Source: Synechococcus sp. HK01-R
GTDB taxonomy: Bacteria; Cyanobacteriota; Cyanobacteriia; PCC-6307; Cyanobiaceae
Direction: 5' to 3'
NCBI RefSeq assembly: GCF_014217855.1
Contig: NZ_CP059059.1
Coordinates: 1,302,001 to 1,366,000 of the forward strand
Length of the DNA: 64,000 nt
The notes under the pieces are model-generated. The model did no database searches. It had not been told where the DNA came from and worked only from the letters and a program-made list of their open reading frames with translations. Below, in pieces: positions 1 through 64,000 of the stretch. Both the position numbers and the translations under genes were made by a program. Positions within the stretch are counted from its first letter, which is position 1. Every line of letters starts with the position of its first letter.

Positions 1-1
1 G

Positions 2-601
2 CTTGGCCGCAGCCACGATGACGCTGCTGGCGAGGCTTTCGACAAGGTGGCCCGCCTTCTGGGTCTCTCCTATCCAGGTGGGCCAGCGATCCAGGCCTTG
101 GCAGTGGCCGGGGATTCCTCCAGCTTTCAGCTGCCCAAGGGTCGGGTGTCGAAACCCGGTGGTGGCTATTACCCCTATGACTTCTCCTTCAGCGGTTTGA
201 AGACGGCGATGTTGCGGCAGGTGGAGGCCTGCCGCGCCGATGGCGCCGAGCCTCCCTGGGCTGATCTCGCGGCCAGCTTCGAACAGGTGGTAGCCGATGT
301 GTTGGTGGAACGGAGCCTGCGCTGTTGCCGCGACCAGGGGCTTCATCGCCTTGTGATGGTCGGTGGGGTTGCCGCCAACCGTCGTCTGCGTGCACTCATG
401 GCCGACCGGGGCCAGGCCTTGGGGGTCTCGGTGCAGATCGCCCCGCTCGCTTACTGCACCGATAACGCCGCCATGGTGGGAGCGGCAGCGCTCCAGCGCC
501 TGCAACGCTCCACTGCGGCCAGTCGCCTTGGCCTCGGCGTGGCAGCCCGCTGGCCGCTGGAGGATGCGGATGCCCTCATGGCTTCGCCACCACCGTTCTG
601 A
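2..601 (+). CDS. tsaD: tRNA N6-adenosine threonylcarbamoyltransferase TsaD, 3' part (5' end outside window)
   Basis: TsaD transfers the threonylcarbamoyl group to A37 of ANN-decoding tRNAs. The reading frame is open from base 2, upstream of the internal GTG at 47, and begins inside the conserved [17 protein letters not shown] block, so the N-terminal half with the metal-binding histidines lies left of the window. Also visible are the [13 protein letters not shown] segment and the C-terminal motif [13 protein letters not shown], typical of the Kae1/TsaD ASKHA fold. The stop is TGA at 599-601. The hli gene follows 38 bp downstream on the same strand. Family identity is clear; only completeness is unknown. 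Confidence 0.96.
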
Positions 602-639
602 TCCGTCGTCCTTAGACTTTCTTTCACCGCAGCGGAGTC

Positions 640-867
640 ATGGCATCAGCACCTAGACCTGATTCCGCTTCTTCTGAGCAGGATCATTCCTCCACTGACG
701 CTGGCGGACCTGGGCCCAGCACGGTGGCTGGTGGTGAGCTCAACGCTTGGCGTCGTGGCTTTACGCCCCAGGCGGAACTTTGGAACGGACGCTTGGCGAT
801 GCTTGGCCTGTCCGTGGGCATTGCCCTGTTGTTGATCCTGCGTGTGGTCGGCGGCTCCCACTCCTGA
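640..867 (+). CDS. hli: High-light-inducible protein (one-helix chlorophyll-binding)
   Basis: A 75-residue protein with a polar, disordered N-terminal half and one transmembrane helix. The segment ELWNGRLAMLGL (about residues 46-57) is the chlorophyll a/b-binding signature with the conserved Glu, Asn and Arg ligands, followed by a hydrophobic stretch to the C-terminus. Hlips sit in the thylakoid membrane, bind chlorophyll and carotenoid and help photoprotection or photosystem II assembly. The start ATG follows an A/G-poor leader and no strong ribosome site is obvious. It lies between tsaD and the convergent pilT gene. Which hli subfamily it belongs to cannot be decided from sequence alone. 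Confidence 0.93.
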   Translation: MASAPRPDSASSEQDHSSTDAGGPGPSTVAGGELNAWRRGFTPQAELWNGRLAMLGLSVGIALLLILRVVGGSHS

Positions 868-882
868 TCGAGGACCCGTCCT

Positions 883-2058
883 TCAGCTACGGCCTCTGAG
901 CGCCTGGGCCAGTTCGTTCGGTCGAAGGCTCACCGCCACCGCCTCGGGTTCCCCTACACGACCCGAATCGACCAGGGCCTGAAGCGATTGATTGATGGTG
1001 ACCATCCCATCGAAGCCGCTCCTGGCCATGATCTCCTCCACCTCGTCGAGGGCCCCCCGCTGGATGTAATCGCGACAGGCATCGGTGTTGATGAGGATGT
1101 CGTGATAGGCGGCCCGCTTGCCATCGGTGGTGCGGATCAGCCCTTGGGCGATGACCCCCAGCAATGCTTCCGAAAGGGCGCGACGCACGCTCTCCTGTTC
1201 TTCCGGGGGGTGCATGCCGAGCACGCGTTCAACGGTTTTGACCGCTGAATTGGTGTGCAGGGTCCCAAACACCAGGTGGCCCGTCTGAGAGGCCTCCAGA
1301 GCGGTGCTGAGGGTCTCTCGGTCACGAATCTCGCCGACAAGAATGACGTCCGGGTCCTCCCGGAGGGAGGCGCGTAGAGCGTTCTGAAACGTGAGCGTGT
1401 GTTGCCCCACTTCGCGATGGCGGATCAGCGACTGGCGGCTTTCATGCACGAACTCGACTGGATCTTCGATCGTGAGGATGTGGCGGGTCTGGTGGCGATT
1501 GATCCAGTCGATCATTGCGGCCAGGGTGGTGCTTTTGCCCGACCCTGTGGGGCCGGTGACCAGCACCAGTCCCTTCGGTTTCGAGGCGAGTTCCCGAAGC
1601 ACCGCCGGGAGCTGCAGCTCTTCAAGGCTCAGGATCCTCTGGGGGATCAGACGCAGCACCATCGCTGGCCCGCGCAGGGAATCGAGAAGGTTGATGCGCA
1701 CCCGTACGAAGGGAAAGGCATGGGAACCATCGAATTCCTTGCTGCGATGAAAGGCATCGATCTGATGCGGCGTGAGGACCTCCTGCAGCCAGCCCTGGAA
1801 GTGCTTGTGGTCTGTAATCGGCCAGTCGGTCGAGATCATTTCACCCCTTGACCGGTAGCGGGGCACCTCTCCCACCCCGAGGTGGACATCGGAGTGCCCC
1901 CGTTCATTGGCGATGCGGACGAGCACCTCAAGCGTGGGCATGGTGCCCGGATCGCTGGATGAGGGTGGGGCCGCCATGGGCGCCCCTGGTGCCGTGCGGG
2001 ACGCGGAGATCGCTGTTGGGGCAGCTGGGAAACTAGGCGGCAGGACCGAATCACCCAC
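883..2058 (-). CDS. pilT: PilT-like type IV pilus retraction ATPase
   Basis: A hexameric secretion ATPase of the PilT/GspE family, which powers pilus retraction at the inner membrane. Visible are the Walker A motif GPTGSGKSTT, the Asp-box region LTIEDPVEF, Walker B VILVGEIRD and the His-box GHLVFGTLHTNSAV. The first 40 residues are rich in Pro, Ala and Ser and precede the usual PAS-like N-domain, so the real start may be internal; the longest frame uses GTG at 2058. The canonical AIRNLIRE retraction motif is not evident near the C-terminus, so it may be a PilT paralogue rather than the main motor. No other pil gene is adjacent. Confidence 0.88.
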   Translation of the reverse strand: MGDSVLPPSFPAAPTAISASRTAPGAPMAAPPSSSDPGTMPTLEVLVRIANERGHSDVHLGVGEVPRYRSRGEMISTDWPITDHKHFQGWLQEVLTPHQIDAFHRSKEFDGSHAFPFVRVRINLLDSLRGPAMVLRLIPQRILSLEELQLPAVLRELASKPKGLVLVTGPTGSGKSTTLAAMIDWINRHQTRHILTIEDPVEFVHESRQSLIRHREVGQHTLTFQNALRASLREDPDVILVGEIRDRETLSTALEASQTGHLVFGTLHTNSAVKTVERVLGMHPPEEQESVRRALSEALLGVIAQGLIRTTDGKRAAYHDILINTDACRDYIQRGALDEVEEIMARSGFDGMVTINQSLQALVDSGRVGEPEAVAVSLRPNELAQALRGRS

Positions 2059-2180
2059 AGGGAGCAGCGCGAGGACCTCCCCTCAGCTTCGCCAGCACAG
2101 CGCATCTGGCAAGTCGTTGCTGCTAAAGAGGGCTGAAATCACCGATAGGATCCGGCTTGATTCATCGGCTTTAACGCTGT

Positions 2181-3293
2181 ATGGCAGGTCTGCCGCGGGT
2201 GACGATCGTCCTGGGAACCCGGCCGGAAGCGATCAAGCTCGCCCCGGTGATCCAGGAGTTTCAGGCCTGCGATCGCCTGGAGACCCGTGTGGTGCTCACA
2301 GGGCAGCACCGGGAGATGGTGACTCAGGTCATGGACCTGTTCGGTCTGAAGGCCGACCGCGATCTCGATCTGATGGCGCCGCGTCAGACCCTCACCCATG
2401 TGACCTGTGCAGCACTGCAGGGCCTCCGCGACGACTTCCAGGCGTTCCCCCCGGCACTGGTGCTCGTGCAGGGGGACACCACCACGGCCTTCGCTGCTGC
2501 TCTTGCTGCGTTTTACGAGCAGATCCCCGTGGGCCATGTGGAGGCTGGTTTGCGGACCGACAACTTGCTGGATCCCTTTCCTGAGGAGGCCAATCGACGC
2601 TTGATCTCCCAGGTTGCCCAGCTGCACTTCGCCCCGACCACGCGCTCCGAAGCCAATCTCAAAGCTTCCGGTGTGGTGGGCCAGGTGATGGTGACCGGTA
2701 ACACCGTGATCGATGCCCTGCTGCGGATGGCCGAGCGGGCTCCCATCCTGTCTGATCTGCCCATCGATTGGGAGCGGCAGCGGGTGATCCTCGCCACGGT
2801 CCACCGTCGTGAGAACTGGGGGGATCGCCTGGCTTCGATCGCTGCCGGGATGCTGCAGGTGCTGGAGGACCATCCCGATGCGGCCCTGCTTCTGCCTTTG
2901 CATCGCAATCCCACCGTGCGTGAACCTCTGCAGGCACTGCTGGGGGCGCATCCGCGCGTGGTGCTCACTGAACCGCTCGACTACGACCGGTTGGTGGCCG
3001 CGATGAAGGGCTGCACACTGCTGCTCACCGACTCAGGTGGCCTGCAGGAGGAAGCCCCTGCCCTGGGCAAGCCCGTGCTCGTGCTGCGACGCACCACCGA
3101 GCGACCGGAAGCTGTGGATGCTGGCACCGCTCGCCTGGTTGGCACTGACGCGGCCACGATTGCCGCTGAAGCCTCCCGGCTGCTGAGTGATTCCAAGGCC
3201 TATGAGGCCATGGCCCGGGCTGTGAACCCCTTCGGCGATGGTCAGGCCAGCCGCCGGATTCTGGAGGCCTCACTTGCCCTGCTCGAGCGCTGA
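2181..3293 (+). CDS. wecB: UDP-N-acetylglucosamine 2-epimerase (non-hydrolysing)
   Basis: WecB interconverts UDP-GlcNAc and UDP-ManNAc in the cytoplasm, feeding cell-surface polysaccharide synthesis. The 370-residue length is normal. Family landmarks are GTRPEAIKLAPVI near the N-terminus, HVEAGLRT, TGNTVIDALL, the TVHRRENWG segment and the UDP-binding block TDSGGLQEEAPALGKPVLVL followed by RRTTERPEA. The 123 bp before the start separate it from the divergent pilT gene and may hold both promoters. The next gene overlaps its 3' end if that gene's most upstream ATG is used. Assignment is secure at family level. Confidence 0.96.
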   Translation: MAGLPRVTIVLGTRPEAIKLAPVIQEFQACDRLETRVVLTGQHREMVTQVMDLFGLKADRDLDLMAPRQTLTHVTCAALQGLRDDFQAFPPALVLVQGDTTTAFAAALAAFYEQIPVGHVEAGLRTDNLLDPFPEEANRRLISQVAQLHFAPTTRSEANLKASGVVGQVMVTGNTVIDALLRMAERAPILSDLPIDWERQRVILATVHRRENWGDRLASIAAGMLQVLEDHPDAALLLPLHRNPTVREPLQALLGAHPRVVLTEPLDYDRLVAAMKGCTLLLTDSGGLQEEAPALGKPVLVLRRTTERPEAVDAGTARLVGTDAATIAAEASRLLSDSKAYEAMARAVNPFGDGQASRRILEASLALLER

Positions 3294-3888
3294 GAGTGGG
3301 ACGGCTGTCAGTGGAACTGTCTTCAGTGCCTGCAGGCGCTACCGCTGGATCCTGAGCCGCAGTCTTGGCGGCGGCCAGGCCCCCAGCCTGATCTTCATCG
3401 GCCTCAACCCCTCCCGTGCGGATGGAGAGAGGGATGACCCAACCTTGCGGCGACTGCAAGGCTTCGCTCGGTCCTGGGGCTACGGACGGCTTGTGGTGCT
3501 CAATCTTTTTGCCTTGGTGACCCCTTCACCAGCGGTGCTGCGACGCAGCGCAGAACCGGTAGGGCGGGCCAATGATGCCGTGCTCAAGGCCTGGTTACGT
3601 CGCTGGTCTCTGGCGCCGCAGCAGTGGGATCTCTGGCTGGGCTGGGGGGCTGCCGGTGGACTCCATGACCGGGATCAGAGGCTGCTCGCGCTGCTCCGTG
3701 CCGTGCTCCCCCAGCGTCAGGCATGCGGTGGGGCCCCCCCTGGTGTGCTCGGTCTCACACGCGGGGGCTATCCCCGCCATCCCCTCTACCTCCCTGCTGG
3801 CCAGCTGCTGCAACCTTGGATCCAGGCAGAGGAGCCGCAGGTTCGTCATCCTGTGCCAAGGGCTCAGGGAGGTACGGTTCGCAGATGA
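3238..3888 (+). CDS. DUF1643 domain protein
   Basis: The core IFIGLNPSRADGERDDPTLRR and GYGRLVVLNLFALVTPSP match the DUF1643 family, whose members have a nucleotide-metabolism or uracil-glycosylase-like look but no proven role. The most upstream ATG at 3238 overlaps wecB by 56 bp; an in-frame TTG at 3274 is an alternative, and the first 20-30 residues look atypical for the family, so the true start is uncertain. The C-terminus includes GLTRGGYPRHPLYLPAGQ, which is also conserved in the family. The TGA overlaps the ATG of the next gene (ATGA), which suggests translational coupling. Confidence 0.82.
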   Translation: MVRPAAGFWRPHLPCSSAESGTAVSGTVFSACRRYRWILSRSLGGGQAPSLIFIGLNPSRADGERDDPTLRRLQGFARSWGYGRLVVLNLFALVTPSPAVLRRSAEPVGRANDAVLKAWLRRWSLAPQQWDLWLGWGAAGGLHDRDQRLLALLRAVLPQRQACGGAPPGVLGLTRGGYPRHPLYLPAGQLLQPWIQAEEPQVRHPVPRAQGGTVRR

Positions 3889-4130
3889 CTCGTCAACCCC
3901 GTCGTTATGCGGTGTCCCTCCATCTGATGGGGGGACAGACCGAGATGGTCCATTTCCCCAGCCTGGAGCAGTTCCAGCAGTGGTACCAGGGGCTGGTGAA
4001 TGCTTCCCCCAACGGGGGATTCGTGAACGTGCCGCTCGGAGATCTGGAGGGGGAGTATCTGGTGGTGCGTCCCGACGCAGTCATCGGCCTTCGGGTGGAA
4101 CCTCAGTTCACCTCGATCGATGACGCCTGA
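3885..4130 (+). CDS. Conserved small protein of unknown function (81 aa)
   Basis: I chose ATG 3885 (MTRQPRRYAV) because it overlaps the preceding stop as ATGA; the longer in-frame ORF to the left is only a shadow of the DUF1643 gene. The protein is soluble, with no signal or membrane segment, and reads as a compact alpha/beta domain (SLHLMGGQTEMVHFPSLEQF). Its 3' end overlaps the start of the antiporter gene by 11 bp, so DUF1643, this gene and the antiporter probably form one transcript. I do not recognise a family and give no function. Confidence 0.75.
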   Translation: MTRQPRRYAVSLHLMGGQTEMVHFPSLEQFQQWYQGLVNASPNGGFVNVPLGDLEGEYLVVRPDAVIGLRVEPQFTSIDDA

Positions 4131-5409
4131 GCGGCTGGGACTGCTCTGGGGCGTCACCGTGTTTGCGGGTGCCGCTGCCAGGCTCCTGTCAGCACTTTCG
4201 GGGTTGCCGGGAGTCGTCCTACTGCTCCTCTCTGGACTGCTCATTGGCCGCTCCGGCCTAGGCCTGGTGGAACCGCTCGATCTCGGCCAGGGGCTCGAGA
4301 CGGTGGTGGGGCTGCTGGTCAGCTTGGTGCTCTTCGACGGTGGGCTGAACCTGCGGCTGCCGGGAGACACGATCAAAGCGACCGTGTTGCGGATCTCTCT
4401 GATCCGTCTGCTGCTGTCGCTTGCTGCGGGCCTGTTGGCAGCCCACTGGCTGGCTGGGCTCGGTTGGTCGGTGGCAGCGGTTTACAGCGCGATCGTGCTG
4501 GCGACAGGGCCCACCGTTGTGACGCCGTTGGTGCAGCAGATTCGGCTCGCCCCTCCTCTGGGAGATGTCTTGGAGGCGGAGGGGCTGGTGCTTGAGCCGG
4601 TTGGGGCGGTGCTGGCCCTGCTGCTGCTGGAGTTGTTGCTGGGTGATTTGCATGGATGGCGGGAGTTGGCCATTGGCCTGCTCTCCCGACTGGGGGGTGG
4701 TGTGTTGATTGGTGTGGCCTGCGGCTGGCTGCTGTCAGAGGCGCTGCAACGGCTCAAACCGGATCCCGCGGTGGGGTTGCGCCTGCAGCTGACCCTGGGG
4801 GTTCTCTTTCTGATGTTTGGGGCCTGCGAATGGCTGCTGCCCGAATCCGGGCTCCCCGCTTCTGTGGCTGCCGGCGTGGTCGTGGGCCGCAGGCCCTCCA
4901 CCGATGCGGCCCAGCTCGATGCTCTGATCCGTGAGCTGGCAAGGCTGGCGATCACGATGTTGTTCCCACTCCTCGCCGCAGATGTCTCCTGGGCGGAGCT
5001 AAGCCCGCTGGGCTGGGGAGGCATCAGCTGTGTGCTGGTGCTCATGGTGCTCGTGCGGCCGGTGGCGGTCAGCGTGGCCACGGTTGGCCTTCCACTCGAC
5101 TGGCGACAGCGATTCTTCCTGAGCTGGTTGGCACCCCGTGGCATCGTCACCGCGGCGGTGGCGTCTTTGTTTGCGATCCGCCTGGAGCAGGCCGGTGTGC
5201 TGGGTGCCGGACGACTCCAGGGCCTTGTTTTTCTGACGATCCTGATGACCGTTGGCCTCCAGGGACTGACCGCTCAACCGCTGGCTCGGATGCTTGGTCT
5301 GATTGCTGCTGACGAGGACGAAACGGTGGATGCGACTGCCGATTCCGCAGCTGCCGATTCAGAGGCAGCGCTGAAGGCGTTGCCGGTCGTGCCCGATCCT
5401 GGCCAGTAG
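4120..5409 (+). CDS. Cation:proton antiporter, CPA1/NhaP type
   Basis: A 429-residue, very hydrophobic protein with roughly 11-12 membrane helices, typical of Na+(K+)/H+ antiporters of the plasma membrane. The region [18 protein letters not shown] corresponds to the ion-path helix that often carries a TDP motif, and [10 protein letters not shown] resembles the FexGL segment of CPA1 members. After the last helix there is a short acidic tail rich in Asp, Ala and Glu. The gene begins inside the preceding small gene and its 3' end overlaps the convergent gltX gene by 51 bp. Substrate ion cannot be told from sequence. Confidence 0.87.
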
Positions 5410-6792
5410 CCCCCAGGTGGTCATCAGGTCAGGGCCTTGAAGCCGTCCCAGCAGGGCGGCGCGCAGACTCTTCATGAGCACCCCTTTCTTTACCCCGGCC
5501 TGGTCAACCGCCTCTTTCAGCAGTGCTTGCCCGCGCTCGCTGTCGCAACCATCCCAGGGGGCTGACTCCAGCAGTGCGTTGAGGGCTGCCAGGGCCGGTC
5601 GAGCTCCTTCCTGGTCCAGTTGAGAGAGGGCATCGGCCTCCAGGTCGGGTTCGATGAAGAAGGGCCGCGCCTGCTCGATGCCGTCGTTCAGAAGGGTGAG
5701 TGACGGTCCGAGCAGCTCAGCCAGGGCCTCCTGCCAGGCCTGATCCGCAGGCAAAGTCCATCCCTGCGCTTGCCAGAGGGGGGAGAGGGCCATAAGCAGC
5801 TGCGGCGCCTGCCATCCATGCAGCACCTGGGCATTGAGCCAGTTGAGCTTGTCCCAGTCAAAGCGGGCCCCGGCCTTGTTGACCCGCTCAAAACTGAACA
5901 CGGAGGCCGCATCTGCGAGGCTGAAGCGCTCCTCCATCCCTTCGGGAACGGACCAGCCGAGGAGGGTCATGTAATTGGCCAGGGCTTCTGCGGTGTAGCC
6001 CATGGCGCGGAAGTCGCTGATGGAGGTCACCCCATCTCGTTTGGAGAGCTTGCGCCCCTCGGCATTGAGGATCAGCGGGGTGTGGGCGAACTGGGGGGCT
6101 TCGAGGCCCAGGGCTTCGTAGAGAAGCAGTTGCTTGGCGGTGTTGGCGATGTGATCTTCGCCGCGGATCACGTGGGTGATCGCCATGGCGGCGTCATCCA
6201 CCACCACCACAAGGTTGTAGAGGGGATCGCCGATTGCATCGGCGGGGGCCCGTCGGGCGATCACCATGTCGCCGCCGAGGTCAGCACCGCTCCAGCGCAT
6301 GGCGCCTCGGACCATGTCTGTCCAAGTGATCGATGCATCATCGTCGATGCGGAAACGGATGACAGCAGTTCGGCCCTCAGCCTGGAATGCGGCCTCCTGT
6401 TCAGGGCTGAGATTGCGATGGCGGTTGTCGTAACGCGGGGCCTGGCCTGCCGCCCGTTGACGGTCCCTCAGGGCATTGAGCTCTTCCTCCGTTGTGTAGC
6501 AGCGGTAGGCGAGACCACGGTCGAGCAGGGTCTGGATCGCCTGCCGGTGCTCCTCGATCCTGGTGCTCTGCACCACGGGCTCATCATCCCAGTCGAGACC
6601 GAGCCATTGCAGGCCGTCGAGGATGTTGGCGGTGAATTCCGGCTTGGAGCGTTCGCGATCGGTGTCTTCGATGCGGATGAGGAAGGAGCCGCCCATCCGC
6701 CGAGCGAATAACCAGTTGAACACCGCCGTGCGAGCTGTGCCGATGTGAAGGGTTCCCGTGGGGCTGGGGGCCAGACGAACGCGAACGGACAC
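5359..6792 (-). CDS. gltX: Glutamyl-tRNA synthetase
   Basis: Class I aminoacyl-tRNA synthetase that charges tRNA-Glu; Glu-tRNA is also the first substrate of tetrapyrrole synthesis in cyanobacteria, linking it to hemL further right. The HIGH-type motif is [14 protein letters not shown] near the N-terminus and the KMSKS-type motif is [21 protein letters not shown] lies between them. Length 477 is normal. It is the promoter-distal member of a minus-strand translation cluster after rplS, tRNA-Trp, hcp and tRNA-Asp, although the LysR-like gene on the plus strand lies between. Its 3' end overlaps the antiporter gene by 51 bp. Confidence 0.97.
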
Positions 6793-6812
6793 TGCTGGCA
6801 GAAGGTTTGGAA

Positions 6813-6886
6813 CGGGACCGACGGGGCTCGAACCCGCAACTTCCGCCGTGACAGGGCGGTGCTCTAACCAATTGAACTACGGTCCC
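6813..6886 (-). tRNA. tRNA-Asp (anticodon GTC)
   Basis: The minus strand reads GGGACCG at the 5' end and pairs with CGGTCCC at the 3' end, giving a perfect seven-base acceptor stem. The anticodon loop CTGTCAC carries GTC, the D-arm is AGTTCAATTGGTTAGAGCAC-like and the T-arm contains GGGTTCGAGCCCC. The CCA end is not encoded. It lies 20 bp upstream of gltX. Confidence 0.97.
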
Positions 6887-7026
6887 AGGCTGACCATCGA
6901 CAGGACATCATGCCCTGAGCGGTTGACCTGTGTCGCCTGCGCGACCAAGAAAGTATCGACCTCCGCCCTGCCCTCCGTCAACTCATCGGTCTCGAGGGCA
7001 ATCGAGAACTGGTTTTATGCAGATCT

Positions 7027-7067
7027 CGAATGAATCGGCACATTCGCCTTCATCGATTCAGATGAAG
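7027..7067. promoter_or_regulatory. Two adjacent inverted repeats upstream of the LysR-like gene
   Basis: CGAATG (7027-7032) pairs with CATTCG (7041-7046), and one base later CTTCATC (7048-7054) pairs with GATGAAG (7061-7067). They sit 50-90 bp before the preferred start of the regulator gene, where an autoregulatory operator would be expected. Binding is an inference. Confidence 0.45.
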
Positions 7068-7116
7068 GGGGGCATGGGTGACATAAAGGATGCGCTACTG
7101 GTTGCTCGGCTTTCCG

Positions 7117-8004
7117 ATGCTCTCGGTTGATGCGTTGAGGATGCTGGATTACCAGCTCTGGCTGCGTTCCGGCGAGCAGGCGGCCGCCCGCCTGCACTGT
7201 TCTCAGAGCACGGTGTCGCGCAACAACAGTCAGACCCTGGCGCTCTTCGGGCTGTCGTTCCACCGCCGGGCTGGGGAGTGGCAGCTCCAGGGCGACCAGG
7301 GCCTGCTGCTGATGGAGCGTCGCGTCCATCAGCTGGCGCGACTGCGCTGCGGCATGGCTCCTGCGCGGATTGAGGCCAATTTCTGGGCAGTCCCAGCCTT
7401 CCTCGATCCTCTCCCTGAAGGCTGGGAGGGGGGAGTCGCAACCCATGTGGGTATGGCTCGCCCGCTGCAACTCCTGCGGGAGCGGGTGATCGACGCCTGG
7501 ATCGGTAGTTATCAACCCGATCTGCCAGTGGATGATCCAGACCTTGCGGTCTTCGATCTCTGTTCCACAGCAGTGCATTTGGTTGCTGCCATGGATCACC
7601 CCTTGGCGCATCAGGCTGAACTGAGCGAGGAGGATCTGAGCGCGTTCCCGAGCCTTGCCCTGCCGGCAGGGATGTTCCCTCGTACTGAGGCGATTCTTCG
7701 CCGTCAGGGTCTCTGGCGGACCCGTGTGCGTATGAAGCGCTACAGGCCGGAGTTCTGGCAAGGGCGCACGGAAGATCAGGTGACGTTGACCTACGCCAAC
7801 TGTCTGGCACTAAATGTCATGCCGGGGTTGGTGCGGCTGGATTACGACCTAGGGCTGATCAGTGGTGAAGCTCTGGTGGTCCGGCGTGATTTGAAGGATG
7901 AAGCCCTCATCCAAAAGCTGCTGGCTTCTCTGCGGCAACGCTGCCTTCAGCTAGCGGAGCGTCATCCTGACCTCTGGCCAACGTTGACCTTGCCAGTGGC
8001 TTAA
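7117..8004 (+). CDS. LysR-like transcriptional regulator
   Basis: A winged-helix N-terminus (LRMLDYQLWLRSGEQAAARL then CSQSTVSRNNSQTLALFG) is followed by a longer domain resembling the periplasmic-binding-like effector domain of LysR regulators, with phrases such as IDAWIGSYQPDLPV, LVAAMDHPLA and LALPAGMFPR. The helix-turn-helix SQSTVSRNNS is unusually variant compared with the LysR consensus. ATG 7117 (MLSVDAL) suits the family better than the ATG at 7090. The gene interrupts an otherwise minus-strand translation cluster and converges with hcp. Ligand and targets are unknown; the palindromes just upstream suggest autoregulation. Confidence 0.72.
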   Translation: MLSVDALRMLDYQLWLRSGEQAAARLHCSQSTVSRNNSQTLALFGLSFHRRAGEWQLQGDQGLLLMERRVHQLARLRCGMAPARIEANFWAVPAFLDPLPEGWEGGVATHVGMARPLQLLRERVIDAWIGSYQPDLPVDDPDLAVFDLCSTAVHLVAAMDHPLAHQAELSEEDLSAFPSLALPAGMFPRTEAILRRQGLWRTRVRMKRYRPEFWQGRTEDQVTLTYANCLALNVMPGLVRLDYDLGLISGEALVVRRDLKDEALIQKLLASLRQRCLQLAERHPDLWPTLTLPVA

Positions 8005-8070
8005 GAGTTGAGCGTTCAGCAGCCGGAACAACCCCTGGAGACCCAAGGCATGACGGCATAAACAAGGCAT

Positions 8071-8098
8071 AAAAAAGGTTCTGCCGGGCGGCAGAACC
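8071..8098 (-). terminator. Rho-independent terminator after hcp
   Basis: Minus-strand stem GGTTCTGCC / GGCAGAACC (9 bp, perfect) with a four-base loop, followed by six T. It ends the rplS - tRNA-Trp - hcp transcript and may also serve the converging regulator gene. Confidence 0.9.
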
Positions 8099-8122
8099 TC
8101 GTGCCATTGGAATTCCAATCCG

Positions 8123-8311
8123 TCAGGGTCGGAAGCCGGCGGGTTCAATCAGGCGCACCTGGTTACCGCGGGCAGTGAATTCACGACCCTGGTCACTTTG
8201 AACAACCACGCGACCACCGGATTTGACACGGATCACACGGGCACGAACCCAGCCGAGAGCGGCTGACTCAAGCACCTTGACGACATCACCAGGTTGTAGA
8301 TCCAACTCCAT
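8123..8311 (-). CDS. hcp: Hyperconserved protein of marine picocyanobacteria (62 aa)
   Basis: I start at ATG 8311 (MELDLQPGDVVKVLES), giving 62 residues; the upstream frame would run into tRNA-Trp. The sequence is a small beta-rich, SH3- or KOW-like domain (GDVVKVLESAALGWVRARV, GGRVVVQSDQG). Its length and position in a translation neighbourhood of rplS, tRNA-Trp, tRNA-Asp and gltX agree with the nearly invariant Hcp protein described for Prochlorococcus and marine Synechococcus; that identification is from memory of the literature and was not checked by alignment. A role in translation has been proposed from context only. A strong terminator follows the stop. Confidence 0.8.
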   Translation of the reverse strand: MELDLQPGDVVKVLESAALGWVRARVIRVKSGGRVVVQSDQGREFTARGNQVRLIEPAGFRP

Positions 8312-8347
8312 GCTCAAAACCGGGAAACTGCATGAGGGGTCATCGGA

Positions 8348-8420
8348 CGCGCCGTGGAGGACTTGAACCCCCGACATCAGGTTTTGGAGACCTGCGTTCT
8401 ACCAACTGAACTAACGGCGC
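8348..8420 (-). tRNA. tRNA-Trp (anticodon CCA)
   Basis: On the minus strand the acceptor stem GCGCCGT pairs with ACGGCGC, the D-arm contains AGTTCAGTTGGTAGAAC, the anticodon loop CTCCAAA carries CCA, and the T-arm contains GGGTTCAAGTCC. CCA is not encoded. It sits between rplS and hcp. Confidence 0.97.
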
Positions 8421-8482
8421 AAGGCGATGGACCCCTCGACCACCGCCGGAGCGATGGCATTGGATTGAACGAGGCCGGAGCC

Positions 8483-8986
8483 TCAGCGATCGAAGCGCTG
8501 CTTCACACGAGTGGCCTTGCCCACCCGGTCTCGCAGATAGAAAAGCTTCGCCCTGCGTACCTTACCGCGGCGTTCCACCTTGATGGAGGCCACCTGGGGG
8601 CTGTGAAGCATGAACACACGTTCCACGCCGATGCCCTGGAAGATCCGACGCACGGTGATGGTGGCATTGAGGCCGCCATGGCGCTTGGCGATCACGACAC
8701 CTTCATAGGGCTGAACGCGTTCTTTGTTGCCCTCACTGATGCGCACGCCCACGCGAACGGTGTCGCCCACGTAGATGTCAGGAAGCTCGGATTTCAGTTG
8801 TGCGGCTTCAAACTCCCGGATCAGAGCTTCGGCTCCGAGCTTGGCCACTGCTTTTGCTGCAGGAGTCTCAGGTTTGCCTGCAACAGCTGCAGGCTCTTCC
8901 ACTGCGGTGGCAGTGACCTCGCTCTCGGTTGTCACCACCTCAGTGGCTTCCTCCTTCGGGGAGGTCTCTTTCGGATCCGCTGCCAT
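8483..8986 (-). CDS. rplS: 50S ribosomal protein L19 with N-terminal extension
   Basis: The C-terminal 115 residues are classic bL19: [49 protein letters not shown] and [18 protein letters not shown]19 sits at the 30S-50S interface. Ahead of it is a 50-residue acidic, Ala/Thr/Glu/Val-rich extension ([17 protein letters not shown]...) of the kind found in marine picocyanobacteria. I start at ATG 8986; an upstream in-frame ATG at 9010 would add eight residues. The tRNA-Trp gene lies 62 bp downstream and probably shares the transcript. Confidence 0.95.
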
Positions 8987-9019
8987 CCCAGCTCCGGGTA
9001 AACACGCCAAACAACCAGC

Positions 9020-9337
9020 TTACCCTTTCGCCTCCCCTTGCTCCCTTGATGGCGTTCCGAACGGTCGTTTCCACTGCTGCACGAGCATCGTCGCGCCGGT
9101 GATCAGCATCCAGAGGAGCCCAAGACCATTCAGGAGCACCAGCACGGGTTCCAGCTTGGGGCCCAGCCACTCACCTTCATGCAGCACCATCAGCCAGTGC
9201 ACCTGGTCCCGACTGAAACCTGCCCAGTCTCTTGCCAACCGGTAGCCCACCCCTGAGCCAACGGTGAGCAGCAGTGGCAACAAAACGAAGGGCGCCAGCC
9301 AGCGATGCCATTGGCGGATGCTGCGCAGCCAGACCAA
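9020..9337 (-). CDS. Small PepSY-associated-type membrane protein
   Basis: A 105-residue protein with two clear membrane helices (LAPFVLLPLLLTVGSGVGYRL near residue 15 and VLVLLNGLGLLWMLITGATML near residue 64). The first helix with the preceding RQWHRW resembles the start of PepSY-associated membrane proteins, which often begin with a histidine before the helix and a G/S-rich turn. The start is TTG at 9337, chosen because a strong purine run GAGGAGGAGG lies a few bases upstream. It is divergent from map and upstream of rplS on the same strand. Function is unknown. Confidence 0.7.
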   Translation of the reverse strand: MVWLRSIRQWHRWLAPFVLLPLLLTVGSGVGYRLARDWAGFSRDQVHWLMVLHEGEWLGPKLEPVLVLLNGLGLLWMLITGATMLVQQWKRPFGTPSREQGEAKG

Positions 9338-9412
9338 TCAACCTCCTCCTCGCGTTCAACATTGATAGCGTGACGGGATCGACTATCTGTCGCGGGTTAC
9401 CGCCAACGTTTG

Positions 9413-10255
9413 ATGAATCTGTTTGCTGACCTGCTGGCAGCCTCTGGCGGTGCCAAGGCCACCGCGACTGGACCTCGGATCCAGCAGCGTCGTGGTGTGG
9501 AAGTGAAATCAGCCCGCGAGCTGAAGATCATGGCCCGGGCCAGCAGCATCGTGGCGTCTGTGCTGCGCGAGATCATGGCGTCGGTGGAACCCGGTCAGAC
9601 CACCGCTGATCTTGATGCCCTCGCCGAACGACGGATCCGCGAGCTCGGTGCTACCCCCAGTTTCAAGGGCTATCACGGGTTCCCCGCCAGTATCTGCGCA
9701 AGCATCAACAACGAGGTGGTGCATGGTATCCCCAGTGCCAAACGGGTGATCCGCAAGGGGGATCTCCTCAAGGTCGACACGGGTGCGTATTTCGAGGGCT
9801 ACCACGGTGATAGCTGCGTCACCATCTGCGTCGGCGAGGTGCCTGAGCAAGCCCGCACTCTCAGTCGTGTTGCCCAGGAGTCGCTGATGGCTGGACTGGC
9901 TCAGATCAAGGCCGGCAACACGCTGCTTGACATTGCAGGTGCCGTGGAAGACCACGTGAAGGCGAATGGATTCAGCGTGGTGGAGGACTACACGGGACAC
10001 GGCGTTGGCCGCAATCTCCACGAAGAACCGTCCGTGTTCAATTTCCGCACCGATGAGTTGCCCAACGTGACCCTGCGGCCGGGGATGACGCTTGCGGTGG
10101 AGCCGATTCTCAATGCAGGCAGCAAGCGCTGTCGAACCTTGAAAGACCGTTGGACCGTCGTCACCCAGGACGGCAGCCTCTCCGCGCAGTGGGAGCACAC
10201 GATCGTGGTCACGTCCGATGGCTGCGAGATCCTCACCGATCGGGGCGATTGCTGA
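9413..10255 (+). CDS. map: Methionine aminopeptidase, type I
   Basis: Removes the initiator Met from nascent proteins. The pita-bread fold is recognisable: [13 protein letters not shown], then [24 protein letters not shown] with the catalytic His, [22 protein letters not shown] with the two metal-binding Asp, [14 protein letters not shown] with the third ligand His, and MTLAVEPI and [20 protein letters not shown] with the Glu ligands. The N-terminal 35 residues form an extension beyond the minimal enzyme. ATG 9413 is preferred over the adjacent TTG at 9410. It ends 22 bp inside the convergent SDR gene. Confidence 0.96.
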
Positions 10256-10997
10256 TCAGCCTGTTGTAGGCGGCCCGCCCTAGTTCGCTCAGGGGCATCA
10301 GCAGATAAGTCAGGGGGTTTGGGGTCACGATCACCAGGGGCAGTCCGAGCCGGGCCTGCAGGATCACTTGACCCGCCACCCAATCGGCTGACATCACGCC
10401 AATGGGATTCAGTTCGGATCGGAACGGTCCCAGCACGAGCTTGCGTAGGCGCAAGGATGGGATTGGGCTGCGCTGATGCTCACTCCAGCGGAGGCTCACC
10501 AGTTGTCCGAGCAGACGCTTGCTCAGTTCATAGGCGGGGCTTAAGGCGGGCTGGATCTCTGCCTCCGAGGTGTTCACCCAAACCTCCCGTGGCTCGGAGC
10601 CGGGAGGCAGCTCCGCGGCGATCCGCTCGTAGTGCTCGAGCAGTCGCCAGCTGCTCAGGGCGTTCACCTCCAGGGCGCGATTGAGGGTGAGGCTGCGCTG
10701 GTCAGCCCCGGGATTGATCCCGTGGTTGAGCACCAGCAGATCCAGTTGGGCCAGCACGGGTGCGAGCTCCTGCTCGCGGCCACAGTGCCACTGCACCCAG
10801 CTCTGACTTGCCGTGGTTGCGCTTGCCGCATCGCAGGGGGGCTCTCGGTGCGTCAGGCCCACCACGTGCGCGCCTAGGGCCTGAAATCGACGGCTCAGGG
10901 CCTGGCCCAGGGCTCCCTGGGCACCGGTGATGCCAATCCGGCGACCCTGCCAACGCTGGTGGTCGACGGCGGATGGGAGGGAGCTGGTCTGGGCCAT
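10233..10997 (-). CDS. Short-chain dehydrogenase/reductase family protein
   Basis: A Rossmann-fold enzyme with the dinucleotide motif [19 protein letters not shown] near residues 22-40 and the strand [11 protein letters not shown], the equivalent of the SDR NNAG motif. The catalytic YxxxK is present as AYELSKRLL. Substrate and product cannot be predicted. The C-terminus has a hydrophobic stretch ([23 protein letters not shown]) resembling membrane-anchored cyanobacterial SDR proteins. Start ATG 10997 (MAQTSS) is preferred to 11015. It overlaps map at the 3' end and is divergent from the next gene. Confidence 0.82.
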
Positions 10998-11065
10998 TGC
11001 TCCAGCTTGGGGCATGCTTTGGGGAACTGGCGGGATTCGTGCCTACACCATCCCTCGATGCTCAG

Positions 11066-11407
11066 ATGGCTTTGTTCGCTCCCTACTGCGGCGGTCGCAG
11101 TCGAGAGCAAGACCTGCTGCGGGTTCTGGCCTATTGGTCGGGGGGGGAGGTCCGCGGTGTGCGGAGTCTCATGGAGGCCTCGCCTCACCGGTTCGATCTG
11201 CGCTGGCAACCGGTCCGGGCACCGCTGGAAAGCACCGCTTGCACACTCAACATTGAGGCGGAGCCGCCGCTCGCCTACCGCTTCTCCGTTCCCGCCCATC
11301 AGCTGATGGTCTGGTTGATGGAAAGCGGTGATCGTTCTGATCGGCTGGAGCTCCCCGACCGCTTCTGGCAGTGGTTGCTGCTGGAAGCGGGAGGCGAAGA
11401 CCTCTAA
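11066..11407 (+). CDS. Conserved hypothetical protein (113 aa)
   Basis: ATG 11066 (MALFAPYCGGRSREQ) is preferred because the longer frame to the left runs into the start region of the divergent SDR gene. The protein is soluble and mixed alpha/beta, with conserved-looking segments LLRVLAYWSGGEVRGVRSLMEA and LELPDRFWQWLLLEAGG. No known domain is recognised. It ends 32 bp before the ATG of the DRTGG protein and probably forms an operon with it. Confidence 0.68.
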   Translation: MALFAPYCGGRSREQDLLRVLAYWSGGEVRGVRSLMEASPHRFDLRWQPVRAPLESTACTLNIEAEPPLAYRFSVPAHQLMVWLMESGDRSDRLELPDRFWQWLLLEAGGEDL

Positions 11408-11439
11408 ATTGCAACACCAAGAGCGCGCCGGGTCGGGTC

Positions 11440-12531
11440 ATGGGCAACACCTTGCTGATCGGATCCTGTGAACCTTTCAGCGGGAAGTCCGCCTTAGTGC
11501 TGGGTTTGGCTCGAGCCCTCGCGAGTGGTGGCCGCCAGGTGCGGTTCGGCAAACCGCTGGCCACCAGCCTCGAGTGGAGTCCCTCCGCAGGGCCGCTCCC
11601 CGATCCGCTCATCGATGACGATGTGCGCTTCGTCGGCAGCACCTTGGGTCTTGGTGATGATCAGCTGATCCCCTCATTGCATCTGCTGTCGCCGGTCACG
11701 GCGGATGCACGCCTCGCCCAGGGCCAGCTCGCCGCCGGTGATGGTTTCATTCAGCTGCGGAACGAGCTCTCTCAGCATCAGGACGGGGTCACCTTGCTGG
11801 AGGCAGCAGGCAGTCTTCACGAAGGTCTGCTCTATGGACTCAGCCTTGTGCAGCTGGCCCAGGGCCTTCAGGCACCGGTGGTGCTTGTGCATCTCTGGCA
11901 GGACAGCCGCAGCGTTGATGCTCTGCTCGCGGCCCGTGACCAGCTCGGTGATCGCTTGATGGGCATCGTGCTGAATGCCGTTACCCCTGATGAAGTGGAG
12001 GAACTGCAGCGTCATGTGGTGCCCGCCCTCGAGGGGCTTGGCCTGCAGGTCTTTGGCGTGATGCCTCGTTCGCCCCTGCTGCGCAGCGTCACCGTCGGAG
12101 AACTCGTGCGTCGTCTCGATGCAAGGGTGATCTGCTGTGAGGAGCGGCTTGAACTCCTGGTGGAGACCCTGAGCATTGGCGCCATGAATGTGAACTCAGC
12201 CATGGAGTTTTTCCGTCGACGCCGCAACATGGCCGTGGTGACGGGCGCGGATCGTACCGATATTCAGCTGGCCGCCCTTGAGGCGTCCACCCAGTGTCTG
12301 ATCTTGACCGGTGCCGGCGAGCCCCTGCCCCAGCTGATCAGTCGCGCCGATGAATTGGAGGTGCCGCTCCTGAAGGTGGAGAGCGACACGCTCGCCACCG
12401 TTGAAGTGATTGAACAAGCCTTCGGGCATGTCCGTCTGCATGAGGCGGTGAAGGCCACGTATGCCTTCCGGCTCGTGGAGGAGCACTGTCAACTGGATCG
12501 CATTTTCTCCGCCCTCGACCAGTCGGCCTGA
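11440..12531 (+). CDS. DRTGG-domain P-loop protein (phosphotransacetylase-family N-terminal type)
   Basis: The N-terminus MGNTLLIGSCEPFSGKSALVL is a dethiobiotin-synthetase-like P-loop domain with a GKS motif, and the second half contains the DRTGG domain (LVRRLDARVICCEERLELLVE, then VVTGADRTDIQLAALEAS). The same two modules form the N-terminal part of long phosphotransacetylases, but the catalytic acetyltransferase domain is absent. Such proteins are widespread in cyanobacteria and their activity is unproved; nucleotide or acetyl-phosphate sensing is a guess. Start ATG 11440 matches the domain start. The DprA/LOG-like gene follows. Confidence 0.85.
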   Translation: MGNTLLIGSCEPFSGKSALVLGLARALASGGRQVRFGKPLATSLEWSPSAGPLPDPLIDDDVRFVGSTLGLGDDQLIPSLHLLSPVTADARLAQGQLAAGDGFIQLRNELSQHQDGVTLLEAAGSLHEGLLYGLSLVQLAQGLQAPVVLVHLWQDSRSVDALLAARDQLGDRLMGIVLNAVTPDEVEELQRHVVPALEGLGLQVFGVMPRSPLLRSVTVGELVRRLDARVICCEERLELLVETLSIGAMNVNSAMEFFRRRRNMAVVTGADRTDIQLAALEASTQCLILTGAGEPLPQLISRADELEVPLLKVESDTLATVEVIEQAFGHVRLHEAVKATYAFRLVEEHCQLDRIFSALDQSA

Positions 12532-12573
12532 CAATCTATTTGGCACTGCTAGTTTCAATTTCAAATTGGCGGG

Positions 12574-13092
12574 ATGTCCTTGAGCCGCTCCCTTGACCTT
12601 CCTGCCCTCGATCGGGTGGACACCCTGGCGCAGGAACTGGCCCTGCTTCAGGACAAGGGAAAACGGCGGATCGCAATTCTTGGTAGCCGCCATGTGCCAG
12701 TGGTGGCCATCCATCTGATCGAATTGATCGCCCGCTCTCTGGCCCAGGAGGGGCACTCCCTGATGACCTCAGGAGCCCAGGGGGTCAACGCCGCGGTCAT
12801 CCGCGGTGTGCTCGAAGTCGACCCCGCGCGCCTCACGGTGCTCCTGCCCCAGAGCCTCGATCGGCAATCATCGGAGATCCGCGATCAGCTCGAACGGGTG
12901 CTGCATCTGATTGAGAAGCCCGAGCATGACGATCTGCCCCTGCCGATGGCCAGCAGTCTCTGCAATCAGGACATCATCAACCGCTGTGACCAGCTGATCT
13001 GTCTGGCCTTCCATGACAGCGAAACCCTGCTGAACAGCTGCCGCTTTGCGGAGGACATGGGCAAGGTTGTGAGTCTTCTGTTCTTCGACTGA
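12574..13092 (+). CDS. DprA/LOG-like Rossmann-fold protein
   Basis: A 172-residue protein with KRRIAILGSRHVPVVAIHLIE, SLMTSGAQGVNAAVIRG and SLCNQDIINRCDQLICLAFHD, which follow the pattern of the SMF/DprA and LOG nucleotide-binding folds (glycine-rich turn then a GxxxGxN-like loop). Cyanobacterial homologues are often labelled DNA recombination-mediator protein A, but the protein lacks the C-terminal winged helix of true DprA, so that function is not established. It is transcribed with the preceding genes and converges with the NfeD gene 3 bp beyond its stop. Confidence 0.72.
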   Translation: MSLSRSLDLPALDRVDTLAQELALLQDKGKRRIAILGSRHVPVVAIHLIELIARSLAQEGHSLMTSGAQGVNAAVIRGVLEVDPARLTVLLPQSLDRQSSEIRDQLERVLHLIEKPEHDDLPLPMASSLCNQDIINRCDQLICLAFHDSETLLNSCRFAEDMGKVVSLLFFD

Positions 13093-13095
13093 CGT

Positions 13096-13536
13096 TCAGG
13101 GCCGGAAACGGGCGATGACCTGCAGCTGGGTGCCGTCCCGCCCCACGACGAGCACCTGCTCGCCGTCGCTGATTGCCTGGTCGAGATCCAAGGAGCTGGC
13201 GGCCCAGCTCTGACCATGCCAGCGCACCCGACCTTCGCCGCCCGGGGGGATAGCACTGATCACTTCAGCCAGATCCTCCCGTTGGCGCTCCTGGCCAGGA
13301 CGTGGATTGCGGCGAGCCGACCAGCGGCTGAGCCAAATGGTGCCGACGACGGTCAGCACCAGGAACAACAGAATCTGCACCAGCAGTGGCAGAGGGGTCA
13401 GGGCCGTCAGCAGAGAGAGCAGCAGTGCTGCAAGGGCCGCGACCATCAAGCCGTCGAAGCTGGGTTGGGCCAATTCCAGGCTCAGAAGCCCCCCAGCGAT
13501 CAGGAGCCAGATCAGTGGAATCCAGAACGGGGGCAT
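13096..13536 (-). CDS. NfeD-like membrane protein
   Basis: A 146-residue protein with two or three N-terminal membrane helices (IPLIWLLIAGGLLSLELAQPSFDGLMVAALAALLLSLL...) followed by a soluble OB-fold-like domain (GGEGRVRWHGQSWAASSLD, then ISDGEQVLVVGRDGTQLQV), the architecture of short NfeD proteins. NfeD partners with stomatin/SPFH proteins, and such a gene lies immediately upstream on the opposite strand, which supports the call. It likely helps assemble membrane microdomains; a direct role is inferred from the family only. Confidence 0.88.
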   Translation of the reverse strand: MPPFWIPLIWLLIAGGLLSLELAQPSFDGLMVAALAALLLSLLTALTPLPLLVQILLFLVLTVVGTIWLSRWSARRNPRPGQERQREDLAEVISAIPPGGEGRVRWHGQSWAASSLDLDQAISDGEQVLVVGRDGTQLQVIARFRP

Positions 13537-13649
13537 CGGCGGGCGGTTTGTGGTTCTGAATCCCCACTCTGCAGTCCACGGCCTTGATCGGCAGAGTGTT
13601 GCCGGCTCGAGGCACTGTCCGTAGGGTCCGGGAAGTGGGTGCTCAAGGG

Positions 13650-14558
13650 ATGGAAGCCTTTCTCGGTCTGCCGGCGCTGGTGTTGATTGCCCTGTTGGGC
13701 AGCGGAAGCGTCAAGGTCACGAGCGGAGGCCGTTCTCGTCTGGTGGAGCGCCTTGGCAAATACGACCGTGAACTGCAGCCGGGCTTGTCCTTCGTGCTGC
13801 CGGTGGTGGAGAAAGTGGTGAGCCATGAATCGCTGAAGGAACGGGTGCTGGATATCCCCCCTCAGCTCTGCATCACCCGCGACAACGTGTCGATCGAAGT
13901 GGATGCCGTGGTGTATTGGCAGCTGCTCGAGCATTCCCGCGCTTATTACGCGGTCGACAATCTTCAGGCGGCGATGGTCAATCTGGTGCTCACCCAGATC
14001 AGGGCCGAGATGGGCAAGCTGGATCTCGATCAGACCTTCACCACCCGCAGTGAGGTGAATGAGTTGTTGCTGAAGGAACTGGATGAGGCCACGGACCCCT
14101 GGGGTGTGAAGGTGACCCGGGTGGAGATGCGCGACATCAATCCATCACCGGGTGTGAAGCAGGCGATGGAGGCGCAGATGACGGCGGAGCGGGAGAAGCG
14201 CGCGGCGATCCTGCGCTCCGAGGGCGAGAAGGAATCTCAGCTGAATGAGGCCCGCGGCCGTGCGGAGGCTTTGGTGCTGGATGCCCGTGCCCAGAAAGAA
14301 GCGCTGCTGCTCGATGCAGAAGCCCAGGTGAAGCAGCAGGAACTGCTTGCGAAAGCCAAGGCGGAGGCTGCCCTGGAGCTGGCCCGTGCCCTGGAAGCGA
14401 ACCCAAAGGCCGCCGAAGCGATGCGGTTGATGTTGGCGAAGGATTGGATGGCGATGGGTGAACAGTTGGCCGAGGCCCCAGCCGGCAGTGTGCTGATGGT
14501 GGATCCCCAGTCGCCCGCCTCCTTGCTGGCGGCACTCAAGCAGTTTCAGCAGGGATAG
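13650..14558 (+). CDS. SPFH/Band 7 stomatin-like protein
   Basis: Start at ATG 13650 (MEAFLGLPALVLIALLG) places an N-terminal membrane hairpin first. The SPFH domain follows (GGRSRLVERLGKYDRELQ, ERVLDIPPQLCITRDNVSIE, VDAVVYWQLLEHSRAYYAV), then a coiled-coil rich in Ala, Glu and Lys (EAQMTAEREKRAAILRSEGE) and a C-terminal helix ending ASLLAALKQFQQG. Members oligomerise on the membrane and organise microdomains, often with an NfeD partner; such a gene is divergently arranged 113 bp away. Confidence 0.93.
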   Translation: MEAFLGLPALVLIALLGSGSVKVTSGGRSRLVERLGKYDRELQPGLSFVLPVVEKVVSHESLKERVLDIPPQLCITRDNVSIEVDAVVYWQLLEHSRAYYAVDNLQAAMVNLVLTQIRAEMGKLDLDQTFTTRSEVNELLLKELDEATDPWGVKVTRVEMRDINPSPGVKQAMEAQMTAEREKRAAILRSEGEKESQLNEARGRAEALVLDARAQKEALLLDAEAQVKQQELLAKAKAEAALELARALEANPKAAEAMRLMLAKDWMAMGEQLAEAPAGSVLMVDPQSPASLLAALKQFQQG

Positions 14559-14665
14559 AGAGCGGGTGGTGGTTGGTTGTTTGCGCTACGCACGCTTTAG
14601 AAAAAACCGCTAAACAGGATTTCGAAACTCAGGCGCATCAGGCTGCTGCAAAGCAGTTGTTTTTT

Positions 14666-15334
14666 ATGTTTCTCACCGTCTTTGGTCAGAAGGGAGGGGT
14701 CGCCAAAACCTGCACAAGTGTGCACTTATCTGCGGTCTGGGCAAGACGAGGATTCAATGTCTGCCTTGTTGATGCTGATCGCAATCGATCAGCGACGGCC
14801 TATGGAGCCAGGGGGTTGCTTGATTTCTCGGTGGTTCCCATCGAGGCGGCGGCCAAGGCGACCCGTGCTGCCGACATCGTTGTGACCGATGGTCAGGCCA
14901 GTAGTCAGGATGACGAGTTGAACAGGCTGTCTGAAGGATCTGATTTGATTGTTCTGCCGACTACCCCACAGGCTCGATCGGTTGAACTCACGATTGAGCT
15001 GGCCTCAATGTTGCGAAGCAAGGAGGTTCCAGCTTGTGTGTTGATGGTGAAAGTTGACTCGCGTAAGCAGCGGCATGCCCACGAAGCCAAGGCAATCCTG
15101 GTGGATTTTGGTTTGCAAGTTCTCAGGGCTGAAATTCCTCTGCTGGCAGCCTTTGATAAGGCTGAGGTGCAGGGAAGCATCGTGATGGACGCGGTGGATG
15201 ATCGTGGTCGAGCTGATCGTCGGCGCATGCTCGGTTGGACTGCCTACTGCGCGGCTGCTGCTGAGATCGAAGCGATCCATCGGGCTGCCCAGGCCGTAGC
15301 CGGTGACTCCGGGCTGGATGGACTTGCGGCCTGA
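14666..15334 (+). CDS. Orphan ParA/MinD-like ATPase
   Basis: ATG 14666 starts directly at the deviant Walker A loop FGQKGGVAKTCTS, which keeps the signature lysine of the ParA/Soj class. Switch regions are CLVDADRNRSATAYG and IVVTDGQAS, and LIVLPTTPQARSV is a typical later strand. At 222 residues it lacks the N-terminal helix-turn-helix of plasmid ParA proteins. No ParB gene or clear parS lies beside it, so it could position a cargo other than DNA, such as carboxysomes or chemoreceptors, or be a plasmid relic. The leader is A/T-richer than the surroundings. Confidence 0.85.
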   Translation: MFLTVFGQKGGVAKTCTSVHLSAVWARRGFNVCLVDADRNRSATAYGARGLLDFSVVPIEAAAKATRAADIVVTDGQASSQDDELNRLSEGSDLIVLPTTPQARSVELTIELASMLRSKEVPACVLMVKVDSRKQRHAHEAKAILVDFGLQVLRAEIPLLAAFDKAEVQGSIVMDAVDDRGRADRRRMLGWTAYCAAAAEIEAIHRAAQAVAGDSGLDGLAA

Positions 15335-15352
15335 TGGCTACCCGTTGAGGCT

Positions 15353-15808
15353 TCAGGCAGTGGCGAGCAGGGCGCGGAGGCCTTCGACATAGAGCGTGCC
15401 TGTGCACAGCAAGGCGCTGGCCCAGCAGAGACCACGGAGGGGCGGCACATTGCCGACGTAGGCCCCGATGTAGAGGAGACGAAGGAGCGGCTGAAGCAAG
15501 GCCGCTGTGATTGCGGTGTTGGGAAGTGCTCCGCTGTGCAGAGCTGCGATCACACAGAGCAGGGCAGCGGGAGCGTGGAGAGTGAAGGCTTCGAAGCTGT
15601 TCTGGTGGGCCCAGCTGGCCCGTCGTCCCCAAATGGGCAGGCGTTCGAACATCGCCCGGGGCGCACCCATGTCGGCCATGGTGAAATCCGCCTGGGAGCG
15701 GGCGGCTCCGAGGGGCACGATGCTCAGGACGACAACGGCCCCTGAAAGCAACACCGACCAGGCGTAGGGTGCCGCGGCACTGGCGGTGAACAGGCTGGTT
15801 AAAGGCAT
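15353..15808 (-). CDS. MAPEG family membrane protein
   Basis: A 151-residue protein with four probable helices. The conserved MAPEG pattern is visible as RASWAHQNSFEAFTLHAPAAL, where the Arg/His/Asn/Glu residues line the glutathione site in the eicosanoid and glutathione-metabolism relatives. Bacterial members have unclear substrates. It is convergent with the ParA gene and divergent from yajQ, starting 45 bp from it. The family call is strong; activity is not. Confidence 0.87.
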   Translation of the reverse strand: MPLTSLFTASAAAPYAWSVLLSGAVVVLSIVPLGAARSQADFTMADMGAPRAMFERLPIWGRRASWAHQNSFEAFTLHAPAALLCVIAALHSGALPNTAITAALLQPLLRLLYIGAYVGNVPPLRGLCWASALLCTGTLYVEGLRALLATA

Positions 15809-15861
15809 CGGCGGCCGGTTGCAGTGCCCTTTTCTAAGCTGCGGGCAACCGGATGAATGCC

Positions 15862-16359
15862 ATGGCCAGCACCTTTTCCTTTGATGTGGTCTCGGATTTC
15901 GACCGCCAGGAGCTGGTGAACACCCTCGATCAGGTCCGTCGGGATATCGGTACCCGCTACGACCTGAAGGACTCGGGAACGGAGATTGAGCTGGAGGAAA
16001 CCGAGGTGGTGATCACCACCGCCAGCGATATGACTCTCCAGGCAGTGGAGGATGTGCTGCGAACCAAGGCCACGAAGCGCAATCTTTCCCTCAAGATCTT
16101 TGATTTCCAGACGCCGGAGGCCGTGGGTGGTAACCGGGTGAAGCAGGTGGTGAAATTGCGCAAAGGCCTCAGTCAGGAGATTGCTAAGAAACTGAGCAAG
16201 ATTGTGCGCGATGAACTCAAGAAGGTGACGGTGGCGATTCAGGGAGAGAGCCTGCGCATCACCGGAAAGAGCAAGGACGACTTGCAACAGGCGATTCAGT
16301 TGCTGAAAACGAAGGAGGAGGAGTTGGATGTTCCCCTGCAGTTTGAGAACTATCGCTGA
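15862..16359 (+). CDS. YajQ-family nucleotide-binding protein
   Basis: Two ferredoxin-like modules in tandem: MASTFSFDVVSDFDRQELVN at the start, then GTRYDLKDSGTEIELEETEV, and a second repeat near NRVKQVVKLRKGLSQEIAKKL followed by KVTVAIQGESLRITGKSKDDL. YajQ proteins bind cyclic di-GMP in some bacteria and tRNA or rRNA in others. ATG 15862 fits the family start better than ATG 15853. It stands alone between MAPEG and the truncated DUF481 gene. Confidence 0.94.
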   Translation: MASTFSFDVVSDFDRQELVNTLDQVRRDIGTRYDLKDSGTEIELEETEVVITTASDMTLQAVEDVLRTKATKRNLSLKIFDFQTPEAVGGNRVKQVVKLRKGLSQEIAKKLSKIVRDELKKVTVAIQGESLRITGKSKDDLQQAIQLLKTKEEELDVPLQFENYR

Positions 16360-16376
16360 GAGAGCCTGGTTTGAAT

Positions 16377-16832
16377 TCAGTTGAATTGTGTGCCCACCTG
16401 CACGGAGAAGCTCAGCTCCTCGTTGTTGGTTTTGTAGCGCGTAGCGAGGCTGGCCGTCCCCCCTGCTGAGAAGTCATTGTCGGAATTACTGCCATTCACA
16501 CCGAGAGCCAAGCTGCCAGACCAAGGAGATGGTTTTGCGGTCGGTTTCAGGTCTGAGACCTGAATCTCCGGTCGCCCGAGGTTGGGGTGAAGAATCACCT
16601 TGACGGTTTCGGTGCTGTCTTCCGTGATCAGTGTTCCCGTCAGCTTGTCGCCGTTCTGAAGCAGCAGGGTCACACGTTCAGCATGGGCTTCGGCTGTTGC
16701 CGCAGTGATCGCTAGGCCTGCTGTCAGCAAGCAGTGAAAGAAGCAGGGGCGGCTGTCCAGGCAGATGAACGACAGGGACTCTCCGTCAACGGCCTCATCT
16801 TTGCATGAGCAGTTCTGCAGTCTGTCTCTCAC
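16377..16832 (-). CDS. Truncated DUF481-type outer-membrane protein
   Basis: After a cysteine-rich N-terminus with a hydrophobic signal-like stretch (CFFHCLLTAGLAITAATAEAHA) come VTLLLQNGDKLTGTLI and SGSLALGVNGSNSDNDFSAGG, which match the beginning of DUF481 beta-barrel proteins (YdiY type). Only 151 residues remain where the family usually has 230-260, and the frame ends by a stop after about three strands, so the barrel cannot close. It is therefore likely a decayed remnant. The upstream start is uncertain because the first 30 residues look unlike a normal signal peptide. Confidence 0.55.
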   Translation of the reverse strand: MRDRLQNCSCKDEAVDGESLSFICLDSRPCFFHCLLTAGLAITAATAEAHAERVTLLLQNGDKLTGTLITEDSTETVKVILHPNLGRPEIQVSDLKPTAKPSPWSGSLALGVNGSNSDNDFSAGGTASLATRYKTNNEELSFSVQVGTQFN

Positions 16833-16865
16833 GCTCAGTGCGCTCCGCTGGCTTCCATGAAGCCG

Positions 16866-16886
16866 ACCTGTGACTTGGTCACAGGT
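16866..16886 (-). terminator. Possible terminator hairpin over the porin stop codon
   Basis: ACCTGTGAC and GTCACAGGT form a perfect nine-base stem with a three-base loop. The stop codon of the porin gene (16879-16881) lies inside the stem. No T-run follows on the minus strand, so termination is uncertain and a role in mRNA stability is equally possible. Confidence 0.45.
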
Positions 16887-18129
16887 TCAGATTGACCTGC
16901 ACACCCCCAATCCAGCTTCCGGGAACAGTGCCACTGCCTGAGGGATTGATCAGCCACTGCATCAGTGGTTGCACCTGCACCACCTCAGAGATGTTGATGG
17001 AGTAATTGAGTTCAATCACGCCTTCGTAGGTCAGTCCGGGGTTGAGTGTTGGGCTGAAGCTGTTGCGGGTGATACCCAGTGCAAGCACATCGTCCGGACG
17101 ATTGGGCAGGACACCTTGAGAGAGCCAGCCCCCTGCGGCGAAGCTCGGCACAGGGTTCTTGGCGGGATCAAGGCCGAGATTGCCAGCCAGCCAGAGGCGG
17201 TTATCGATCCCGATCGGCAGGGTGACGGGCCAGGTGATCGTTCCATACACGATCCGGTTCAACCCTTCACCCAGCTCTGTGCCTGCGCTTCCTGGCCAGG
17301 CGGTGTTGGAGAGCATTCCGCCCAGCTGCAGCAGCGGTGCTGGCAGCTGTCTGGCCACCGTGGTGCCATCCTTGCCTTCGATCGGCGCCAACAGCTCCTT
17401 CCGATGGGCCAGAGGATTGAGACTCCACTCGAGCACCTGGACGCTGCCGCGCACATCAGGCTGCCCGGGATCCACACCGAGGCTGGCGGCAATGGCCGTT
17501 TCAGAATCCAGGTTGTAGTAGCCGTAGCGCAGATCCCCCAGGGAGCTGCTGTGGGCAGCCACGGCGATCCCGGGAGCCACGAAAGGGTTGATTGGCACCC
17601 CGGGGATCGCCACGTTCAGGGTGTTGTTGAGGGTGGCGTTGGTGTAGTTGTCCAGGGCTGGTGCCGTCAGGAACTGAGGGCCAATCGACATCAGGCCCGC
17701 CTGGGCACTCCACCAGCCATCTCCTTGATTGCGGCTGACACTCGCCTGGGTGATCCAGGTGCCCACCGGATTCACGACCGTCTGAGGGTTGAAGAAGGAG
17801 CCCAGTTCAGTGGCGAGGTCAGGGTCGCCGGCGGCGTTGGTGAGCTCCAGGTTCACCTGCCAGTGGTCGATTTCGCGCCAGTTGCTTGTGTCTTTGCCCA
17901 GACCACTGCCGATCGTGAGCCCCACGACCGTCTGTTGGAACCAGGTAGCGGCTGATGGGTTCTCACCCCCAAGCAGCCCCCCCATGGGTTCTGTTGTGTA
18001 GTCGACGCTGAAGTCCACCCATTCAGGAAGCCCAAGCAGCGTCTGGATCGGACCTGCCTGCGCTGGACAGCAGAGGTTGAGCAGCCCAATGGAAGAGGTC
18101 GCCAGAAGGCGCGTCAGAAGGCGCTGCAT
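16879..18129 (-). CDS. OprB-type carbohydrate-selective porin
   Basis: A 416-residue secreted beta-barrel with signal peptide MQRLLTRLLATSSIGLLNLCCPAQA, then alternating strand-turn sequences. The GLTIGSGLGKDTSNWREIDHWQVNLELT stretch, the conserved LFNPQTV-like segment LGSFFNPQTVVNPVGTW, and the C-terminal WIGGVQVNLNL are typical of the OprB barrel in cyanobacteria. The short N-terminal SLH domain seen in many Synechococcus porins is missing, so this is the compact type. Its last residue is Leu rather than the common Phe. Cargo, whether sugar or inorganic ion, is not known. Confidence 0.85.
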   Translation of the reverse strand: MQRLLTRLLATSSIGLLNLCCPAQAGPIQTLLGLPEWVDFSVDYTTEPMGGLLGGENPSAATWFQQTVVGLTIGSGLGKDTSNWREIDHWQVNLELTNAAGDPDLATELGSFFNPQTVVNPVGTWITQASVSRNQGDGWWSAQAGLMSIGPQFLTAPALDNYTNATLNNTLNVAIPGVPINPFVAPGIAVAAHSSSLGDLRYGYYNLDSETAIAASLGVDPGQPDVRGSVQVLEWSLNPLAHRKELLAPIEGKDGTTVARQLPAPLLQLGGMLSNTAWPGSAGTELGEGLNRIVYGTITWPVTLPIGIDNRLWLAGNLGLDPAKNPVPSFAAGGWLSQGVLPNRPDDVLALGITRNSFSPTLNPGLTYEGVIELNYSINISEVVQVQPLMQWLINPSGSGTVPGSWIGGVQVNLNL

Positions 18130-18166
18130 GAGTGGGGGACGATGGGCAGCGCCAGGATCTCAGCTC

Positions 18167-19468
18167 TCAGGCGATTTCAGCAAAACTCTCGCGGAAGGCC
18201 GCGAGGGTGGCATCGATGTCGGCATCGCTATGGGCCAGAGAGGTGAAGCCCGCCTCGAAGGCGCTCGGTGCGAGGTAGATCCCGCGCTCGAGCATGGCGC
18301 GATGCAGGCGGCCAAAGCGCTCGGTATCAGCGGCCTTGGCTTCTTCGAAATTGCGAACCGGACCCTCACAGAGGAAGAAGCCAAACATGGCGCTGACACT
18401 GCCGCCAGTGATCGGTAGTCCAGCTTCACGGCCCGCCTCGAGGATGCCCTGGATCAGGCGTTCGGTGCTGGCGGTGAGCTTCTCGTAGCTGCCGGGTTGC
18501 TTCAGCAGCTCCAGGGTCTTAATCCCGGCCGTCATCGCCAGGGGATTGCCGCTCAGGGTGCCGGCCTGATACATCGGCCCCGCGGGAGCCACCATCTCCA
18601 TGATCTCGCGGCGTCCGCCGTAGGCACCAACGGGCAGACCGCCACCAATCACCTTGCCCATGGTGGTGAGATCGGGCGTGACACCGAAGTGGGCTTGGGC
18701 GCCGCCGTAGCTGATGCGGAAGCCGGTCATCACTTCGTCAAAGACGAGAAGAGCGCCGTGTTCCTTGGTGATCTCCCGGAGCCCTTCCAGGAACCCGGGT
18801 TCTGGGGTGATGAAGCCAGCGTTGCCGACGATCGGCTCCAGGATCACTCCGGCGATGGCATCGGGGTTTTCAGCGAAAAGCTGCTTGACGGCCTCCAGGT
18901 CGTTGTAAGGGGCGGTGAGCGTGTTGGCCGTGGTGCTGCGGGGCACCCCCGGTGAGTCGGGCAGGCCAAGGGTGGCCACACCTGAACCGGCCTTGACCAG
19001 GAACATGTCCGCGTGGCCGTGGTAGCAGCCCTCGAACTTGATCACCTTGTCGCGACCTGTGAAGGCGCGGATCAGACGCAGCACCGCCATGCAAGCCTCG
19101 GTGCCGCTGTTCACGAAGCGCACCATCTCGACGCTGGGCACTGCCTCGATCACCATCTCGGCGAGGGTGTTCTCCAGGGCGCAGGGAGCGCCGAAGCTGG
19201 TGCCCTTCTCGATGGCTTCCTGCAGGGCGCTGATCACTTCGGGATGGGCATGGCCGCAGATGGCCGGTCCCCAGCTGCCGATGTAATCGATGTATTTATT
19301 GCCATCCACATCCCAGGCGTAGGAGCCCTTCACCCGGTCGAACACGATCGGCTGGCCGCCCACCGACTTGAAGGCGCGCACCGGAGAGCTCACGCCACCA
19401 GGCATCAGAGCCTGAGCGGCACTGAAGATGGCCTGGGAGCGGGAGGTGTTCAAGGTGGGAGCTGTCAC
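18167..19468 (-). CDS. hemL: Glutamate-1-semialdehyde 2,1-aminomutase
   Basis: A PLP enzyme that converts glutamate-1-semialdehyde to 5-aminolevulinate, the first committed tetrapyrrole precursor. The GTG at 19468 gives 433 residues, the normal size; the longer frame to 19570 adds an unlikely tail. Visible are [27 protein letters not shown], the PLP-phosphate region [32 protein letters not shown] and the active-site lysine in [18 protein letters not shown]. It is divergent from glcD with about 100 bp between the starts. Function is certain by family. Confidence 0.97.
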
Positions 19469-19572
19469 GGGGACGGGAGCCAACGGACTGATGCAAACCG
19501 TGGACCATCCTGACCCAAAACGGTCAGATGCGTCTGATCTGTGACTCGAGGGAAGGCGTGCAGGGGCCATCC

Positions 19573-21078
19573 ATGCCTAGGTTGGCTGCGAAATCGGTGG
19601 ATCCCTTGTCACACGACTGGGCAGCTCTAGACAGTGATCTCAGCCGTCTGCTGCCACCGGATGCCCTGGTTCGTCGTCGTCAGGAGCTGCTGGCTTACGA
19701 CTGTGACGGACTCACGATCGATCGTCAGGCTCCTCCCCTGGCGGTGCTTCCCAGGACCAGAGAACAGGTCGCTTCGATCCTGCGTTGCTGCCATCAGCAC
19801 CGGATCCCTTTCGTGGCCCGCGGCAGTGGGACCGGGCTCTCGGGTGGTGCGCTCGTTGAGAGGGAGGCCCTGCTGGTGGTCACCAGCCGTATGCGTCGGA
19901 TCCTTGCGGTGGATCTGCCGAATCAGACGATCACGGTGGAGCCGGGAGTGATCAACAGCTGGGTCACCCGCGCCGTGGCTGGGGATGGTTTTTATTACGC
20001 CCCGGATCCTTCCAGTCAGGTGGTTTGCAGCATTGGCGGCAATGTTGCTGAGAACTCTGGTGGGGTGCACTGCCTGAAGTACGGCGTGACGAGCAATCAC
20101 GTCCTCGCACTCGAGGTGGTGCTTTCCGATGGCACGGTCACACGGTTGGGTCGTGGATTGAGTGATGCCGCTGAACTGGATCTGCGTGGTGCCTTTATTG
20201 GCAGTGAGGGCACCTTGGGCATCGCCACGGCGATCACCCTGCGCTTATTGAGGGCTCCGGAGACCGTCTCGGTGCTTCTGGCCGATTTCCCCACCATGGA
20301 GTCAGCGGGCGAGGCGGTGCGACGGGTCACGGCCGCTGGGGTGCTGCCAGCGGGGATGGAGATCATGGACAACTTCATGATCAACGCCGTCAATGACCTG
20401 TTCGGGCATGACGAATACCCCCGTGATGCAGCGGCGGTGTTGTTGATCGAGCTGGATGGTCAGGCTGAGGAGGTGGCAGTGGCTGCTGAACAGTCCGATG
20501 CCCTCTGCCGGGAGGCAGGGGCCCGGGGGGTGCGACGTGCCGATGATGCTGCCGATCGGGCCCAGCTCTGGAAGGGGCGGAAGTCGGCTTTTGCGGCCGT
20601 GGGTCAGATTTCGCCCACCTATTACGTGCAGGACGGTGTCGTGCCGCGAAGCAGCCTGCCGAGCGTGCTGGCAGCGATTGAGGGGCTCAGCAAGGAGCAT
20701 GGGCTGCCCGTTGCCAACGTCTTTCACGCCGGAGATGGCAATCTCCATCCCCTCATCCTCTATCGGCGGGATGAACCCGGCGTGGATGCCAAAGTCAAGG
20801 CGCTGGGGGCAGCGATTTTGGAGGCCTGTCTTGCGGTGGGCGGCAGCATCACCGGCGAGCACGGGGTTGGTGCTGACAAGCGCTGTTACCTCGATTGGAT
20901 GTTCTCTCCGGAGGATCTGGCCACGATGCGTCGACTGCGGCTTGCCTTCGATCCCAGTGGCCTGGCCAATCCAGGCAAAATCTTCCCGACTCCCAGCAGC
21001 TGCGCGGAGTCGGCTCGCCGGCGCGTCACGCTTTCAGCCCCTGCCCAGGGGGAGGGGGTGGAGCTGATCGCCTACTAG
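19573..21078 (+). CDS. glcD: FAD-linked oxidase, glycolate oxidase GlcD type
   Basis: A two-domain flavoprotein. The FAD_binding_4 domain contains [18 protein letters not shown] and the long [25 protein letters not shown] segment; the C-terminal FAD_oxidase_C domain ends with [15 protein letters not shown] and [13 protein letters not shown], carrying metal-binding histidines such as [10 protein letters not shown]. GlcD oxidises glycolate made by photorespiration to glyoxylate, although cyanobacterial homologues can act on D-lactate. No glcE/glcF partner is adjacent. I start at ATG 19573 ([11 protein letters not shown]). It ends four bases inside the convergent xth gene. Confidence 0.9.
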
Positions 21079-21911
21079 CCATTCCAGCCGTTGTCGTCCT
21101 CCTCATCGTCCTCCGGAGGCCAGCAAAGATCCACCATGACGGGTGCATGGTCGCTGGGTTGCTCACGACCGCGCTCCTGCTTGTGAATGCCGCAGCCTCT
21201 GGCGAGGGCGAGCAGCTCCGGGCTGAGATAAATGTGATCAATTCGCCAGCCGCTGTCGCGATCCCAGGCGCCGCTCCGGTAGTCCCACCAGCTCCAGTGG
21301 CCGGCCTCTGGTTCGAAGACGCGGAACACATCCTGGAGGTTGTCGCCTAATGCGCTCCGTAAGGCTGTCCGTTCCGGCTCACTCGCCATGATCCCGCCGG
21401 TGAGCCGATCCGGATCGTGGATGTCCCGCGCTTCGAGGGCGATGTTGAAGTCCCCAACGACGCAAAGTGGTTCCTCTCGCGCCTGAATGGCCGCCAGATA
21501 GCGCTGCAGGCAAGCCAGCCAGCGAAGTTTGTAGGGGTATTTCTCTGACTTCAACCCCGAGCCGTTGGGCACGTAGAGGTTCACCACGCGCACACCATCG
21601 AGCATTCCGCTGATCACCCGCTTCTGCTCCCCCAGTTCCAGAGCCTCCTCGTCTTCCTTCAGTTCGGCGCTGAAACCACAGCGCACATCGTCAAGCCCGG
21701 TGCGGCTCACCAGGGCCACGCCGTTGTAGGCCTTCTGGCCATGGATCTCCACGTGGTAGCCCTTGGCTGTGAAGGCCTCCAGGGGAAACTGAGGGTCATC
21801 GACCTTGGTTTCCTGAAGGCAGAGCAGATCGGGCTGGGCCTGATCCAGCCAGTGCAGCACATGCTCCAGGCGGGTGCGCACCGAATTCACATTCCAGCTG
21901 GCGATCTGCAT
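21075..21911 (-). CDS. xth: Exodeoxyribonuclease III (AP endonuclease)
   Basis: An endonuclease/exonuclease/phosphatase-fold enzyme of base-excision repair. Conserved elements are IASWNVNSVRTRL at the start, LLCLQETKVDD with the metal-binding Glu, VVNLYVPNGSG, VVGDFNIALEARDIHDPDR with the catalytic Asp and Asn, GWRIDHIYLSP, and the terminal QPSDHAPVMVDL with the catalytic Asp-His. I start at ATG 21911 (MQIASWN), which is where the fold begins; ATG 21917 is equally possible. Residues at the C-terminus are Asp/Glu-rich. Confidence 0.95.
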   Translation of the reverse strand: MQIASWNVNSVRTRLEHVLHWLDQAQPDLLCLQETKVDDPQFPLEAFTAKGYHVEIHGQKAYNGVALVSRTGLDDVRCGFSAELKEDEEALELGEQKRVISGMLDGVRVVNLYVPNGSGLKSEKYPYKLRWLACLQRYLAAIQAREEPLCVVGDFNIALEARDIHDPDRLTGGIMASEPERTALRSALGDNLQDVFRVFEPEAGHWSWWDYRSGAWDRDSGWRIDHIYLSPELLALARGCGIHKQERGREQPSDHAPVMVDLCWPPEDDEEDDNGWNG

Positions 21912-21967
21912 GGGCATTCCGACGCGGTTGGAGACCCTTAGCATTCCTGCACCGTCGCAGGTCAACG

Positions 21968-22288
21968 ATGTTGCGAGTGCTGCAGGCTCTGCAAACCGCC
22001 GTTGCGGTGGTTGCCTTCACACCAGCTGTGTTGCAGGGGGGGGCAGCCCAGGCGCAGAGTCCTCTCGGTGGATATCAGACCCAGCAGGAAAAGGAGATCT
22101 ACAACACGGTTCCCGGCAACCGCGATGGCGGATCTCCTCTGGATGCAACCAATCCCATGGATCTGATGAATCGCCTGCGGCAGGCCACCTCCATGAACGA
22201 CGCGACTGATCCGGCCGATGCGATCGATGCCGCACTCAAGGGGTATGCAACGGAGAATCCTGCTGCTGGTCCTTCGATGCGTCCTTGA
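21968..22288 (+). CDS. Small exported protein, conserved in type (106 aa)
   Basis: A signal peptide with hydrophobic core TAVAVVAFTPAVLQGGAAQA and Ala-X-Ala-type end is followed by a low-complexity, polar mature part (SPLGGYQTQQEKEIYNTVPG, NPMDLMNRLRQATSMNDATD). It probably resides in the periplasm. No domain is recognised. It begins 57 bp from the divergent xth start and its 3' end overlaps the convergent TPR gene by about 50 bp, which is allowed only if both are real; signal peptide and codon pattern favour reality. Confidence 0.7.
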   Translation: MLRVLQALQTAVAVVAFTPAVLQGGAAQAQSPLGGYQTQQEKEIYNTVPGNRDGGSPLDATNPMDLMNRLRQATSMNDATDPADAIDAALKGYATENPAAGPSMRP

Positions 22289-23108
22289 TGGACGCACCCT
22301 TGATCGTCACCGGCATGGCGATGCGCGCTGGGGTGGTGCTGCGAGCTGACTCCAAGGCCCAGCGCGTGGCCAACCCATGAAGCGGTCGTTGGCTCGATTC
22401 GTGAGCTGTCTGACGCTTGCTTGCCTGATGAAGCAGCTCCTGCGCTTCGGCGGATTTTCCCTGGTCTTGTCTCAGCAGCGCCAGGGCCAGGAGAGGACGC
22501 GCATCGTCTGGGGCGTCCTGGGCCAGGGTCAGGTAGGTGTCTGATGCATCCGTGAGCGAACCGGTCTGGCGCTGGAGATCAGCCAACAGCAATCCGAGGG
22601 GCACCCGCTGCTGTTTCGGGAGGGTTTGCACTCGGACCTTGATCAGCTCGATGGCCTCGTTGCCTTTGCCCTGGTTGAGGTCTGTCAGCGCTTTCATCTG
22701 GAGCACGTCAGGCTCGTTGGGCTGAAGCCGTAGCAGCAAGTTCAGCTGCTGGTCGGCCGCTTGCCGCTGGCCTGCCCGCAGCAGCAGCTGGCTGTAGAGC
22801 AGTCGCCAGCGCCAGTGTTTCGGTTGCTTTTCCAGCTGCTGACGCACCAGGCTGATCGCTTCGCGATGTCGGCCGAGGGCGATCAAGCGTTCAAGAAGTC
22901 TTCGCTCCTCAATGCCATCAAGGCTGCCCTTGCGCCGGCGGATCAGTAGCTCTTCGACCTCACGGTCGATCTGGGCTCTGGTGGCGGAGTGCAACGGGGG
23001 CGGTTGCAGCATCGGGGTGAGCATCCAGCCGCAGCCAGCCATCAGAACCAGCCCGACACACCATGCCCATGGAAACCATCGTTGTCGACTGTGTTGCCGG
23101 GCTACCAC
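22236..23108 (-). CDS. TPR-repeat membrane-anchored protein
   Basis: After one N-terminal membrane helix (WAWCVGLVLMAGCGWMLTP) the protein contains several tetratricopeptide-like helical pairs: LIALGRHREAISLVRQQLEKQPKHWRWRLL, YSQLLLRAGQRQAADQQLNLLLRLQPNEPD, and ADLQRQTGSLTDASDTYLTLAQDAPDDARP. TPRs mediate protein contacts, so it is likely a periplasm-facing scaffold or assembly factor resembling CcmI-type proteins. The start overlaps the hypothetical plus-strand gene at 23063-23189 only if that gene uses its far upstream ATG. Confidence 0.82.
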   Translation of the reverse strand: MVARQHSRQRWFPWAWCVGLVLMAGCGWMLTPMLQPPPLHSATRAQIDREVEELLIRRRKGSLDGIEERRLLERLIALGRHREAISLVRQQLEKQPKHWRWRLLYSQLLLRAGQRQAADQQLNLLLRLQPNEPDVLQMKALTDLNQGKGNEAIELIKVRVQTLPKQQRVPLGLLLADLQRQTGSLTDASDTYLTLAQDAPDDARPLLALALLRQDQGKSAEAQELLHQASKRQTAHESSQRPLHGLATRWALESARSTTPARIAMPVTIKGASIKDASKDQQQDSPLHTP

Positions 23109-23188
23109 GTCGCTTGGCTGGGTGGATGAAAGCGGTTTCAGTCTGGGGGGCTTCTCCTGTGCTGGCTACAGTTGTGATGGGCTTATGG

Positions 23189-23863
23189 ATGCCCTTTTTT
23201 CTGATGCGCGACCATCCGATCCCCCCGGTCACCGAACCGCTCCAATACCGGGCCATCGGTCTCGTCCGCGCCACTTATCGGCCGGAGGATGACGATCAGT
23301 TCACCCGGGGCCTGCTGGTGGATGACCAGGGCCAGGAGCTTGAAGCCGTCGTGCTCGGTCGGATGCTGACGCTGATGCGCCGTCATCTGGCCATGGAGGT
23401 GCCTCACCTCTGGGTGGTGTATCCCCGGTCCCGAGAAGCGGGTCATCTGCACCTTCAGATTGCTGGGATCTGGGAACCCAGCACCCTCCAATCGGGCGAT
23501 TCCGACCAGGAAGCTCTTCAAGACTCCGCTGCAGCTGATCAACTTCCGGAGGGAGATGATTACTTTTCAATTCGCGGTGAATTGATCTTCACCAAACCGG
23601 AGACGGGAGATTTGGTGGTGAAAGTGCGTCAGCAGCCGCGTGCTGACGGCAGTCGCCCCCTTCCCTTCAAACTCCAGCTCAAGGGGGAGATCCCTCTGGA
23701 TGTGCTGCGTCACTTCGTCAGCCTGCAGGTGCGCCGTCAGGGGCAGGATCTGCATGTGGAGTCCCATGAGGTGATCGCCCCAATGCCGACCAGAGGTGGC
23801 AAAGGACGGGGCGGAGCGGCTCGGAAGGGTGGAGGACGGAGCCGCCCACCGGCCCGCGCCTGA
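23189..23863 (+). CDS. Conserved hypothetical protein of cyanobacteria (about 224 aa)
   Basis: I place the start at ATG 23189 (MPFFLMRDHP) because an upstream ATG at 23063 would overlap the minus-strand TPR gene and give an unlikely N-terminus. Mid-sequence segments YRAIGLVRATYRPEDDDQFTRG, HLWVVYPRSREAGHLHLQIAG and YFSIRGELIFTKPETGDLVVKVRQ indicate a beta-rich domain. The C-terminal 30 residues are a basic, Gly/Arg-rich tail that may bind RNA or DNA. No family is recognised. TGATG links it to the next gene by a one-base overlap. Confidence 0.72.
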   Translation: MPFFLMRDHPIPPVTEPLQYRAIGLVRATYRPEDDDQFTRGLLVDDQGQELEAVVLGRMLTLMRRHLAMEVPHLWVVYPRSREAGHLHLQIAGIWEPSTLQSGDSDQEALQDSAAADQLPEGDDYFSIRGELIFTKPETGDLVVKVRQQPRADGSRPLPFKLQLKGEIPLDVLRHFVSLQVRRQGQDLHVESHEVIAPMPTRGGKGRGGAARKGGGRSRPPARA

Positions 23864-24537
23864 TGGCGTCATCGCCCGTTTCCGCCAGCAGTGCCGGAGT
23901 GGCCGTGGCCGGGGCCACCGGTCTGGCTGTCTTTGGTCCGCTGCTCGGGCTTTCCCCCGCCTGGATCGCCCTCGGTCTTGGTGCTGGTCTGCTGGGGCTC
24001 ACCCTTGATGCCTATCAGTGGCAAGGGCTGGGCGGCCATCTGCTGGCGGAATCCCTTCCAGGTGGTCGGGCTCGGTTGCGCCGAATCGCCAGCCACGAGG
24101 CGGGCCATTTGCTGGTGGCGCAGGCGGAGGCCTTGCCCGTGCTTCGGGTGCTGGTGGGGACACGCGCCTGTCTGCAAGCCGGGCTCCGGAGCAATGGAGC
24201 CACGGAATTCGCCTTGCCTGAGTCGGTGCGTATGCCCTTGGAGGATCTGCGGCGTTGGAGTCGCGTCCTGCAGGCTGGAATCGCGGCGGAGACCCTGCTC
24301 TACGGCAAGGCCCGCGGTGGAGCCGATGATCGGGCCTTGCTCGGACGGCTCTGGGGGCTGTCTGGCCACGATGTCGACACAGCGCAACGGGAACAACGCC
24401 GCGCTCGACGGGAGGTGGATCAGCAGCTGAGGCGAGAGCAACCTCAGCTCGAGCAGCTGCGCGATCAGCTGCTCGCAGGACCCGTCAGCTTCCAGGCCAC
24501 GGATGAGATCAGTGGCGATGGCCTAAGCGATGGCTGA
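23863..24537 (+). CDS. FtsH-M41-like zinc peptidase without AAA domain
   Basis: A 224-residue protein with two membrane helices at the N-terminus (GATGLAVFGPLLGLSPAW and LGLGAGLLGLTLDAYQW) and then an HEAGH motif at about residues 78-82, the zinc site of M41 peptidases. Unlike FtsH it has no ATPase domain, so it is a stand-alone cyanobacterial form. It may process membrane proteins. The coding run continues without gap into larC, whose ATG begins within this gene's last 8 bases. Confidence 0.82.
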   Translation: MASSPVSASSAGVAVAGATGLAVFGPLLGLSPAWIALGLGAGLLGLTLDAYQWQGLGGHLLAESLPGGRARLRRIASHEAGHLLVAQAEALPVLRVLVGTRACLQAGLRSNGATEFALPESVRMPLEDLRRWSRVLQAGIAAETLLYGKARGGADDRALLGRLWGLSGHDVDTAQREQRRARREVDQQLRREQPQLEQLRDQLLAGPVSFQATDEISGDGLSDG

Positions 24538-25747
24538 GCTTCTGGTCGACTGCCCCACGGGTCTGGCGGGGGACATGCTCCTGGCGGCTTGCCTGGATCT
24601 GGGCGTCCCCAGGGCTGTGGTGATGGAACCCTTGGCCGTGCTCGGTCTGACCGATGCCTTTGAGCTCCGGGTTGAAGAGGCCAGAAGCGGTGGTTTGCGA
24701 GGTCTGCGCCTAGCGGTGGACCTCACCTCTGAACCGCAGCCCCATCGCCGCTGGGGGGATCTGCGCCAGTTGATCGAGGGAGCCGCTCTGGCGATGCCCC
24801 TTAGAGATCGGGTGCTGGCGGTGTTTGCGGCCCTGGCCGCGGCCGAGGCCAAAGTTCACGGCGTGAGCGAAGACCAGGTGCACTTCCACGAGGTGGGAGC
24901 GATCGACAGCCTTGTGGATGTGGTGGGGGTCTGTGCCGCTCTGTTGCATCTGGCTCCGGAGCGCCTGCTCTGTAAGCCGCCGCCGGCCGGCCGTGGTTCG
25001 GTGGCCACCGCCCATGGGCGTTTGCCGGTACCGGTGCCGGCGGTGTTGGAGTTGGCCCGTTGCCATCACCTACCGCTCCGGGGCGGTGAGGAGTGCCCTG
25101 AAGGAGAGCTCACCACCCCCACTGGCCTGGCGTTGATGGCGGTGCTGGCTGATGCCTTTCAGGAGCCTCGCGCGTTCACCGTGGAGGCGGTGGGGGTGGG
25201 GCTGGGCCAGCGCCGTCTTGACCGTCCAAACCTGTTGCGCCTGATTCGCTGCTCCACCCAGTCGGCCGCCGCACCGGAGGCCCACTGGCAGGACCTGATT
25301 CAACAGGAGGCCTGGTTGGATGATCAGACCCCAGAAGACCTGGCGGTGCTGGCTGAGCGACTGCGTCAGGCGGGCGCCCTGGAGGTGACCACCACTCCGG
25401 TACAGATGCAGAAGGGTCGCCAGGGAATGGCCGTCACCGCCTTGGTGCATCCCTCCCAGGCTCCGTTGTTGCGACGGTTGTGGCTCAGCGACAGCCCAAC
25501 TCTGGGATTGAGGGAGCGTCCTCAGGGACGCTGGGTGCTCGCCCGCCGGTCTGGTCATTGCCCCTCCCCCTGGGGAGCCGTGCGGGTCAAGCAGGTGCGG
25601 CGGCCTGGTGGTGATTGCACCATCAAGGTGGAGCATGACGAACTCAGACGGCTCAGTCTTCAGTCGGGTCAGACCCTTGATGCCGTTCGGCAGGTGGTTT
25701 TGTCAGCGGCGGACTGCTTTGAGCCCGAGGAGGACTGGCAATGGTGA
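24530..25747 (+). CDS. larC: LarC-like nickel-pincer cofactor biosynthesis protein
   Basis: A 405-residue protein of the LarC/TIGR00299 family. Landmarks are LLVDCPTGLAGDMLLAACLDLGVP at the N-terminus, EDQVHFHEVGAIDSLVDVVG with the conserved His, GRGSVATAHGRLPVPVPAVLEL and TPTGLALMAVLAD. LarC inserts nickel into the pincer nucleotide used by lactate racemase, but most cyanobacteria lack larA, so a different role is possible here. Neighbours LarB and LarE are absent from the window. It overlaps the flippase-like gene by seven bases. Confidence 0.9.
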   Translation: MAELLVDCPTGLAGDMLLAACLDLGVPRAVVMEPLAVLGLTDAFELRVEEARSGGLRGLRLAVDLTSEPQPHRRWGDLRQLIEGAALAMPLRDRVLAVFAALAAAEAKVHGVSEDQVHFHEVGAIDSLVDVVGVCAALLHLAPERLLCKPPPAGRGSVATAHGRLPVPVPAVLELARCHHLPLRGGEECPEGELTTPTGLALMAVLADAFQEPRAFTVEAVGVGLGQRRLDRPNLLRLIRCSTQSAAAPEAHWQDLIQQEAWLDDQTPEDLAVLAERLRQAGALEVTTTPVQMQKGRQGMAVTALVHPSQAPLLRRLWLSDSPTLGLRERPQGRWVLARRSGHCPSPWGAVRVKQVRRPGGDCTIKVEHDELRRLSLQSGQTLDAVRQVVLSAADCFEPEEDWQW

Positions 25748-26727
25748 AACGTTGGCTCGACCAGGCCAAGCGGGTGTTTCAGGTCAAGCGGGGGCTGCCC
25801 GGAGGTCTGCGGCTCTGGGTCACCCTGGCAAGCCTGGCCTTCATTGTTTGGGCGCTTGCGGGTCATATCCAAGGCCTCAGGGAGCTCAGTCTTCGTGGCC
25901 GCGGTTGGTGGTGGCTGGTGTTGGGGCTGGGCCTGAGTTGGCTGAGCTTGGTGGTCAATGGCTTGGCGTGGCGCACCTTGATCGACTGGCTTGGCCACAG
26001 GCCCGGCGACCTTGCCCTGGTGCCTCTCTACCTCCGCAGCAATCTGCTCAAGTACTTGCCTGGCGGCATTTTTCATTTCCTCGATCGTCTGCGGGCGCTT
26101 CAGCCCAAGCTCGGCACCAACCGAGCCCTGGTGTCGGTGCTGTTGGAACCGATGCTGATGGCCGTGGCTGCCCTGCTGTGGGTGCCCTTCGGTGGCTGGC
26201 AGGGGGGGCTCGCCCTGCTGACACCCCTGCCGGCCCTGCTCTTGCTGCCCCGTTGGCGGGAACCACTGCTGCAGCGTCTGGAGCGGGCGAAGTGGAAGCA
26301 GCTGCAGCGGGCCGCTCCGGAGCTCGGGGGTGCAGACCCTGGTGTCCTGGGCAGTGGCCGTCGTGGGTATCCCTGGGGGCCGATGGCCATGGAGCTGCTG
26401 TTCGTGCTCTGCCGTTTCGGTGGTTTCTGGTGCTGCGTGAAGGCCTTTGCGCTGGCGGATGGACATCCGATCGGGGTCTGGCTGGCGGGCTTCGCGCTGG
26501 CTTGGACCGTGGGGCTGGTGGTACCCGCTGCCCCGGGGGGCCTCGGGGTGTTTGAGGCCGTGCTGATTCTGCGCCTGGGGGCCATCGTGCCGGAGGCGCC
26601 GCTGCTTGCTGTGGCGCTGTCCTATCGATTGATCGTCACCCTTGCCGACGCACTGGCGGCAGGAGCGGTTGTGCTCGATGAGCGCCGACCCTTAAGCAGG
26701 GGTTTGCTTCGGGTTGGCGATCGCTGA
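25741..26727 (+). CDS. Flippase-like (UPF0104/YbhN) membrane protein
   Basis: A 328-residue integral membrane protein with about eight helices. The family pattern LKYLPGGIFHFLDRLRAL, WCCVKAFALADGHPIGVWLAGFALAW and VPAAPGGLGVFEAVLILRLGAIVP matches UPF0104 proteins, related to the C-terminal flippase region of lysyl-phosphatidylglycerol synthetases. It probably handles lipid or glycolipid translocation. It overlaps larC by seven bases, so the genes from 23189 to here form one probable operon of four. Confidence 0.86.
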   Translation: MVKRWLDQAKRVFQVKRGLPGGLRLWVTLASLAFIVWALAGHIQGLRELSLRGRGWWWLVLGLGLSWLSLVVNGLAWRTLIDWLGHRPGDLALVPLYLRSNLLKYLPGGIFHFLDRLRALQPKLGTNRALVSVLLEPMLMAVAALLWVPFGGWQGGLALLTPLPALLLLPRWREPLLQRLERAKWKQLQRAAPELGGADPGVLGSGRRGYPWGPMAMELLFVLCRFGGFWCCVKAFALADGHPIGVWLAGFALAWTVGLVVPAAPGGLGVFEAVLILRLGAIVPEAPLLAVALSYRLIVTLADALAAGAVVLDERRPLSRGLLRVGDR

Positions 26728-26757
26728 GCAGCATGCCTTGGTGGTGTTGCGCTTCTC

Positions 26758-28200
26758 GTGAAACACAAGCATTCCGTTCAGGCTTACATCGAGGATGTTC
26801 CCGTTTGGGATGACGGGTCGCCGCTGGCTGGCCCACCGCTCTCCTCCATGCAGTGGCTGGTCTGGTCCCTGGCCACGGCGGGCAAGTTTTTCGAGGGGAT
26901 GATCGTGTTCATGCAGGGGGTGGGATTACCCCTGATCACCAGGGAGTTCAGCCTTACCGATTTCGACAAGGGTCTGGTGACGGCGGCCACCCTGGCCGGA
27001 ATCCTCCTGGGTGCGCTGCTCCTGGGGGGGCTGGCTGATCGGCTTGGGCGCCAACCCGTTTTCATCGGTGAGATGGTGCTGCTGCTCATCGCGCTCCTGG
27101 TGGCTTCAGCGGCGCCCTCGAAGGGCGTGTTGATCGCCAGTTTGTTTGTGATCGGGCTGTCGCTTGGGGCTGACTATCCCACGGCTCATCTGGTGATTTC
27201 GGAGAGCATCCCGGCCTCGATCAGGGGCCGGCTGGTGCTCGGCGCTTTCAGCTTCCAGGCCATCGGTGCCGTGCTCGGGACGGCGATCGCATCGACTGTG
27301 CTCGGCTCGATGGCGTCATCGCCCAATGCCCTGGATGCCTGGCGGGTGTTCTTCCTGGTGCCAGTGGTGCCCGTGGCTGCCGTGATTTGGGGGCGTCTGT
27401 TTCTGCCTGAGAGCAGTCATTGGCTGGTCAGCCGTGGTCTGCCGGAGAAGGCGGAGAAGCAGCTGCGCAAACTGCTGAATCGTCAAAACCTCACCCTTGC
27501 CGGTGTGGACCGCCTTGAGGAGATCGACGCCCAGCAGCGCAGCCATGACTGGACCAAGTTGTTTCGGGGCAAATATCTGCGTTCGACGATCCTCACCTCG
27601 GTGCCCTGGTTCCTGCAGGATCTCTCCACTTACGGGATCGGCATCTTCACGCCGGTGATCATCGCCACGGCTTTTGGGGCCCAGAGCCATGAGCACACTG
27701 TTTCGGCCCTGATCCACAACGACATGATCGGTGCCCGTGGCACGGCATTGATCGATGTGGGATTCCTGGTAGGCATCGCTGTGGCGATCCTGCTGGCCGA
27801 TCGCTGGGGGCGTATCCCGCTTCAGGTGACGGGGTTTGTCGGTTGTGCGGCTGGGCTCTTCATTGCGGGCCTTGGCGGCAGCGGCTCCACCATCAACCTG
27901 CCGCTGGTGGTCGCAGGGTTCCTGTTGTTCCAGTTCATGACCAACTTCGGCCCCAATGCCACCACCTATCTGTTGGCAGGCGAGGTGTTCCCCACCAAGA
28001 TTCGTGGCCTTGGGGCTGGTTTCGCTGCGGCCAGCGGCAAGGTTGGTGCCGTGTTGACGGCGTTCTTTTTTCCCACTCTGCTTCAGGTGTGGGGCACGGA
28101 CAAGCTGCTGATGGTGTTGGTGGTGACCTCCCTGCTCGGTGCTGTGGTCACCTGGATTTACCGGATCGAGCCCAAGGGCCGCGATATGGAGAGCATCTGA
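26758..28200 (+). CDS. Major facilitator superfamily transporter, sugar-porter type
   Basis: A 480-residue MFS protein with twelve helices. Visible are the loop-2/3 signature GGLADRLGRQPVF, the LGADYPTAHLVISE segment, and the second-half counterpart LLADRWGRIPLQVTG, as in the sugar porter or metabolite:H+ symporter subfamilies. A cytoplasmic loop with WTKLFRGKYLRS lies between the halves. The start is GTG 26758 without a visible ribosome site, so a later ATG such as that before QWLVWSLATAGKFFEG is possible. Substrate unknown. Confidence 0.87.
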   Translation: MKHKHSVQAYIEDVPVWDDGSPLAGPPLSSMQWLVWSLATAGKFFEGMIVFMQGVGLPLITREFSLTDFDKGLVTAATLAGILLGALLLGGLADRLGRQPVFIGEMVLLLIALLVASAAPSKGVLIASLFVIGLSLGADYPTAHLVISESIPASIRGRLVLGAFSFQAIGAVLGTAIASTVLGSMASSPNALDAWRVFFLVPVVPVAAVIWGRLFLPESSHWLVSRGLPEKAEKQLRKLLNRQNLTLAGVDRLEEIDAQQRSHDWTKLFRGKYLRSTILTSVPWFLQDLSTYGIGIFTPVIIATAFGAQSHEHTVSALIHNDMIGARGTALIDVGFLVGIAVAILLADRWGRIPLQVTGFVGCAAGLFIAGLGGSGSTINLPLVVAGFLLFQFMTNFGPNATTYLLAGEVFPTKIRGLGAGFAAASGKVGAVLTAFFFPTLLQVWGTDKLLMVLVVTSLLGAVVTWIYRIEPKGRDMESI

Positions 28201-28228
28201 GGCGCAGTTGTTGCGTTCAGAGCTTTTT

Positions 28229-28285
28229 CATCAACAGCCTTCTTATGCATCAACAGCCTTCTAACGCATTAACAGCCTTCTCTCG
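28229..28285. repeat. Three tandem 19-bp repeats at the end of the CDF gene
   Basis: Units begin at 28229, 28248 and 28267 and share CATCAACAGCCTTCT (third unit CATTAACAGCCTTCT). The third copy covers the last codons and stop of the cation efflux gene; the other two lie downstream of it. No function is known. Confidence 0.85.
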
Positions 28286-29165
28286 CACAGGGACTTGCCG
28301 GGCTTTCGATCTGGATCGTGCAATGGTCGATTCCGAGGTCGGCCAAGGCATGGTTGGCCTCCTGGAGTAGGCAGTCGTCGTTCCAGGCGTGATCCGCCGG
28401 ACGGACCAGATGAACGGTGAGGGCCACCCGGGAGCCTCCCATCGACCAGATGTGCAGGTGATGGAGTGCTTCCACGGCGCCGAGGCTTCGCAGCGTTTCG
28501 CGCACGGCATCGGCATCGATGCGGTTCGGAACCGCATCCAGGCTTTCGGCCAGCGAATCCCGCAGCAGCCGCACCCCCAGCCAGGCCACACTCAGCCCGA
28601 CCCCAAGGCCGGTGAGCGGATCCAGCCAGGTCCAGCCCGTGGCTCCCGCTAGCAGGGCGCTCAACAGCACGGCCGCCGAGACCGCCGCATCACTGAGCAG
28701 GTGCAGGACGGCGGCACGACGGTTGAGGTCATGCTGATGGTGATGGCCAAACAGCCGCGCTGAAACGAGATTCACCACCAGTCCGGCTGAGGCTGCCCAG
28801 GCCACCGGGCCTGCCACCAGCGGTTCTGGTCGGCCGAAGCGCTGAATGGCTTCCACGCACACCACCGCTGACGCCATCAGGATCAACACCGCATTGCTGA
28901 CTGCCGCCAGTTGGGTGGACCGTCCGAATCCGTAGCTGAACCGTTCGGTGGGTGGGCGTCGGCTCAGGTGCTCAGCCCCCCAGCCCAGCAGCAAGCCGGC
29001 CACATCGCCGAGGTTGTGGAGGGCATCGCCGATCAGCGCGATGGATCCGAAGGCGATCCCCACCACGATCTGCAGACCGCTCAGCCCGCCATTGAGGAGC
29101 ACTGTGAGCCTGAAGGCATCGCGACGGCCACCCGAGCCGTGATCATGGTGGTGATGATGGGCCAC
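28269..29165 (-). CDS. Cation diffusion facilitator (zinc efflux)
   Basis: A 298-residue transporter with the His-rich leader MAHHHHHDHGSGG, a feature of zinc-specific CDF proteins. Membrane segments include GLQIVVGIAFGSIALIGDALHNLGDVAGLLLG with the HxxxD metal site, and a mid loop FGHHHQHDLNRRAAVLHLLSDAA, the second site with His and Asp. The cytoplasmic C-terminal domain (LGAVEALHHLHIWSMGGSRVALTVHLV) is the usual ferredoxin-like CTD. It exports Zn2+ or Co2+ across the inner membrane. Its ATG is only seven bases from the divergent start of the phytase-like gene. Confidence 0.93.
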   Translation of the reverse strand: MAHHHHHDHGSGGRRDAFRLTVLLNGGLSGLQIVVGIAFGSIALIGDALHNLGDVAGLLLGWGAEHLSRRPPTERFSYGFGRSTQLAAVSNAVLILMASAVVCVEAIQRFGRPEPLVAGPVAWAASAGLVVNLVSARLFGHHHQHDLNRRAAVLHLLSDAAVSAAVLLSALLAGATGWTWLDPLTGLGVGLSVAWLGVRLLRDSLAESLDAVPNRIDADAVRETLRSLGAVEALHHLHIWSMGGSRVALTVHLVRPADHAWNDDCLLQEANHALADLGIDHCTIQIESPASPCAREGC

Positions 29166-29172
29166 GCATCCC

Positions 29173-30192
29173 GTGCCGCTTTCCCTGATCCTGCCCTGTC
29201 CGCCCGAGGCCGGCTGGGAATTGATCCGCAGGCAGGAGTTGCCGCGTGCTGCAGATGATGGCTTGCCCCTCGGTGGGTTCTCAGCGATTGCCTACCAGCC
29301 GGAAGCCGATCGTTTCTGGCTGCTCAGTGATGCCCCCCAGGGACATCTGGTGCCCTTTGGTGGTGTGGCCCGCTGGATCCGCTCCGGCACACCTCTGCAG
29401 CCGGGGACGCGTCTGCTCCTTCGTGATGGTGGCGGTGAGCCCCTGCCCAGGCGTTTCGATGGGGAGGGCCTTGTCTTGCGGGGCGATCAGGCTTGGATCG
29501 TGAGCGAGGGCAGGCGCAGCAAGCGTTGGCAGGGCCAGCGTCCTCCTCAGCTGCTGCGCTTCTCGATGGCTGATGGTCGTCTGCAGCAGGAGATAGCCCT
29601 GCCAGTGGCCTGGCGCTTCGCCCCCGGTCGGGGCCTGGAGTCGAACAAGGGGCCGGAGGCGCTCAGCAGCGACCCTGATGGCGGTTTGCTCCTGGGGGCT
29701 GAGGCTCCTCTGAGACAGGACAGGACACAGGACGATGTCGACGTTGTGCGGCTTGCCCGCCGCGCACCCGATGGGCAGATGCAGGAGCTCGGCCGGTTGT
29801 CGATCGGTCCTGCCGGAAGCGCCAGCTTGCGCTCTCAGGGGCTCACCGAACTGCTCACTCTGAAACAGCCGCGTGGCCTCCTGGCCTTGCTGCGCAGCTA
29901 TGTTCCGCCCTCTGCCTGGACGGCTCAGCTGCAGTGGTTGCCTTGGCCGGCCGGACCGGCTGCACCACCGCTTCGCCCTTTGGCGGGCTGGGATCTTCTG
30001 GCCTCAGGTCTGCCGCCGGACAACTGGGAGGGCATGACCTGGGGGCCGCGGCTGGCGGATGGTCGTCGGGCTCTTGTGCTGGTGAGCGACGACAACTTCA
30101 ATCCTGCTCAGCGAAGCTGGGTTGCGGTGCTGGCGCCACGGCGTACTGCAGCTTGCAGCGCTGTGGCCCTGCCGCCTGTTCCCTCCTTCTGA
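29173..30192 (+). CDS. Esterase-like phytase domain protein
   Basis: A 339-residue protein with the phytase-esterase-like beta-propeller pattern GGFSAIAYQPEADRFWLLSDAP, then RFDGEGLVLRGDQAWIVSEG, GLESNKGPEALSSDPDGG and WEGMTWGPRLADGRRALVLVSDDNFN. Members hydrolyse organic phosphate esters or bind phosphorylated compounds. No signal peptide is seen after the GTG start, so either the start is internal or the enzyme is cytoplasmic. It precedes phoX by 15 bp on the same strand, which supports a phosphorus-acquisition operon. No Pho box was found, partly because there is no room upstream. Confidence 0.83.
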   Translation: MPLSLILPCPPEAGWELIRRQELPRAADDGLPLGGFSAIAYQPEADRFWLLSDAPQGHLVPFGGVARWIRSGTPLQPGTRLLLRDGGGEPLPRRFDGEGLVLRGDQAWIVSEGRRSKRWQGQRPPQLLRFSMADGRLQQEIALPVAWRFAPGRGLESNKGPEALSSDPDGGLLLGAEAPLRQDRTQDDVDVVRLARRAPDGQMQELGRLSIGPAGSASLRSQGLTELLTLKQPRGLLALLRSYVPPSAWTAQLQWLPWPAGPAAPPLRPLAGWDLLASGLPPDNWEGMTWGPRLADGRRALVLVSDDNFNPAQRSWVAVLAPRRTAACSAVALPPVPSF

Positions 30193-30207
30193 TTCGCTTC
30201 TCTCCCC

Positions 30208-32376
30208 ATGCGCCGTCGCTCTGTGCTCAGCCTGCTCGGCCTCGCTGGGGCCGGACTGTTGGCCAGTCGCACCGAAGCCCAAAGCGTTGGTGTGCCGAAA
30301 CCTCTGGCGAAAACTCTGGGCAAAACCAAAACAGTGCAGGCCGGGACCTGGCCGTTTCAGCCTGTGCCGACGCCCCTGCCGGTGAGCAGCGATGGTCTGG
30401 CGGCGCCTCAGCAGCAGCAGCATTACCGGCAGCTGGCGGTCGAGGATCGTCTGGTGGTGCCGGAGGGGTTTCGCAGCGATCTGCTCGCCGCCTGGGGGGA
30501 TCCCCTGGCGCAGGGTCGCTTTGGCTTCAACAACGACTACCTGGGCTTTGTGCCGCGTGGGGAGAACGAGGCGCTTCTGGTCGTGAACTTCGAATACATC
30601 AGCCCGCTTCCCTGGGTCGATGGCTTTGCAGAGGTGGTGGATCAGCCCCTGCCCTGGCAGGCACTGGTGTCGGCCCTGGCAGCTCGTGATGGTCTGATCG
30701 ATGCCAGCCGCCTCCCCGCCGATGACCCTCTGCTGGGCCTGATCCGCGCGGTGACCGATCAGGCGATGGCGGATCTGGGTGTGGGGGTGATCCACCTGCA
30801 GCGCGATGGTCAGGGGATCTGGCGACGGAGCGTTGACCGCCGGGAACGGCGGGTGGATGGGCTGGCCGGCTGGCAAGATCCCGCCCAGCGCCTGCAGGCC
30901 ACAGGGCCGGCCACGGCGGTGTTCGCAGCGCCCCAGCGTCTGGGTTACGACGATGGTCTAGGGGTGGCGGTGATCGGTACCTTCGCCAACTGCGCCGGTG
31001 GCACCACCCCTTGGGGCACAGTGCTGAGTGCAGAGGAGAACTTCCAGTCGCAGGTGCCGGAGGCTGTGTACGCCGATGGCAGCGCCTCGGAACCCGGGGC
31101 CATGCCCCTGGTCTGCCGGGCCGGCGCCCTGGCAGGCCTTGGCAATCCCTACGGGCTGGCTGGCAACAAGTACGGCTGGATGGTGGAGCTCGATCCGTCG
31201 GATCCCGGCTCGACTGTGCGAAAGCACACGGCCCTGGGTCGCTTCCGCCATGAGGCGGTGGCGATGCGGGCCACGGCCGGTGAGCCACTGGTGGTCTATT
31301 CCGGCTGTGACCGCAGGGGTGGCCACCTTTACCGCTTCGTGAGTGAGAGTCGCGTGACGCGCCCGGAGGATCCCGCTAACTCCCGCCTGCTGGAGGCGGG
31401 GGAGCTCCAGGTGGCCCGTTTTGCTGCTGATGGCACCGGCGAATGGTTGCCCTTGCTGCCGCAGACACCGGTGCAGCCGTTTGCGCCAGGGCGGTTTCAG
31501 GCGGCTGGCCTCAGCTGTCCAGTGGAACTGCCCCATTCCGACCGTGCTCGCGCCGGTGCCGAGCTGTTCCGTGACGATGCGGCGGTGGCTGCCTATGCCC
31601 GGCGGTTCCCTACTCTGGCGGACCTCTATCGCGGCGATGGGGAGGCCTTGCAGGGCGCGATTTTGATTGATGCGCATCTGGCTGCCTCGGCCATCGGTGG
31701 AACCCCCACGGCCCGTCCGGAAGATACGGAGATCGATCCGATCACAGGGGATCTGCTGGTGGCGTTCACCTCTGGTGCTCCTGGCAGTAGCGGCGGTGCC
31801 GACCCGGCGATCTTCAGCGGTCCCAGGGGTGAGGCCAGTTGGGGCCATGGCTGGGTCATGCGCCTGAGTGATGAATCCTCCCGGTTCCGTTGGCGCATGG
31901 CCGTGACCGGAGGGGAGCCCTGGGCCGGTGGACTTGGTTTCACCAATCCCGACAACCTGGCGATTGATCGCGGGGGCAACCTTTGGATCGTGACGGACCG
32001 CTCCACGAAGTCCGCCGCCAGTGATCAATTCGGCAATAACAGCTGCTGGTTCATCCCCCGTTTGGGGGATGGGGAGTCAGCGGCTTGCTTTGCGATCGGT
32101 CCGATGGAATCTGAGCTCACCGGACTCTGCCTCGATCGGCAGGAGCGTGCCCTGTTTCTGGCGGTGCAGCACCCCGGTGAGGTGAACGGGCGCCGTCTGG
32201 CCGGTGCTGAGGAGTATCAGGCCCACCGTCTTCAAGACCGAGATGGCGTCACGATCGAGCAGCTTCGCCGGGTGCCTTTGGGTTCCAATTGGCCTTCGCA
32301 GGCGCCGGGGCGCCCTCCCCGTCCAGGGGTGGTGGTGGTGCAGCGCCTCGACGGTCAACCTCTGCTGGGTGCTTGA
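30208..32376 (+). CDS. phoX: PhoX alkaline phosphatase
   Basis: A 722-residue PhoX (DUF839) enzyme, exported by Tat: MRRRSVLSLLGLAGAGLLAS holds a twin-arginine motif and a short hydrophobic core. The mature protein shows FVPRGENEALLVVNFEYIS, NCAGGTTPWGTVLSAEENF, GWMVELDPSDPGSTVRKHTALGRFRHEA and NLAIDRGGNLWIVTDRS, matching the metal-binding loops (Ca2+/Fe3+). It hydrolyses phosphomonoesters in the periplasm, releasing phosphate under limitation. The 3' end overlaps the convergent iron permease by 22 bases. Confidence 0.95.
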   Translation: MRRRSVLSLLGLAGAGLLASRTEAQSVGVPKPLAKTLGKTKTVQAGTWPFQPVPTPLPVSSDGLAAPQQQQHYRQLAVEDRLVVPEGFRSDLLAAWGDPLAQGRFGFNNDYLGFVPRGENEALLVVNFEYISPLPWVDGFAEVVDQPLPWQALVSALAARDGLIDASRLPADDPLLGLIRAVTDQAMADLGVGVIHLQRDGQGIWRRSVDRRERRVDGLAGWQDPAQRLQATGPATAVFAAPQRLGYDDGLGVAVIGTFANCAGGTTPWGTVLSAEENFQSQVPEAVYADGSASEPGAMPLVCRAGALAGLGNPYGLAGNKYGWMVELDPSDPGSTVRKHTALGRFRHEAVAMRATAGEPLVVYSGCDRRGGHLYRFVSESRVTRPEDPANSRLLEAGELQVARFAADGTGEWLPLLPQTPVQPFAPGRFQAAGLSCPVELPHSDRARAGAELFRDDAAVAAYARRFPTLADLYRGDGEALQGAILIDAHLAASAIGGTPTARPEDTEIDPITGDLLVAFTSGAPGSSGGADPAIFSGPRGEASWGHGWVMRLSDESSRFRWRMAVTGGEPWAGGLGFTNPDNLAIDRGGNLWIVTDRSTKSAASDQFGNNSCWFIPRLGDGESAACFAIGPMESELTGLCLDRQERALFLAVQHPGEVNGRRLAGAEEYQAHRLQDRDGVTIEQLRRVPLGSNWPSQAPGRPPRPGVVVVQRLDGQPLLGA

Positions 32377-33923
32377 TCCCGCTGCTGCCGTTCCAGGCCT
32401 GGGATCAAGGCCAGGGAGGCAACAAGACCCAGAAGCAGGATCATCAGAGCTGGCCAGAGGGCGGCGGCCAACCGCTCATCGCTGGCGTACTGAAACACCC
32501 GCACAGACAGGGTGTCGAAATCGAAGGGGCGCAGGGCGAAAGTGAGGGGCAGCTCCTTCACCGTGTCGACGAACACCAGAAGTGCTCCGACCGCCATGGG
32601 GCCACGCAGCAGGGGGAGATGCACCCGCTGGAGCACATCTGGCCAGCGGCAGCCCAGGCCTGTGGCCGCTTCATCAAGGCTGGGGGAGAGGCGCTCCAGG
32701 GCAGCGTCCAGCCCGCCTTTGGCGACGGCCAGAAAGCGGTCGCAGTAGCCCCAGAGCAACAAGAGCAGAGGAGCGAGACGCCAGGGACCGCCTAGGAGCA
32801 GCAGGGCGAGGGCGAGCACAGCTCCGGGAACGGCATAGCCCATGCCAGCGAGAAAGGTCAGGCTGCGCAGCCATGGAGCGCTGCTCCAGCGTTTGGCGAT
32901 GGCCAGCACCAGGGCTGCCGTGAGGGCTAGCCCAGCTGCCGCGAGGGCAAGGCCGAGGCTGCGTCCAGCCAGCAGCAACAGTTCAGCACTGAGCCCTGAC
33001 TTCAGCTGATCAACGTTGACAGCAGCCCAGAACAGCGGGATTCCCAGGCTGAGCAGCGGGGGGACCAGGGCCAGGGCCTGGGCTGCAAAGGCGCGCTGAC
33101 CCTGCAGGGGCCAGGAGGGTGATTCACCACCGGCCACCCCATCCGACCAGCGACGACTGCGTCGTCGCAACCGCCGTTCACCCACCAGCAACACCATCAC
33201 GATCGCCAGGGTGATCAGGGCAAGACCCACGGCACCGGTGGGATTTCCCTCCGCTTGCCAGGCCTGGAGGATTCCGGCCGAGAGGCTGGGGATGCCGAGC
33301 AGCTGCACGGCGCCAAGTTCGTTCACCACCTCCATGCCCATCAGGGCAATCCCGGCACCGATGGCTGGGAGGGCCATGGGAAGGGCGATCCGTCGGAAGC
33401 TGTTCCAGGGGCCGACCCCCAGGCAGCGGCAGGCCTCCAGTTGGCGACGCCCGCAGATCGTGAAGCTCTCGGTGCTGAGCAGAAAAACGTAGGGGTAGGT
33501 GCTGAGGGCCATCACAAGAACCCCCCATCCCAGTCCATGGATGCGGAGGCCCTGGCGGCTTCCCAGGTCGATCAGGGTGGCGGCAAGCAGATAGGAGGGG
33601 CTGGCCAGGGGGAGGAGCTGGGCGATCCGTAACAGTCGTCGACCCGGAAAACGGCAGTTCGCCAGGAGCCAGCCATTGGCTGTCCCCAGCAGCCCTCCCA
33701 GGAGCGCTGTGCCCAGGAGCAGCAGGGTGGTTCCCCTCAATTGCAGGCCCCCGTCAGCTCCCAGGCGGGCGGAACCGTTGGTCAGCCCCTGCAGGCCCTC
33801 GCGCAGCAGCCCGGCCACAGGCCACAGCGCCAGCAGGGCGAGCAGCAGGGCGCCTGCGCTCAGCAGACGCCGACCAGGCCGCCAAGGCCTCCCTTGGGTT
33901 GCGGTCAGCCTTGAGCTGCTCAT
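32355..33923 (-). CDS. futB: Iron(III) ABC transporter permease
   Basis: A 522-residue protein made of two fused permease halves, each with about six helices, as in FbpB/FutB type iron permeases. The EAA-like cytoplasmic loops are ACRCLGVGPWNSFRRIALPMALP in the first half and EAATGLGCRWPDVLQRVHLPLLRG in the second. It moves ferric iron delivered by the substrate-binding protein. It starts with an ATGA overlap on the futA stop, so the two are translationally coupled. No ATPase gene lies in the operon; the FutC homologue must be elsewhere. Confidence 0.92.
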   Translation of the reverse strand: MSSSRLTATQGRPWRPGRRLLSAGALLLALLALWPVAGLLREGLQGLTNGSARLGADGGLQLRGTTLLLLGTALLGGLLGTANGWLLANCRFPGRRLLRIAQLLPLASPSYLLAATLIDLGSRQGLRIHGLGWGVLVMALSTYPYVFLLSTESFTICGRRQLEACRCLGVGPWNSFRRIALPMALPAIGAGIALMGMEVVNELGAVQLLGIPSLSAGILQAWQAEGNPTGAVGLALITLAIVMVLLVGERRLRRRSRRWSDGVAGGESPSWPLQGQRAFAAQALALVPPLLSLGIPLFWAAVNVDQLKSGLSAELLLLAGRSLGLALAAAGLALTAALVLAIAKRWSSAPWLRSLTFLAGMGYAVPGAVLALALLLLGGPWRLAPLLLLLWGYCDRFLAVAKGGLDAALERLSPSLDEAATGLGCRWPDVLQRVHLPLLRGPMAVGALLVFVDTVKELPLTFALRPFDFDTLSVRVFQYASDERLAAALWPALMILLLGLVASLALIPGLERQQRDQAPSRG

Positions 33924-34960
33924 TGCCAGCCGTTGGCCGTCATCAGTTCGAGCGCCTTGCCATTGAGTTCACCGAGACGGGCGGCGGAAACATCAGCTTG
34001 CCGGAACGGACCCCAGGCCTTCAGCACTGGGTCATCGCCGAAGCCTTTGATCGGATATTCATGGTTGGCGGCTGCGTAGCCCCCCTGGGCCTGATGGGAG
34101 GCAAGAAATTCAAGGAAGCGACGGGCTGCCGCTGGCTGGCGACTGCCGCGGGTGACGCCGGCCCCGGTGATGTTGACGTGAACCGGGTCGGGCCAGACCA
34201 CCTTGACCTTGGTGGAGAGGCTGCGATCGGTCTCCCCTGAGTCGCCTGCCTGCAGTCGGCCCAGGTAGTAGCTGTTGGCCAGGGCGACACCGCAACGCCC
34301 CTGGGCCACGGCCCTTATCATGGGGGTGTCACTGCTGAAGACCGGCTGCGCCAGATTGGCCACCATGCCGCGGATCCAGGCGGCTGTGGCTGCATCTCCT
34401 TGGCGATCGAGCACAAAGGCCACCAAAGACTGGTTGTAGACGCTGCGGCGATTGCGCAGGCAGAGGCGGCCCTTGAGGGCGGGCTGGGCCAGTTTCTCGT
34501 AGCTGTCGACCTCGGAGGGCTGCAGAGCCGCCGGGTTGATCATTGGGGCACGCAGGCGGCGGGTGAGGCCAAACCAGCGGTTCGCTGGATCCCTCAGATC
34601 GGCCGGGATCGCCGCTTTGAGCTTGTCCGAATCCACGGCTTGGAACAGGTTCAGGTCGGCCGCACGATCCAGGCGGGCTGCATCGGCAAGGATCAGCACG
34701 TCTGCCGGCGATTCCGATCCCTCGGAGCGAAGCCGCTGAATCAGGGCGTCGTCCTTCGCTTCCAGCAATTTCACCTTGATGCCGGTTTCAGTGGTGAAGC
34801 GGTCGTAGAGCGCCTGGTCGGTGTTGTAGTGGCGACCGGAGTACACGCCGATTTCCTGTTCGCTTCGGTTGCCGCAGGAGGCCAGGAGCCCTGAGCTGAG
34901 CAGCAGCAAGGCAAAGGCTGAGAGGCGACCCATCCGGGCTTTGTTGAGACTGATCCGCAT
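33920..34960 (-). CDS. futA: Iron(III)-binding lipoprotein of an ABC transporter
   Basis: A 346-residue periplasmic binding protein. The leader ends in LLLSSGLLASCGN with a lipobox Cys, so it is likely a lipoprotein. The core begins IGVYSGRHYNTDQALYDRFTTETGIKV, typical of FbpA/FutA proteins with the metal-liganding Tyr, and later NSYYLGRLQ carries the paired tyrosines that coordinate Fe3+. It feeds the coupled permease futB downstream. The candidate Fur site 20 bp upstream suggests induction by iron starvation. Confidence 0.93.
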   Translation of the reverse strand: MRISLNKARMGRLSAFALLLLSSGLLASCGNRSEQEIGVYSGRHYNTDQALYDRFTTETGIKVKLLEAKDDALIQRLRSEGSESPADVLILADAARLDRAADLNLFQAVDSDKLKAAIPADLRDPANRWFGLTRRLRAPMINPAALQPSEVDSYEKLAQPALKGRLCLRNRRSVYNQSLVAFVLDRQGDAATAAWIRGMVANLAQPVFSSDTPMIRAVAQGRCGVALANSYYLGRLQAGDSGETDRSLSTKVKVVWPDPVHVNITGAGVTRGSRQPAAARRFLEFLASHQAQGGYAAANHEYPIKGFGDDPVLKAWGPFRQADVSAARLGELNGKALELMTANGWQ

Positions 34961-34979
34961 TTGCGAATGGCAACTGGTT

Positions 34980-34998
34980 GCGAATGATACTCAATAGC
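34980..34998 (-). promoter_or_regulatory. Candidate Fur box upstream of futA
   Basis: The minus-strand sequence GCTATTGAGTATCATTCGC matches the 19-base Fur consensus GATAATGATAATCATTATC at 13 positions. It ends 20 bp upstream of the futA ATG. Regulation by Fur is inferred. Confidence 0.6.
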
Positions 34999-35015
34999 CG
35001 CCGCTGGCGGCGGGC

Positions 35016-35040
35016 AAAAAAAATCCCCGCCAAGGCGGGG
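35016..35040 (-). terminator. Rho-independent terminator after the 48-aa membrane protein gene
   Basis: Minus-strand stem CCCCGCC / GGCGGGG with a two-base loop followed by eight T, a textbook terminator. It lies 24 bp after the stop of the small gene and insulates futA from it. Confidence 0.92.
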
Positions 35041-35063
35041 AGTTGAGTTGGGGTTCACAGGGC

Positions 35064-35210
35064 TCAGCGGCGCTGCTGACGAACCGGAATCGGAACCAGG
35101 GCGGGCTCCATCAGGCCGCCTCCACTGTTGTCATCGTCGGAATCGACCAGAAGCCAGAAGGCAACACCTAGAACGATGAGCAGGGTGCCTGCAGTGAGAA
35201 GTTCAACCAT
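35064..35210 (-). CDS. Small single-helix membrane protein (48 aa)
   Basis: ATG at 35210 is preceded by a GGGAGAGGGA purine run, a good ribosome site. The protein begins with one hydrophobic helix (MVELLTAGTLLIVLGVAFW), then an acidic patch DSDDDNSGGG and a basic end PVRQQRR. The stop is followed by a strong terminator, so this short ORF looks like a real independent gene. It resembles small photosynthetic or assembly proteins in shape but I do not recognise it. Confidence 0.65.
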   Translation of the reverse strand: MVELLTAGTLLIVLGVAFWLLVDSDDDNSGGGLMEPALVPIPVRQQRR

Positions 35211-35270
35211 TCCCTCTCCCGGTCGAACGCCACCCTAATCACCTTCGCGGGATTCCGCCTGTGACCAATG

Positions 35271-35378
35271 CTGCGGTTTACAGCCCTGCTGCGGTTTACA
35301 GCCCTGCTGCGGATTACAGCCCTGCTGCGGTTTACAGCCCTGCTGCGGATTACAGCCCTGCTGCGGTGTTCAGCCGAA
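35271..35378. repeat. 18-bp tandem repeat, six units, at the end of the COG0523 gene
   Basis: Units of CTGCGGTTTACAGCCCTG (or GGATTACAG) start at 35271, 35289, 35307, 35325, 35343 and 35361; the last is diverged. On the minus strand, in the frame of the metallochaperone gene, the units read QQGCKP or QQGCNP. The last unit contains the gene's TGA stop in place of the TGT cysteine codon. Confidence 0.95.
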
Positions 35379-36500
35379 GCCCTGACCGGCATCCTTGGCC
35401 ACGCAGGCCTGCAGCTGTTTGCGCAGCAGGGCGTGATCGAGATCGCGACCGATCAGGACCAGCTGGTTCTTGCGCTCGCCGGGCCAGTCGCTGTCATCGA
35501 TGGAGAAGCGTTTGCCAGCCAGGTGGAAGACGTGGCGGCGATCGCTTTCGTTGAACCAGAGAATCCCCTTGGCGCGGAACACCGACGCCGGCAGTTGATT
35601 GTCGAGGAAGTTCTGGAACTTGCGCAGGGCGAAGGGGCCATCGCTGCTGAAGGAGAGGGAGGTGTAACCCTCGATCGCTAGATGATCGGCGTTGCCCTGA
35701 CCGTGGTGATCATGACCGTGGTGATCGTGATGCCCGTGGTCATGCCCATGGCTGTGGTTATGCCCATGGCTGTGGTCATGCTCATGGTCATGACTGCAAT
35801 GGCCATGGTCGTGATCGCAGTCGCTGTGATCGAGGCTCGGGTCGCTGGAGGCGCTGACCACGCGGTCTGATTCGAACAGCCCCACGCTCAGCAGCAGCGG
35901 CAGTGGAACCTCACCTTTGACCGAGCGCAGGATCCGGGCGTCTTTCTTCACCTCCTTGAGGCTTGTCTCGAGCGCCTGCAGACGCTCCTCCTCCACGAGA
36001 TCGGTCTTGTTCAGCAGAAGAATGTCGCCGTAGATCACCTGGGAGCGCCCCACCTCGGTGTCGAGAACCTCGGGGCCGAAGTTCTCAGCGTCAATCAGGG
36101 TGATGATCGAATCCAGTCGGGTTTGGTCGCGCAGCTCGCTACCCAGAAAGGTCATGGCCACGGGCAGAGGGTCGGCCAGGCCAGTGGTTTCGACGACCAG
36201 ATAGTCCACCGGGTCAGGGCGTTCCAGGATCCGATCCACCGCCTCCAGCAGTTCGCCATTGATCGAGCAGCAGATGCAGCCGTTGCTGAGCTCCACCATG
36301 TCTTCGCCGGTGCTCACCACCAGATCGTTATCAATGCCGATCTCGCCGAATTCGTTCACGAGGACGGCGGTCTTGACGCCGTCTTGATTGCTGAGGATGT
36401 GGTTGAGCAGGGTGGTTTTTCCAGCCCCCAGAAAGCCGGTGAGGATCGTCACCGGCACGCCACCGGCCTGAATCGCTGTGCTGGTTGGGGTGGCTGTCAT
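35370..36500 (-). CDS. COG0523 (CobW/zinc-chaperone type) GTPase
   Basis: A G3E GTPase that delivers metal, usually zinc. Walker A is TGFLGAGKTTLLNHIL, the metal-binding CxCC motif is NGCICCS, and the switch region ETTGLADPLPVAMTF follows. A long His/Asp-rich loop (DCDHDHGHCSHDHEHDHSHG and more) lies before the C-terminal CobW_C domain, which fits zinc handling. Start ATG 36500 (MTATPTS) or 36539. The stop TGA at 35370-35372 sits where a repeat unit would have Cys, and the frame stays open for 44 more codons (see findings). It lies downstream of phhB on the same strand. Confidence 0.92.
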   Translation of the reverse strand: MTATPTSTAIQAGGVPVTILTGFLGAGKTTLLNHILSNQDGVKTAVLVNEFGEIGIDNDLVVSTGEDMVELSNGCICCSINGELLEAVDRILERPDPVDYLVVETTGLADPLPVAMTFLGSELRDQTRLDSIITLIDAENFGPEVLDTEVGRSQVIYGDILLLNKTDLVEEERLQALETSLKEVKKDARILRSVKGEVPLPLLLSVGLFESDRVVSASSDPSLDHSDCDHDHGHCSHDHEHDHSHGHNHSHGHDHGHHDHHGHDHHGQGNADHLAIEGYTSLSFSSDGPFALRKFQNFLDNQLPASVFRAKGILWFNESDRRHVFHLAGKRFSIDDSDWPGERKNQLVLIGRDLDHALLRKQLQACVAKDAGQGFG

Positions 36501-36550
36501 GGTCGCTGCGGGGGAAGCCGACGAAGTCCAGCCCACCATGCTGGCAGGCC

Positions 36551-36841
36551 TCAGGCAGGAGTGATGCGATCGATCGCTTCGGCCAGGGCTCGGTCGAGAC
36601 TGGAGAGTCCCCCGAGGTCGTGGGTGTGCAGCTGAATGGTCACCGTTGCGTAGACGTTGCTCCAGTTGGGGTGATGGTTCATGGCCTCCGCTAGGAGGGC
36701 GACCCGGCTCATGAAGCCCCAGGCCTCACTGAAATTGGCGAAGGTCCATTGGCGGGTCAGCTTTCCATCGACGATCGCCCAAAGAGGCAGCTGATGGCTG
36801 AGTGCTGCGCATGCATCTGGGCTGAGCAGGGTGGCGGCCAT
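36551..36841 (-). CDS. phhB: Pterin-4a-carbinolamine dehydratase family protein
   Basis: A 96-residue PCD/DCoH protein with the active-site signature [13 protein letters not shown] and the preceding [13 protein letters not shown]-like segment. The enzyme recycles oxidised pterin cofactor after aromatic hydroxylation; in cyanobacteria it may instead bind to photosynthetic proteins, since no phenylalanine hydroxylase is obvious here. It is separated from the COG0523 gene by 11 bp and both may be transcribed together. Confidence 0.92.
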
Positions 36842-36900
36842 CGCGGTGACGCACGGAGGATCAGACCTAGTCTTGCGCTCAGAACCCGCCGTCAGCTCTG

Positions 36901-37143
36901 ATGCGCCGGACTGTCCTGACGCTTGCCTTGTTCGGTGCGGCCATTGCCTGGCTTCCCTTCCGGGCGCATGCCCAGCGTGTGGTGCCCAAAATCGCCGATC
37001 TGTGCCCCATGGGCTACGTCGATACGTTCAACGGCAAGTGCAGCACCTTGGGTCTGGTGACCTACACGGTGAAGCCAACCAATGGCAAGCCTTGCCCCTC
37101 CGGCTGGATGAATGTGGGCGGCGGCTACTGCCGTCGGAAGTGA
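36901..37143 (+). CDS. Small secreted cysteine-containing protein (80 aa)
   Basis: A signal peptide [24 protein letters not shown] with Ala-His-Ala end precedes a 56-residue mature part with four cysteines ([14 protein letters not shown], then [15 protein letters not shown]), probably two disulphides. The repeated C-P-x-G-(Y/W) pattern suggests two short homologous units. It is likely periplasmic or extracellular. I do not recognise a family. It converges with the amidohydrolase gene. Confidence 0.72.
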
Positions 37144-37153
37144 AGCGTTCGGC

Positions 37154-38068
37154 TCAGATGGCATAGAGCCTCGCTTGCTCCAGGGCGGCTCGCACGATCA
37201 GCGCATGCCGCTCCACGAGCGGTTCAAGGGAGTCATAGCCGCCGCCAATCACTGTGGCGACGGGAATCGAGCGTCGCAGGCAGGCATCCAGAACCAGCCT
37301 GTCTCGTTGCAGGAGACCCTGATCCGTCAGAGCCAGCCTGCCCAGGCGGTCGTCCCGGTGGGGGTCGACGCCGGCGTTGTAGAGCACAAGGTCGGGTCGG
37401 ATGGCATCAAGCTGTTCTGGCAGGCGGTCTCCGATGGCCTGTTGATAGAGCTCGTCATCGGTGCCATCCGGCAGGGGAATGTCGAGATCGCTTTCACCCT
37501 TCCGCAGGGGGAAGTTGCTTTGGGCGTGTGCTGAAAGGGTGAACACGCGTGGATCAGCGGCAAAGCAGGCGGCGGTGCCATCCCCCTGGTGCACATCAAG
37601 ATCGATCACCATCAGCTGCCGCACCACGCCATCCGCCAGAAGAGCAGCAGCGGCGACGGCGCAGTCATTGAAGATGCAGAAGCCGCTTCCGTAGCCGGGG
37701 TGGGCGTGATGGGTGCCACCCGCCAGATGGCAGGCGATGCCGTGGCGCAGGGCCAGCCTTGCCGTGAGCAAGGTGCCCCCGACGGCAAGCCAGGTGCGTT
37801 GCACCAGCTCCCGGCTTGCGGGCAGACCGATGCGCCGCAGGGCGCTGCGGTCGAGCTGATGGCGACTGAAGGCCTGGTGGTAATGGCGCCCGTGGACGCG
37901 CTCGATGTCCCTCCGGCAGATGCTCAGCGGCGTGTGCACCTGTTCTGGTCGGATCCAGCGTCGCTGCAGCAGCAGAGCATGGAGCAGACGGAATTTGGCC
38001 ATCGGGAAGCGATGGCTGCTGGGCAGAGGGGCCGAGTACCGGGGGTGGTAGACGATCGGCAGGGGCAC
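37154..38068 (-). CDS. Histone-deacetylase-family amidohydrolase
   Basis: Zinc-dependent deacetylase fold. Signature residues are AGGTHHAHPGYGSGFCIFND with the His-His pair, VIDLDVHQGDGTAACFA with the Asp-X-His metal site, LVLYNAGVDPHRDDRLG with the second Asp, and VIGGGYDS at the end. Bacterial members act on acetylated polyamines or small molecules. I start at GTG 38068 (MPLPIVYHPRYSAPLPSSHRF after initiation) rather than the TTG at 38107. It is divergent from the following small gene. Confidence 0.9.
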   Translation of the reverse strand: MPLPIVYHPRYSAPLPSSHRFPMAKFRLLHALLLQRRWIRPEQVHTPLSICRRDIERVHGRHYHQAFSRHQLDRSALRRIGLPASRELVQRTWLAVGGTLLTARLALRHGIACHLAGGTHHAHPGYGSGFCIFNDCAVAAAALLADGVVRQLMVIDLDVHQGDGTAACFAADPRVFTLSAHAQSNFPLRKGESDLDIPLPDGTDDELYQQAIGDRLPEQLDAIRPDLVLYNAGVDPHRDDRLGRLALTDQGLLQRDRLVLDACLRRSIPVATVIGGGYDSLEPLVERHALIVRAALEQARLYAI

Positions 38069-38133
38069 TTCGAGAGCTGCAGGGGTGCTGCGAGGGGAAT
38101 GGGCCAAACTGCCCGGATTCCCTTCTAATCGCG

Positions 38134-38385
38134 ATGGCGGAGACGCCTGATTTCAACAGTTCCGCCGAGCGGCGGGCCCGGTTCGGCAAGGTGTTTGCGC
38201 CGCGGGTGGAGAAGCTGATCGAGGATTTGCAGGCCGTTGCCAAGACCGCCAACCTCGAGATCTATGACTTCGATGAGGCGCTTGTGAAGAAGCTCTTTAT
38301 CGAGTTGGCTCGGCGCTTTCGGGCGACGGCCCATCGATTCGGCATCGATTTCGAGATTTCCGTGGAAGGAGAAAGCGTGGAGTAG
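38134..38385 (+). CDS. Conserved hypothetical protein (83 aa)
   Basis: A basic, helical protein (SSAERRARFGKVFAPRVEKLIEDLQAVAKTANLEIYDFDEALVKKLF). No signal or membrane helix is present. This type of small protein is common in picocyanobacteria but I cannot name its family. It sits 66 bp from the divergent HDAC-family gene and is the last confidently chromosomal gene before the integrated element. Confidence 0.72.
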   Translation: MAETPDFNSSAERRARFGKVFAPRVEKLIEDLQAVAKTANLEIYDFDEALVKKLFIELARRFRATAHRFGIDFEISVEGESVE

Positions 38386-38441
38386 GGCTTGCAGGTCGGT
38401 CTCGCCGTGAGCCAGTCTTAAGACAATCTGTAGCCGTTGCT

Positions 38442-38618
38442 GTGAAGGCTGGACCCTCCTGTCCGATCCATCTGGGAACCCTGGACTCCCCTGACTATTG
38501 GACCGATAACGCCCTGGTGGCAGCGGTTCAGCCCGCCAGCGAGGTGGAGTGGCGTCGCTGGGCCACGTGGACAAGCGAGCAGCAGGCTCGGCGTCGCACC
38601 CGTGACCTGCGGCGCTAA
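38442..38618 (+). CDS. Possible small protein (58 aa), GTG start
   Basis: A frame from GTG 38442 to TAA 38616-38618 encodes a hydrophilic peptide with an aromatic-rich middle (LDSPDYWTDNALVAAVQPAS, VEWRRWATWTSEQQARRR). The amino-acid choice looks coding and the G/C third positions match neighbours. It may be the last host gene before the element. No homologue is recognised, and the start is weakly supported. Confidence 0.45.
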   Translation: MKAGPSCPIHLGTLDSPDYWTDNALVAAVQPASEVEWRRWATWTSEQQARRRTRDLRR

Positions 38619-38784
38619 GTCGCGGCCTGTTTGAGAGGGTGGTGAGACATTGGTGTTGATCGGAGTGAGCGGTCGTAGCAGCGCTTGGCAGCGCCTGGGC
38701 TACCATCTGAGGGAGACCAACCTGCTTGGTTCGATCCAGAGCACGCATTGAGCGTAGACTGTCCAAAGCTGATTTGGCTAGCAG

Positions 38785-40695
38785 TTGCTCCTCGTCCCTC
38801 TCCGCCGCGTCTCTTCCGGTGAGCAGGTCTCAGGGTCAGGACTGGCCCGTCAGTCCGATGCCATGGCCGCCTACGCCGAAGCTCGTGGCTGGGATCTCCA
38901 CCCCGAGACCTACTCCGACGAAGGCGTCTCCGGCTTCAGCGGCGCCAACCTGGATGGCGACCTTGGCAGGTTCCTCGCCGACCTGAAGCGCGGCCACTTC
39001 GGCACGCAGCCAGTCGCCCTCGGTGTGGAAGACATCGACCGCCTCAGCCGTCAGTTCACCCTGGCGTTCCTGCCGGTCCTGATCGACCAGCTGATCAATG
39101 CTGGCGTCACCATCTCGGTGGTCAGCAAGGGCCGTGACTTCAGCAGGGAATCAATCAAGGCCAACGGCTTCGAGCTTCAGGAGCTGCTCCTCTATCTCCA
39201 GCAGGCCCATGAATTCAGCGAGAAGCTCAGCAGTCGCATCACCGATCACCGCGGGCGGATCCGTGCTTCCATCCGCGACGGCAAGCCCGCCAACCCCGGC
39301 ACCGCCCCCAGCTGGATCTCCCTGGTCAATGGTCAATGGGCGCTGAACGGTTACGCCGGCGTCATCCGCGAAGTGATCGCGATGTCCCAAGCCGGTGATG
39401 GTGCCCCGATTATCGCCAAAACGATGAACGCTCGAGGCGTCATCAATCCCGGCACCGCCAAGAAACGGCGCACCAACCCCGATGCAGAGCCCCAGCCCTG
39501 GGCAGCCAATCACGTCCTACAGGTGCTCAAGCAACCGGCAATTCACGGCGCACGGCTGGTCGCCAAACCCGGCCACAACTCTCGGCTCCGCAACTGGAAA
39601 GAGGAGTGCGCGCGACTCAAGCGGCAAGGCAAGGCTGAATCAGAGCTGCCCCCTCGGCCTCAGCGCGAGTTCGAGTCAGAGCAACCGAATTACTATCCGG
39701 CGCTGCTCAGCGAACCCGAGCATCGACTTCTGCTGCAGCAGATCTCCGATCGCGCCAACCCTGGTCATTCACGCGGCGGTGCCTGTCGCTGGATTGGCCA
39801 GGAGCTGACCACTTGCAGCGAATGCGGTTCAGCCCTCAAGCACTTCCACAGCCGTGGCAGGAAAGGTGAGATCTACAACTACCTGCGCTGCGCCGGGAAG
39901 GAGCGGGGGATCTGCTCGGCGCCGCTGCAGAGGTTTGACCCGCTGCAGGCGCATGTTCTGACCCGCCTCTCGGTCGGCGTGCTCCAGGAGCTGCTTGGCC
40001 TTGATGCCACCGGGGCTCAGCAGCGGGAGCTGGCTGCGGCAATCGACGCCATGGAATCGAGAAGGGGAGATCTGGACCGAGTGAGCCTGCGCCACGCCGC
40101 TGGTGAACGGGCCCTGGAGGAGGCCGACGACCCCTCGGAACTCAAGGTGTTGGTCAAGCGGCAGAGCGCCTTGGAGATGCAGCTGGAAGCCGCCAAGCAA
40201 CAGCTGGCCGATGCCGAGATCCAGGTGGAGCTGCTCAGCCGCAGGCCGCCAGCGGCGGAGGCAGCCGCTGAGATTCAGGAACATGTTTCCAAGCTGTTCA
40301 AAACATTCGACAAGGGTGAAGACACCTTCGAGCAACGCAAGTCGATCAATCAGCAGTTCAAGCGGATCGGCCTGAAGATTCAGGTTGACACCGCCGGAGG
40401 CCGGGTCGGCATGGCTATTGGTGATGGCGAATTGGACTGGCAGCCGCTGGCCCCTGCTGCTCGCCGGTATGCGCTCAACTCCGGCATGGTGGATCCCATC
40501 GCCGCCAAGGACACTGCCACTGGGCTGCAGGTGGCCGTGGCCGGTGGTCTGGAGTCCGGCGCCCCAGGGCCAGCAGCCGATGGCAGCAAGCCGGGTGTGG
40601 TGACAGTGATCACCAGCGAGGACGCCACCGAGGAGGCTGAGGTGCTGGAGCTGCTGCGCGAGCAGGGCTTGGAGCCGGTGGAGCAGGGTAGTTGA
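38785..40695 (+). CDS. Large serine recombinase (integrase)
   Basis: A 636-residue integrase with all modules of the large serine class: an N-terminal catalytic domain with the nucleophile in LRRVSSGEQ (Ser about residue 10), EGVSGFSGAN and GVEDIDRLSRQF; a recombinase domain including GYAGVIREVIAMSQAG; a zinc ribbon TCSECGSALKHFHSRGRKG ending in RCAGKERGICSAP; and a coiled-coil from about residue 410 on. A stop codon just before the TTG 38785 start fixes the 5' limit. Such enzymes integrate phages and elements at attachment sites near their gene, so the left end of the element probably lies within 38,620-38,785. Confidence 0.9.
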   Translation: MLLVPLRRVSSGEQVSGSGLARQSDAMAAYAEARGWDLHPETYSDEGVSGFSGANLDGDLGRFLADLKRGHFGTQPVALGVEDIDRLSRQFTLAFLPVLIDQLINAGVTISVVSKGRDFSRESIKANGFELQELLLYLQQAHEFSEKLSSRITDHRGRIRASIRDGKPANPGTAPSWISLVNGQWALNGYAGVIREVIAMSQAGDGAPIIAKTMNARGVINPGTAKKRRTNPDAEPQPWAANHVLQVLKQPAIHGARLVAKPGHNSRLRNWKEECARLKRQGKAESELPPRPQREFESEQPNYYPALLSEPEHRLLLQQISDRANPGHSRGGACRWIGQELTTCSECGSALKHFHSRGRKGEIYNYLRCAGKERGICSAPLQRFDPLQAHVLTRLSVGVLQELLGLDATGAQQRELAAAIDAMESRRGDLDRVSLRHAAGERALEEADDPSELKVLVKRQSALEMQLEAAKQQLADAEIQVELLSRRPPAAEAAAEIQEHVSKLFKTFDKGEDTFEQRKSINQQFKRIGLKIQVDTAGGRVGMAIGDGELDWQPLAPAARRYALNSGMVDPIAAKDTATGLQVAVAGGLESGAPGPAADGSKPGVVTVITSEDATEEAEVLELLREQGLEPVEQGS

Positions 40696-40786
40696 AGCCG
40701 GACAGGACTGCCTGAATCTTTCGCCGCAAGACCCGCTAATTCCCAGCCCGTGGTGTAGTGGTGGCATAAGCGCCCTTATTGCCCTA

Positions 40787-41857
40787 ATGGACCTAATCGA
40801 CCAGCTGCAGAACCTGGCCGCCAGGGCCGAGCAGACCGGCGACAGCCTCACCAATGAGGAGGCGACCAAGATGGCCCTGATCGCCCCCTTCATCCAGGCG
40901 TTGGGCTACGACATCTTCAATCCCACTGAGGTGAAGCCCGAGTTCAGCGCTGACCTGCCGGGCATCAAGCAGGGCGAGCGAGTGGACTATGCGGTGCTGG
41001 AAAACGGTGTGCCCAAGATCCTGATTGAGGCCAAGCCTTATCGGACTGACCTCAAGAGTGCAGAGAAGGGTCAGCTGTCCCGCTACTTCCAAGCCACGCA
41101 CGCTCGCATCGGCATCCTGAGCAACGGCAGGCAGTTTCTGTTCTTCTCCGATCTCGACCGTCAGAACCTGATGGACGAGAAGCCGTTTACAGAGATTGAC
41201 CTGGCCGACCTGAAGGCGGCACCGCTGGAGCAGATCAAGCAGCTCTCCAAGTCGATGTTTGATCTGGACACGCTGCTGTCCACTGCAGAACGCCTGAAGT
41301 ATTTGCGTGGGGTGAAGGAAGAGATCAGAACCGAGCTGGCCGATCCGAGCGACTGGCTGGTGCGTGAGATGGCCCGCCGTGTTCACACGGCAGAGAGGGT
41401 GTCGGGGCAGCTGGTTGAGAAGTTCAAGCCTGTGGTGATCGACGCGATCAAGGCGGTCATCAACGACCGCATCAACGACCGCCTCAGCTCAGCCATGGAA
41501 GCTGAGAGAGAAGCGGCCTCGGCGGACGCCCCTGCAGATGCTTTCGTGGAGGCCGAAAGCTCCGAAGGCACTGACTTCACGGAGGAAGAGCGCGAGGGTC
41601 TCTATGTGGTGAGAGCAATCTGCGCCAGTGAGATCGACCCCGCCCGTCTCAGCGAGAAGGACACCAAGAACTACTGCAACATCCTGCTGGATGGGAACAA
41701 CTGGAAGTCAATCCTGCGGATGCACTTCAACGGCCCCACCAAGAGGCTGGAAATCTTCGATGAAGCCGAGCCCAAGTTCGTGCAGCTTGAGAAGGTGCTG
41801 GACATCTATCAGCACAGCGACCGCATCAAGACTGCGCTGCGAGCAAAGCTCGGCTGA
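40787..41857 (+). CDS. Orphan type I restriction HsdR N-terminal-like nuclease
   Basis: A 356-residue protein similar to COG4748-type orphan restriction proteins. The PD-(D/E)XK core is GERVDYAVLENGVPKILIEAKP, with Asp and Glu-X-Lys in place, followed by AKGQLSRYFQATHARIGILSNG-like sequence common to HsdR N-domains. The C-terminal half (YVVRAICASEIDPARLSEKD, then NNWKSILRMHFNGP) has an unassigned domain. No HsdM or HsdS and no motor domain are present, so it is not a complete type I enzyme. It follows the integrase by 91 bp and may be part of a defence or superinfection module. Confidence 0.83.
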   Translation: MDLIDQLQNLAARAEQTGDSLTNEEATKMALIAPFIQALGYDIFNPTEVKPEFSADLPGIKQGERVDYAVLENGVPKILIEAKPYRTDLKSAEKGQLSRYFQATHARIGILSNGRQFLFFSDLDRQNLMDEKPFTEIDLADLKAAPLEQIKQLSKSMFDLDTLLSTAERLKYLRGVKEEIRTELADPSDWLVREMARRVHTAERVSGQLVEKFKPVVIDAIKAVINDRINDRLSSAMEAEREAASADAPADAFVEAESSEGTDFTEEEREGLYVVRAICASEIDPARLSEKDTKNYCNILLDGNNWKSILRMHFNGPTKRLEIFDEAEPKFVQLEKVLDIYQHSDRIKTALRAKLG

Positions 41858-41946
41858 GCGGGGAGAGGGCACTGCGGCGAGCACTGCGGGAATCGGTAAA
41901 GCTCACGGTTGAGGCGGCTTGAGCAGCGTTAGACCCCCCAGAAGGA

Positions 41947-42111
41947 TCAAGCTGCAACGGGCATGTCCTTCAACAGCAGCTGTTCCAGCGCTTCGCGCAA
42001 TGTCTGCACAGCAGCCGCGTGTTGGCCACCACCGGCGGTGCGTCGCACAGCATCCACCATGACCGTTGCCTGGCGGTCAGGCCGCGGCGGGCAAATGTCA
42101 TCAGAACACAA
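41947..42111 (-). CDS. Possible 54-aa gene after the 298-aa element protein
   Basis: A frame with TTG start at 42111 and TGA at 41947-41949 encodes a 54-residue peptide with a helical C-terminus (RTAGGGQHAAAVQTLREALE). It begins four bases after the previous stop on the minus strand, which suggests the same transcript. ATG at 42060 would give only 37 residues. No family is recognised. Confidence 0.4.
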   Translation of the reverse strand: MCSDDICPPRPDRQATVMVDAVRRTAGGGQHAAAVQTLREALEQLLLKDMPVAA

Positions 42112-42114
42112 GCC

Positions 42115-43011
42115 CTAGCCGGCGCTGGGCCCAGTGGCCTGCAGTTCCTCAAACGCCTTCAGGATCTCGCTGGCCGCCATGGTCAGGAAGGGGTGAGGCT
42201 CTCGATCAAGCACCTTGACGGGTGCAGGCCATGGCTCAGGCGTTGCAGGTAGCTCAACGGATTGCGGCGGCGCAGGCTGAATGCAGGTCTCTGGCGCTGA
42301 GCCGGCTGCACGCTCACGCTGACGCCGTGCCAGGAGTCGCGTGTAGGCGACATGCTCCGCCAACTCCGGTGGTGGGTGCTGCTGAGCCCCCGGCAGTGCG
42401 TTCAACGCTGCTCGCGCAATGACCGCCCTTGCCCGCGGGAAACCAGGGACATGGATCGGCAGCCCCGCAACATGCGGCGGCAGTGTGCTGATCGCACGCC
42501 GTGCGTCCTCCTCGGCCTCGCTTGCATCCAGCGACCACCCATCAAGCACAACCGGCTGGCGATCCACCGGCAATGCGGAGTTTCTGCTGGTGTTCAGCCT
42601 GGCTGTCCACTTCTGCGCTGCAATCGCTTCGGCTTTGTCGGCACTGGTCTTGCACCAGGGATAGAAGCAGTTGGGAACCACCGCCCAGTAGATCGCATTG
42701 CTGCGCTGCACCCAGGAGATCTCCAGCTGTAGCCACTGCCGCACTTCCCCGTCGCGTTTCACAAATGCACTGCCGGGCAGCACCTCGGGGAACACCGGCC
42801 CAGAGTTCCGCTTCCGCTTTGGGACGCTCGGCCAATCAGCCGCCGCCATTGCCACAGCTTCCGGCGCTCTCCGCCGTTCGATCTCGCGTTGTTCACACAG
42901 CGCTGCACGCTCAGCAGGGCTCACCCGTGGCTTCGGTCTTGATCTGCGATGGGCCGCGGCATCCCGTGCCTGCTGGTTCTTCTTTGCCGCCGAGAACAAT
43001 GCCCTGGTCAT
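42115..43011 (-). CDS. Element protein of unknown function, coupled to the helicase (298 aa)
   Basis: ATG 43011 overlaps the helicase stop as ATGA, strong evidence of coupling; the longer frame to 43110 is antisense-style padding. The N-terminal 60 residues are very basic (TRALFSAAKKNQQARDAAAH, RPKPRVSPAERAALCEQREIERRR), which suits nucleic-acid binding. The middle WLQLEISWVQRSNAIYWAVV, then CFYPWCKTSADKAEAIAAQK, is conserved-looking, and the C-terminus is Pro/Glu-rich. It probably partners with the helicase in element replication; that is inferred only from the gene order. Confidence 0.68.
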   Translation of the reverse strand: MTRALFSAAKKNQQARDAAAHRRSRPKPRVSPAERAALCEQREIERRRAPEAVAMAAADWPSVPKRKRNSGPVFPEVLPGSAFVKRDGEVRQWLQLEISWVQRSNAIYWAVVPNCFYPWCKTSADKAEAIAAQKWTARLNTSRNSALPVDRQPVVLDGWSLDASEAEEDARRAISTLPPHVAGLPIHVPGFPRARAVIARAALNALPGAQQHPPPELAEHVAYTRLLARRQRERAAGSAPETCIQPAPPQSVELPATPEPWPAPVKVLDREPHPFLTMAASEILKAFEELQATGPSAG

Positions 43012-45215
43012 TGCGCTGCACCTCCGGCGGCAACCACCCAGCTGCGACCTCTTGTTGCCACGCCCTGCTTCTCCAGCTCCATCGAGGCCCGTGTTCGACG
43101 CTTCTGCCAAGTCGGGCTTGAGATCGAACGCTTGGTTCTCCGGCGCAACTCAGCCTTTGCCGCCATGAAGCTGACCACTTTCATCCCGTCCTTATCCGGT
43201 GTGGCGGCATCCAGCAGATCAAGCACAACCTGTTTCACCTCCTCTTCCCTGGACACAACTGGCAGGACTGGCTGGCCAACGCCTTCCCAGTTCACCAGCT
43301 CATAGTTGCCAAGCACCTGCCGGCTCAGTCGGACAAACTCCATCGGCTTGCTGCCTGGATCCCAGATCTGGCAGTACAGATTCATTGGGATGCAGCCACC
43401 ATCGGATGATCGCCTGGCGGCACCACGCATTGCGGCCTGAATGAAATCGCAAACCATCTGCGAGCGGCGCAGTTCCACCAGATCCCAGGGCAGTACTTTC
43501 ACGCCTTCATTGCTTTCCCCTGCTTCGCTCCAGCTGTGCATCTGCAACCCAAGCGCTGGCTGCTGAATCAGACCAAGCAAAAGCACATTCTCAAACAGCA
43601 CATAGGCATTGGTCGCCTTATGCCGGCCCCAGGTGTCGATGGCCACTCGATGCCATGGCTGCAGCTCATCTCGATCCACGCAGATCAGATCAGCTGGGAT
43701 GCCCGCACGGATCAACCATTTCCGAAGCCATGTGGCATGGTTCAGCTCAACGCCACCACGAAACCCTGGCAGGAAGGTGAACACTAACGCTCGTTCGCTG
43801 GTGGTGCGGTAAATGCGCAAGATCTCATCAACGATTGCCTTGCCCAGTCGCCTGCGTTTCACGGAATCAGTCATCGCTTCGCTGCCACAAGGCCCAGCCG
43901 CCATGTGGACTCGCAGTGCTGCCATATCCTTGAGCTTGTGCGATGGCACCTTGACCAGATCCATCAACCGACTTCGGCTGTAGCGGTTGGATGCGCTGGA
44001 CAACAAATCAGCAGACCAGTTGGCATCCAGCGTCACAACGCTTTTAATCTCCTCCGGCCAGCACGGCACAGACTTACACACAACGGTTGATTCTTCGCCT
44101 CGCTTATGAAGCGCAACCTGCAAGTCAATAACTGAGCCGATCTCCGCCAGCATGCTCAGTGTTGAGGAAATTGCAAAATGGCTTTTCCTCAACTTGTTTG
44201 CCAGCACTTTTGTTGAGCCCGCCAACCGCTCGTCCATTGCGGGGACTTTGCACAAGCGCACGCTATGGGCCGGGTCGTTCTGTAGCTCGTCAGCCACGGC
44301 GACCAAGTTCTCCTCTAGCTCCACCAGGAACCCGCCCAGCCACTTGTTTTTGTCCATGACACGCTTGATGGCTGCCGTTGGCTGGTGGCAAAGCGTGTAA
44401 GCCGTATGGCGTATCGCATTCAGATCGGTGACATAGCACTCCGTGACATGCAGTGTTTCATCCTTGATCACCAACGCCCTTTTGCCGTGCTCGCCGATCT
44501 GCATGAATGGCTTGGCACCAACTGCAAACGGGATTCTTCGCGCCTCCTTGGCCCTTGCCTGCAGCTGCTGAGCGCACATCAGCAGGATTGGATACTTCGG
44601 ACACTCATCACGCTCGATTGGCTGGATCTTCCGGTCTTCCAGTGTGTGGAATACGCCAAGCCATTCGCTGGCTTTCAGTCCTGCGCGATTCAGTGAACCT
44701 GACAGCGAGCGATGCACACTCTCCAGTTCATCTGTTGAATCAACTGCAAACAGAACACCTGGATAGCGGTCAACCCCCAAGCCACCTTCTTGAAACAGAA
44801 TTGCCGATGCGATCAGGAAACCCTTGGCGGACTCTGACTTGCCAAAGCCGCACGGCACATCGAGCACAGGCGCATCAACCCAGCGCAGTGCATCTGCGAT
44901 TGGACCGCCCTTGAGTTCGTCACGGAAGGCCGCCAGCGCTTCATCGCTTGGTCGCAAGAACTGAATGGCCAGCTGGTAGGCGCACAATTTCAACGCGATC
45001 AGCTGAACCGGCGTGTATCGGAGCGGGCCCTGCCCTGAATAGCTGGCCATGGCCGCCACCGTTGCCAAAAAGCTCAGCCGGGTCAGCTCCTCCAGCGTTG
45101 CGATCCCTGGATGCACTTCTGCCACTCGCCGAGCAGCGCCACGGATCCGCCCATGGGTGTCCGTCAGCCGGTCGATCTCGGATTCCAGCCCTGGGGCTGC
45201 GTTGCCCAATGCCAA
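43008..45215 (-). CDS. Putative SF2-type helicase/ATPase of the element (735 aa)
   Basis: Motifs in order are a Walker A-like DVPCGFGKSESAKG at about residues 119-132, a DEAD-box equivalent VIKDETLHV near 252, and a motif VI-like FIQAAMRGAARRS near 600. The C-terminal 90 residues carry a winged-helix-like basic segment (RRRTKRSISSPTWQKRRTRA). These suggest a superfamily 2 helicase or DNA translocase for replication or transfer; the sequence is otherwise divergent and I do not recognise its family. Start is TTG 45215, with GAGG a suitable distance upstream. The palindromic region directly upstream and the coupled downstream gene support a replication role. Confidence 0.68.
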   Translation of the reverse strand: MALGNAAPGLESEIDRLTDTHGRIRGAARRVAEVHPGIATLEELTRLSFLATVAAMASYSGQGPLRYTPVQLIALKLCAYQLAIQFLRPSDEALAAFRDELKGGPIADALRWVDAPVLDVPCGFGKSESAKGFLIASAILFQEGGLGVDRYPGVLFAVDSTDELESVHRSLSGSLNRAGLKASEWLGVFHTLEDRKIQPIERDECPKYPILLMCAQQLQARAKEARRIPFAVGAKPFMQIGEHGKRALVIKDETLHVTECYVTDLNAIRHTAYTLCHQPTAAIKRVMDKNKWLGGFLVELEENLVAVADELQNDPAHSVRLCKVPAMDERLAGSTKVLANKLRKSHFAISSTLSMLAEIGSVIDLQVALHKRGEESTVVCKSVPCWPEEIKSVVTLDANWSADLLSSASNRYSRSRLMDLVKVPSHKLKDMAALRVHMAAGPCGSEAMTDSVKRRRLGKAIVDEILRIYRTTSERALVFTFLPGFRGGVELNHATWLRKWLIRAGIPADLICVDRDELQPWHRVAIDTWGRHKATNAYVLFENVLLLGLIQQPALGLQMHSWSEAGESNEGVKVLPWDLVELRRSQMVCDFIQAAMRGAARRSSDGGCIPMNLYCQIWDPGSKPMEFVRLSRQVLGNYELVNWEGVGQPVLPVVSREEEVKQVVLDLLDAATPDKDGMKVVSFMAAKAELRRRTKRSISSPTWQKRRTRASMELEKQGVATRGRSWVVAAGGAAQ

Positions 45216-45231
45216 GCCCTGCCTCTTTCGT

Positions 45232-45490
45232 GATTAATGCAAAGACTTTAGCTATTTCGTACAGATTAAGGGGTTGTCATTGCCGGCCACTGCGCTCGCT
45301 GCAGCAGGGCTCCCAAAACCCTCAATGACGGGCTCCGTTACGCCCATTTCTGAGCCACGGAGCCCGTCACCAACCCTTGGCGCGTATCTGAAAAATCCAG
45401 TCCCAGCCTGGTTTTGTGACCTCGCGCACCTACTGATTAATGCTTGACCCCTCTTTTAAAAAGTCCAAGGTGGGGTCGTTTGCATTAATC
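45232..45490. promoter_or_regulatory. Palindromic region upstream of the helicase gene
   Basis: The motif GATTAATGC occurs at 45232-45240, 45435-45443 and inverted at 45482-45490. The last two form the outer arms of a hairpin whose inner arms are GACCCC (45446-45451) and GGGGTC (45472-45477). Between them, 45327-45338 and 45357-45368 form a perfect 12-base inverted repeat of GACGGGCTCCGT. Together they look like operators or a replication origin. Confidence 0.5.
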
Positions 45491-46622
45491 CCTGCCTTAT
45501 CCACCCCCCTTCTTGGATTAGTCCAGCGCCTTCTGCGTACCCCTCCCTGGCTCGCCACGGATCGCGCCACGCTCTGGACGGCTTCGCCGCCCATCGCTTA
45601 GCGATCCGGGCTCCCTGCGGTCGGTCGCGTTTCTGCTGGACCAAAACTCCGATGGCCTGGATCTCGCTCCGCTCGATCCGCAGCCACCTCCGTCTCCGCG
45701 CTGGGTCAAGCCACTGCCACGCTCACGCCTAACCCCTGCGCTTCCCCCTGGTGGGCTACCTCTCGATCAACTCGGGAACCGTCTCACCATCCGGACTCAC
45801 ATCCCGCTGATCACGAACACATCGCCACACCCCTGCAAGCCACTACGCGATCCCGATTTCAACCGGGGCCAGCAACGACTGTTCACTGTCAGCAGCTGAC
45901 AGCCAACTGCCTGTTGTGTCTCCGGCCTCCTGAACAGCTGATCCCTGCCCTGCCTGCTGGGATCTCTCTGGAACAGATGCTTGCCTGTGGTCTCCCTCTT
46001 GCCGAAACCAGGCATGGCTGGGCAATGCCAGCCTTCCTGCTGGAACCACTGCTCCAGCCAAAACGCTGAACACAGATCTGTTCAGTTGTCTTCTCTGCGC
46101 CACGACCAAACCGCTGGACACCCCACGGCCAGCCTTCCTGCTGGAACCGCTGCTGGGATCCCGCTGGAACCGCCGCTGGGATCCCGCTGGGGCTGTGTGT
46201 CTCCCGCCGGCAGGCGGCTGTTCCCGACATCGGCTGTTCCAGCCAAAACGCTGAACACAATCCCCTGGCTTGTGTCTTTGCCCTACGGGCCGGCACGCGC
46301 CCAGGCCCTTCGGGCACGCCGCTTCGCGGCTCTGGGCTTCGCCGAGCAGAAGCGGTGGGCTTTGTGTTCGGCTCCGCTGCGCTCCGCCTCACGCCCACCG
46401 CAACAGCCCCGCCAGAGGCCGCTGGAAGACCTGCTGGAAGACCTGCTGGACAACACGCTGGAACAACCGCTGGACACAGACGCTGGAGCTGCGCTCCCCA
46501 GTTCGCTCCGCTCACTGCTGGCCTTCCGCTGGAAGACCTGCTGGGCTTCGCCCTCAGACCGCTTCGCGCTCTGCTGGCAAAAACGCGGGATGATTCCCTA
46601 AACGCCTGCCACCCCCTCAGCC
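45491..46622. other. Gene-poor 1.1 kb with direct repeats
   Basis: No frame here has convincing coding character; the longest ORFs (45889-46515 minus, 45981-46601 plus) lie opposite each other and are low-complexity. Direct repeats are GCCAGCCTTCCTGCTGGAACC at 46027-46047 and 46128-46148, and TCCAGCCAAAACGCTGAACA at 46053-46072 and 46238-46257. A 12-base run GACCTGCTGGAA repeats near 46428-46451. Could be part of an origin or of decayed genes. Confidence 0.55.
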
Positions 46623-46970
46623 GTGGGCTATCAGCTCATCCCCCAAGAACATCGCCACCGCGTTGATCTTGCCGATCAAGCCCTCCGATTCCTCTACGAA
46701 AGCGGCAGCCCCCTCGTCGGCAGGCTCGTCCTCTCCATCGCCGCTGATGGTCCTGACAACATCAAGGCCATCGCTCAGCGCATCGGCGTACCCACTACTT
46801 CCGCCTGGGCTGCCGTTCGCTCTGTCTCCCTCGGCCGCATTCGTAACGGCAAAGTCATTCCCCCACGAGCCAAGCTCCTCTGCATCACACGCTCCGGTGA
46901 TGGCAATGGCCGCTTTGTCTACCTGACTCCACAGGGCAATGACCTCGCACGCGCTCTTGCTGGCCTTTGA
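46623..46970 (+). CDS. Winged-helix DNA-binding protein, MarR-like (115 aa)
   Basis: The sequence LALRFLYESGSPLVGRLVLSI-like helix is followed by NIKAIAQRIGVPTTSAWAAV, a recognisable helix-turn-helix, and ends in RFVYLTPQGNDLARALAGL, the LTxxGxxLxxAL pattern of winged-helix repressors and archaeal-type regulators. Start GTG 46623. It probably represses or activates element genes near the candidate origin. No metal or ligand site is visible. Confidence 0.68.
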   Translation: MGYQLIPQEHRHRVDLADQALRFLYESGSPLVGRLVLSIAADGPDNIKAIAQRIGVPTTSAWAAVRSVSLGRIRNGKVIPPRAKLLCITRSGDGNGRFVYLTPQGNDLARALAGL

Positions 46971-47117
46971 TTAACGCCAGGTCGCACATCCCGGCGGTAA
47001 GCCCGCACATCCCCGTCGCTTGACCGCCCTTTATCGAGTAACTGTGCTGAAATTTGGGGCGCGCACTTGCTTTTGCGCCTGCAGGCGCCCGCGCCCCTGC
47101 TGGCGACCGCTGCATTT

Positions 47118-47411
47118 TCAGCCCTGCTCCTTGGCCTTTGCTGCTGCTCTTAGTTGTCGCTTTCGTTCAGCGAACACTGCTTTTCCCGCTGGGCTTTTTC
47201 TCCAGCACGGGTTACACAGCAGGTTCAATTCTGGGCTGCCTCGATCTACTTGTTTCAGCAGTTGAATCACCCGACCGCACGCCAGACAGGGTCGGGTCTG
47301 TGGCGCACCATTGGCCGCCAACCGTTCGCGGTAGCGCCTGGTGCGTTCGGCTCCTGATTGCGGCATCCCTTCCGATGTGACGCTGGCCGCCATTCTGGGG
47401 GCCTTCATCAC
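47118..47411 (-). CDS. Small zinc-finger protein (97 aa)
   Basis: Two CxxC pairs (CLACGRVIQLLKQVDRG, then LLCNPCWRKSPAGKA) form a probable zinc ribbon. The N-terminus (AERTRRYRERLAANG) is basic, and the last 20 residues are Lys/Arg-rich, so nucleic-acid binding is likely. A later start at the ATG before PQSGAERTRRY is possible. It overlaps the resolvase stop by four bases, so the two are co-translated. Confidence 0.62.
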   Translation of the reverse strand: MMKAPRMAASVTSEGMPQSGAERTRRYRERLAANGAPQTRPCLACGRVIQLLKQVDRGSPELNLLCNPCWRKSPAGKAVFAERKRQLRAAAKAKEQG

Positions 47412-48043
47412 TGGGGGCTCCGCTCAGCTGGCATCTGCTGGGGGCTCCGCGCGGTGACGCTCGGGCCGCAGGCTGCTGGGGGCTCCTGCTGGGGACTCCG
47501 ACGCTGCAGGAACCGGGCCACCGCACTGGGGCTGGCGTCCACGCTGGCGGCGATGGTGCGCAGGCTCTGTCCCTCTGCTGCCAGGCGCCGCACCAGCTGG
47601 GCCTTCTGGCCGGTGATTGATGGGCGGCGGCCACCAGTGCGGCCCTCTGTTCTGGCGCGTGCCAGGCCGTCCATGGTGCGCTCCCGGATCATGTCTCGCT
47701 CCAGCTCAGCCACGGCGGCCAGCAGGGTGAACGTGAACCGGCCAGCGGGGCTGCTGGTGTCGATCTGCTGGTCGAGTGCCACCAGATCAACGCCGCGCCC
47801 CTGCATGGCCTGGGCCAGCTCCAGCAGCTCGCGGGTGCTGCGTGCCAGGCGGTCGAGCCTCACCACCACCAGGGCATCGCCTGGCCTGAGGTAGTCGAGG
47901 CAGGCGGCCAGCTGTGGCCGGTGCTTGATGCGTGAGCTGATCGTCTCGGTAAACAGGCGTGAGCAGCCTTCAGCCCGTAGGCGTAGGGCCTGGGCCTCGG
48001 CGTTCTGATCGGTGGTCGAGACGCGGGCGTAGCCAACTCGTTC
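47408..48043 (-). CDS. Serine resolvase/invertase
   Basis: A small serine recombinase of the resolvase/Hin class. The catalytic motif YARVSTTDQN is at residues 6-15, followed by SRIKHRPQLAACLDYLRPGDALVVVRLDRLARSTREL and AELERDMIRERTMDGLARAR. The helix-turn-helix is QSLRTIAASVDASPSAVARFL. The last 30 residues repeat RSPQQ. ATG 48043 is preferred to the upstream start. Besides the large integrase it is a second site-specific recombinase of the element, so dimer resolution or inversion of a segment is likely. Confidence 0.9.
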   Translation of the reverse strand, partial: ERVGYARVSTTDQNAEAQALRLRAEGCSRLFTETISSRIKHRPQLAACLDYLRPGDALVVVRLDRLARSTRELLELAQAMQGRGVDLVALDQQIDTSSPAGRFTFTLLAAVAELERDMIRERTMDGLARARTEGRTGGRRPSITGQKAQLVRRLAAEGQSLRTIAASVDASPSAVARFLQRRSPQQEPPAACGPSVTARSPQQMPAERSPQ

Positions 48044-48121
48044 CATGTGTCGATAAGGGGTAGCGGTGTGGTTTTGAAACGGTGCACAGAAACGGCGCAA
48101 CGGTTGGCCCGTGGGGCCGTG

Positions 48122-48403
48122 TCACCGCTGCGCCTGGTTGGTTGTGTCGTTCGGTGCCGTTTGCGGTGCGGCCTTCAGCAGCGCCAGCAGCTGCCGGAGG
48201 TAGGCGTGGCGTTGCTGTTTGGTTCTGGGGTTGCTGGTTTGCTGCAGCAGGCGGAGCGCCTTCTCGCGTTGCTCCTCGGTCAGGGCCAGCCCCGGGCCTG
48301 GTGGCTTGGGTGCTCGTGGTCCTGCCGGTCGGATGGTGCGCAGGCGCTCCAGCTCGGCCAGCACCTCAGCGGCTGGCCGTTGCGGGAACAGGGGCAGCTG
48401 CAC
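48122..48403 (-). CDS. Small element protein, Gln/Leu-rich (93 aa)
   Basis: The sequence begins MQLPLFPQRPAAEVLAELERL and is helical in the C-terminal half (LTEEQREKALRLLQQTSNPR then QLLALLKAAPQ). No domain is recognised. It lies 3 bp after the small membrane gene in the same direction and is the last member of the eight-gene minus-strand run ending before the resolvase. Confidence 0.6.
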   Translation of the reverse strand: MQLPLFPQRPAAEVLAELERLRTIRPAGPRAPKPPGPGLALTEEQREKALRLLQQTSNPRTKQQRHAYLRQLLALLKAAPQTAPNDTTNQAQR

Positions 48404-48406
48404 GGG

Positions 48407-48688
48407 TCAGCAGCCGGGGCCGCCGTGGCTCTGGCTGTAGCGGCAGGCATCGGCCTGGCGTTGCTCCTGCTGCCGCTGGATCTGATCGTTGATGTCCTGC
48501 TGGTCGTACCTGAACGGTCGGCCTGCGTTAAACGCCTGGCCCAGCAGGGAGACGGCAACGATGGGCAGGGCCAGCACCAGGGCAACGAGGCCACCGAGGC
48601 CGGCGAACTGCAGCAGCAGGCGCAGCAGGCTTGCCGGCGTGATCCGCACGGGCTGGGCGCTGGCGGTGCGTCGGGTTGGGTGGGTCAT
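48407..48688 (-). CDS. Small membrane protein of the element (93 aa)
   Basis: One or two membrane helices (LLRLLLQFAGLGGLVALVLALPIVAVSLLG) are followed by a polar, Gln-rich tail (QDINDQIQRQQEQRQADACR). It starts three bases after the ArdA stop. No function is recognised; small membrane proteins of prophages sometimes exclude superinfecting phage, but that is speculation here. Confidence 0.6.
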   Translation of the reverse strand: MTHPTRRTASAQPVRITPASLLRLLLQFAGLGGLVALVLALPIVAVSLLGQAFNAGRPFRYDQQDINDQIQRQQEQRQADACRYSQSHGGPGC

Positions 48689-48691
48689 GGC

Positions 48692-49273
48692 TCAGCGGCT
48701 GCAGAAGATATGCACACCGCCGGAGCTGCAGGGCTCGGCGTGGTAGCCATCACTGGCAAGCTCGCGCCAGGCACCGGCCCAGTCGATGTGGGACAGCGGC
48801 CAGGGCAGCTCATCCGGCAGGGCGCCGGTTCTGATGGCCTGTTTGTAGGCGTAGTCCTCCTCGCTGCTGTAGCAGTCGCAGTAGGTCTCCCAGAACTGGT
48901 CCTTGTCGAGGGTCTTTCCCTGGTTCTCGCAAGCCAAGCGGTAGGCCTCGTCTTCTTCGGGGCTGCCCAAGGAGCAGGCAACATGAGCCCATTCGATCAG
49001 ATCGCTCAGGGCGGGCCATTCGTTGCGGCTCAGGTAGCCGGGCAGGTTGGAGCTGTCGTGCATGGCCCACTCCTCAGCGCCAGGCTCGGGGCTGGTGGCC
49101 AGAATCCAGTCGATTGCGGCTTGGATGTCGCCCTCGTCCTGACACTGCTCCAGATCGACCCAGGCGCCATGCAGGCGGCCTGCGTTGTAGCTGGCCAGGC
49201 AGGCGATGTAGACGCCCGTGTAAGGCATTTCGGGGAAGATGCAGGCGGGCTTTTTGGTTGTGGTTGCGGTCAC
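48692..49273 (-). CDS. ardA: Antirestriction protein ArdA
   Basis: The DNA-mimic ArdA blocks type I restriction enzymes. Its N-terminal signature YTGVYIACLASYNAGRLHGAW is intact, followed by DLEQCQDEGDIQAAIDWILATSPEPGAEEWAMHD, and the C-terminal half is acidic (SSEEDYAYKQAIRT). I start at GTG 49273, which gives 193 residues, a normal size; the longer frame to 49396 lacks family support. It is the fifth gene of a minus-strand run of small genes and implies that the element enters new hosts by a route where restriction matters, such as phage infection or conjugation. Confidence 0.93.
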   Translation of the reverse strand: MTATTTKKPACIFPEMPYTGVYIACLASYNAGRLHGAWVDLEQCQDEGDIQAAIDWILATSPEPGAEEWAMHDSSNLPGYLSRNEWPALSDLIEWAHVACSLGSPEEDEAYRLACENQGKTLDKDQFWETYCDCYSSEEDYAYKQAIRTGALPDELPWPLSHIDWAGAWRELASDGYHAEPCSSGGVHIFCSR

Positions 49274-49344
49274 GGGTTGTTTTCGGTTGTGGTTGGAGCT
49301 GGGAGAACCCAGCAGAGAAGCCCCTAAGGGCCTCAGTGCTGGGT

Positions 49345-49593
49345 TCAGTCCGCGTAAGGCGGCAAGTCGTAGTGATCGGCCATCAGGGCAGGCCAAGCCG
49401 GCTGGGAGCCGTCACCAGGGCGCACGGCGATCAGATGCCCGGGCCACCACCACCGGAGGCAGCGGGCCAGCCGGTGGGCTTCGTGGTTGGTCAGCGGGAA
49501 TCGCGCGTTGTGTTTGGCCAGCTGCCACGGGAGCCAGTGCTCGCCGTCATCAGCGGGGCAGGCCATCCAGACCGTGTAGGTGGTGGCGGTCAT
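49345..49593 (-). CDS. Small element protein, Trp-rich (82 aa)
   Basis: A soluble protein with several tryptophans (HWLPWQLAKHNARF, LARCLRWWWPGHLIAV). No family is recognised. Its ATG at 49593 overlaps the previous gene's stop by one base, and ArdA follows 71 bp downstream. Confidence 0.58.
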   Translation of the reverse strand: MTATTYTVWMACPADDGEHWLPWQLAKHNARFPLTNHEAHRLARCLRWWWPGHLIAVRPGDGSQPAWPALMADHYDLPPYAD

Positions 49594-50132
49594 CAGGCGC
49601 TCTCCTGCTGCAAGCGCTGCCAGGCCACGGCCTGCCCAGCCATCACCTGGGCATGGGTGAGGGCGTGGCTGTGGTCGCCGTAGACGGTGCCGAGCGGGCC
49701 AGCTGCCCAGCCCTGGCCATACCGGCGTGCTCGCGGCTGCTCGAATGGCACCGGCTCAGGCCTGACGGCTGGCCATACTTCGCTGCTTTCGTCGTCCTCG
49801 AGCTGGGCCCGCCAGTCATCGAGGCTCACCAGACAAACGGTGCCACGGTTCAGCTCACGGGCAAGCTGACGCAGCACAGCGGCCAGGGTGTGCTCACCAC
49901 TGGCGGAACCATCCATTTGCCGGGCGATGCAGGCCCAGGCCAGCAGGTTGGCGCCATAGGTCTCGGGTGTGGTCTGCCCCTCAGGCAGGCGCACCACGGC
50001 CAGCTGGCCGGCGGCGATGCGTTGGGCGATGCCATGGGCGAGCTTGTCGGCCTTCACCGGGGCCAGCGCTGACGCGATCGCGTCCTGTTCGCCGATGGAG
50101 AGGGCTCCGGAGCGGGTTGTGGTGGTCGTCAT
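49593..50132 (-). CDS. Element protein of unknown function (179 aa)
   Basis: From ATG 50132 (MTTTTTRSGALSI), which overlaps the preceding stop by four bases. The middle includes LAHGIAQRIAAGQLAVVRLPEG and a conserved-looking DSGTVCLVSLDDWRAQLEDDE-like segment (GTVCLVSLDDWRAQLEDDES), and the C-terminus GTVYGDHSHALTHAQVMAG. Not recognised. Confidence 0.62.
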   Translation of the reverse strand: MTTTTTRSGALSIGEQDAIASALAPVKADKLAHGIAQRIAAGQLAVVRLPEGQTTPETYGANLLAWACIARQMDGSASGEHTLAAVLRQLARELNRGTVCLVSLDDWRAQLEDDESSEVWPAVRPEPVPFEQPRARRYGQGWAAGPLGTVYGDHSHALTHAQVMAGQAVAWQRLQQESA

Positions 50133-50383
50133 GCCCACACCCCCTGCAGTTGGATTCGCTGGGCCACCTGCTGGGCGTGCCATGGCAGGGCGCTGAGCCG
50201 AATCGTCAGGCCCTGCTGGTAGCGGCTGCGCAGCTGTTGGTGAGCCACCAGGTAGGCGTCAGTGCCACGGCAGCCCCAGCGGGCGCAGTAGTCCTCGTGG
50301 CGGTTGTGGGCATCGGCCAGGGCCTTGATCAGCTGGTAGCGGCTGAGCGGGCCCCAGCGGGCTGGGTCGGTTGCGCGTTGCAT
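50129..50383 (-). CDS. Small element protein (84 aa)
   Basis: Basic and helical (YQLIKALADAHNRHEDYCARW, QQLRSRYQQGLTIRL). It overlaps the next gene by four bases as ATGA and belongs to the same transcript. No domain is recognised. Confidence 0.6.
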   Translation of the reverse strand: MQRATDPARWGPLSRYQLIKALADAHNRHEDYCARWGCRGTDAYLVAHQQLRSRYQQGLTIRLSALPWHAQQVAQRIQLQGVWA

Positions 50384-50389
50384 GTCTCC

Positions 50390-50671
50390 TCAGGCGGTAG
50401 CGGTTGTGATGGCCCGTGCTGCCCGTTCGCGGGGTTTTGCCGGGGCCTTGGGCGTGGTGGGCGCCGCAGCGGTTGCAGGGGCCTTGCTGGCCCGCCTGCG
50501 CGGCGCTGGGGTAGCGGTGGCCGTAGCGGTGGCCTGTGGCGCCTTGCTGGGCCTGTAACCGGCCAGGGTGAGCACCAGAGCCACCAGCGCCACCAGCAGT
50601 GGGCGCAGGGCCTGCAGGGCCGCCAGGGAGGCAGCCAGGGCCAGCAGCAGCAGGTCGTCGTCGTGTTTCAT
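50390..50671 (-). CDS. Small membrane protein with Ala/Pro-rich tail (93 aa)
   Basis: A hydrophobic N-terminal half (LLLLALAASLAALQALRPLL then VALVALVLTLAGYR) probably spans the membrane twice and is followed by a Lys/Arg/Ala/Pro-rich tail of about 50 residues. Function unknown. Confidence 0.55.
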   Translation of the reverse strand: MKHDDDLLLLALAASLAALQALRPLLVALVALVLTLAGYRPSKAPQATATATATPAPRRRASKAPATAAAPTTPKAPAKPRERAARAITTATA

Positions 50672-50680
50672 GGCGGCGCC

Positions 50681-50977
50681 TCAGTAGCCGAGCCAGGCCA
50701 AGGCCTGAGCGGCGTGGGAGAGCGGCAGGGCAGTAGCGCCCTGGAGCTGGCCAGCGGCCAGGTCGGCCTGGAGGTCAGCCACGGTGAAGCCGTGCTGCTG
50801 GAGCAGGCGGTGCAGGTCAGCCATGGCCAGCAGGCAGTCGTCGTCACTGGCCCAGATCACGGAGCTGGCGTAGGTGTCAGCTGCGCAGTCCTGGTAGGCG
50901 TCGATCCAGTCGGCGCGGTCGTAGTTGGATTGCTCGGCGGGGATGATCCAGCCGGGCGCGGTGAGCGTTGCGGTCAT
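50681..50977 (-). CDS. Small acidic element protein (98 aa), first gene of the ArdA run
   Basis: From ATG 50977 (MTATLTAPGWII). The protein is strongly acidic: about eleven Asp and one Glu against two Arg and no Lys, with runs such as WASDDDCLLAMADLH. This charge pattern is reminiscent of DNA-mimic proteins like ArdA, in whose transcript it lies. No family is recognised. The upstream ORF extension to 51124 is proline-rich and unlikely. Confidence 0.6.
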   Translation of the reverse strand: MTATLTAPGWIIPAEQSNYDRADWIDAYQDCAADTYASSVIWASDDDCLLAMADLHRLLQQHGFTVADLQADLAAGQLQGATALPLSHAAQALAWLGY

Positions 50978-51738
50978 CGGTTGGTGTCCGGCGGTGCCGG
51001 GGCGTGGTGGTGGTGGCGGTGGGCCAGAGCTGGAGCGGCAGGGCTGTTGCCTCGCTGCCGGTTGCCGTGTCTGGTTGGCGTTCTGTGGCTGGGGCTGGGC
51101 CGCTGCTGCAGGGCCTGGCTCCATCGCCTACCGGCCACCATAGTCTCCGGGCGTCACAGATGGGAAGGCTCCTGGCCAGAAAAGTGGCACACTGCCAGCA
51201 AAACGCCTGCACCGCAGCGGTTCCGCCCTGGCGCTCAGCCTGCCCCGGCTGGGCCAGCCTGCTCGGCATGGCGTCAGGCGTTACGACTGGCGGGGCTGGC
51301 CCGGCATCGGCGCCCAGCACCAGGACCAGCAGCTCCCGGCCCGGCTGACCCGGCCCGGCTGGCGCACCACGGCCACCAGCCCAGCTGCCACCACCGCCAG
51401 ACCGGCCACCACGGCCAGCGCTGCCGGCGCCACCGCCAGCCAGGGCAGGGGGGCACCCCCACCCCCGCCCCCGCCCCTTGAGGCGACGAGGGGCTGGCGG
51501 GCCCGGCCCGCCCACAGCGGAAGCGCAGGGGGGCACGGGGGGGCTGCTGCGCTTTGCGCTGGATGGATGCCCCCGCAGTCGTGAATAATTTTTCTGCCGT
51601 TGACGAAGGAACTCCCCCCGGGTCGGCATCAGGAATCGCCCCAGGGATTACCCCAGCTGGTGCTTAGCTAATGCCCCAGCGAATGCTGAGGGTGATGTTG
51701 TGTCAGTGGCGGGGGGATTGGCGGGGTGTTGTCCAGGA
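50978..51738. other. Intergenic 760 bp with GC-rich low-complexity sequence
   Basis: No reliable gene. The overlapping minus-strand ORF at 50877-51629 is Gly/Pro/Arg low-complexity and is rejected. The segment 51456-51477 holds four cytosine runs of 4-5 bases separated by single bases, so the minus strand can form a G-quadruplex. The promoter of the ArdA run is presumably here. Confidence 0.6.
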
Positions 51739-51936
51739 TCAGCGGTAGGACTTGAGCAGGGCATTGATGCGTTGCCGAGAAACGCCTAGGGCCGAGGCCA
51801 GTTGTACTGCGACACCACGGGGCCAGGATGTGCCGAGAGCCCTGACGACACGATCAACGGCTGCGGATGTATCTGTGTCGGGATTGAATGTTGCTATGAG
51901 CCCGGACAGTTCAGCTGGGGTGGCGGTGGATGGCAT
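51739..51936 (-). CDS. Small helix-turn-helix protein (65 aa)
   Basis: ATG 51936 gives a compact protein with an HTH VAVQLASALGVSRQRINALL at the C-terminus. The upstream extension to 52110 is not convincing. A Cro-type regulator near the iteron region is plausible. It follows the 100-residue gene on the same strand. Confidence 0.62.
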   Translation of the reverse strand: MPSTATPAELSGLIATFNPDTDTSAAVDRVVRALGTSWPRGVAVQLASALGVSRQRINALLKSYR

Positions 51937-51977
51937 TGGTGGGTTTGGGTGTCTGTTCAGTTGTTCGGGCTGTTGGA

Positions 51978-52280
51978 TCAGACAGCGGACCACATGGGTT
52001 GTGGGTGTGGCAGGTGGTCTTCCTTTGGGCGTTGTGTATCTGCAGAGCAGGTTGCATTGACTGGCCAGCGTTGTCCGTCTCTGGCTGGTTGCCAGGGGTG
52101 TTGCTGCCATAGGGCCAGCGCTGCTGACTGGTTCAGGATGCTGTCATCAGCTGCGGCACCGATGATTTGGTTGCGGTCGTCAAGGATGAATAGGGCTTTG
52201 CGTTGGTGTACGGGGAGCCGATTTCTGTGGATGGGTTTGTCCAGCTGGGTTATCGCTGGGCAGGGGTGCTGGAGCTGCAT
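51978..52280 (-). CDS. Element protein of unknown function (100 aa)
   Basis: I take ATG 52280 (MQLQHPCPAITQ); the longer frame to 52520 overlaps the iteron region and looks noncoding. The middle has a probable sheet-helix unit (RKALFILDDRNQIIGAAADDSI) and a Trp-rich run ALALWQQHPWQPARDGQRW. Not recognised. It is divergent from the zinc-finger gene. Confidence 0.5.
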   Translation of the reverse strand: MQLQHPCPAITQLDKPIHRNRLPVHQRKALFILDDRNQIIGAAADDSILNQSAALALWQQHPWQPARDGQRWPVNATCSADTQRPKEDHLPHPQPMWSAV

Positions 52281-52475
52281 TGGGGCTGAGTAGGTCTCTT
52301 CACTGTGACCACTGCACTTGATCGGGACTGATGCGCTCAAGAAAGAGCCTATGCACCTCGCCAATTTTCCATCCTTCCAACGCAAGTTTTGGCCTGTAGT
52401 TGAGGACAATTCCGGCCTATGCGTGGGGCGGTTGAGGTGAGTTTTAGCCGGACAGATGGGGCGTTTGAGCCCTAG

Positions 52476-52749
52476 TGTCCGCGTAAGAAATGTCCGCGTA
52501 AAAGATGGGGACGACAGCACGGTGTGAGCAGTGCGGGAAGGGGATCGAGGCCGCTAGGCGGACGCGTAGGTTTTGTTCTGACGCTTGTCGGAAGAAGGCG
52601 AAGAGGGCTTACGCGGACACGGCTGGATCACCGGCAGCCGACTGTCCGCCTAAAAAATGTCCGCCTAAGGACTGTCCGCCTAAGGCTTGCGCGGACAAAT
52701 GTCCGCCTAAGGCTTGCGCGGACACGGCTGGATCTGATGTGTTGTCCGC
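52476..52749. repeat. Iteron-like TGTCCGC repeat array
   Basis: TGTCCGCGTAA occurs at 52476-52486 and 52491-52501, just before the ATG of the zinc-finger gene. Inside the gene TGTCCGCCTAA occurs at 52643, 52658, 52673 and 52700, with the reverse form at 52609-52619 and GCGGACA at 52691-52697 and 52718-52724. The copies form inverted pairs. This could be an origin, partition or operator region. Confidence 0.75.
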
Positions 52750-54037
52750 GGAAGCAGGTGAGGTTGCGGTGTCCGGCTTAGCGGTTACGGCTGAAGCCGA
52801 GCCAGCCCCAGCCCCAGCTGAGCCCGTGACGGATGCCCCGGCCCAGGTGAAGGTGGTGATCACGCCAAGCGATGAGCCTGACCAAAAAGGTGGAGCCCAG
52901 ATCTCCACCCCTGGCTTGCTGTGTGTGTCCGAGCCTGCTGAGCCAGCTGCTGGCGACACCCCAGCACCAGTCACCGATCAAAAGGGTCCCCGCCAGATGG
53001 GGACCATTGATCAGAAGGGTGTCAGTCAGATTGACGCCCTTACCGAACCGCCAACCCCAGCCCCGACTGCTGTCCTGTCGATCACCCCGGACGAGCAGGC
53101 GCTTGCTGAGGAGCACGGGTTGCAGTTGGGCAAGAACGCACAGGGAAAGGACTGGTGGGTTGCTCCTGCGGGTGCAAGTCAGGCGGCCAGGGCATTGGCA
53201 CGGGAGTTGAATTTCAACCGGGATGCCACCCCCCAGCGGGGGGACGCAGCAGAGCGCGGATCAAAAATCGAGTCCACGGGTGCAAGCGGCAAAGTGGCTG
53301 TCCGCGCCTGGGATGGGGCGGTATTGCGAGCGGAGGCGGTTAGCGGGGAGTTGGTGTTACCGGCAGCGGAAGCGCTAGCCAGCCGTCCCCTGGATCTGGA
53401 GCTGGAGGGCGATCTGCCTTGCAGGGTGGATGGTCTGGATGGCGAATGGCTGTTGCATGGCACCTGCGTGCGGAGCGAAGACCACTTGGCGATGGTCTTG
53501 TCGGCCGATCGGCAGCGCGCTGCGGTGGTGCTGCTGGAGGCCGTGAAGTTGAGCAAGACGCTGTCCAGCCACGGGTATTTGATGCGGACGCTGGAGCAGG
53601 AGAAAGCCGGATTTGAGCCGGATGTGCGGCTGGTGACGACCACGGAGGGTGGAGTGACCAGAACGGTGACGGCACCGCTGCAGGAGCCTGCTGCTGCCCC
53701 TGTGACCACGGCCCCTGCCGTGGAGTTGAAGGAACTGCCGGCAGCGATCCTGAAGAAGCTGCCGGACGATGTCGTGCATCACGGCAATCGCCCCTGTCGT
53801 GTTGTCGGCGATCCACACGAATGGCTGTGGGTGTGCTCCCGGCCTGCTACCAGCAATGCGTTGCTGAAGCGCAAGGCGGGTCGGAGGTGGCTGGTGGTGT
53901 CCTGCGTGGAGGGCGCTGTTCAGCTGATCCAACCCCGGGTGGAGGCCGGCGATGCGGATGCCGCGGCCAATGGCTTAGCAGCTGCGTTTATGGGCGAAGT
54001 GCTCAACCTGGAGAATCCGCTGGAGGCGGTGGCCTGA
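52505..54037 (+). CDS. Zinc-finger protein with CPPK repeats and C-terminal domain (510 aa)
   Basis: Residues 7-30 form a short zinc finger (CEQCGKGIEAARRTRRFCSD, with Cys at 7, 10, 24 and 28), followed by a basic helix. Next come the repeats CPPKKCPPKDCPPKACADKCPPK (about residues 46-73), encoded by the iteron-like DNA array. A long acidic Ala/Pro/Glu-rich linker with QKG-containing repeats (DQKGGAQIS, DQKGPRQMG, DQKGVSQID) leads to two similar C-terminal modules, LPCRVDGLDGEWLLHGTCVR and NRPCRVVGDPHEWLWVCSRP. I infer a DNA-binding regulator or replication initiator of the element. I do not recognise the family. Confidence 0.72.
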   Translation: MGTTARCEQCGKGIEAARRTRRFCSDACRKKAKRAYADTAGSPAADCPPKKCPPKDCPPKACADKCPPKACADTAGSDVLSAEAGEVAVSGLAVTAEAEPAPAPAEPVTDAPAQVKVVITPSDEPDQKGGAQISTPGLLCVSEPAEPAAGDTPAPVTDQKGPRQMGTIDQKGVSQIDALTEPPTPAPTAVLSITPDEQALAEEHGLQLGKNAQGKDWWVAPAGASQAARALARELNFNRDATPQRGDAAERGSKIESTGASGKVAVRAWDGAVLRAEAVSGELVLPAAEALASRPLDLELEGDLPCRVDGLDGEWLLHGTCVRSEDHLAMVLSADRQRAAVVLLEAVKLSKTLSSHGYLMRTLEQEKAGFEPDVRLVTTTEGGVTRTVTAPLQEPAAAPVTTAPAVELKELPAAILKKLPDDVVHHGNRPCRVVGDPHEWLWVCSRPATSNALLKRKAGRRWLVVSCVEGAVQLIQPRVEAGDADAAANGLAAAFMGEVLNLENPLEAVA

Positions 54038-54130
54038 ATCCAACGCTGGTTGCGCTCTACAGCCACCGCCCTGGCAGTGGTGCAGTCGGTGGACGCCTAC
54101 TCCGAGTGCGCGGCACCACGCCTGAAAAGG

Positions 54131-54403
54131 TCAACCGCCCAGGCGTGGCATCCCCTGCAGCAACAGCTGGCCGAGCATCGCTCGCTGTCCCTCGCTGAGC
54201 TGCAGGAGCTTGCGACACATCTCCTGCAGGGCTGTGGTGTCTGCTGTGGAGTCGATCACCCTGCGCAGCCGTTCAATCTCAAATTGATGCGCTGTGTCCT
54301 GCTCCACGATCAAAGTCGCTGCACCCACCGTGGCGCTGTTCAGCATCCACTGCAACTGCGTAGCGAGAACAACACAAACTGCCTTGCACAGTTCTTGTAT
54401 CAT
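54131..54403 (-). CDS. Small coiled-coil-like element protein (90 aa)
   Basis: A leucine-rich, helical protein (FEIERLRRVIDSTADTTALQEMCRKLLQLSEGQR) with heptad-like spacing. The overlapping plus-strand ORF (54050-54433) is Cys/His-rich and less coding-like, so I favour the minus strand. Not recognised. Confidence 0.5.
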   Translation of the reverse strand: MIQELCKAVCVVLATQLQWMLNSATVGAATLIVEQDTAHQFEIERLRRVIDSTADTTALQEMCRKLLQLSEGQRAMLGQLLLQGMPRLGG

Positions 54404-54429
54404 TTGTGCATCAATCAGCGGGGTCAGCC

Positions 54430-54594
54430 ATGACTACTGCTACAGCGCAAGGCAACAAGAACCAAAAAATCCGCAACGAACTGGCTGGCACAGGTGCTGA
54501 TCCCTTTGCCATTGCTGCCCAGGCTTTGGCTCGCAATGAGGAGCTGCTGAACCACATCCAGCGGCTGGAAGCGATGCTGCGGCTAAAGCCCTAG
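54430..54594 (+). CDS. Small helical element protein (54 aa)
   Basis: From ATG 54430 (MTTATAQGNKNQKIRNEL). The C-terminal half is helical and charged (LARNEELLNHIQRLEAMLRL), resembling a short coiled coil. It begins 27 bp from the divergent 90-residue gene. No function known. Confidence 0.5.
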   Translation: MTTATAQGNKNQKIRNELAGTGADPFAIAAQALARNEELLNHIQRLEAMLRLKP

Positions 54595-54644
54595 GTCGCC
54601 ACCAGCAGCAGGTTTTGCTGCGGCAGTTGGCCGCCACGAACCCG

Positions 54645-55571
54645 TCAAGCCGTCAACGCCGGCAGCTCAAGGGCTTCCAGGTCGGCTGGGTCGATGTCTT
54701 GGCCCTGGAGGTGCTTGCGGATGTCGGCGATGCCGCGTTGTCGTAGTTGGCCGGCTCGAGTGCGGCTGTCGCCGTGGTCTGCGGCGATTTCAGCGAGGGT
54801 GCGGCCCTGGAAGTAGGTGCCGAGGATGTATTTGCGATCTCGCTCATTTGTGTGCTTGATGAGGCTCCGAGCGAATTCAGCCCGAGCTGAGGCGAGTTCA
54901 GCCTCGTGGAGTTCTTCATTGGTGGCGCCAGAGGCGGCGATCAGCTCGTGGAGCAGGCTGGCGTCTTCTTGGCTGTTGCTTCCATTTTTTCGGCAGTGGG
55001 CATCGAGGCTGCTGACCAGTTTCATGGTGCCGGCAACGATGGTCTCCTGGATCTGGGCGGCAGTGAGTTTTGACTTCTCGACCAGATAAGCCAGAGGTGG
55101 GTCGATACCTTTCAGCGCCCGGTATTCGGAGATGAGTTTATTTAGTCGTTTCCACTGATCATTTCGGTTTGCAGGAACATGAATCAGGGGCAGGTCGTTT
55201 TCATAGGACCTTCCTACGGCCTGCAAGATCCACCAGTAGGCGTAGGTGGAGAACGCAAAGCCGCGTTCAAAGTCAAACTTTTCGGCAGCTCTTATGAGGC
55301 CGATCGTTCCCGCCTGGATGAGGTCCTGGAGTTGATCCTGGTCATTGCTCAATCCGCGTTTGTATTTATTGGCGATTTTTATGACGAGGCGCAGGTTGCC
55401 TTCTACTAGGCGATTCCTGGCTTTCAGGCCACGCCTGGCAATAGCTGGTGGGCATGGGGCTGGGTGTTCAAGCCAGGCCTTTACGAGGCGCCCTGCATGG
55501 ATCTGCGCTTCGCGTGACATGACCGGGCGTGCGCTGCAGAAGCTGGTCAGTGTTTGATCAAGCCCGTGCAT
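54645..55571 (-). CDS. Sigma-70 family factor of the element (308 aa)
   Basis: Region 2 is complete: [20 protein letters not shown], then [37 protein letters not shown], the core-binding and -10 recognition helices. Region 3 is around residues 130-190 ([19 protein letters not shown]), and region 4 is present as [41 protein letters not shown] with its HTH. It resembles cyanobacterial group 2 sigma factors but is shorter and divergent. It probably redirects host RNA polymerase to element promoters, as late regulator of the virion genes on the other strand. A start at ATG 55520 is possible. Confidence 0.87.
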
Positions 55572-55635
55572 TGGTTGTGGCAGCGGAGTCCTTTTGCGAG
55601 GTTGCCACGACCCGGGGGCAGATGGAATTGGTTAA

Positions 55636-55836
55636 TCAGAGGTTTTCGTAGAAAGCCTGCAACGAAGAAGTCGCTTGCAGCTGCTCTTCAGCAGCGGCAC
55701 GGTCCAGGGCAATCATGTGCTTGTTAATAACCACACGGCAGTAGCTGCTAACGGATAGGCCGTGCGCTGCGGCAAGGGCCTCCAGACGCTCCTTTAGGGG
55801 TGCGTCAACGCTCACCTGAACGATTGGCTGTCGCAT
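55636..55836 (-). CDS. Ribbon-helix-helix protein (66 aa)
   Basis: The first strand QVSVDAPLKERLEALAAAHG followed by LSVSSYCRVVINKHMI is the ribbon-helix-helix pattern of CopG/Arc/RelB repressors and antitoxins. No toxin gene accompanies it, so a stand-alone repressor of the sigma factor or of the divergent virion genes is most likely. It stands between the two at 55571 and 55958. Confidence 0.75.
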   Translation of the reverse strand: MRQPIVQVSVDAPLKERLEALAAAHGLSVSSYCRVVINKHMIALDRAAAEEQLQATSSLQAFYENL

Positions 55837-55957
55837 CTATTCGGTCAATAGCTGTTAGTAATTTTCTCACGGATTCGTTCTGGCGGTTGGGATTCAGCAA
55901 ACTACATTCGGGGTGACGCCTTTCTTCTGGCGCATGAAATGCCGCTGAGTCAGCCAG
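55837..55957. promoter_or_regulatory. Divergent region before the virion module
   Basis: A 121-bp A/T-richer stretch between the RHH gene and the first virion gene. It should hold both promoters. No clear -35/-10 pair or palindrome is recognised. Confidence 0.35.
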
Positions 55958-56758
55958 ATGATCATTGATCCCATTTCAGCTGGCGTTGCTGGTGTTTCGA
56001 CAATCCTTGGTGTTTTCCAGGGTGTTGCCCAGAACCGTGCTCAGCAACAGGATTACCTCAACCGGACTGCCTACGCGAATGCCAGCGCCAAGTTCAACCA
56101 ATGGCAGGCAGGGCTGAACCAACGGACGAGCAACCTCAACTCGCAGTACAACTACTGGGCCGAAACGGTCAACTACAACCAGCAGCTGGCGTACACGTCA
56201 CAGCTGCGCAACTACGACCTGGCGATGGAGATTGCCCAGGCGGAGAAGGTATGGGAGACGCGGGTAGGTGCTGGCACGGACTACCTCGTCAACAGCCAGG
56301 CATTGAGCGACAAGTTCGCCGAGGAAGGCATGAGCCGCGCTGTGGGGATGCAGCAGTACATGTACCGGGCCATGCAGCAGTCGGCTGCGTTCCAAGCGCA
56401 GATGACCGAAGGACAGTCGATTGATCGGATCGTGAACAACTTCTCCCGCCAAGTGGGGGACATGCAGACGTTGCAGGCAATCAACCAAAAGCTGTCTGAA
56501 CGCCAGTACAACCGAGATCAACTGGGGCGGATCACGGAGTATCTGAGTCAGTACAACAGTCAGGGTTTTTTCAAAGCACAAACGCGGATGAATCCGCTTG
56601 CACCATTCCCGCCATTGCCGTCTTTGGTGACGCCACCACCGCCGTCGATGAGTGGCGGTGCGCCGAGTGGTACGGCTGCTGGTCTGAATATCGGCAGTGC
56701 CGTGTTGGGTGGCGTGAACACCTACATCAACACAGCTACAGCGATCAAGAAACTCTGA
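55958..56758 (+). CDS. Internal virion (core) protein, T7 gp14-like (266 aa)
   Basis: Resembles the small internal core protein of T7-like podoviruses in size, gene order and character. An N-terminal hydrophobic stretch (ISAGVAGVSTILGVFQGV) is followed by long Gln/Asn-rich helices (NQWQAGLNQRTSNLNSQYNY, then YTSQLRNYDLAMEIAQAEKVW) and a Pro/Gly-rich tail before a final hydrophobic region. The protein would be ejected with DNA to build a channel through the cell envelope. It is the first gene of the plus-strand virion block, with the next gene 11 bp downstream. Direct homology was not verified. Confidence 0.65.
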   Translation: MIIDPISAGVAGVSTILGVFQGVAQNRAQQQDYLNRTAYANASAKFNQWQAGLNQRTSNLNSQYNYWAETVNYNQQLAYTSQLRNYDLAMEIAQAEKVWETRVGAGTDYLVNSQALSDKFAEEGMSRAVGMQQYMYRAMQQSAAFQAQMTEGQSIDRIVNNFSRQVGDMQTLQAINQKLSERQYNRDQLGRITEYLSQYNSQGFFKAQTRMNPLAPFPPLPSLVTPPPPSMSGGAPSGTAAGLNIGSAVLGGVNTYINTATAIKKL

Positions 56759-56768
56759 GGGTTGAACC

Positions 56769-59700
56769 ATGGCACGCGAGATTGATTTACCCCAGGGACA
56801 GATTCAGCCATCTGCCAGGCCGCTGGATGCTTTCATCCGACCTGCTGACATCAACGTTGCGAAGCCAAATCAGCTGGCGCAGTTGGGTCAGCCAAAGGGC
56901 GTCAGAACGATTGGCACTGGCGCTACGCCAGATAGTCGGGGTCGCAACAGCTATGTCCAGCTGGCCGAAGCGTTGGAGCCGTTTAACAGGAACCTGACGC
57001 AGGTACTACAAACCGCTGGGTTGATGTATGCCCAGGAGCAGATTGCAGAAGGCGAGAAGCAGGCCCGCAATCAGGTATTGCAGGCGATGGCTCAGAACGA
57101 CTCTGCAATGGAGTCGGAGGAGCTGCAGCGTGCGGCGATGAATCGCTCGCTGGCTGCTAAGGATCCCCAGGCCGGGGGATTCATGGCGATGCTGAATCCG
57201 TATCAGCAGATCGGCTGGGAGCGGGGCAAATCAAAGATGGCAGCGCAGGAGGCAGAGATTGGCCTGCCTGCCTTCATTGCACAGAACAACAGCAAAATCG
57301 ACTACACCGCCCCCGATCAAGGGTTTGCGGTGTTGGCGCAACTGCAGGCGCAGTACACCGCCCAGTTGGCGCAGAAATATGGGGTGGATGCCAGTAGCCC
57401 TGGCTTCCAGAAGTACACCCTGCCGTCACTGGAGAAAGCGCAGGAGAAGGTACAGACAGCTCATGTTGCGGATCGGAAGGCTTATTTCGACACAGCAGCG
57501 GTTGGGCAGGCATCAGCGCAGTTAGCGCAGCTGTATCGCAACGCCAAAACCACAGGTCAGGTTGAGTTCAAGGGACAGGTTTATTCCTTTGCTACAAACC
57601 CGGACTATTTCTGGGGTGCGCTATCAGCTCGTGCGCAGGAGATTGTTAGCACAACTGTGCTGAGCGGATCTCTGCCTGGTGAGGCATCAAAGCGTTCTGA
57701 GTCGATCTTTCAATCGCTTCGTTCCGTTGCCGACTACAAGAGCGATAAGGAGTATCGCTATTTCATCGACAACATTCAGGGCACTGAAATCAAGCGTGAT
57801 GTCAACGGCAAGGCTGTCATCAATCCCTTCACGCAGCAGCCTGATCGGCTGACGTGGGGTGAGCAGTATTCGCAGGAATCTCTGGATTCAGAGATCAAGT
57901 ACGGGCAGGCGGGTTACGCAGAACGCAAGCGTCAGCGAGAGGAAGCGGTTGAAGCACCTGGCGGGTTGGAGGACCGGCTATTGCGGGCGACAGCTGGCAT
58001 GGAGGTAGGGCCAGAGCGCAATCAAATAGCTGATGCAACTGCCCTGCAGTTCTTCCAGGAGCAGAAAGCAAAGAACATTCCGGTTAGCTGGGCAGAGATC
58101 AAGCGTCGCCAGAAGAATCTGCTGGATCTGAACACTGATCTACGCACGCAGGGATTGGATCCGAATGTGGCCTCGGATTACTTCATTGGTTTGGAGCAGC
58201 GTCGTGGCAGCAATTTCAATGCCAGGGATGAGCGTCTAAGGGTTGATGAGATTGCTGCTCAGCTACCAGAGAAGGACCGGGCAGCGTTCACCACCCGTGC
58301 ATTGGGGTTGATCAAGGACCGGGAGGAGGAGCAGCAGAAGTTCACGGGGTACAACGCAACTCGTGATTCGGTGTTGCGGACCAACATCAACTCACTGCTG
58401 GATCGGAACTATGGCCCGCAGAACGAACGGAACAAGGTCAACCGCACGGAGTCAGAACGGAGGATGCGGCTTGGTCTGACGGCATTGGCCAACCAGCGGT
58501 TGCTGGAGAAGGAAGCGCAACTGAAGCGACGGCTGAATGATTCCGAGGTCCGCCAGACGGTACAGCAGGCGATTGATGACTACGGCAAGGGTGACGGCGG
58601 GGGTAGCACCGCCACGAGTGGCAGGCGGAATCAGCAGCGGGATTACCTATTCCCTGGCGGCAAGTTCAGTGATGAGCCGTCTGTACGTCCGAGTGATGTG
58701 CAGGCTGCGAGCCAGCCACGCAATCCAGACGGCACCCCCAAGCAGCAGGTGCCAGGCGGGAAATATGGCGAGGGGGATCTGGACTATCTGCCTGATCGGA
58801 AGATGCTGCTTCGTAACTTCCGGGACAAGGCAATCCTTTCAGCGCCTGCCGTTGATCGGTTGATTGACCTGGTGGTGAAAGGCAAGCCATTGCCTGCTGC
58901 GGTGCAGCGTGCATGGCGTGATGCAGGTGCTCGGAACTTGGGTGAGTTTCTGCTTGAGCAGGCGGATTTTTACCCCGACATCGAGCTGGCCCCGCAGGTG
59001 CGGCAGAAGGTCCAGCAGGTGGCGTCTGCACAGGCGGCTGCGCAGAACTACCCAGTTGCACAGGCGCAGTCCTCACAACAGACGCCGTTGTTGGCATCGT
59101 TCGGCAACTGGGCGATGAACACATTGCTGGGCACTGCTCCAGCCGCTGCAGCTGAGATGCCATCAACGGCCAGCAATGGTGTGCGTCCTGGCCCGCCTCC
59201 TGGCCCGCGTCCAGGAGGCAGCACTCCAGGCGGTGGCGGTGGTTCACCGGCACCAGGCGGCGGCGATGGTGGTTCACGCCCTGGCAGTCGTCGGCCTGGG
59301 CCAGCACCAGCTGCGCCTGCACTGCCTCCACCTGAGCGGGCGCCGGTTGGTGCTGCACCCGTTGCTATTGAAGTGACGCCGTATCAGGGGACTGCAGCTG
59401 CTCCGATGCAGGTGGCAACAGCGTCTGGGCCGTTGCCATTCAAGCCACTGCCGGGCCCTAGTTACCAGCCGCAGGCTGCGCCATTTGATCCAACCGAGGG
59501 AGGTGCCGCCCGCCCTTTTGGGCCTAGCGGCTCCTTTGAGAAGCCGGTGAGTGTTGTCTACGAGAACCGTTCAGGTCAACCAGGCGTCGATCTGTACTTC
59601 CCCAGCAAGCGATTCCCTGCGGTGCTGGGAGGTGTGGTGAAGGACGTGAGCAGTGAGCCGGGATACGGCAACTACGTCGTGGTCGAGTCCACCGATCCAC

Positions 59701-60323
59701 TGACAGGGCGAAAGGTTGATGTGTTGTACGGCCACCTGGCGGATGGCGTGCAGCTGCGCCGTGGGCAGCGGATTGAGGCCGGGCAGATCGTCGGCAAGCA
59801 AGGCGGCACGGGCAATGTCCGATCTGCTGACGCGACCATTGCCAGCGTTGATTTCTTCGCTCCGCGCCCCGCCGGGTCGAAGGACATGACGCCATACAGC
59901 GGGTTTGATCAGCTACGGCGGCATGTGGTCGCAACGCTGCAACGTGGCGGCGACGGTCGGCCAACAACGCGCCCTGGTGGTGGCCTGACCGGCCTGGCTA
60001 CTTACTACACCGGCAGCGGTGGCAGCGATGGCGTTGCTGGTGGCCCTACTGCAAACGGGGAGATCTACGACCCCAACAAATTGACTGCCGCTGTGCAGTG
60101 GAGCCTGCGGGGCAAATACCTCAACAAATGGGTGACTGTTGAGGACATGGATACAGGAAAGACCGTGAAGGTATGGGTCAACGATGTTGGCTCAATGGGT
60201 GGCGACAGGTTGAGCGTCAATCGCTCTGATCCAAGGGTGATTGATCTGTCGCCTGCTGCATTCCGCAAGTTGTTTGGCAGCACCCAACGCGGCGTGGGTC
60301 GCATTCGCATTCTTCCTAACTGA
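56769..60323 (+). CDS. DNA-ejection protein with M23-like and RlpA-like domains (1184 aa)
   Basis: A giant virion protein in the position of podoviral gp15. About 800 N-terminal residues are helical and polar, then a Pro/Gly-rich linker (PGPPPGPRPGGSTPGGGGGS) at roughly 800-850. Residues about 915-1035 look like an M23 peptidase fold (GVDLYFP, GYGNYVVVES, YGHLADGVQLRRGQRIEAGQ), but the C-terminal HxH zinc motif is replaced by DATIASVDFF, so it may be inactive. Residues 1071-1184 match the RlpA double-psi barrel (GLATYYTG, GGPTANGEIYDPNKLTAAVQ, DRLSVN, VIDLSPAAFRKLFG), a peptidoglycan-acting domain. It likely opens the cell wall during DNA entry. GAGG precedes the ATG. Confidence 0.75.
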   Translation: MAREIDLPQGQIQPSARPLDAFIRPADINVAKPNQLAQLGQPKGVRTIGTGATPDSRGRNSYVQLAEALEPFNRNLTQVLQTAGLMYAQEQIAEGEKQARNQVLQAMAQNDSAMESEELQRAAMNRSLAAKDPQAGGFMAMLNPYQQIGWERGKSKMAAQEAEIGLPAFIAQNNSKIDYTAPDQGFAVLAQLQAQYTAQLAQKYGVDASSPGFQKYTLPSLEKAQEKVQTAHVADRKAYFDTAAVGQASAQLAQLYRNAKTTGQVEFKGQVYSFATNPDYFWGALSARAQEIVSTTVLSGSLPGEASKRSESIFQSLRSVADYKSDKEYRYFIDNIQGTEIKRDVNGKAVINPFTQQPDRLTWGEQYSQESLDSEIKYGQAGYAERKRQREEAVEAPGGLEDRLLRATAGMEVGPERNQIADATALQFFQEQKAKNIPVSWAEIKRRQKNLLDLNTDLRTQGLDPNVASDYFIGLEQRRGSNFNARDERLRVDEIAAQLPEKDRAAFTTRALGLIKDREEEQQKFTGYNATRDSVLRTNINSLLDRNYGPQNERNKVNRTESERRMRLGLTALANQRLLEKEAQLKRRLNDSEVRQTVQQAIDDYGKGDGGGSTATSGRRNQQRDYLFPGGKFSDEPSVRPSDVQAASQPRNPDGTPKQQVPGGKYGEGDLDYLPDRKMLLRNFRDKAILSAPAVDRLIDLVVKGKPLPAAVQRAWRDAGARNLGEFLLEQADFYPDIELAPQVRQKVQQVASAQAAAQNYPVAQAQSSQQTPLLASFGNWAMNTLLGTAPAAAAEMPSTASNGVRPGPPPGPRPGGSTPGGGGGSPAPGGGDGGSRPGSRRPGPAPAAPALPPPERAPVGAAPVAIEVTPYQGTAAAPMQVATASGPLPFKPLPGPSYQPQAAPFDPTEGGAARPFGPSGSFEKPVSVVYENRSGQPGVDLYFPSKRFPAVLGGVVKDVSSEPGYGNYVVVESTDPLTGRKVDVLYGHLADGVQLRRGQRIEAGQIVGKQGGTGNVRSADATIASVDFFAPRPAGSKDMTPYSGFDQLRRHVVATLQRGGDGRPTTRPGGGLTGLATYYTGSGGSDGVAGGPTANGEIYDPNKLTAAVQWSLRGKYLNKWVTVEDMDTGKTVKVWVNDVGSMGGDRLSVNRSDPRVIDLSPAAFRKLFGSTQRGVGRIRILPN

Positions 60324-60328
60324 TCGCC

Positions 60329-63300
60329 ATGCCTGTTACCTACCAAGTTGATAAGAACGGCAAGGTCGTTCGCGTTGGTTCGCTTTCTTCTGCCGGAAAC
60401 CAGGCAGCAGCCAAGCCCCCAAGTCGGCAGGCTGCTCAACCTCAGCAACCAGCAATTGGCCAGTGGGCAGTCTTAAACGGCAAGCGCGTGCGATGGTCTG
60501 GCAATGGATGGAAATGGCAGTCGCCAGAGTCCTACGCAAAGCTGCAACGAGAGAATCGGTTTGATACGCAACGCAATCCATTCAACTGGATTGAAAACAA
60601 TCTCAAGCACTTATTCAACGCCAGCAACCAACTCGATAAAGGCACCAGACTCGTTGGCACGGTTGGGTTCCTGCCGATTTATGAGGAACCCAATGGCCGT
60701 GTATCGAGTTCCACGCCAGCGCAGCGGCAGGTTGCTCATGCCACAACGGCACAGCCAGCTACGAATGCAGCGTTAGCAGCAGTCAACTTGGGGCAGCGGT
60801 TGCTGAGTGGTCAACCGCTCAAACCAACTGATCCAGAGAGCAGCTCCATTGGCCGGAAGTTGGTGCAATGGAATCGTTCAGCTGCTGTTGGCATGGGTGC
60901 CAAGTTGCCAGAGCAGCTGACGCCTGATCAGAAGTCAATCCTGACGGACTTGCCTTCGTCGTTGGCAACAAACGCCGCTGTTGCATTTATTCCAGGGCTA
61001 CGGGTTGGCACGACTGCATTTAGCGGTTTGGTTAGCAAGGCGCCGTATCTCTCAAAGCCACTGCAGAACGTGTTGGCAGGTGGTTTGCGTTGGGGCACCA
61101 ATGCAGGACTGAATGAAGGCGTGAGCGGCATTCTTGATGACAGCTCACAGGGTGGTGCGGGCAACCTCTTGCAGGCTGCTGGAGTTCCGGTCCCTGATGC
61201 GTTTGTTGTTGACCCACGGCGTGATGACCGCATCAGCGGCGGTTTGCGCAGTGTGGTTCCTGGCGTGTTGCTGGGTGAAGCAATCGGCGCACCATTTGGT
61301 GCATTGGCAAAGGGGGTTGAGTTTGCTCCGAATGCTTATCGCAACCTGCGGGAATGGCGTGCTCGTAGTGAGGTTCAGACGGCCAGACAGCAAACGGTGA
61401 ACGCTGGTTTGCAGGAGCCGGTGGAGGGCACTGGGGAGCATCGCTTCACGGCAGCTGCAACACCTTCCCCTGTCGTGCCGGATGGCGCTGCAGCTCCCGC
61501 CGCTGCTCCAGCCAAAACGCCACGGCAAGCAGTGGAGGACGTGATTGGTCCTCGCCCTGGTGCTGAACCGCAGGCGGCTGCCGCAACCCCTGATGCAGCA
61601 CCCACTGCTGCAGCTGAGCCTGCCGCAATCCCATCGCAGGAGATGACTGTTGGTGGAGCAGTCATGCCTGGCGAGCTACCGGACGGCTCTGCTGCCGATC
61701 CGTGGTACGACCCATCCCTGCCGGAGATTGACTTGCCGGCCATTGCTCTGAATCGTCTGGATGACGACGGGCTGAAGGCCATTCAGCAGGGCGAGGGCCC
61801 AGTGCTGCAGCGGATCGAGACCTACCTGCAGACGCAACAACTGCCTGAACTGGATCCAGGTCTGGCAACAGCACGAACTGCAGCACCGACTGAATCATTG
61901 GCTGATCCAGTGGTGGGGTATGGCGAGCAATGGCAGACGCTGCCGAATGATCGGCTGCTGCAGCTGGCCCATCCCGAGGTGAGCCCTGATCTGTATGAGC
62001 GGGTGCAGGGTCTGACTGGCCGTGAGTGGGAGCAGTTCAGCAGGCAGGACATCCTCGATGGGATGGAGACATTGCGGCAGGACGGTTTGACCGTGATGCC
62101 GACACGGTTGCAGCCCAATCAGAACCTGCTCGGCATTGAGGACATTGCTGTTGACCCTGCACGGTTCCAGTTCAAGGGCAACACCGATGAACAAGGCCGT
62201 CAGCGCGGCAACTCGTTGGAGGGTGTGGATCGTTGGAATCCTGACGCCGAGGGTGAAATCCAGGTTTGGCAAGACCCAATGGATGGCCGCACCTATGTGG
62301 TGAATGGTCATAACCGTGTAGCGAAAGCACGGGAGCTAGGTATCCCGACGCTGCCCGCCAAGGAGCTGTTGGCGACCACCGCTGAGCAGGCCCGTACACA
62401 GGGCGCAATCAGCAACATCAGCAGTGGCGGTGGCACCGTCTTTGATGCAGCCAAGTTCCTGCGGGATTCAGGTGTTACAGATCCGGCTCGTTTGAGCCAA
62501 ATGGGGATCCCCCTCGATTCCGGGTTTGGCACTCAGGGCCTGGCGCTGAGCAAACTGCCGGACAGCCTGTTCCAGTCGGCCATCAATGGGGAACTACCGC
62601 TAGGTCGGGCGCTGGCGCTGGGTGGCAGTGAGCTGGACCCGGCAGACATGATCCGGGTTGCTGGTCTAGGCGCTCAGAAGGAAATCAGCGAGCGTGGTTT
62701 CGCTGAGCTGGTGGAGATGGCTTCCTCTGCACCGAAGGTTGCTGATAGCGCCCAGGGCGGAATCCCTGGCCTTGATGAATGGTTGAAAGGTTCAAGTGTT
62801 CTGGAGAAGGCTGAGCTGGCAGCAAAGATCAGAGCAGAGCTGAATAGCGAAAAGAATCTGATGAGCAAAGTCGGCAAGAACAAGACAGCTCAGAAGCTCG
62901 CTGAGAAGGGTGGAACTGAAGTCAACCAGGGGCAAGTTCTTACAGCTGCTGATACAGCCAGAAGCATTCTGGCTGAGTTCGACCGCACGAAATACCTAAC
63001 CGGTACGCCGATCAGTGAACTGCTGAATCAGGGCGCCATGGAGATTGCCAATGGCGCCAAGGCTGCGGTGATTGCCAAGCGGATCCTGCAGCAGCTGGAG
63101 AAGGCCGCGTTGGATTCCGGCATGGCTGGCGCTGATGTCGCTAGCCAAGCTGCTGCTGCTGCGGCCCCTGGTCGTGGCGCTCAGGCGTCGCCAGCAACTG
63201 GAGCGGACCCTGCAAGGCTTGAGGCCAGATGGGCGCAGCTGTCGCCTGAGCAGCGTGCTGCCAAGGCAGCAGAAGCGAAGGCGTTGTTGCTGACGCCAAA

Positions 63301-64000
63301 GAAGCTGCAGAACCGGCAGGCATTTGAGGCCGACTACAAGGCGAATGAGGCCCAGGTGCAGCAGTACCTGGACGAAATGCCTGGCTCCAACTCAGGCAAG
63401 GAGCTGACAGAGGAGGAGTTCCTGGCGAAGTACGGCGCGGATGAAACGCAGCATCCACAGCTGAAGCACAAGGGAAGTGCAACACCGAAGCAACTGAAGG
63501 AGCTTGAGGCTCACCGCTGGGCGGAGCAGTACCTGGCTTGGTACGAACGTCAGCCGTTGTCGCCTGCTGATCGGGATGCCGTGAAGGCTGAGATCCTTGG
63601 CCAGGCGATTGCCAATGGTGAGGTCAGGCCCAGCGCCACACCAATCCCACCATCACCGGATCAGCCGTCTGTTCGTCTGACGGAGGGCTTGCGTGATCTG
63701 GAGCAGCAGCTGCGAGAGCAGGGAAACATTGCGCCTGGCACACCAGCTGCTCAGTTGTTGGTGGATGAGGTGCGACTGGCAGAGACGTATCAACAGCGTG
63801 ATGCAGTCATCGCCCAGGAAACGGCTCGTGCTCAACGCGAAGCGATGGGATACACCGACCTGACCTTTGAGGAGAAGAAAGCTCAGGCGGGGATTGCTGA
63901 GGGGTGGGAGCTGCCACCTGCTCGTCAGCCAGGTGAGCTGACGACACAGGACGCCACCACGTTGGATCAACGTGCGGCATTGGCCAAGCAACAGCGGGAA
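60329..64000 (+). CDS. Giant polyvalent-type virion protein, 5' part (runs off the window)
   Basis: The frame is open from ATG 60329 to the end of the window, 1224 codons without a stop, so the protein is larger than shown. The N-terminus (MPVTYQVDKNGKVVRVG) is polar, then follows a hydrophobic region (LATNAAVAFIPGLRVGTTAF), Ala/Pro-rich linkers, and at about residues 598-690 a ParB/DdrB-like domain (DIAVDPARFQFKGN, then YVVNGHNRVAKARELGIP). Later there are charged helical repeats. Long ejected proteins that string together ParB-like and other domains are called polyvalent proteins in phages. It takes the place of T7 gp16. Confidence 0.65.
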   Translation, partial: MPVTYQVDKNGKVVRVGSLSSAGNQAAAKPPSRQAAQPQQPAIGQWAVLNGKRVRWSGNGWKWQSPESYAKLQRENRFDTQRNPFNWIENNLKHLFNASNQLDKGTRLVGTVGFLPIYEEPNGRVSSSTPAQRQVAHATTAQPATNAALAAVNLGQRLLSGQPLKPTDPESSSIGRKLVQWNRSAAVGMGAKLPEQLTPDQKSILTDLPSSLATNAAVAFIPGLRVGTTAFSGLVSKAPYLSKPLQNVLAGGLRWGTNAGLNEGVSGILDDSSQGGAGNLLQAAGVPVPDAFVVDPRRDDRISGGLRSVVPGVLLGEAIGAPFGALAKGVEFAPNAYRNLREWRARSEVQTARQQTVNAGLQEPVEGTGEHRFTAAATPSPVVPDGAAAPAAAPAKTPRQAVEDVIGPRPGAEPQAAAATPDAAPTAAAEPAAIPSQEMTVGGAVMPGELPDGSAADPWYDPSLPEIDLPAIALNRLDDDGLKAIQQGEGPVLQRIETYLQTQQLPELDPGLATARTAAPTESLADPVVGYGEQWQTLPNDRLLQLAHPEVSPDLYERVQGLTGREWEQFSRQDILDGMETLRQDGLTVMPTRLQPNQNLLGIEDIAVDPARFQFKGNTDEQGRQRGNSLEGVDRWNPDAEGEIQVWQDPMDGRTYVVNGHNRVAKARELGIPTLPAKELLATTAEQARTQGAISNISSGGGTVFDAAKFLRDSGVTDPARLSQMGIPLDSGFGTQGLALSKLPDSLFQSAINGELPLGRALALGGSELDPADMIRVAGLGAQKEISERGFAELVEMASSAPKVADSAQGGIPGLDEWLKGSSVLEKAELAAKIRAELNSEKNLMSKVGKNKTAQKLAEKGGTEVNQGQVLTAADTARSILAEFDRTKYLTGTPISELLNQGAMEIANGAKAAVIAKRILQQLEKAALDSGMAGADVASQAAAAAAPGRGAQASPATGADPARLEARWAQLSPEQRAAKAAEAKALLLTPKKLQNRQAFEADYKANEAQVQQYLDEMPGSNSGKELTEEEFLAKYGADETQHPQLKHKGSATPKQLKELEAHRWAEQYLAWYERQPLSPADRDAVKAEILGQAIANGEVRPSATPIPPSPDQPSVRLTEGLRDLEQQLREQGNIAPGTPAAQLLVDEVRLAETYQQRDAVIAQETARAQREAMGYTDLTFEEKKAQAGIAEGWELPPARQPGELTTQDATTLDQRAALAKQQRE

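Follow-up and report, generated by a model that had tools for sequence, protein, structure and literature searches.

The window, by which we mean the whole 64,000-nucleotide stretch of DNA analysed here (positions 1302001-1366000 of a one-contig 2.48-Mb genome), holds the left part of an integrated phage-derived element that runs beyond the window end. Both ends of the element lie in a conserved host gene, within its 5' part; we take this gene to encode a carboxypeptidase. The left remnant of this gene encodes the N-terminal sequence SAWQRLGYHLRETNLLGSIQSTH, the right end supplies a different version, TAWERLGIHLKETNCLESIQRTLYWDQ, and matching 12-mers are found at the two ends (38734-38745 and 75328-75339); the span of ~38.75-75.34 kb is deduced from these two versions and the 12-mers. 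The element brings a replacement 5' end for the host gene, the left remnant of which sits beside a large serine recombinase gene. In 9 of 11 same-genus loci the gene located here at ~36 kb and the conserved gene (starting at 75238 here) are found together within 4.5 kb, the two exceptions (L078 and L080) showing the conserved gene alone, whereas ~38.7 kb separates the two genes in the present genome. The main features, on the window scale, are:

~38745 to ~75339, no strand: integrated phage-derived element, ~36.6 kb, extending beyond the window end at 64000
38785-40695: large serine recombinase at the left end (Pfam Resolvase and Recombinase)
43008-45215, minus strand: 735-aa orphan in which a possible nucleotide-binding motif, PCGFGKS, was noticed by eye; no family found
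47408-48100: small serine recombinase
48692-49396: ArdA
52505-54037, plus strand: 510-aa orphan gene with an N-terminal Cys4 zinc finger (~aa 7-30), an array-coded linker, a low-complexity stretch and a C-terminal part
54645-55571: sigma factor
55958 to ~68.6 kb: four virion-type genes following the sigma factor

The cargo also includes an HsdR_N-like protein and, towards the right end, a PD-(D/E)XK nuclease, a RecD-like AAA helicase and a J-domain protein. Three of the four virion-type genes are similar to an IMG/VR contig (L016) in which the remaining genes have a T7-like look, portal, capsid and tail-tube genes being identified there by reading; the fourth has a relative in an Autographiviridae genome (29% identity over 98%). 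Twenty element proteins were searched in Pfam (19 of the 33 script-picked genes plus one, leaving aside 14 that include a 1617-aa protein), and no terminase, portal or capsid protein was recognised among them. The T7-like portal of L016 had no match in the genome either, an empty answer that shows little. We read the element, with its T7-like virion-type genes, as a prophage remnant or a satellite. The 735-aa orphan matched nothing but itself in IMG/VR or in 119 genomes, and the same holds for a 196-aa neighbour in the 119 genomes.

The finger of the 510-aa protein matches PHROG 6975, a family of unknown function (1.1e-5), and more weakly PHROG 2308 (0.0075) and PHROG 8643, a phage polymerase/primase family (0.0094); its match to the Pfam family zf-FCS_1 (0.049) lies under the family cut-off. 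NCBIfam gave no match. Structure prediction from the single sequence was poor (mean pLDDT of 42) and confident only at aa ~191-240, and fold searches with this poor model gave no match at E <= 0.001 or Z >= 5. In the C-terminal part a 26-aa stretch recurs at 46% identity (E 4e-5 from a pairwise comparison), and the protein carries further low-complexity and repeated stretches besides the array-coded linker. No sigma-70-like promoter was matched in 51600-54700; since 0.5 matches were expected there by chance, this says little.

A 12-bp word repeated over the gene start and the linker codons

The leader and the first codons of the zinc-finger gene are occupied by copies of the 12-bp word TGTCCGC(G/C)TAAG. 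Counting as full copies those with at most one mismatch, ten are found within 279 bp (52476-52754), seven direct and three inverted. The original prediction of a dense array of this word at 52476-52749 is thus borne out, its count of at least eight direct and four inverted copies being slightly too high. The full, partial and weak copies are as follows:

52443-52454, minus strand: weak inverted copy TGTCCGGCTAAA, upstream, two mismatches; may pair with copy 1 in RNA
52476-52487, plus strand: copy 1, TGTCCGCGTAAG, non-coding, ending 17 bases 5' of the ATG
52491-52502, plus strand: copy 2, TGTCCGCGTAAA, covering the ribosome-site position and predicted to pair with the AUG
52555-52563, minus strand: partial inverted copy of 9 bp within the zinc-finger codons
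52608-52619, minus strand: inverted copy TGTCCGCGTAAG in the gene, read as AYAD
52643-52654, plus strand: direct copy TGTCCGCCTAAA, read as CPPK
52658-52669, plus strand: direct copy TGTCCGCCTAAG, read as CPPK
52673-52684, plus strand: direct copy TGTCCGCCTAAG, read as CPPK; left arm of a 25-bp imperfect palindrome
52686-52697, minus strand: inverted copy TGTCCGCGCAAG, read as ACAD
52700-52711, plus strand: direct copy TGTCCGCCTAAG, read as CPPK; left arm of a second 25-bp palindrome
52713-52724, minus strand: inverted copy TGTCCGCGCAAG, read as ACAD
52743-52754, plus strand: direct copy TGTCCGCGGAAG, read as LSAEA in the frame where the word would give a TAA stop; its sole mismatch abolishes the stop
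52770-52781, plus strand: weak direct copy TGTCCGGCTTAG, two mismatches, sharing the frame of 52743, with one mismatch inside the potential TAA

Such a concentration is not a product of chance. In 52440-52790 the largest family of 11-mers has 10 members (at most one mismatch, both strands), the most reached by any of 100 dinucleotide shuffles being 3. Among 353 fixed-grid tiles laid over the surrounding 124 kb the top family has 6 members and belongs to an unrelated 18-bp tandem repeat; the grid happens to split the array in two. That tandem repeat, TGCTGCGG(T/A)TTACAGCCC, is present in about six copies at 35269-35376, between genes or at a gene end. Genome-wide the array word occurs 17 times at the same tolerance, ten times in the array and seven times across the rest of the 2.48 Mb, and a reversed control pattern occurs 29 times. 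The copies outside the array are therefore at background level and form no second cluster, so the word does not define a regulon.

The copies differ in the way they are read. Copies 1 and 2 lie directly 5' of the ATG at 52505, over the leader of the gene; they are non-coding and stand outside the CPPK frame, the word there reading TCC GCG TAA. Both had been placed over the position of the ribosome site, and this is true of copy 2, whereas copy 1 stops short of it. In the coding part, Cys-Pro-Pro-Lys is spelled by the four direct copies from 52643 to 52700, all in one frame; the three inverted copies give A-Y/C-A-D and the copy at 52743 LSAEA. In the frame that contains TAA, this triplet is kept in both copies outside the open reading frame and altered in both copies inside it; the three inverted copies within the open reading frame are all of the G type, a C-type word creating a TAG there. 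As an open frame must avoid stops in any case, this avoidance shows that the word stands in several frames and is not by itself a sign of selection. Inside the gene the word is found in three reading contexts, so that selection on the protein alone would be insufficient to account for it.

Comparison of the word with the letters between its copies points in the same direction. Over the six direct copies up to 52700, one of 11 core columns is variable as opposed to four of four spacer columns, a split with P = 0.0037 if the five variable columns fell at random. The codons TGT, CCG and CCT are invariant over the four CPPK copies, the spacer codon varies, and two of the three are minority codons here (TGT 27% and CCT 17% of their synonyms); such invariance would have a probability of ~1.5e-4 if codons were independent draws. 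Both probabilities are too small, because segmental duplicates make the copies partly dependent. A contrast is available within the same protein, where the motif DQKGxxQ occurs three times (52880, 52976 and 53009) and its synonymous codons vary (GAC/GAT, CAA/CAG, AAA/AAG). The non-coding, inverted and two-frame copies, and the core kept against the spacer, suggest that the word is maintained beyond protein coding, a conclusion that the segmental duplicates weaken. The prediction that the same sequence is at once a protein repeat and a probable DNA-level array is supported at the sequence level by these copies and by the invariant Cys and Pro codons beside a varying spacer codon.

Segmental duplication did produce some of the copies: a 24-bp pair is 96% identical (52606 and 52711), the 25-bp palindrome is present twice in identical form, and 31 bp are common, at 84%, to the upstream pair of copies and the first coding pair. 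The CPPK/ACAD linker might be a low-complexity repeat of recent origin that spread through template switching and local duplication, two copies landing upstream of the ATG in the process, with nothing binding to it. The duplicates argue for such growth, as do the other low-complexity and repeated stretches of the protein; the orphan state of the gene and the absence of the two-word array pattern from the 196 other genomes examined are what a young repeat would lead one to expect. However, duplication of a 15-bp unit should have preserved the spacers along with the cores, and here only the cores are kept; the word moreover stands in either orientation and occupies three reading contexts. We regard repeat growth without function as rather unlikely, although it ranks next after the operator-type reading developed below.

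Candidate roles in RNA structure, replication and operator-type recognition

If the array does have a function, it might be exerted in the mRNA. In this model, the weak inverted copy at 52443 would pair with copy 1 and copy 2 with the start codon, copy 1 could alternatively pair with the inverted copies in the coding part, and competing hairpins would set the level of translation. The predicted folds are consistent with it over several ranges. For the leader (52443-52530) the predicted energy is -32.7 kcal/mol (z -2.6, with 3/200 shuffles at least as stable), the 30-nt hairpin at the start codon has by itself a z of -3.6 (1/200), 52466-52625, with copy 1 paired to the copy at 52608, a z of -3.8 (0/200), and 52440-52760 a z of -5.4 (0/100). 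The 52608 copy and one flanking base indeed form a 13-bp perfect complement of copy 1. The modelled ensemble of 52440-52790 gives a probability of 0.95-1.0 for pairing between copy 2 and the AUG, and copy 1 is predicted to pair with 52713 (~0.4-0.5), 52443 (~0.1-0.4) or 52686 (<0.1). Nevertheless, DNA arrays with inverted repeats fold well as RNA in any case, so that low energies are expected under a DNA model too. Furthermore, the two 25-bp palindromes have a C-C mismatch between their adjacent arms (word position 8), the segment 52470-52530 taken alone does not fold better than its shuffles (z +0.5, 129/200 as good), and Rfam gave no match at E <= 1. RNA-level control is the strongest functional rival that we see, and on balance an unlikely one.

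The layout of the gene also brings phage lambda to mind. Lambda O consists of an N-terminal binding domain, a linker and a C-terminal part, in this order, and iterons of the lambda type are direct repeats; more generally, an iteron origin has mostly direct copies, spaced at about whole helical turns. The 510-aa product shows a comparable order, with a putative N-terminal nucleic-acid-binding domain, the array-coded linker and a C-terminal part, and a RecD-like AAA helicase is encoded by the element, as is a J-domain protein. Iterons in the linker codons of an initiator, bound by the product of that gene, could then start replication of the excised element. The lambda ori in gene O, like related lambdoid origins, has its repeated binding words within the coding sequence of the gene for their binder, where they are also read as protein (PMC7466680), which is the likeness to the present case. 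Lambda O is a known precedent for iterons in coding sequence. The array differs from lambda ori in that copies also lie over the gene start, three of ten are inverted, and the direct copies follow a 15-bp period (~1.4 helical turns, hence not helically phased) with additional steps of 27 and 43 bp. It also lacks an A+T-rich tract, the GC content of 100-bp segments being 51-70% over 51900-53599 and 57-70% over 52450-52849, and the product is a zinc-finger protein for which, in the libraries tried, no similarity to a known initiator was found apart from the weak finger match to PHROG 8643. A cluster of near-identical words is present, whereas mostly direct copies at whole helical turns and an adjacent A+T-rich stretch are not. 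The proposal that the array consists of the iterons of a plasmid or phage origin did not hold up against these features, and we consider an origin of the lambda O kind quite improbable.

We tentatively rank first an operator-type DNA recognition array for the zinc-finger gene, which the gene's own product perhaps binds and whose coding copies would have been reused as a linker. The array would sit over the promoter and leader and extend through the first ~280 bases of the gene. The binder would be a protein of the element, most likely the zinc-finger product; it would recognise the 12-bp word whichever way this points, and the filling of several sites would control transcription of the gene itself. 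The in-gene copies would be retained as a linker rich in Cys, Pro and Lys, the choice of codons following the DNA word. Binding by a protein, the zinc-finger product as the binder and an effect on transcription are the three steps that we infer, and autoregulation by this product would be plausible. Phage and plasmid regulators with autoregulated multi-operator promoters have sites clustered over their own promoter and start. Sites are clustered at the gene start here too, but eight of the ten lie inside the gene and the binder is putative.

We count in favour of operator-type recognition the ten copies in 279 bp, the shuffle test, the non-coding copies, the contrast between core and spacer, the invariant CPPK codons, the match of the N-terminal Cys4 finger to PHROG 6975 and, as a lead, an array in podovirus ctuNt529 described below. 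Against it we count the segmental duplicates, the single cluster of the word in the genome, and the finding of an array, built from a different word, at one of 14 loci with related fingers. If a protein does bind the array, the locus would be a compact case, away from lambda O, of a protein repeat written in the letters of a DNA recognition array, and a role would be suggested for the small Cys4 finger with which some phage proteins start; if nothing binds it, the locus serves as a useful caution where repeats are met in orphan genes.

Relatives of the finger and a possible second array

The 510-aa gene found only its own genome among 60 relatives (30 of them from the same genus) and among 388 genomes of the class, two overlapping sets, at most three first-look candidates being scored per listed genome in the latter; no relative was found in IMG/VR, in phages or in plasmids (the last at E <= 1). 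With only the first 74 aa as the query, 36 of the 60 genomes, its own included, had matches at E <= 1, the best other value being 0.0019; a regular expression for the finger matched none of seven of these loci that were scanned, and the ORF list of the best one (L031) shows no finger.

Searches for the array gave a similar picture. The strict word-pair pattern and the palindromic form were both absent from IMG/VR, and the five matches to a looser word-pair pattern there are near-identical stretches with a single word each at up to two mismatches. Two of 84,980 species genomes matched the array pattern (an Actinomycetes MAG with two full words and one partial word in tandem, and Celeribacter), which is near the ~0.5 expected by chance on our own arithmetic, and the finger expression found nothing there. 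A blastn search with the array region returned two plasmid and five phage records, all at E >= 1. The word cluster is also missing from L016, the relative of the virion-type genes, and from L017, a relative of the sigma factor, and L016 has no tandem repeat either; Nohivirus S31C1 (L027) was compared by its gene table alone.

Among phages, the same 74-aa query found 391 records at E <= 10 with a best value of 1e-3, and 337 of the records are from Mycobacterium phages. A similar finger starts gp1 of Gordonia phage Eyre, directly ahead of the terminase (E 1e-3), and the finger is one gene apart from a downstream terminase in ctuNt529 (1e-3) and, by a weak match, in Corynebacterium phage Poushou (0.9). 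These neighbourhoods bear on yet another explanation, namely that the array serves in DNA packaging or site-specific recombination and that either a zinc-finger protein resembling a small terminase or the small serine recombinase (47408-48100) recognises it. The word begins with TGTC, as resolvase half-sites do. On the other hand, further finger loci lie near integrase or excisionase genes or in WhiB-annotated genes, the Pfam search described above brought no terminase to light among the 20 element proteins, and the L016 portal had no match in the genome, which shows little. The res site of a serine resolvase has inverted 12-bp half-sites about a 4-bp centre and adjoins the recombinase gene, whereas the small recombinase gene is 4.4 kb away from the array, which contains no inverted pair with a 4-bp centre, the nearest ones being 1 bp apart. 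Of our readings, packaging or recombination is the least likely, and a very improbable one. The initial TGTC also led us to consider a transposon end, which was rejected, no transposase being found among the 20 element proteins searched in Pfam.

Fourteen loci with related fingers (10 of the 391 phage records and four IMG/VR loci) were scanned for arrays. One, that of podovirus ctuNt529 (MW202692.1), has an array, which was found by looking; the largest word families at the others have 5 and 4 members, both A-rich (L067 and L061), or 2-3. In ctuNt529, five head-to-tail TTTACGCTA words, 14-19 bp apart, lie ahead of a zinc-finger/RecA fusion gene; counted with the copy just inside this gene, the array occupies L069:29569-30285. 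In this 44.9-kb record the 11-bp word occurs eight times at no more than one mismatch, six of them within 0.72 kb at the array, as against 0.93 expected. Its finger is 53% identical to the one studied here over 30 aa (E 1e-3). The two arrays are alike in having head-to-tail words that run into the ribosome site, an inverted copy after the zinc finger and a position inside an annotated ORF. They differ in the word, TTTACGCTAAG as compared with TGTCCGCSTAAG here, although T-T-CGC-TAAG in ctuNt529 and T-T-CCGC-TAAG here look alike by eye. As one case in 14, it is a possible second array and a lead only.

The zinc-finger gene of this phage-derived element might represent a self-encoding regulatory or initiation site of an undescribed kind, in which the start region and the first ~90 codons form the binding array of the encoded protein, on both strands and in three reading contexts, with the linker written from the word, and ctuNt529 would then be a further case, sequenced independently; this we hold to be distinctly improbable, if less so than an origin of the lambda O kind. 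In ctuNt529 the last word runs into an AAGGAGG ribosome site and one inverted copy lies in the codons that follow the finger. The ribosome site serves a small unlisted ORF (ATG at 3811 of L056) that overlaps the start of the zinc-finger/RecA gene, and the record annotates an ORF over the array, in which the words are read as YAK repeats.
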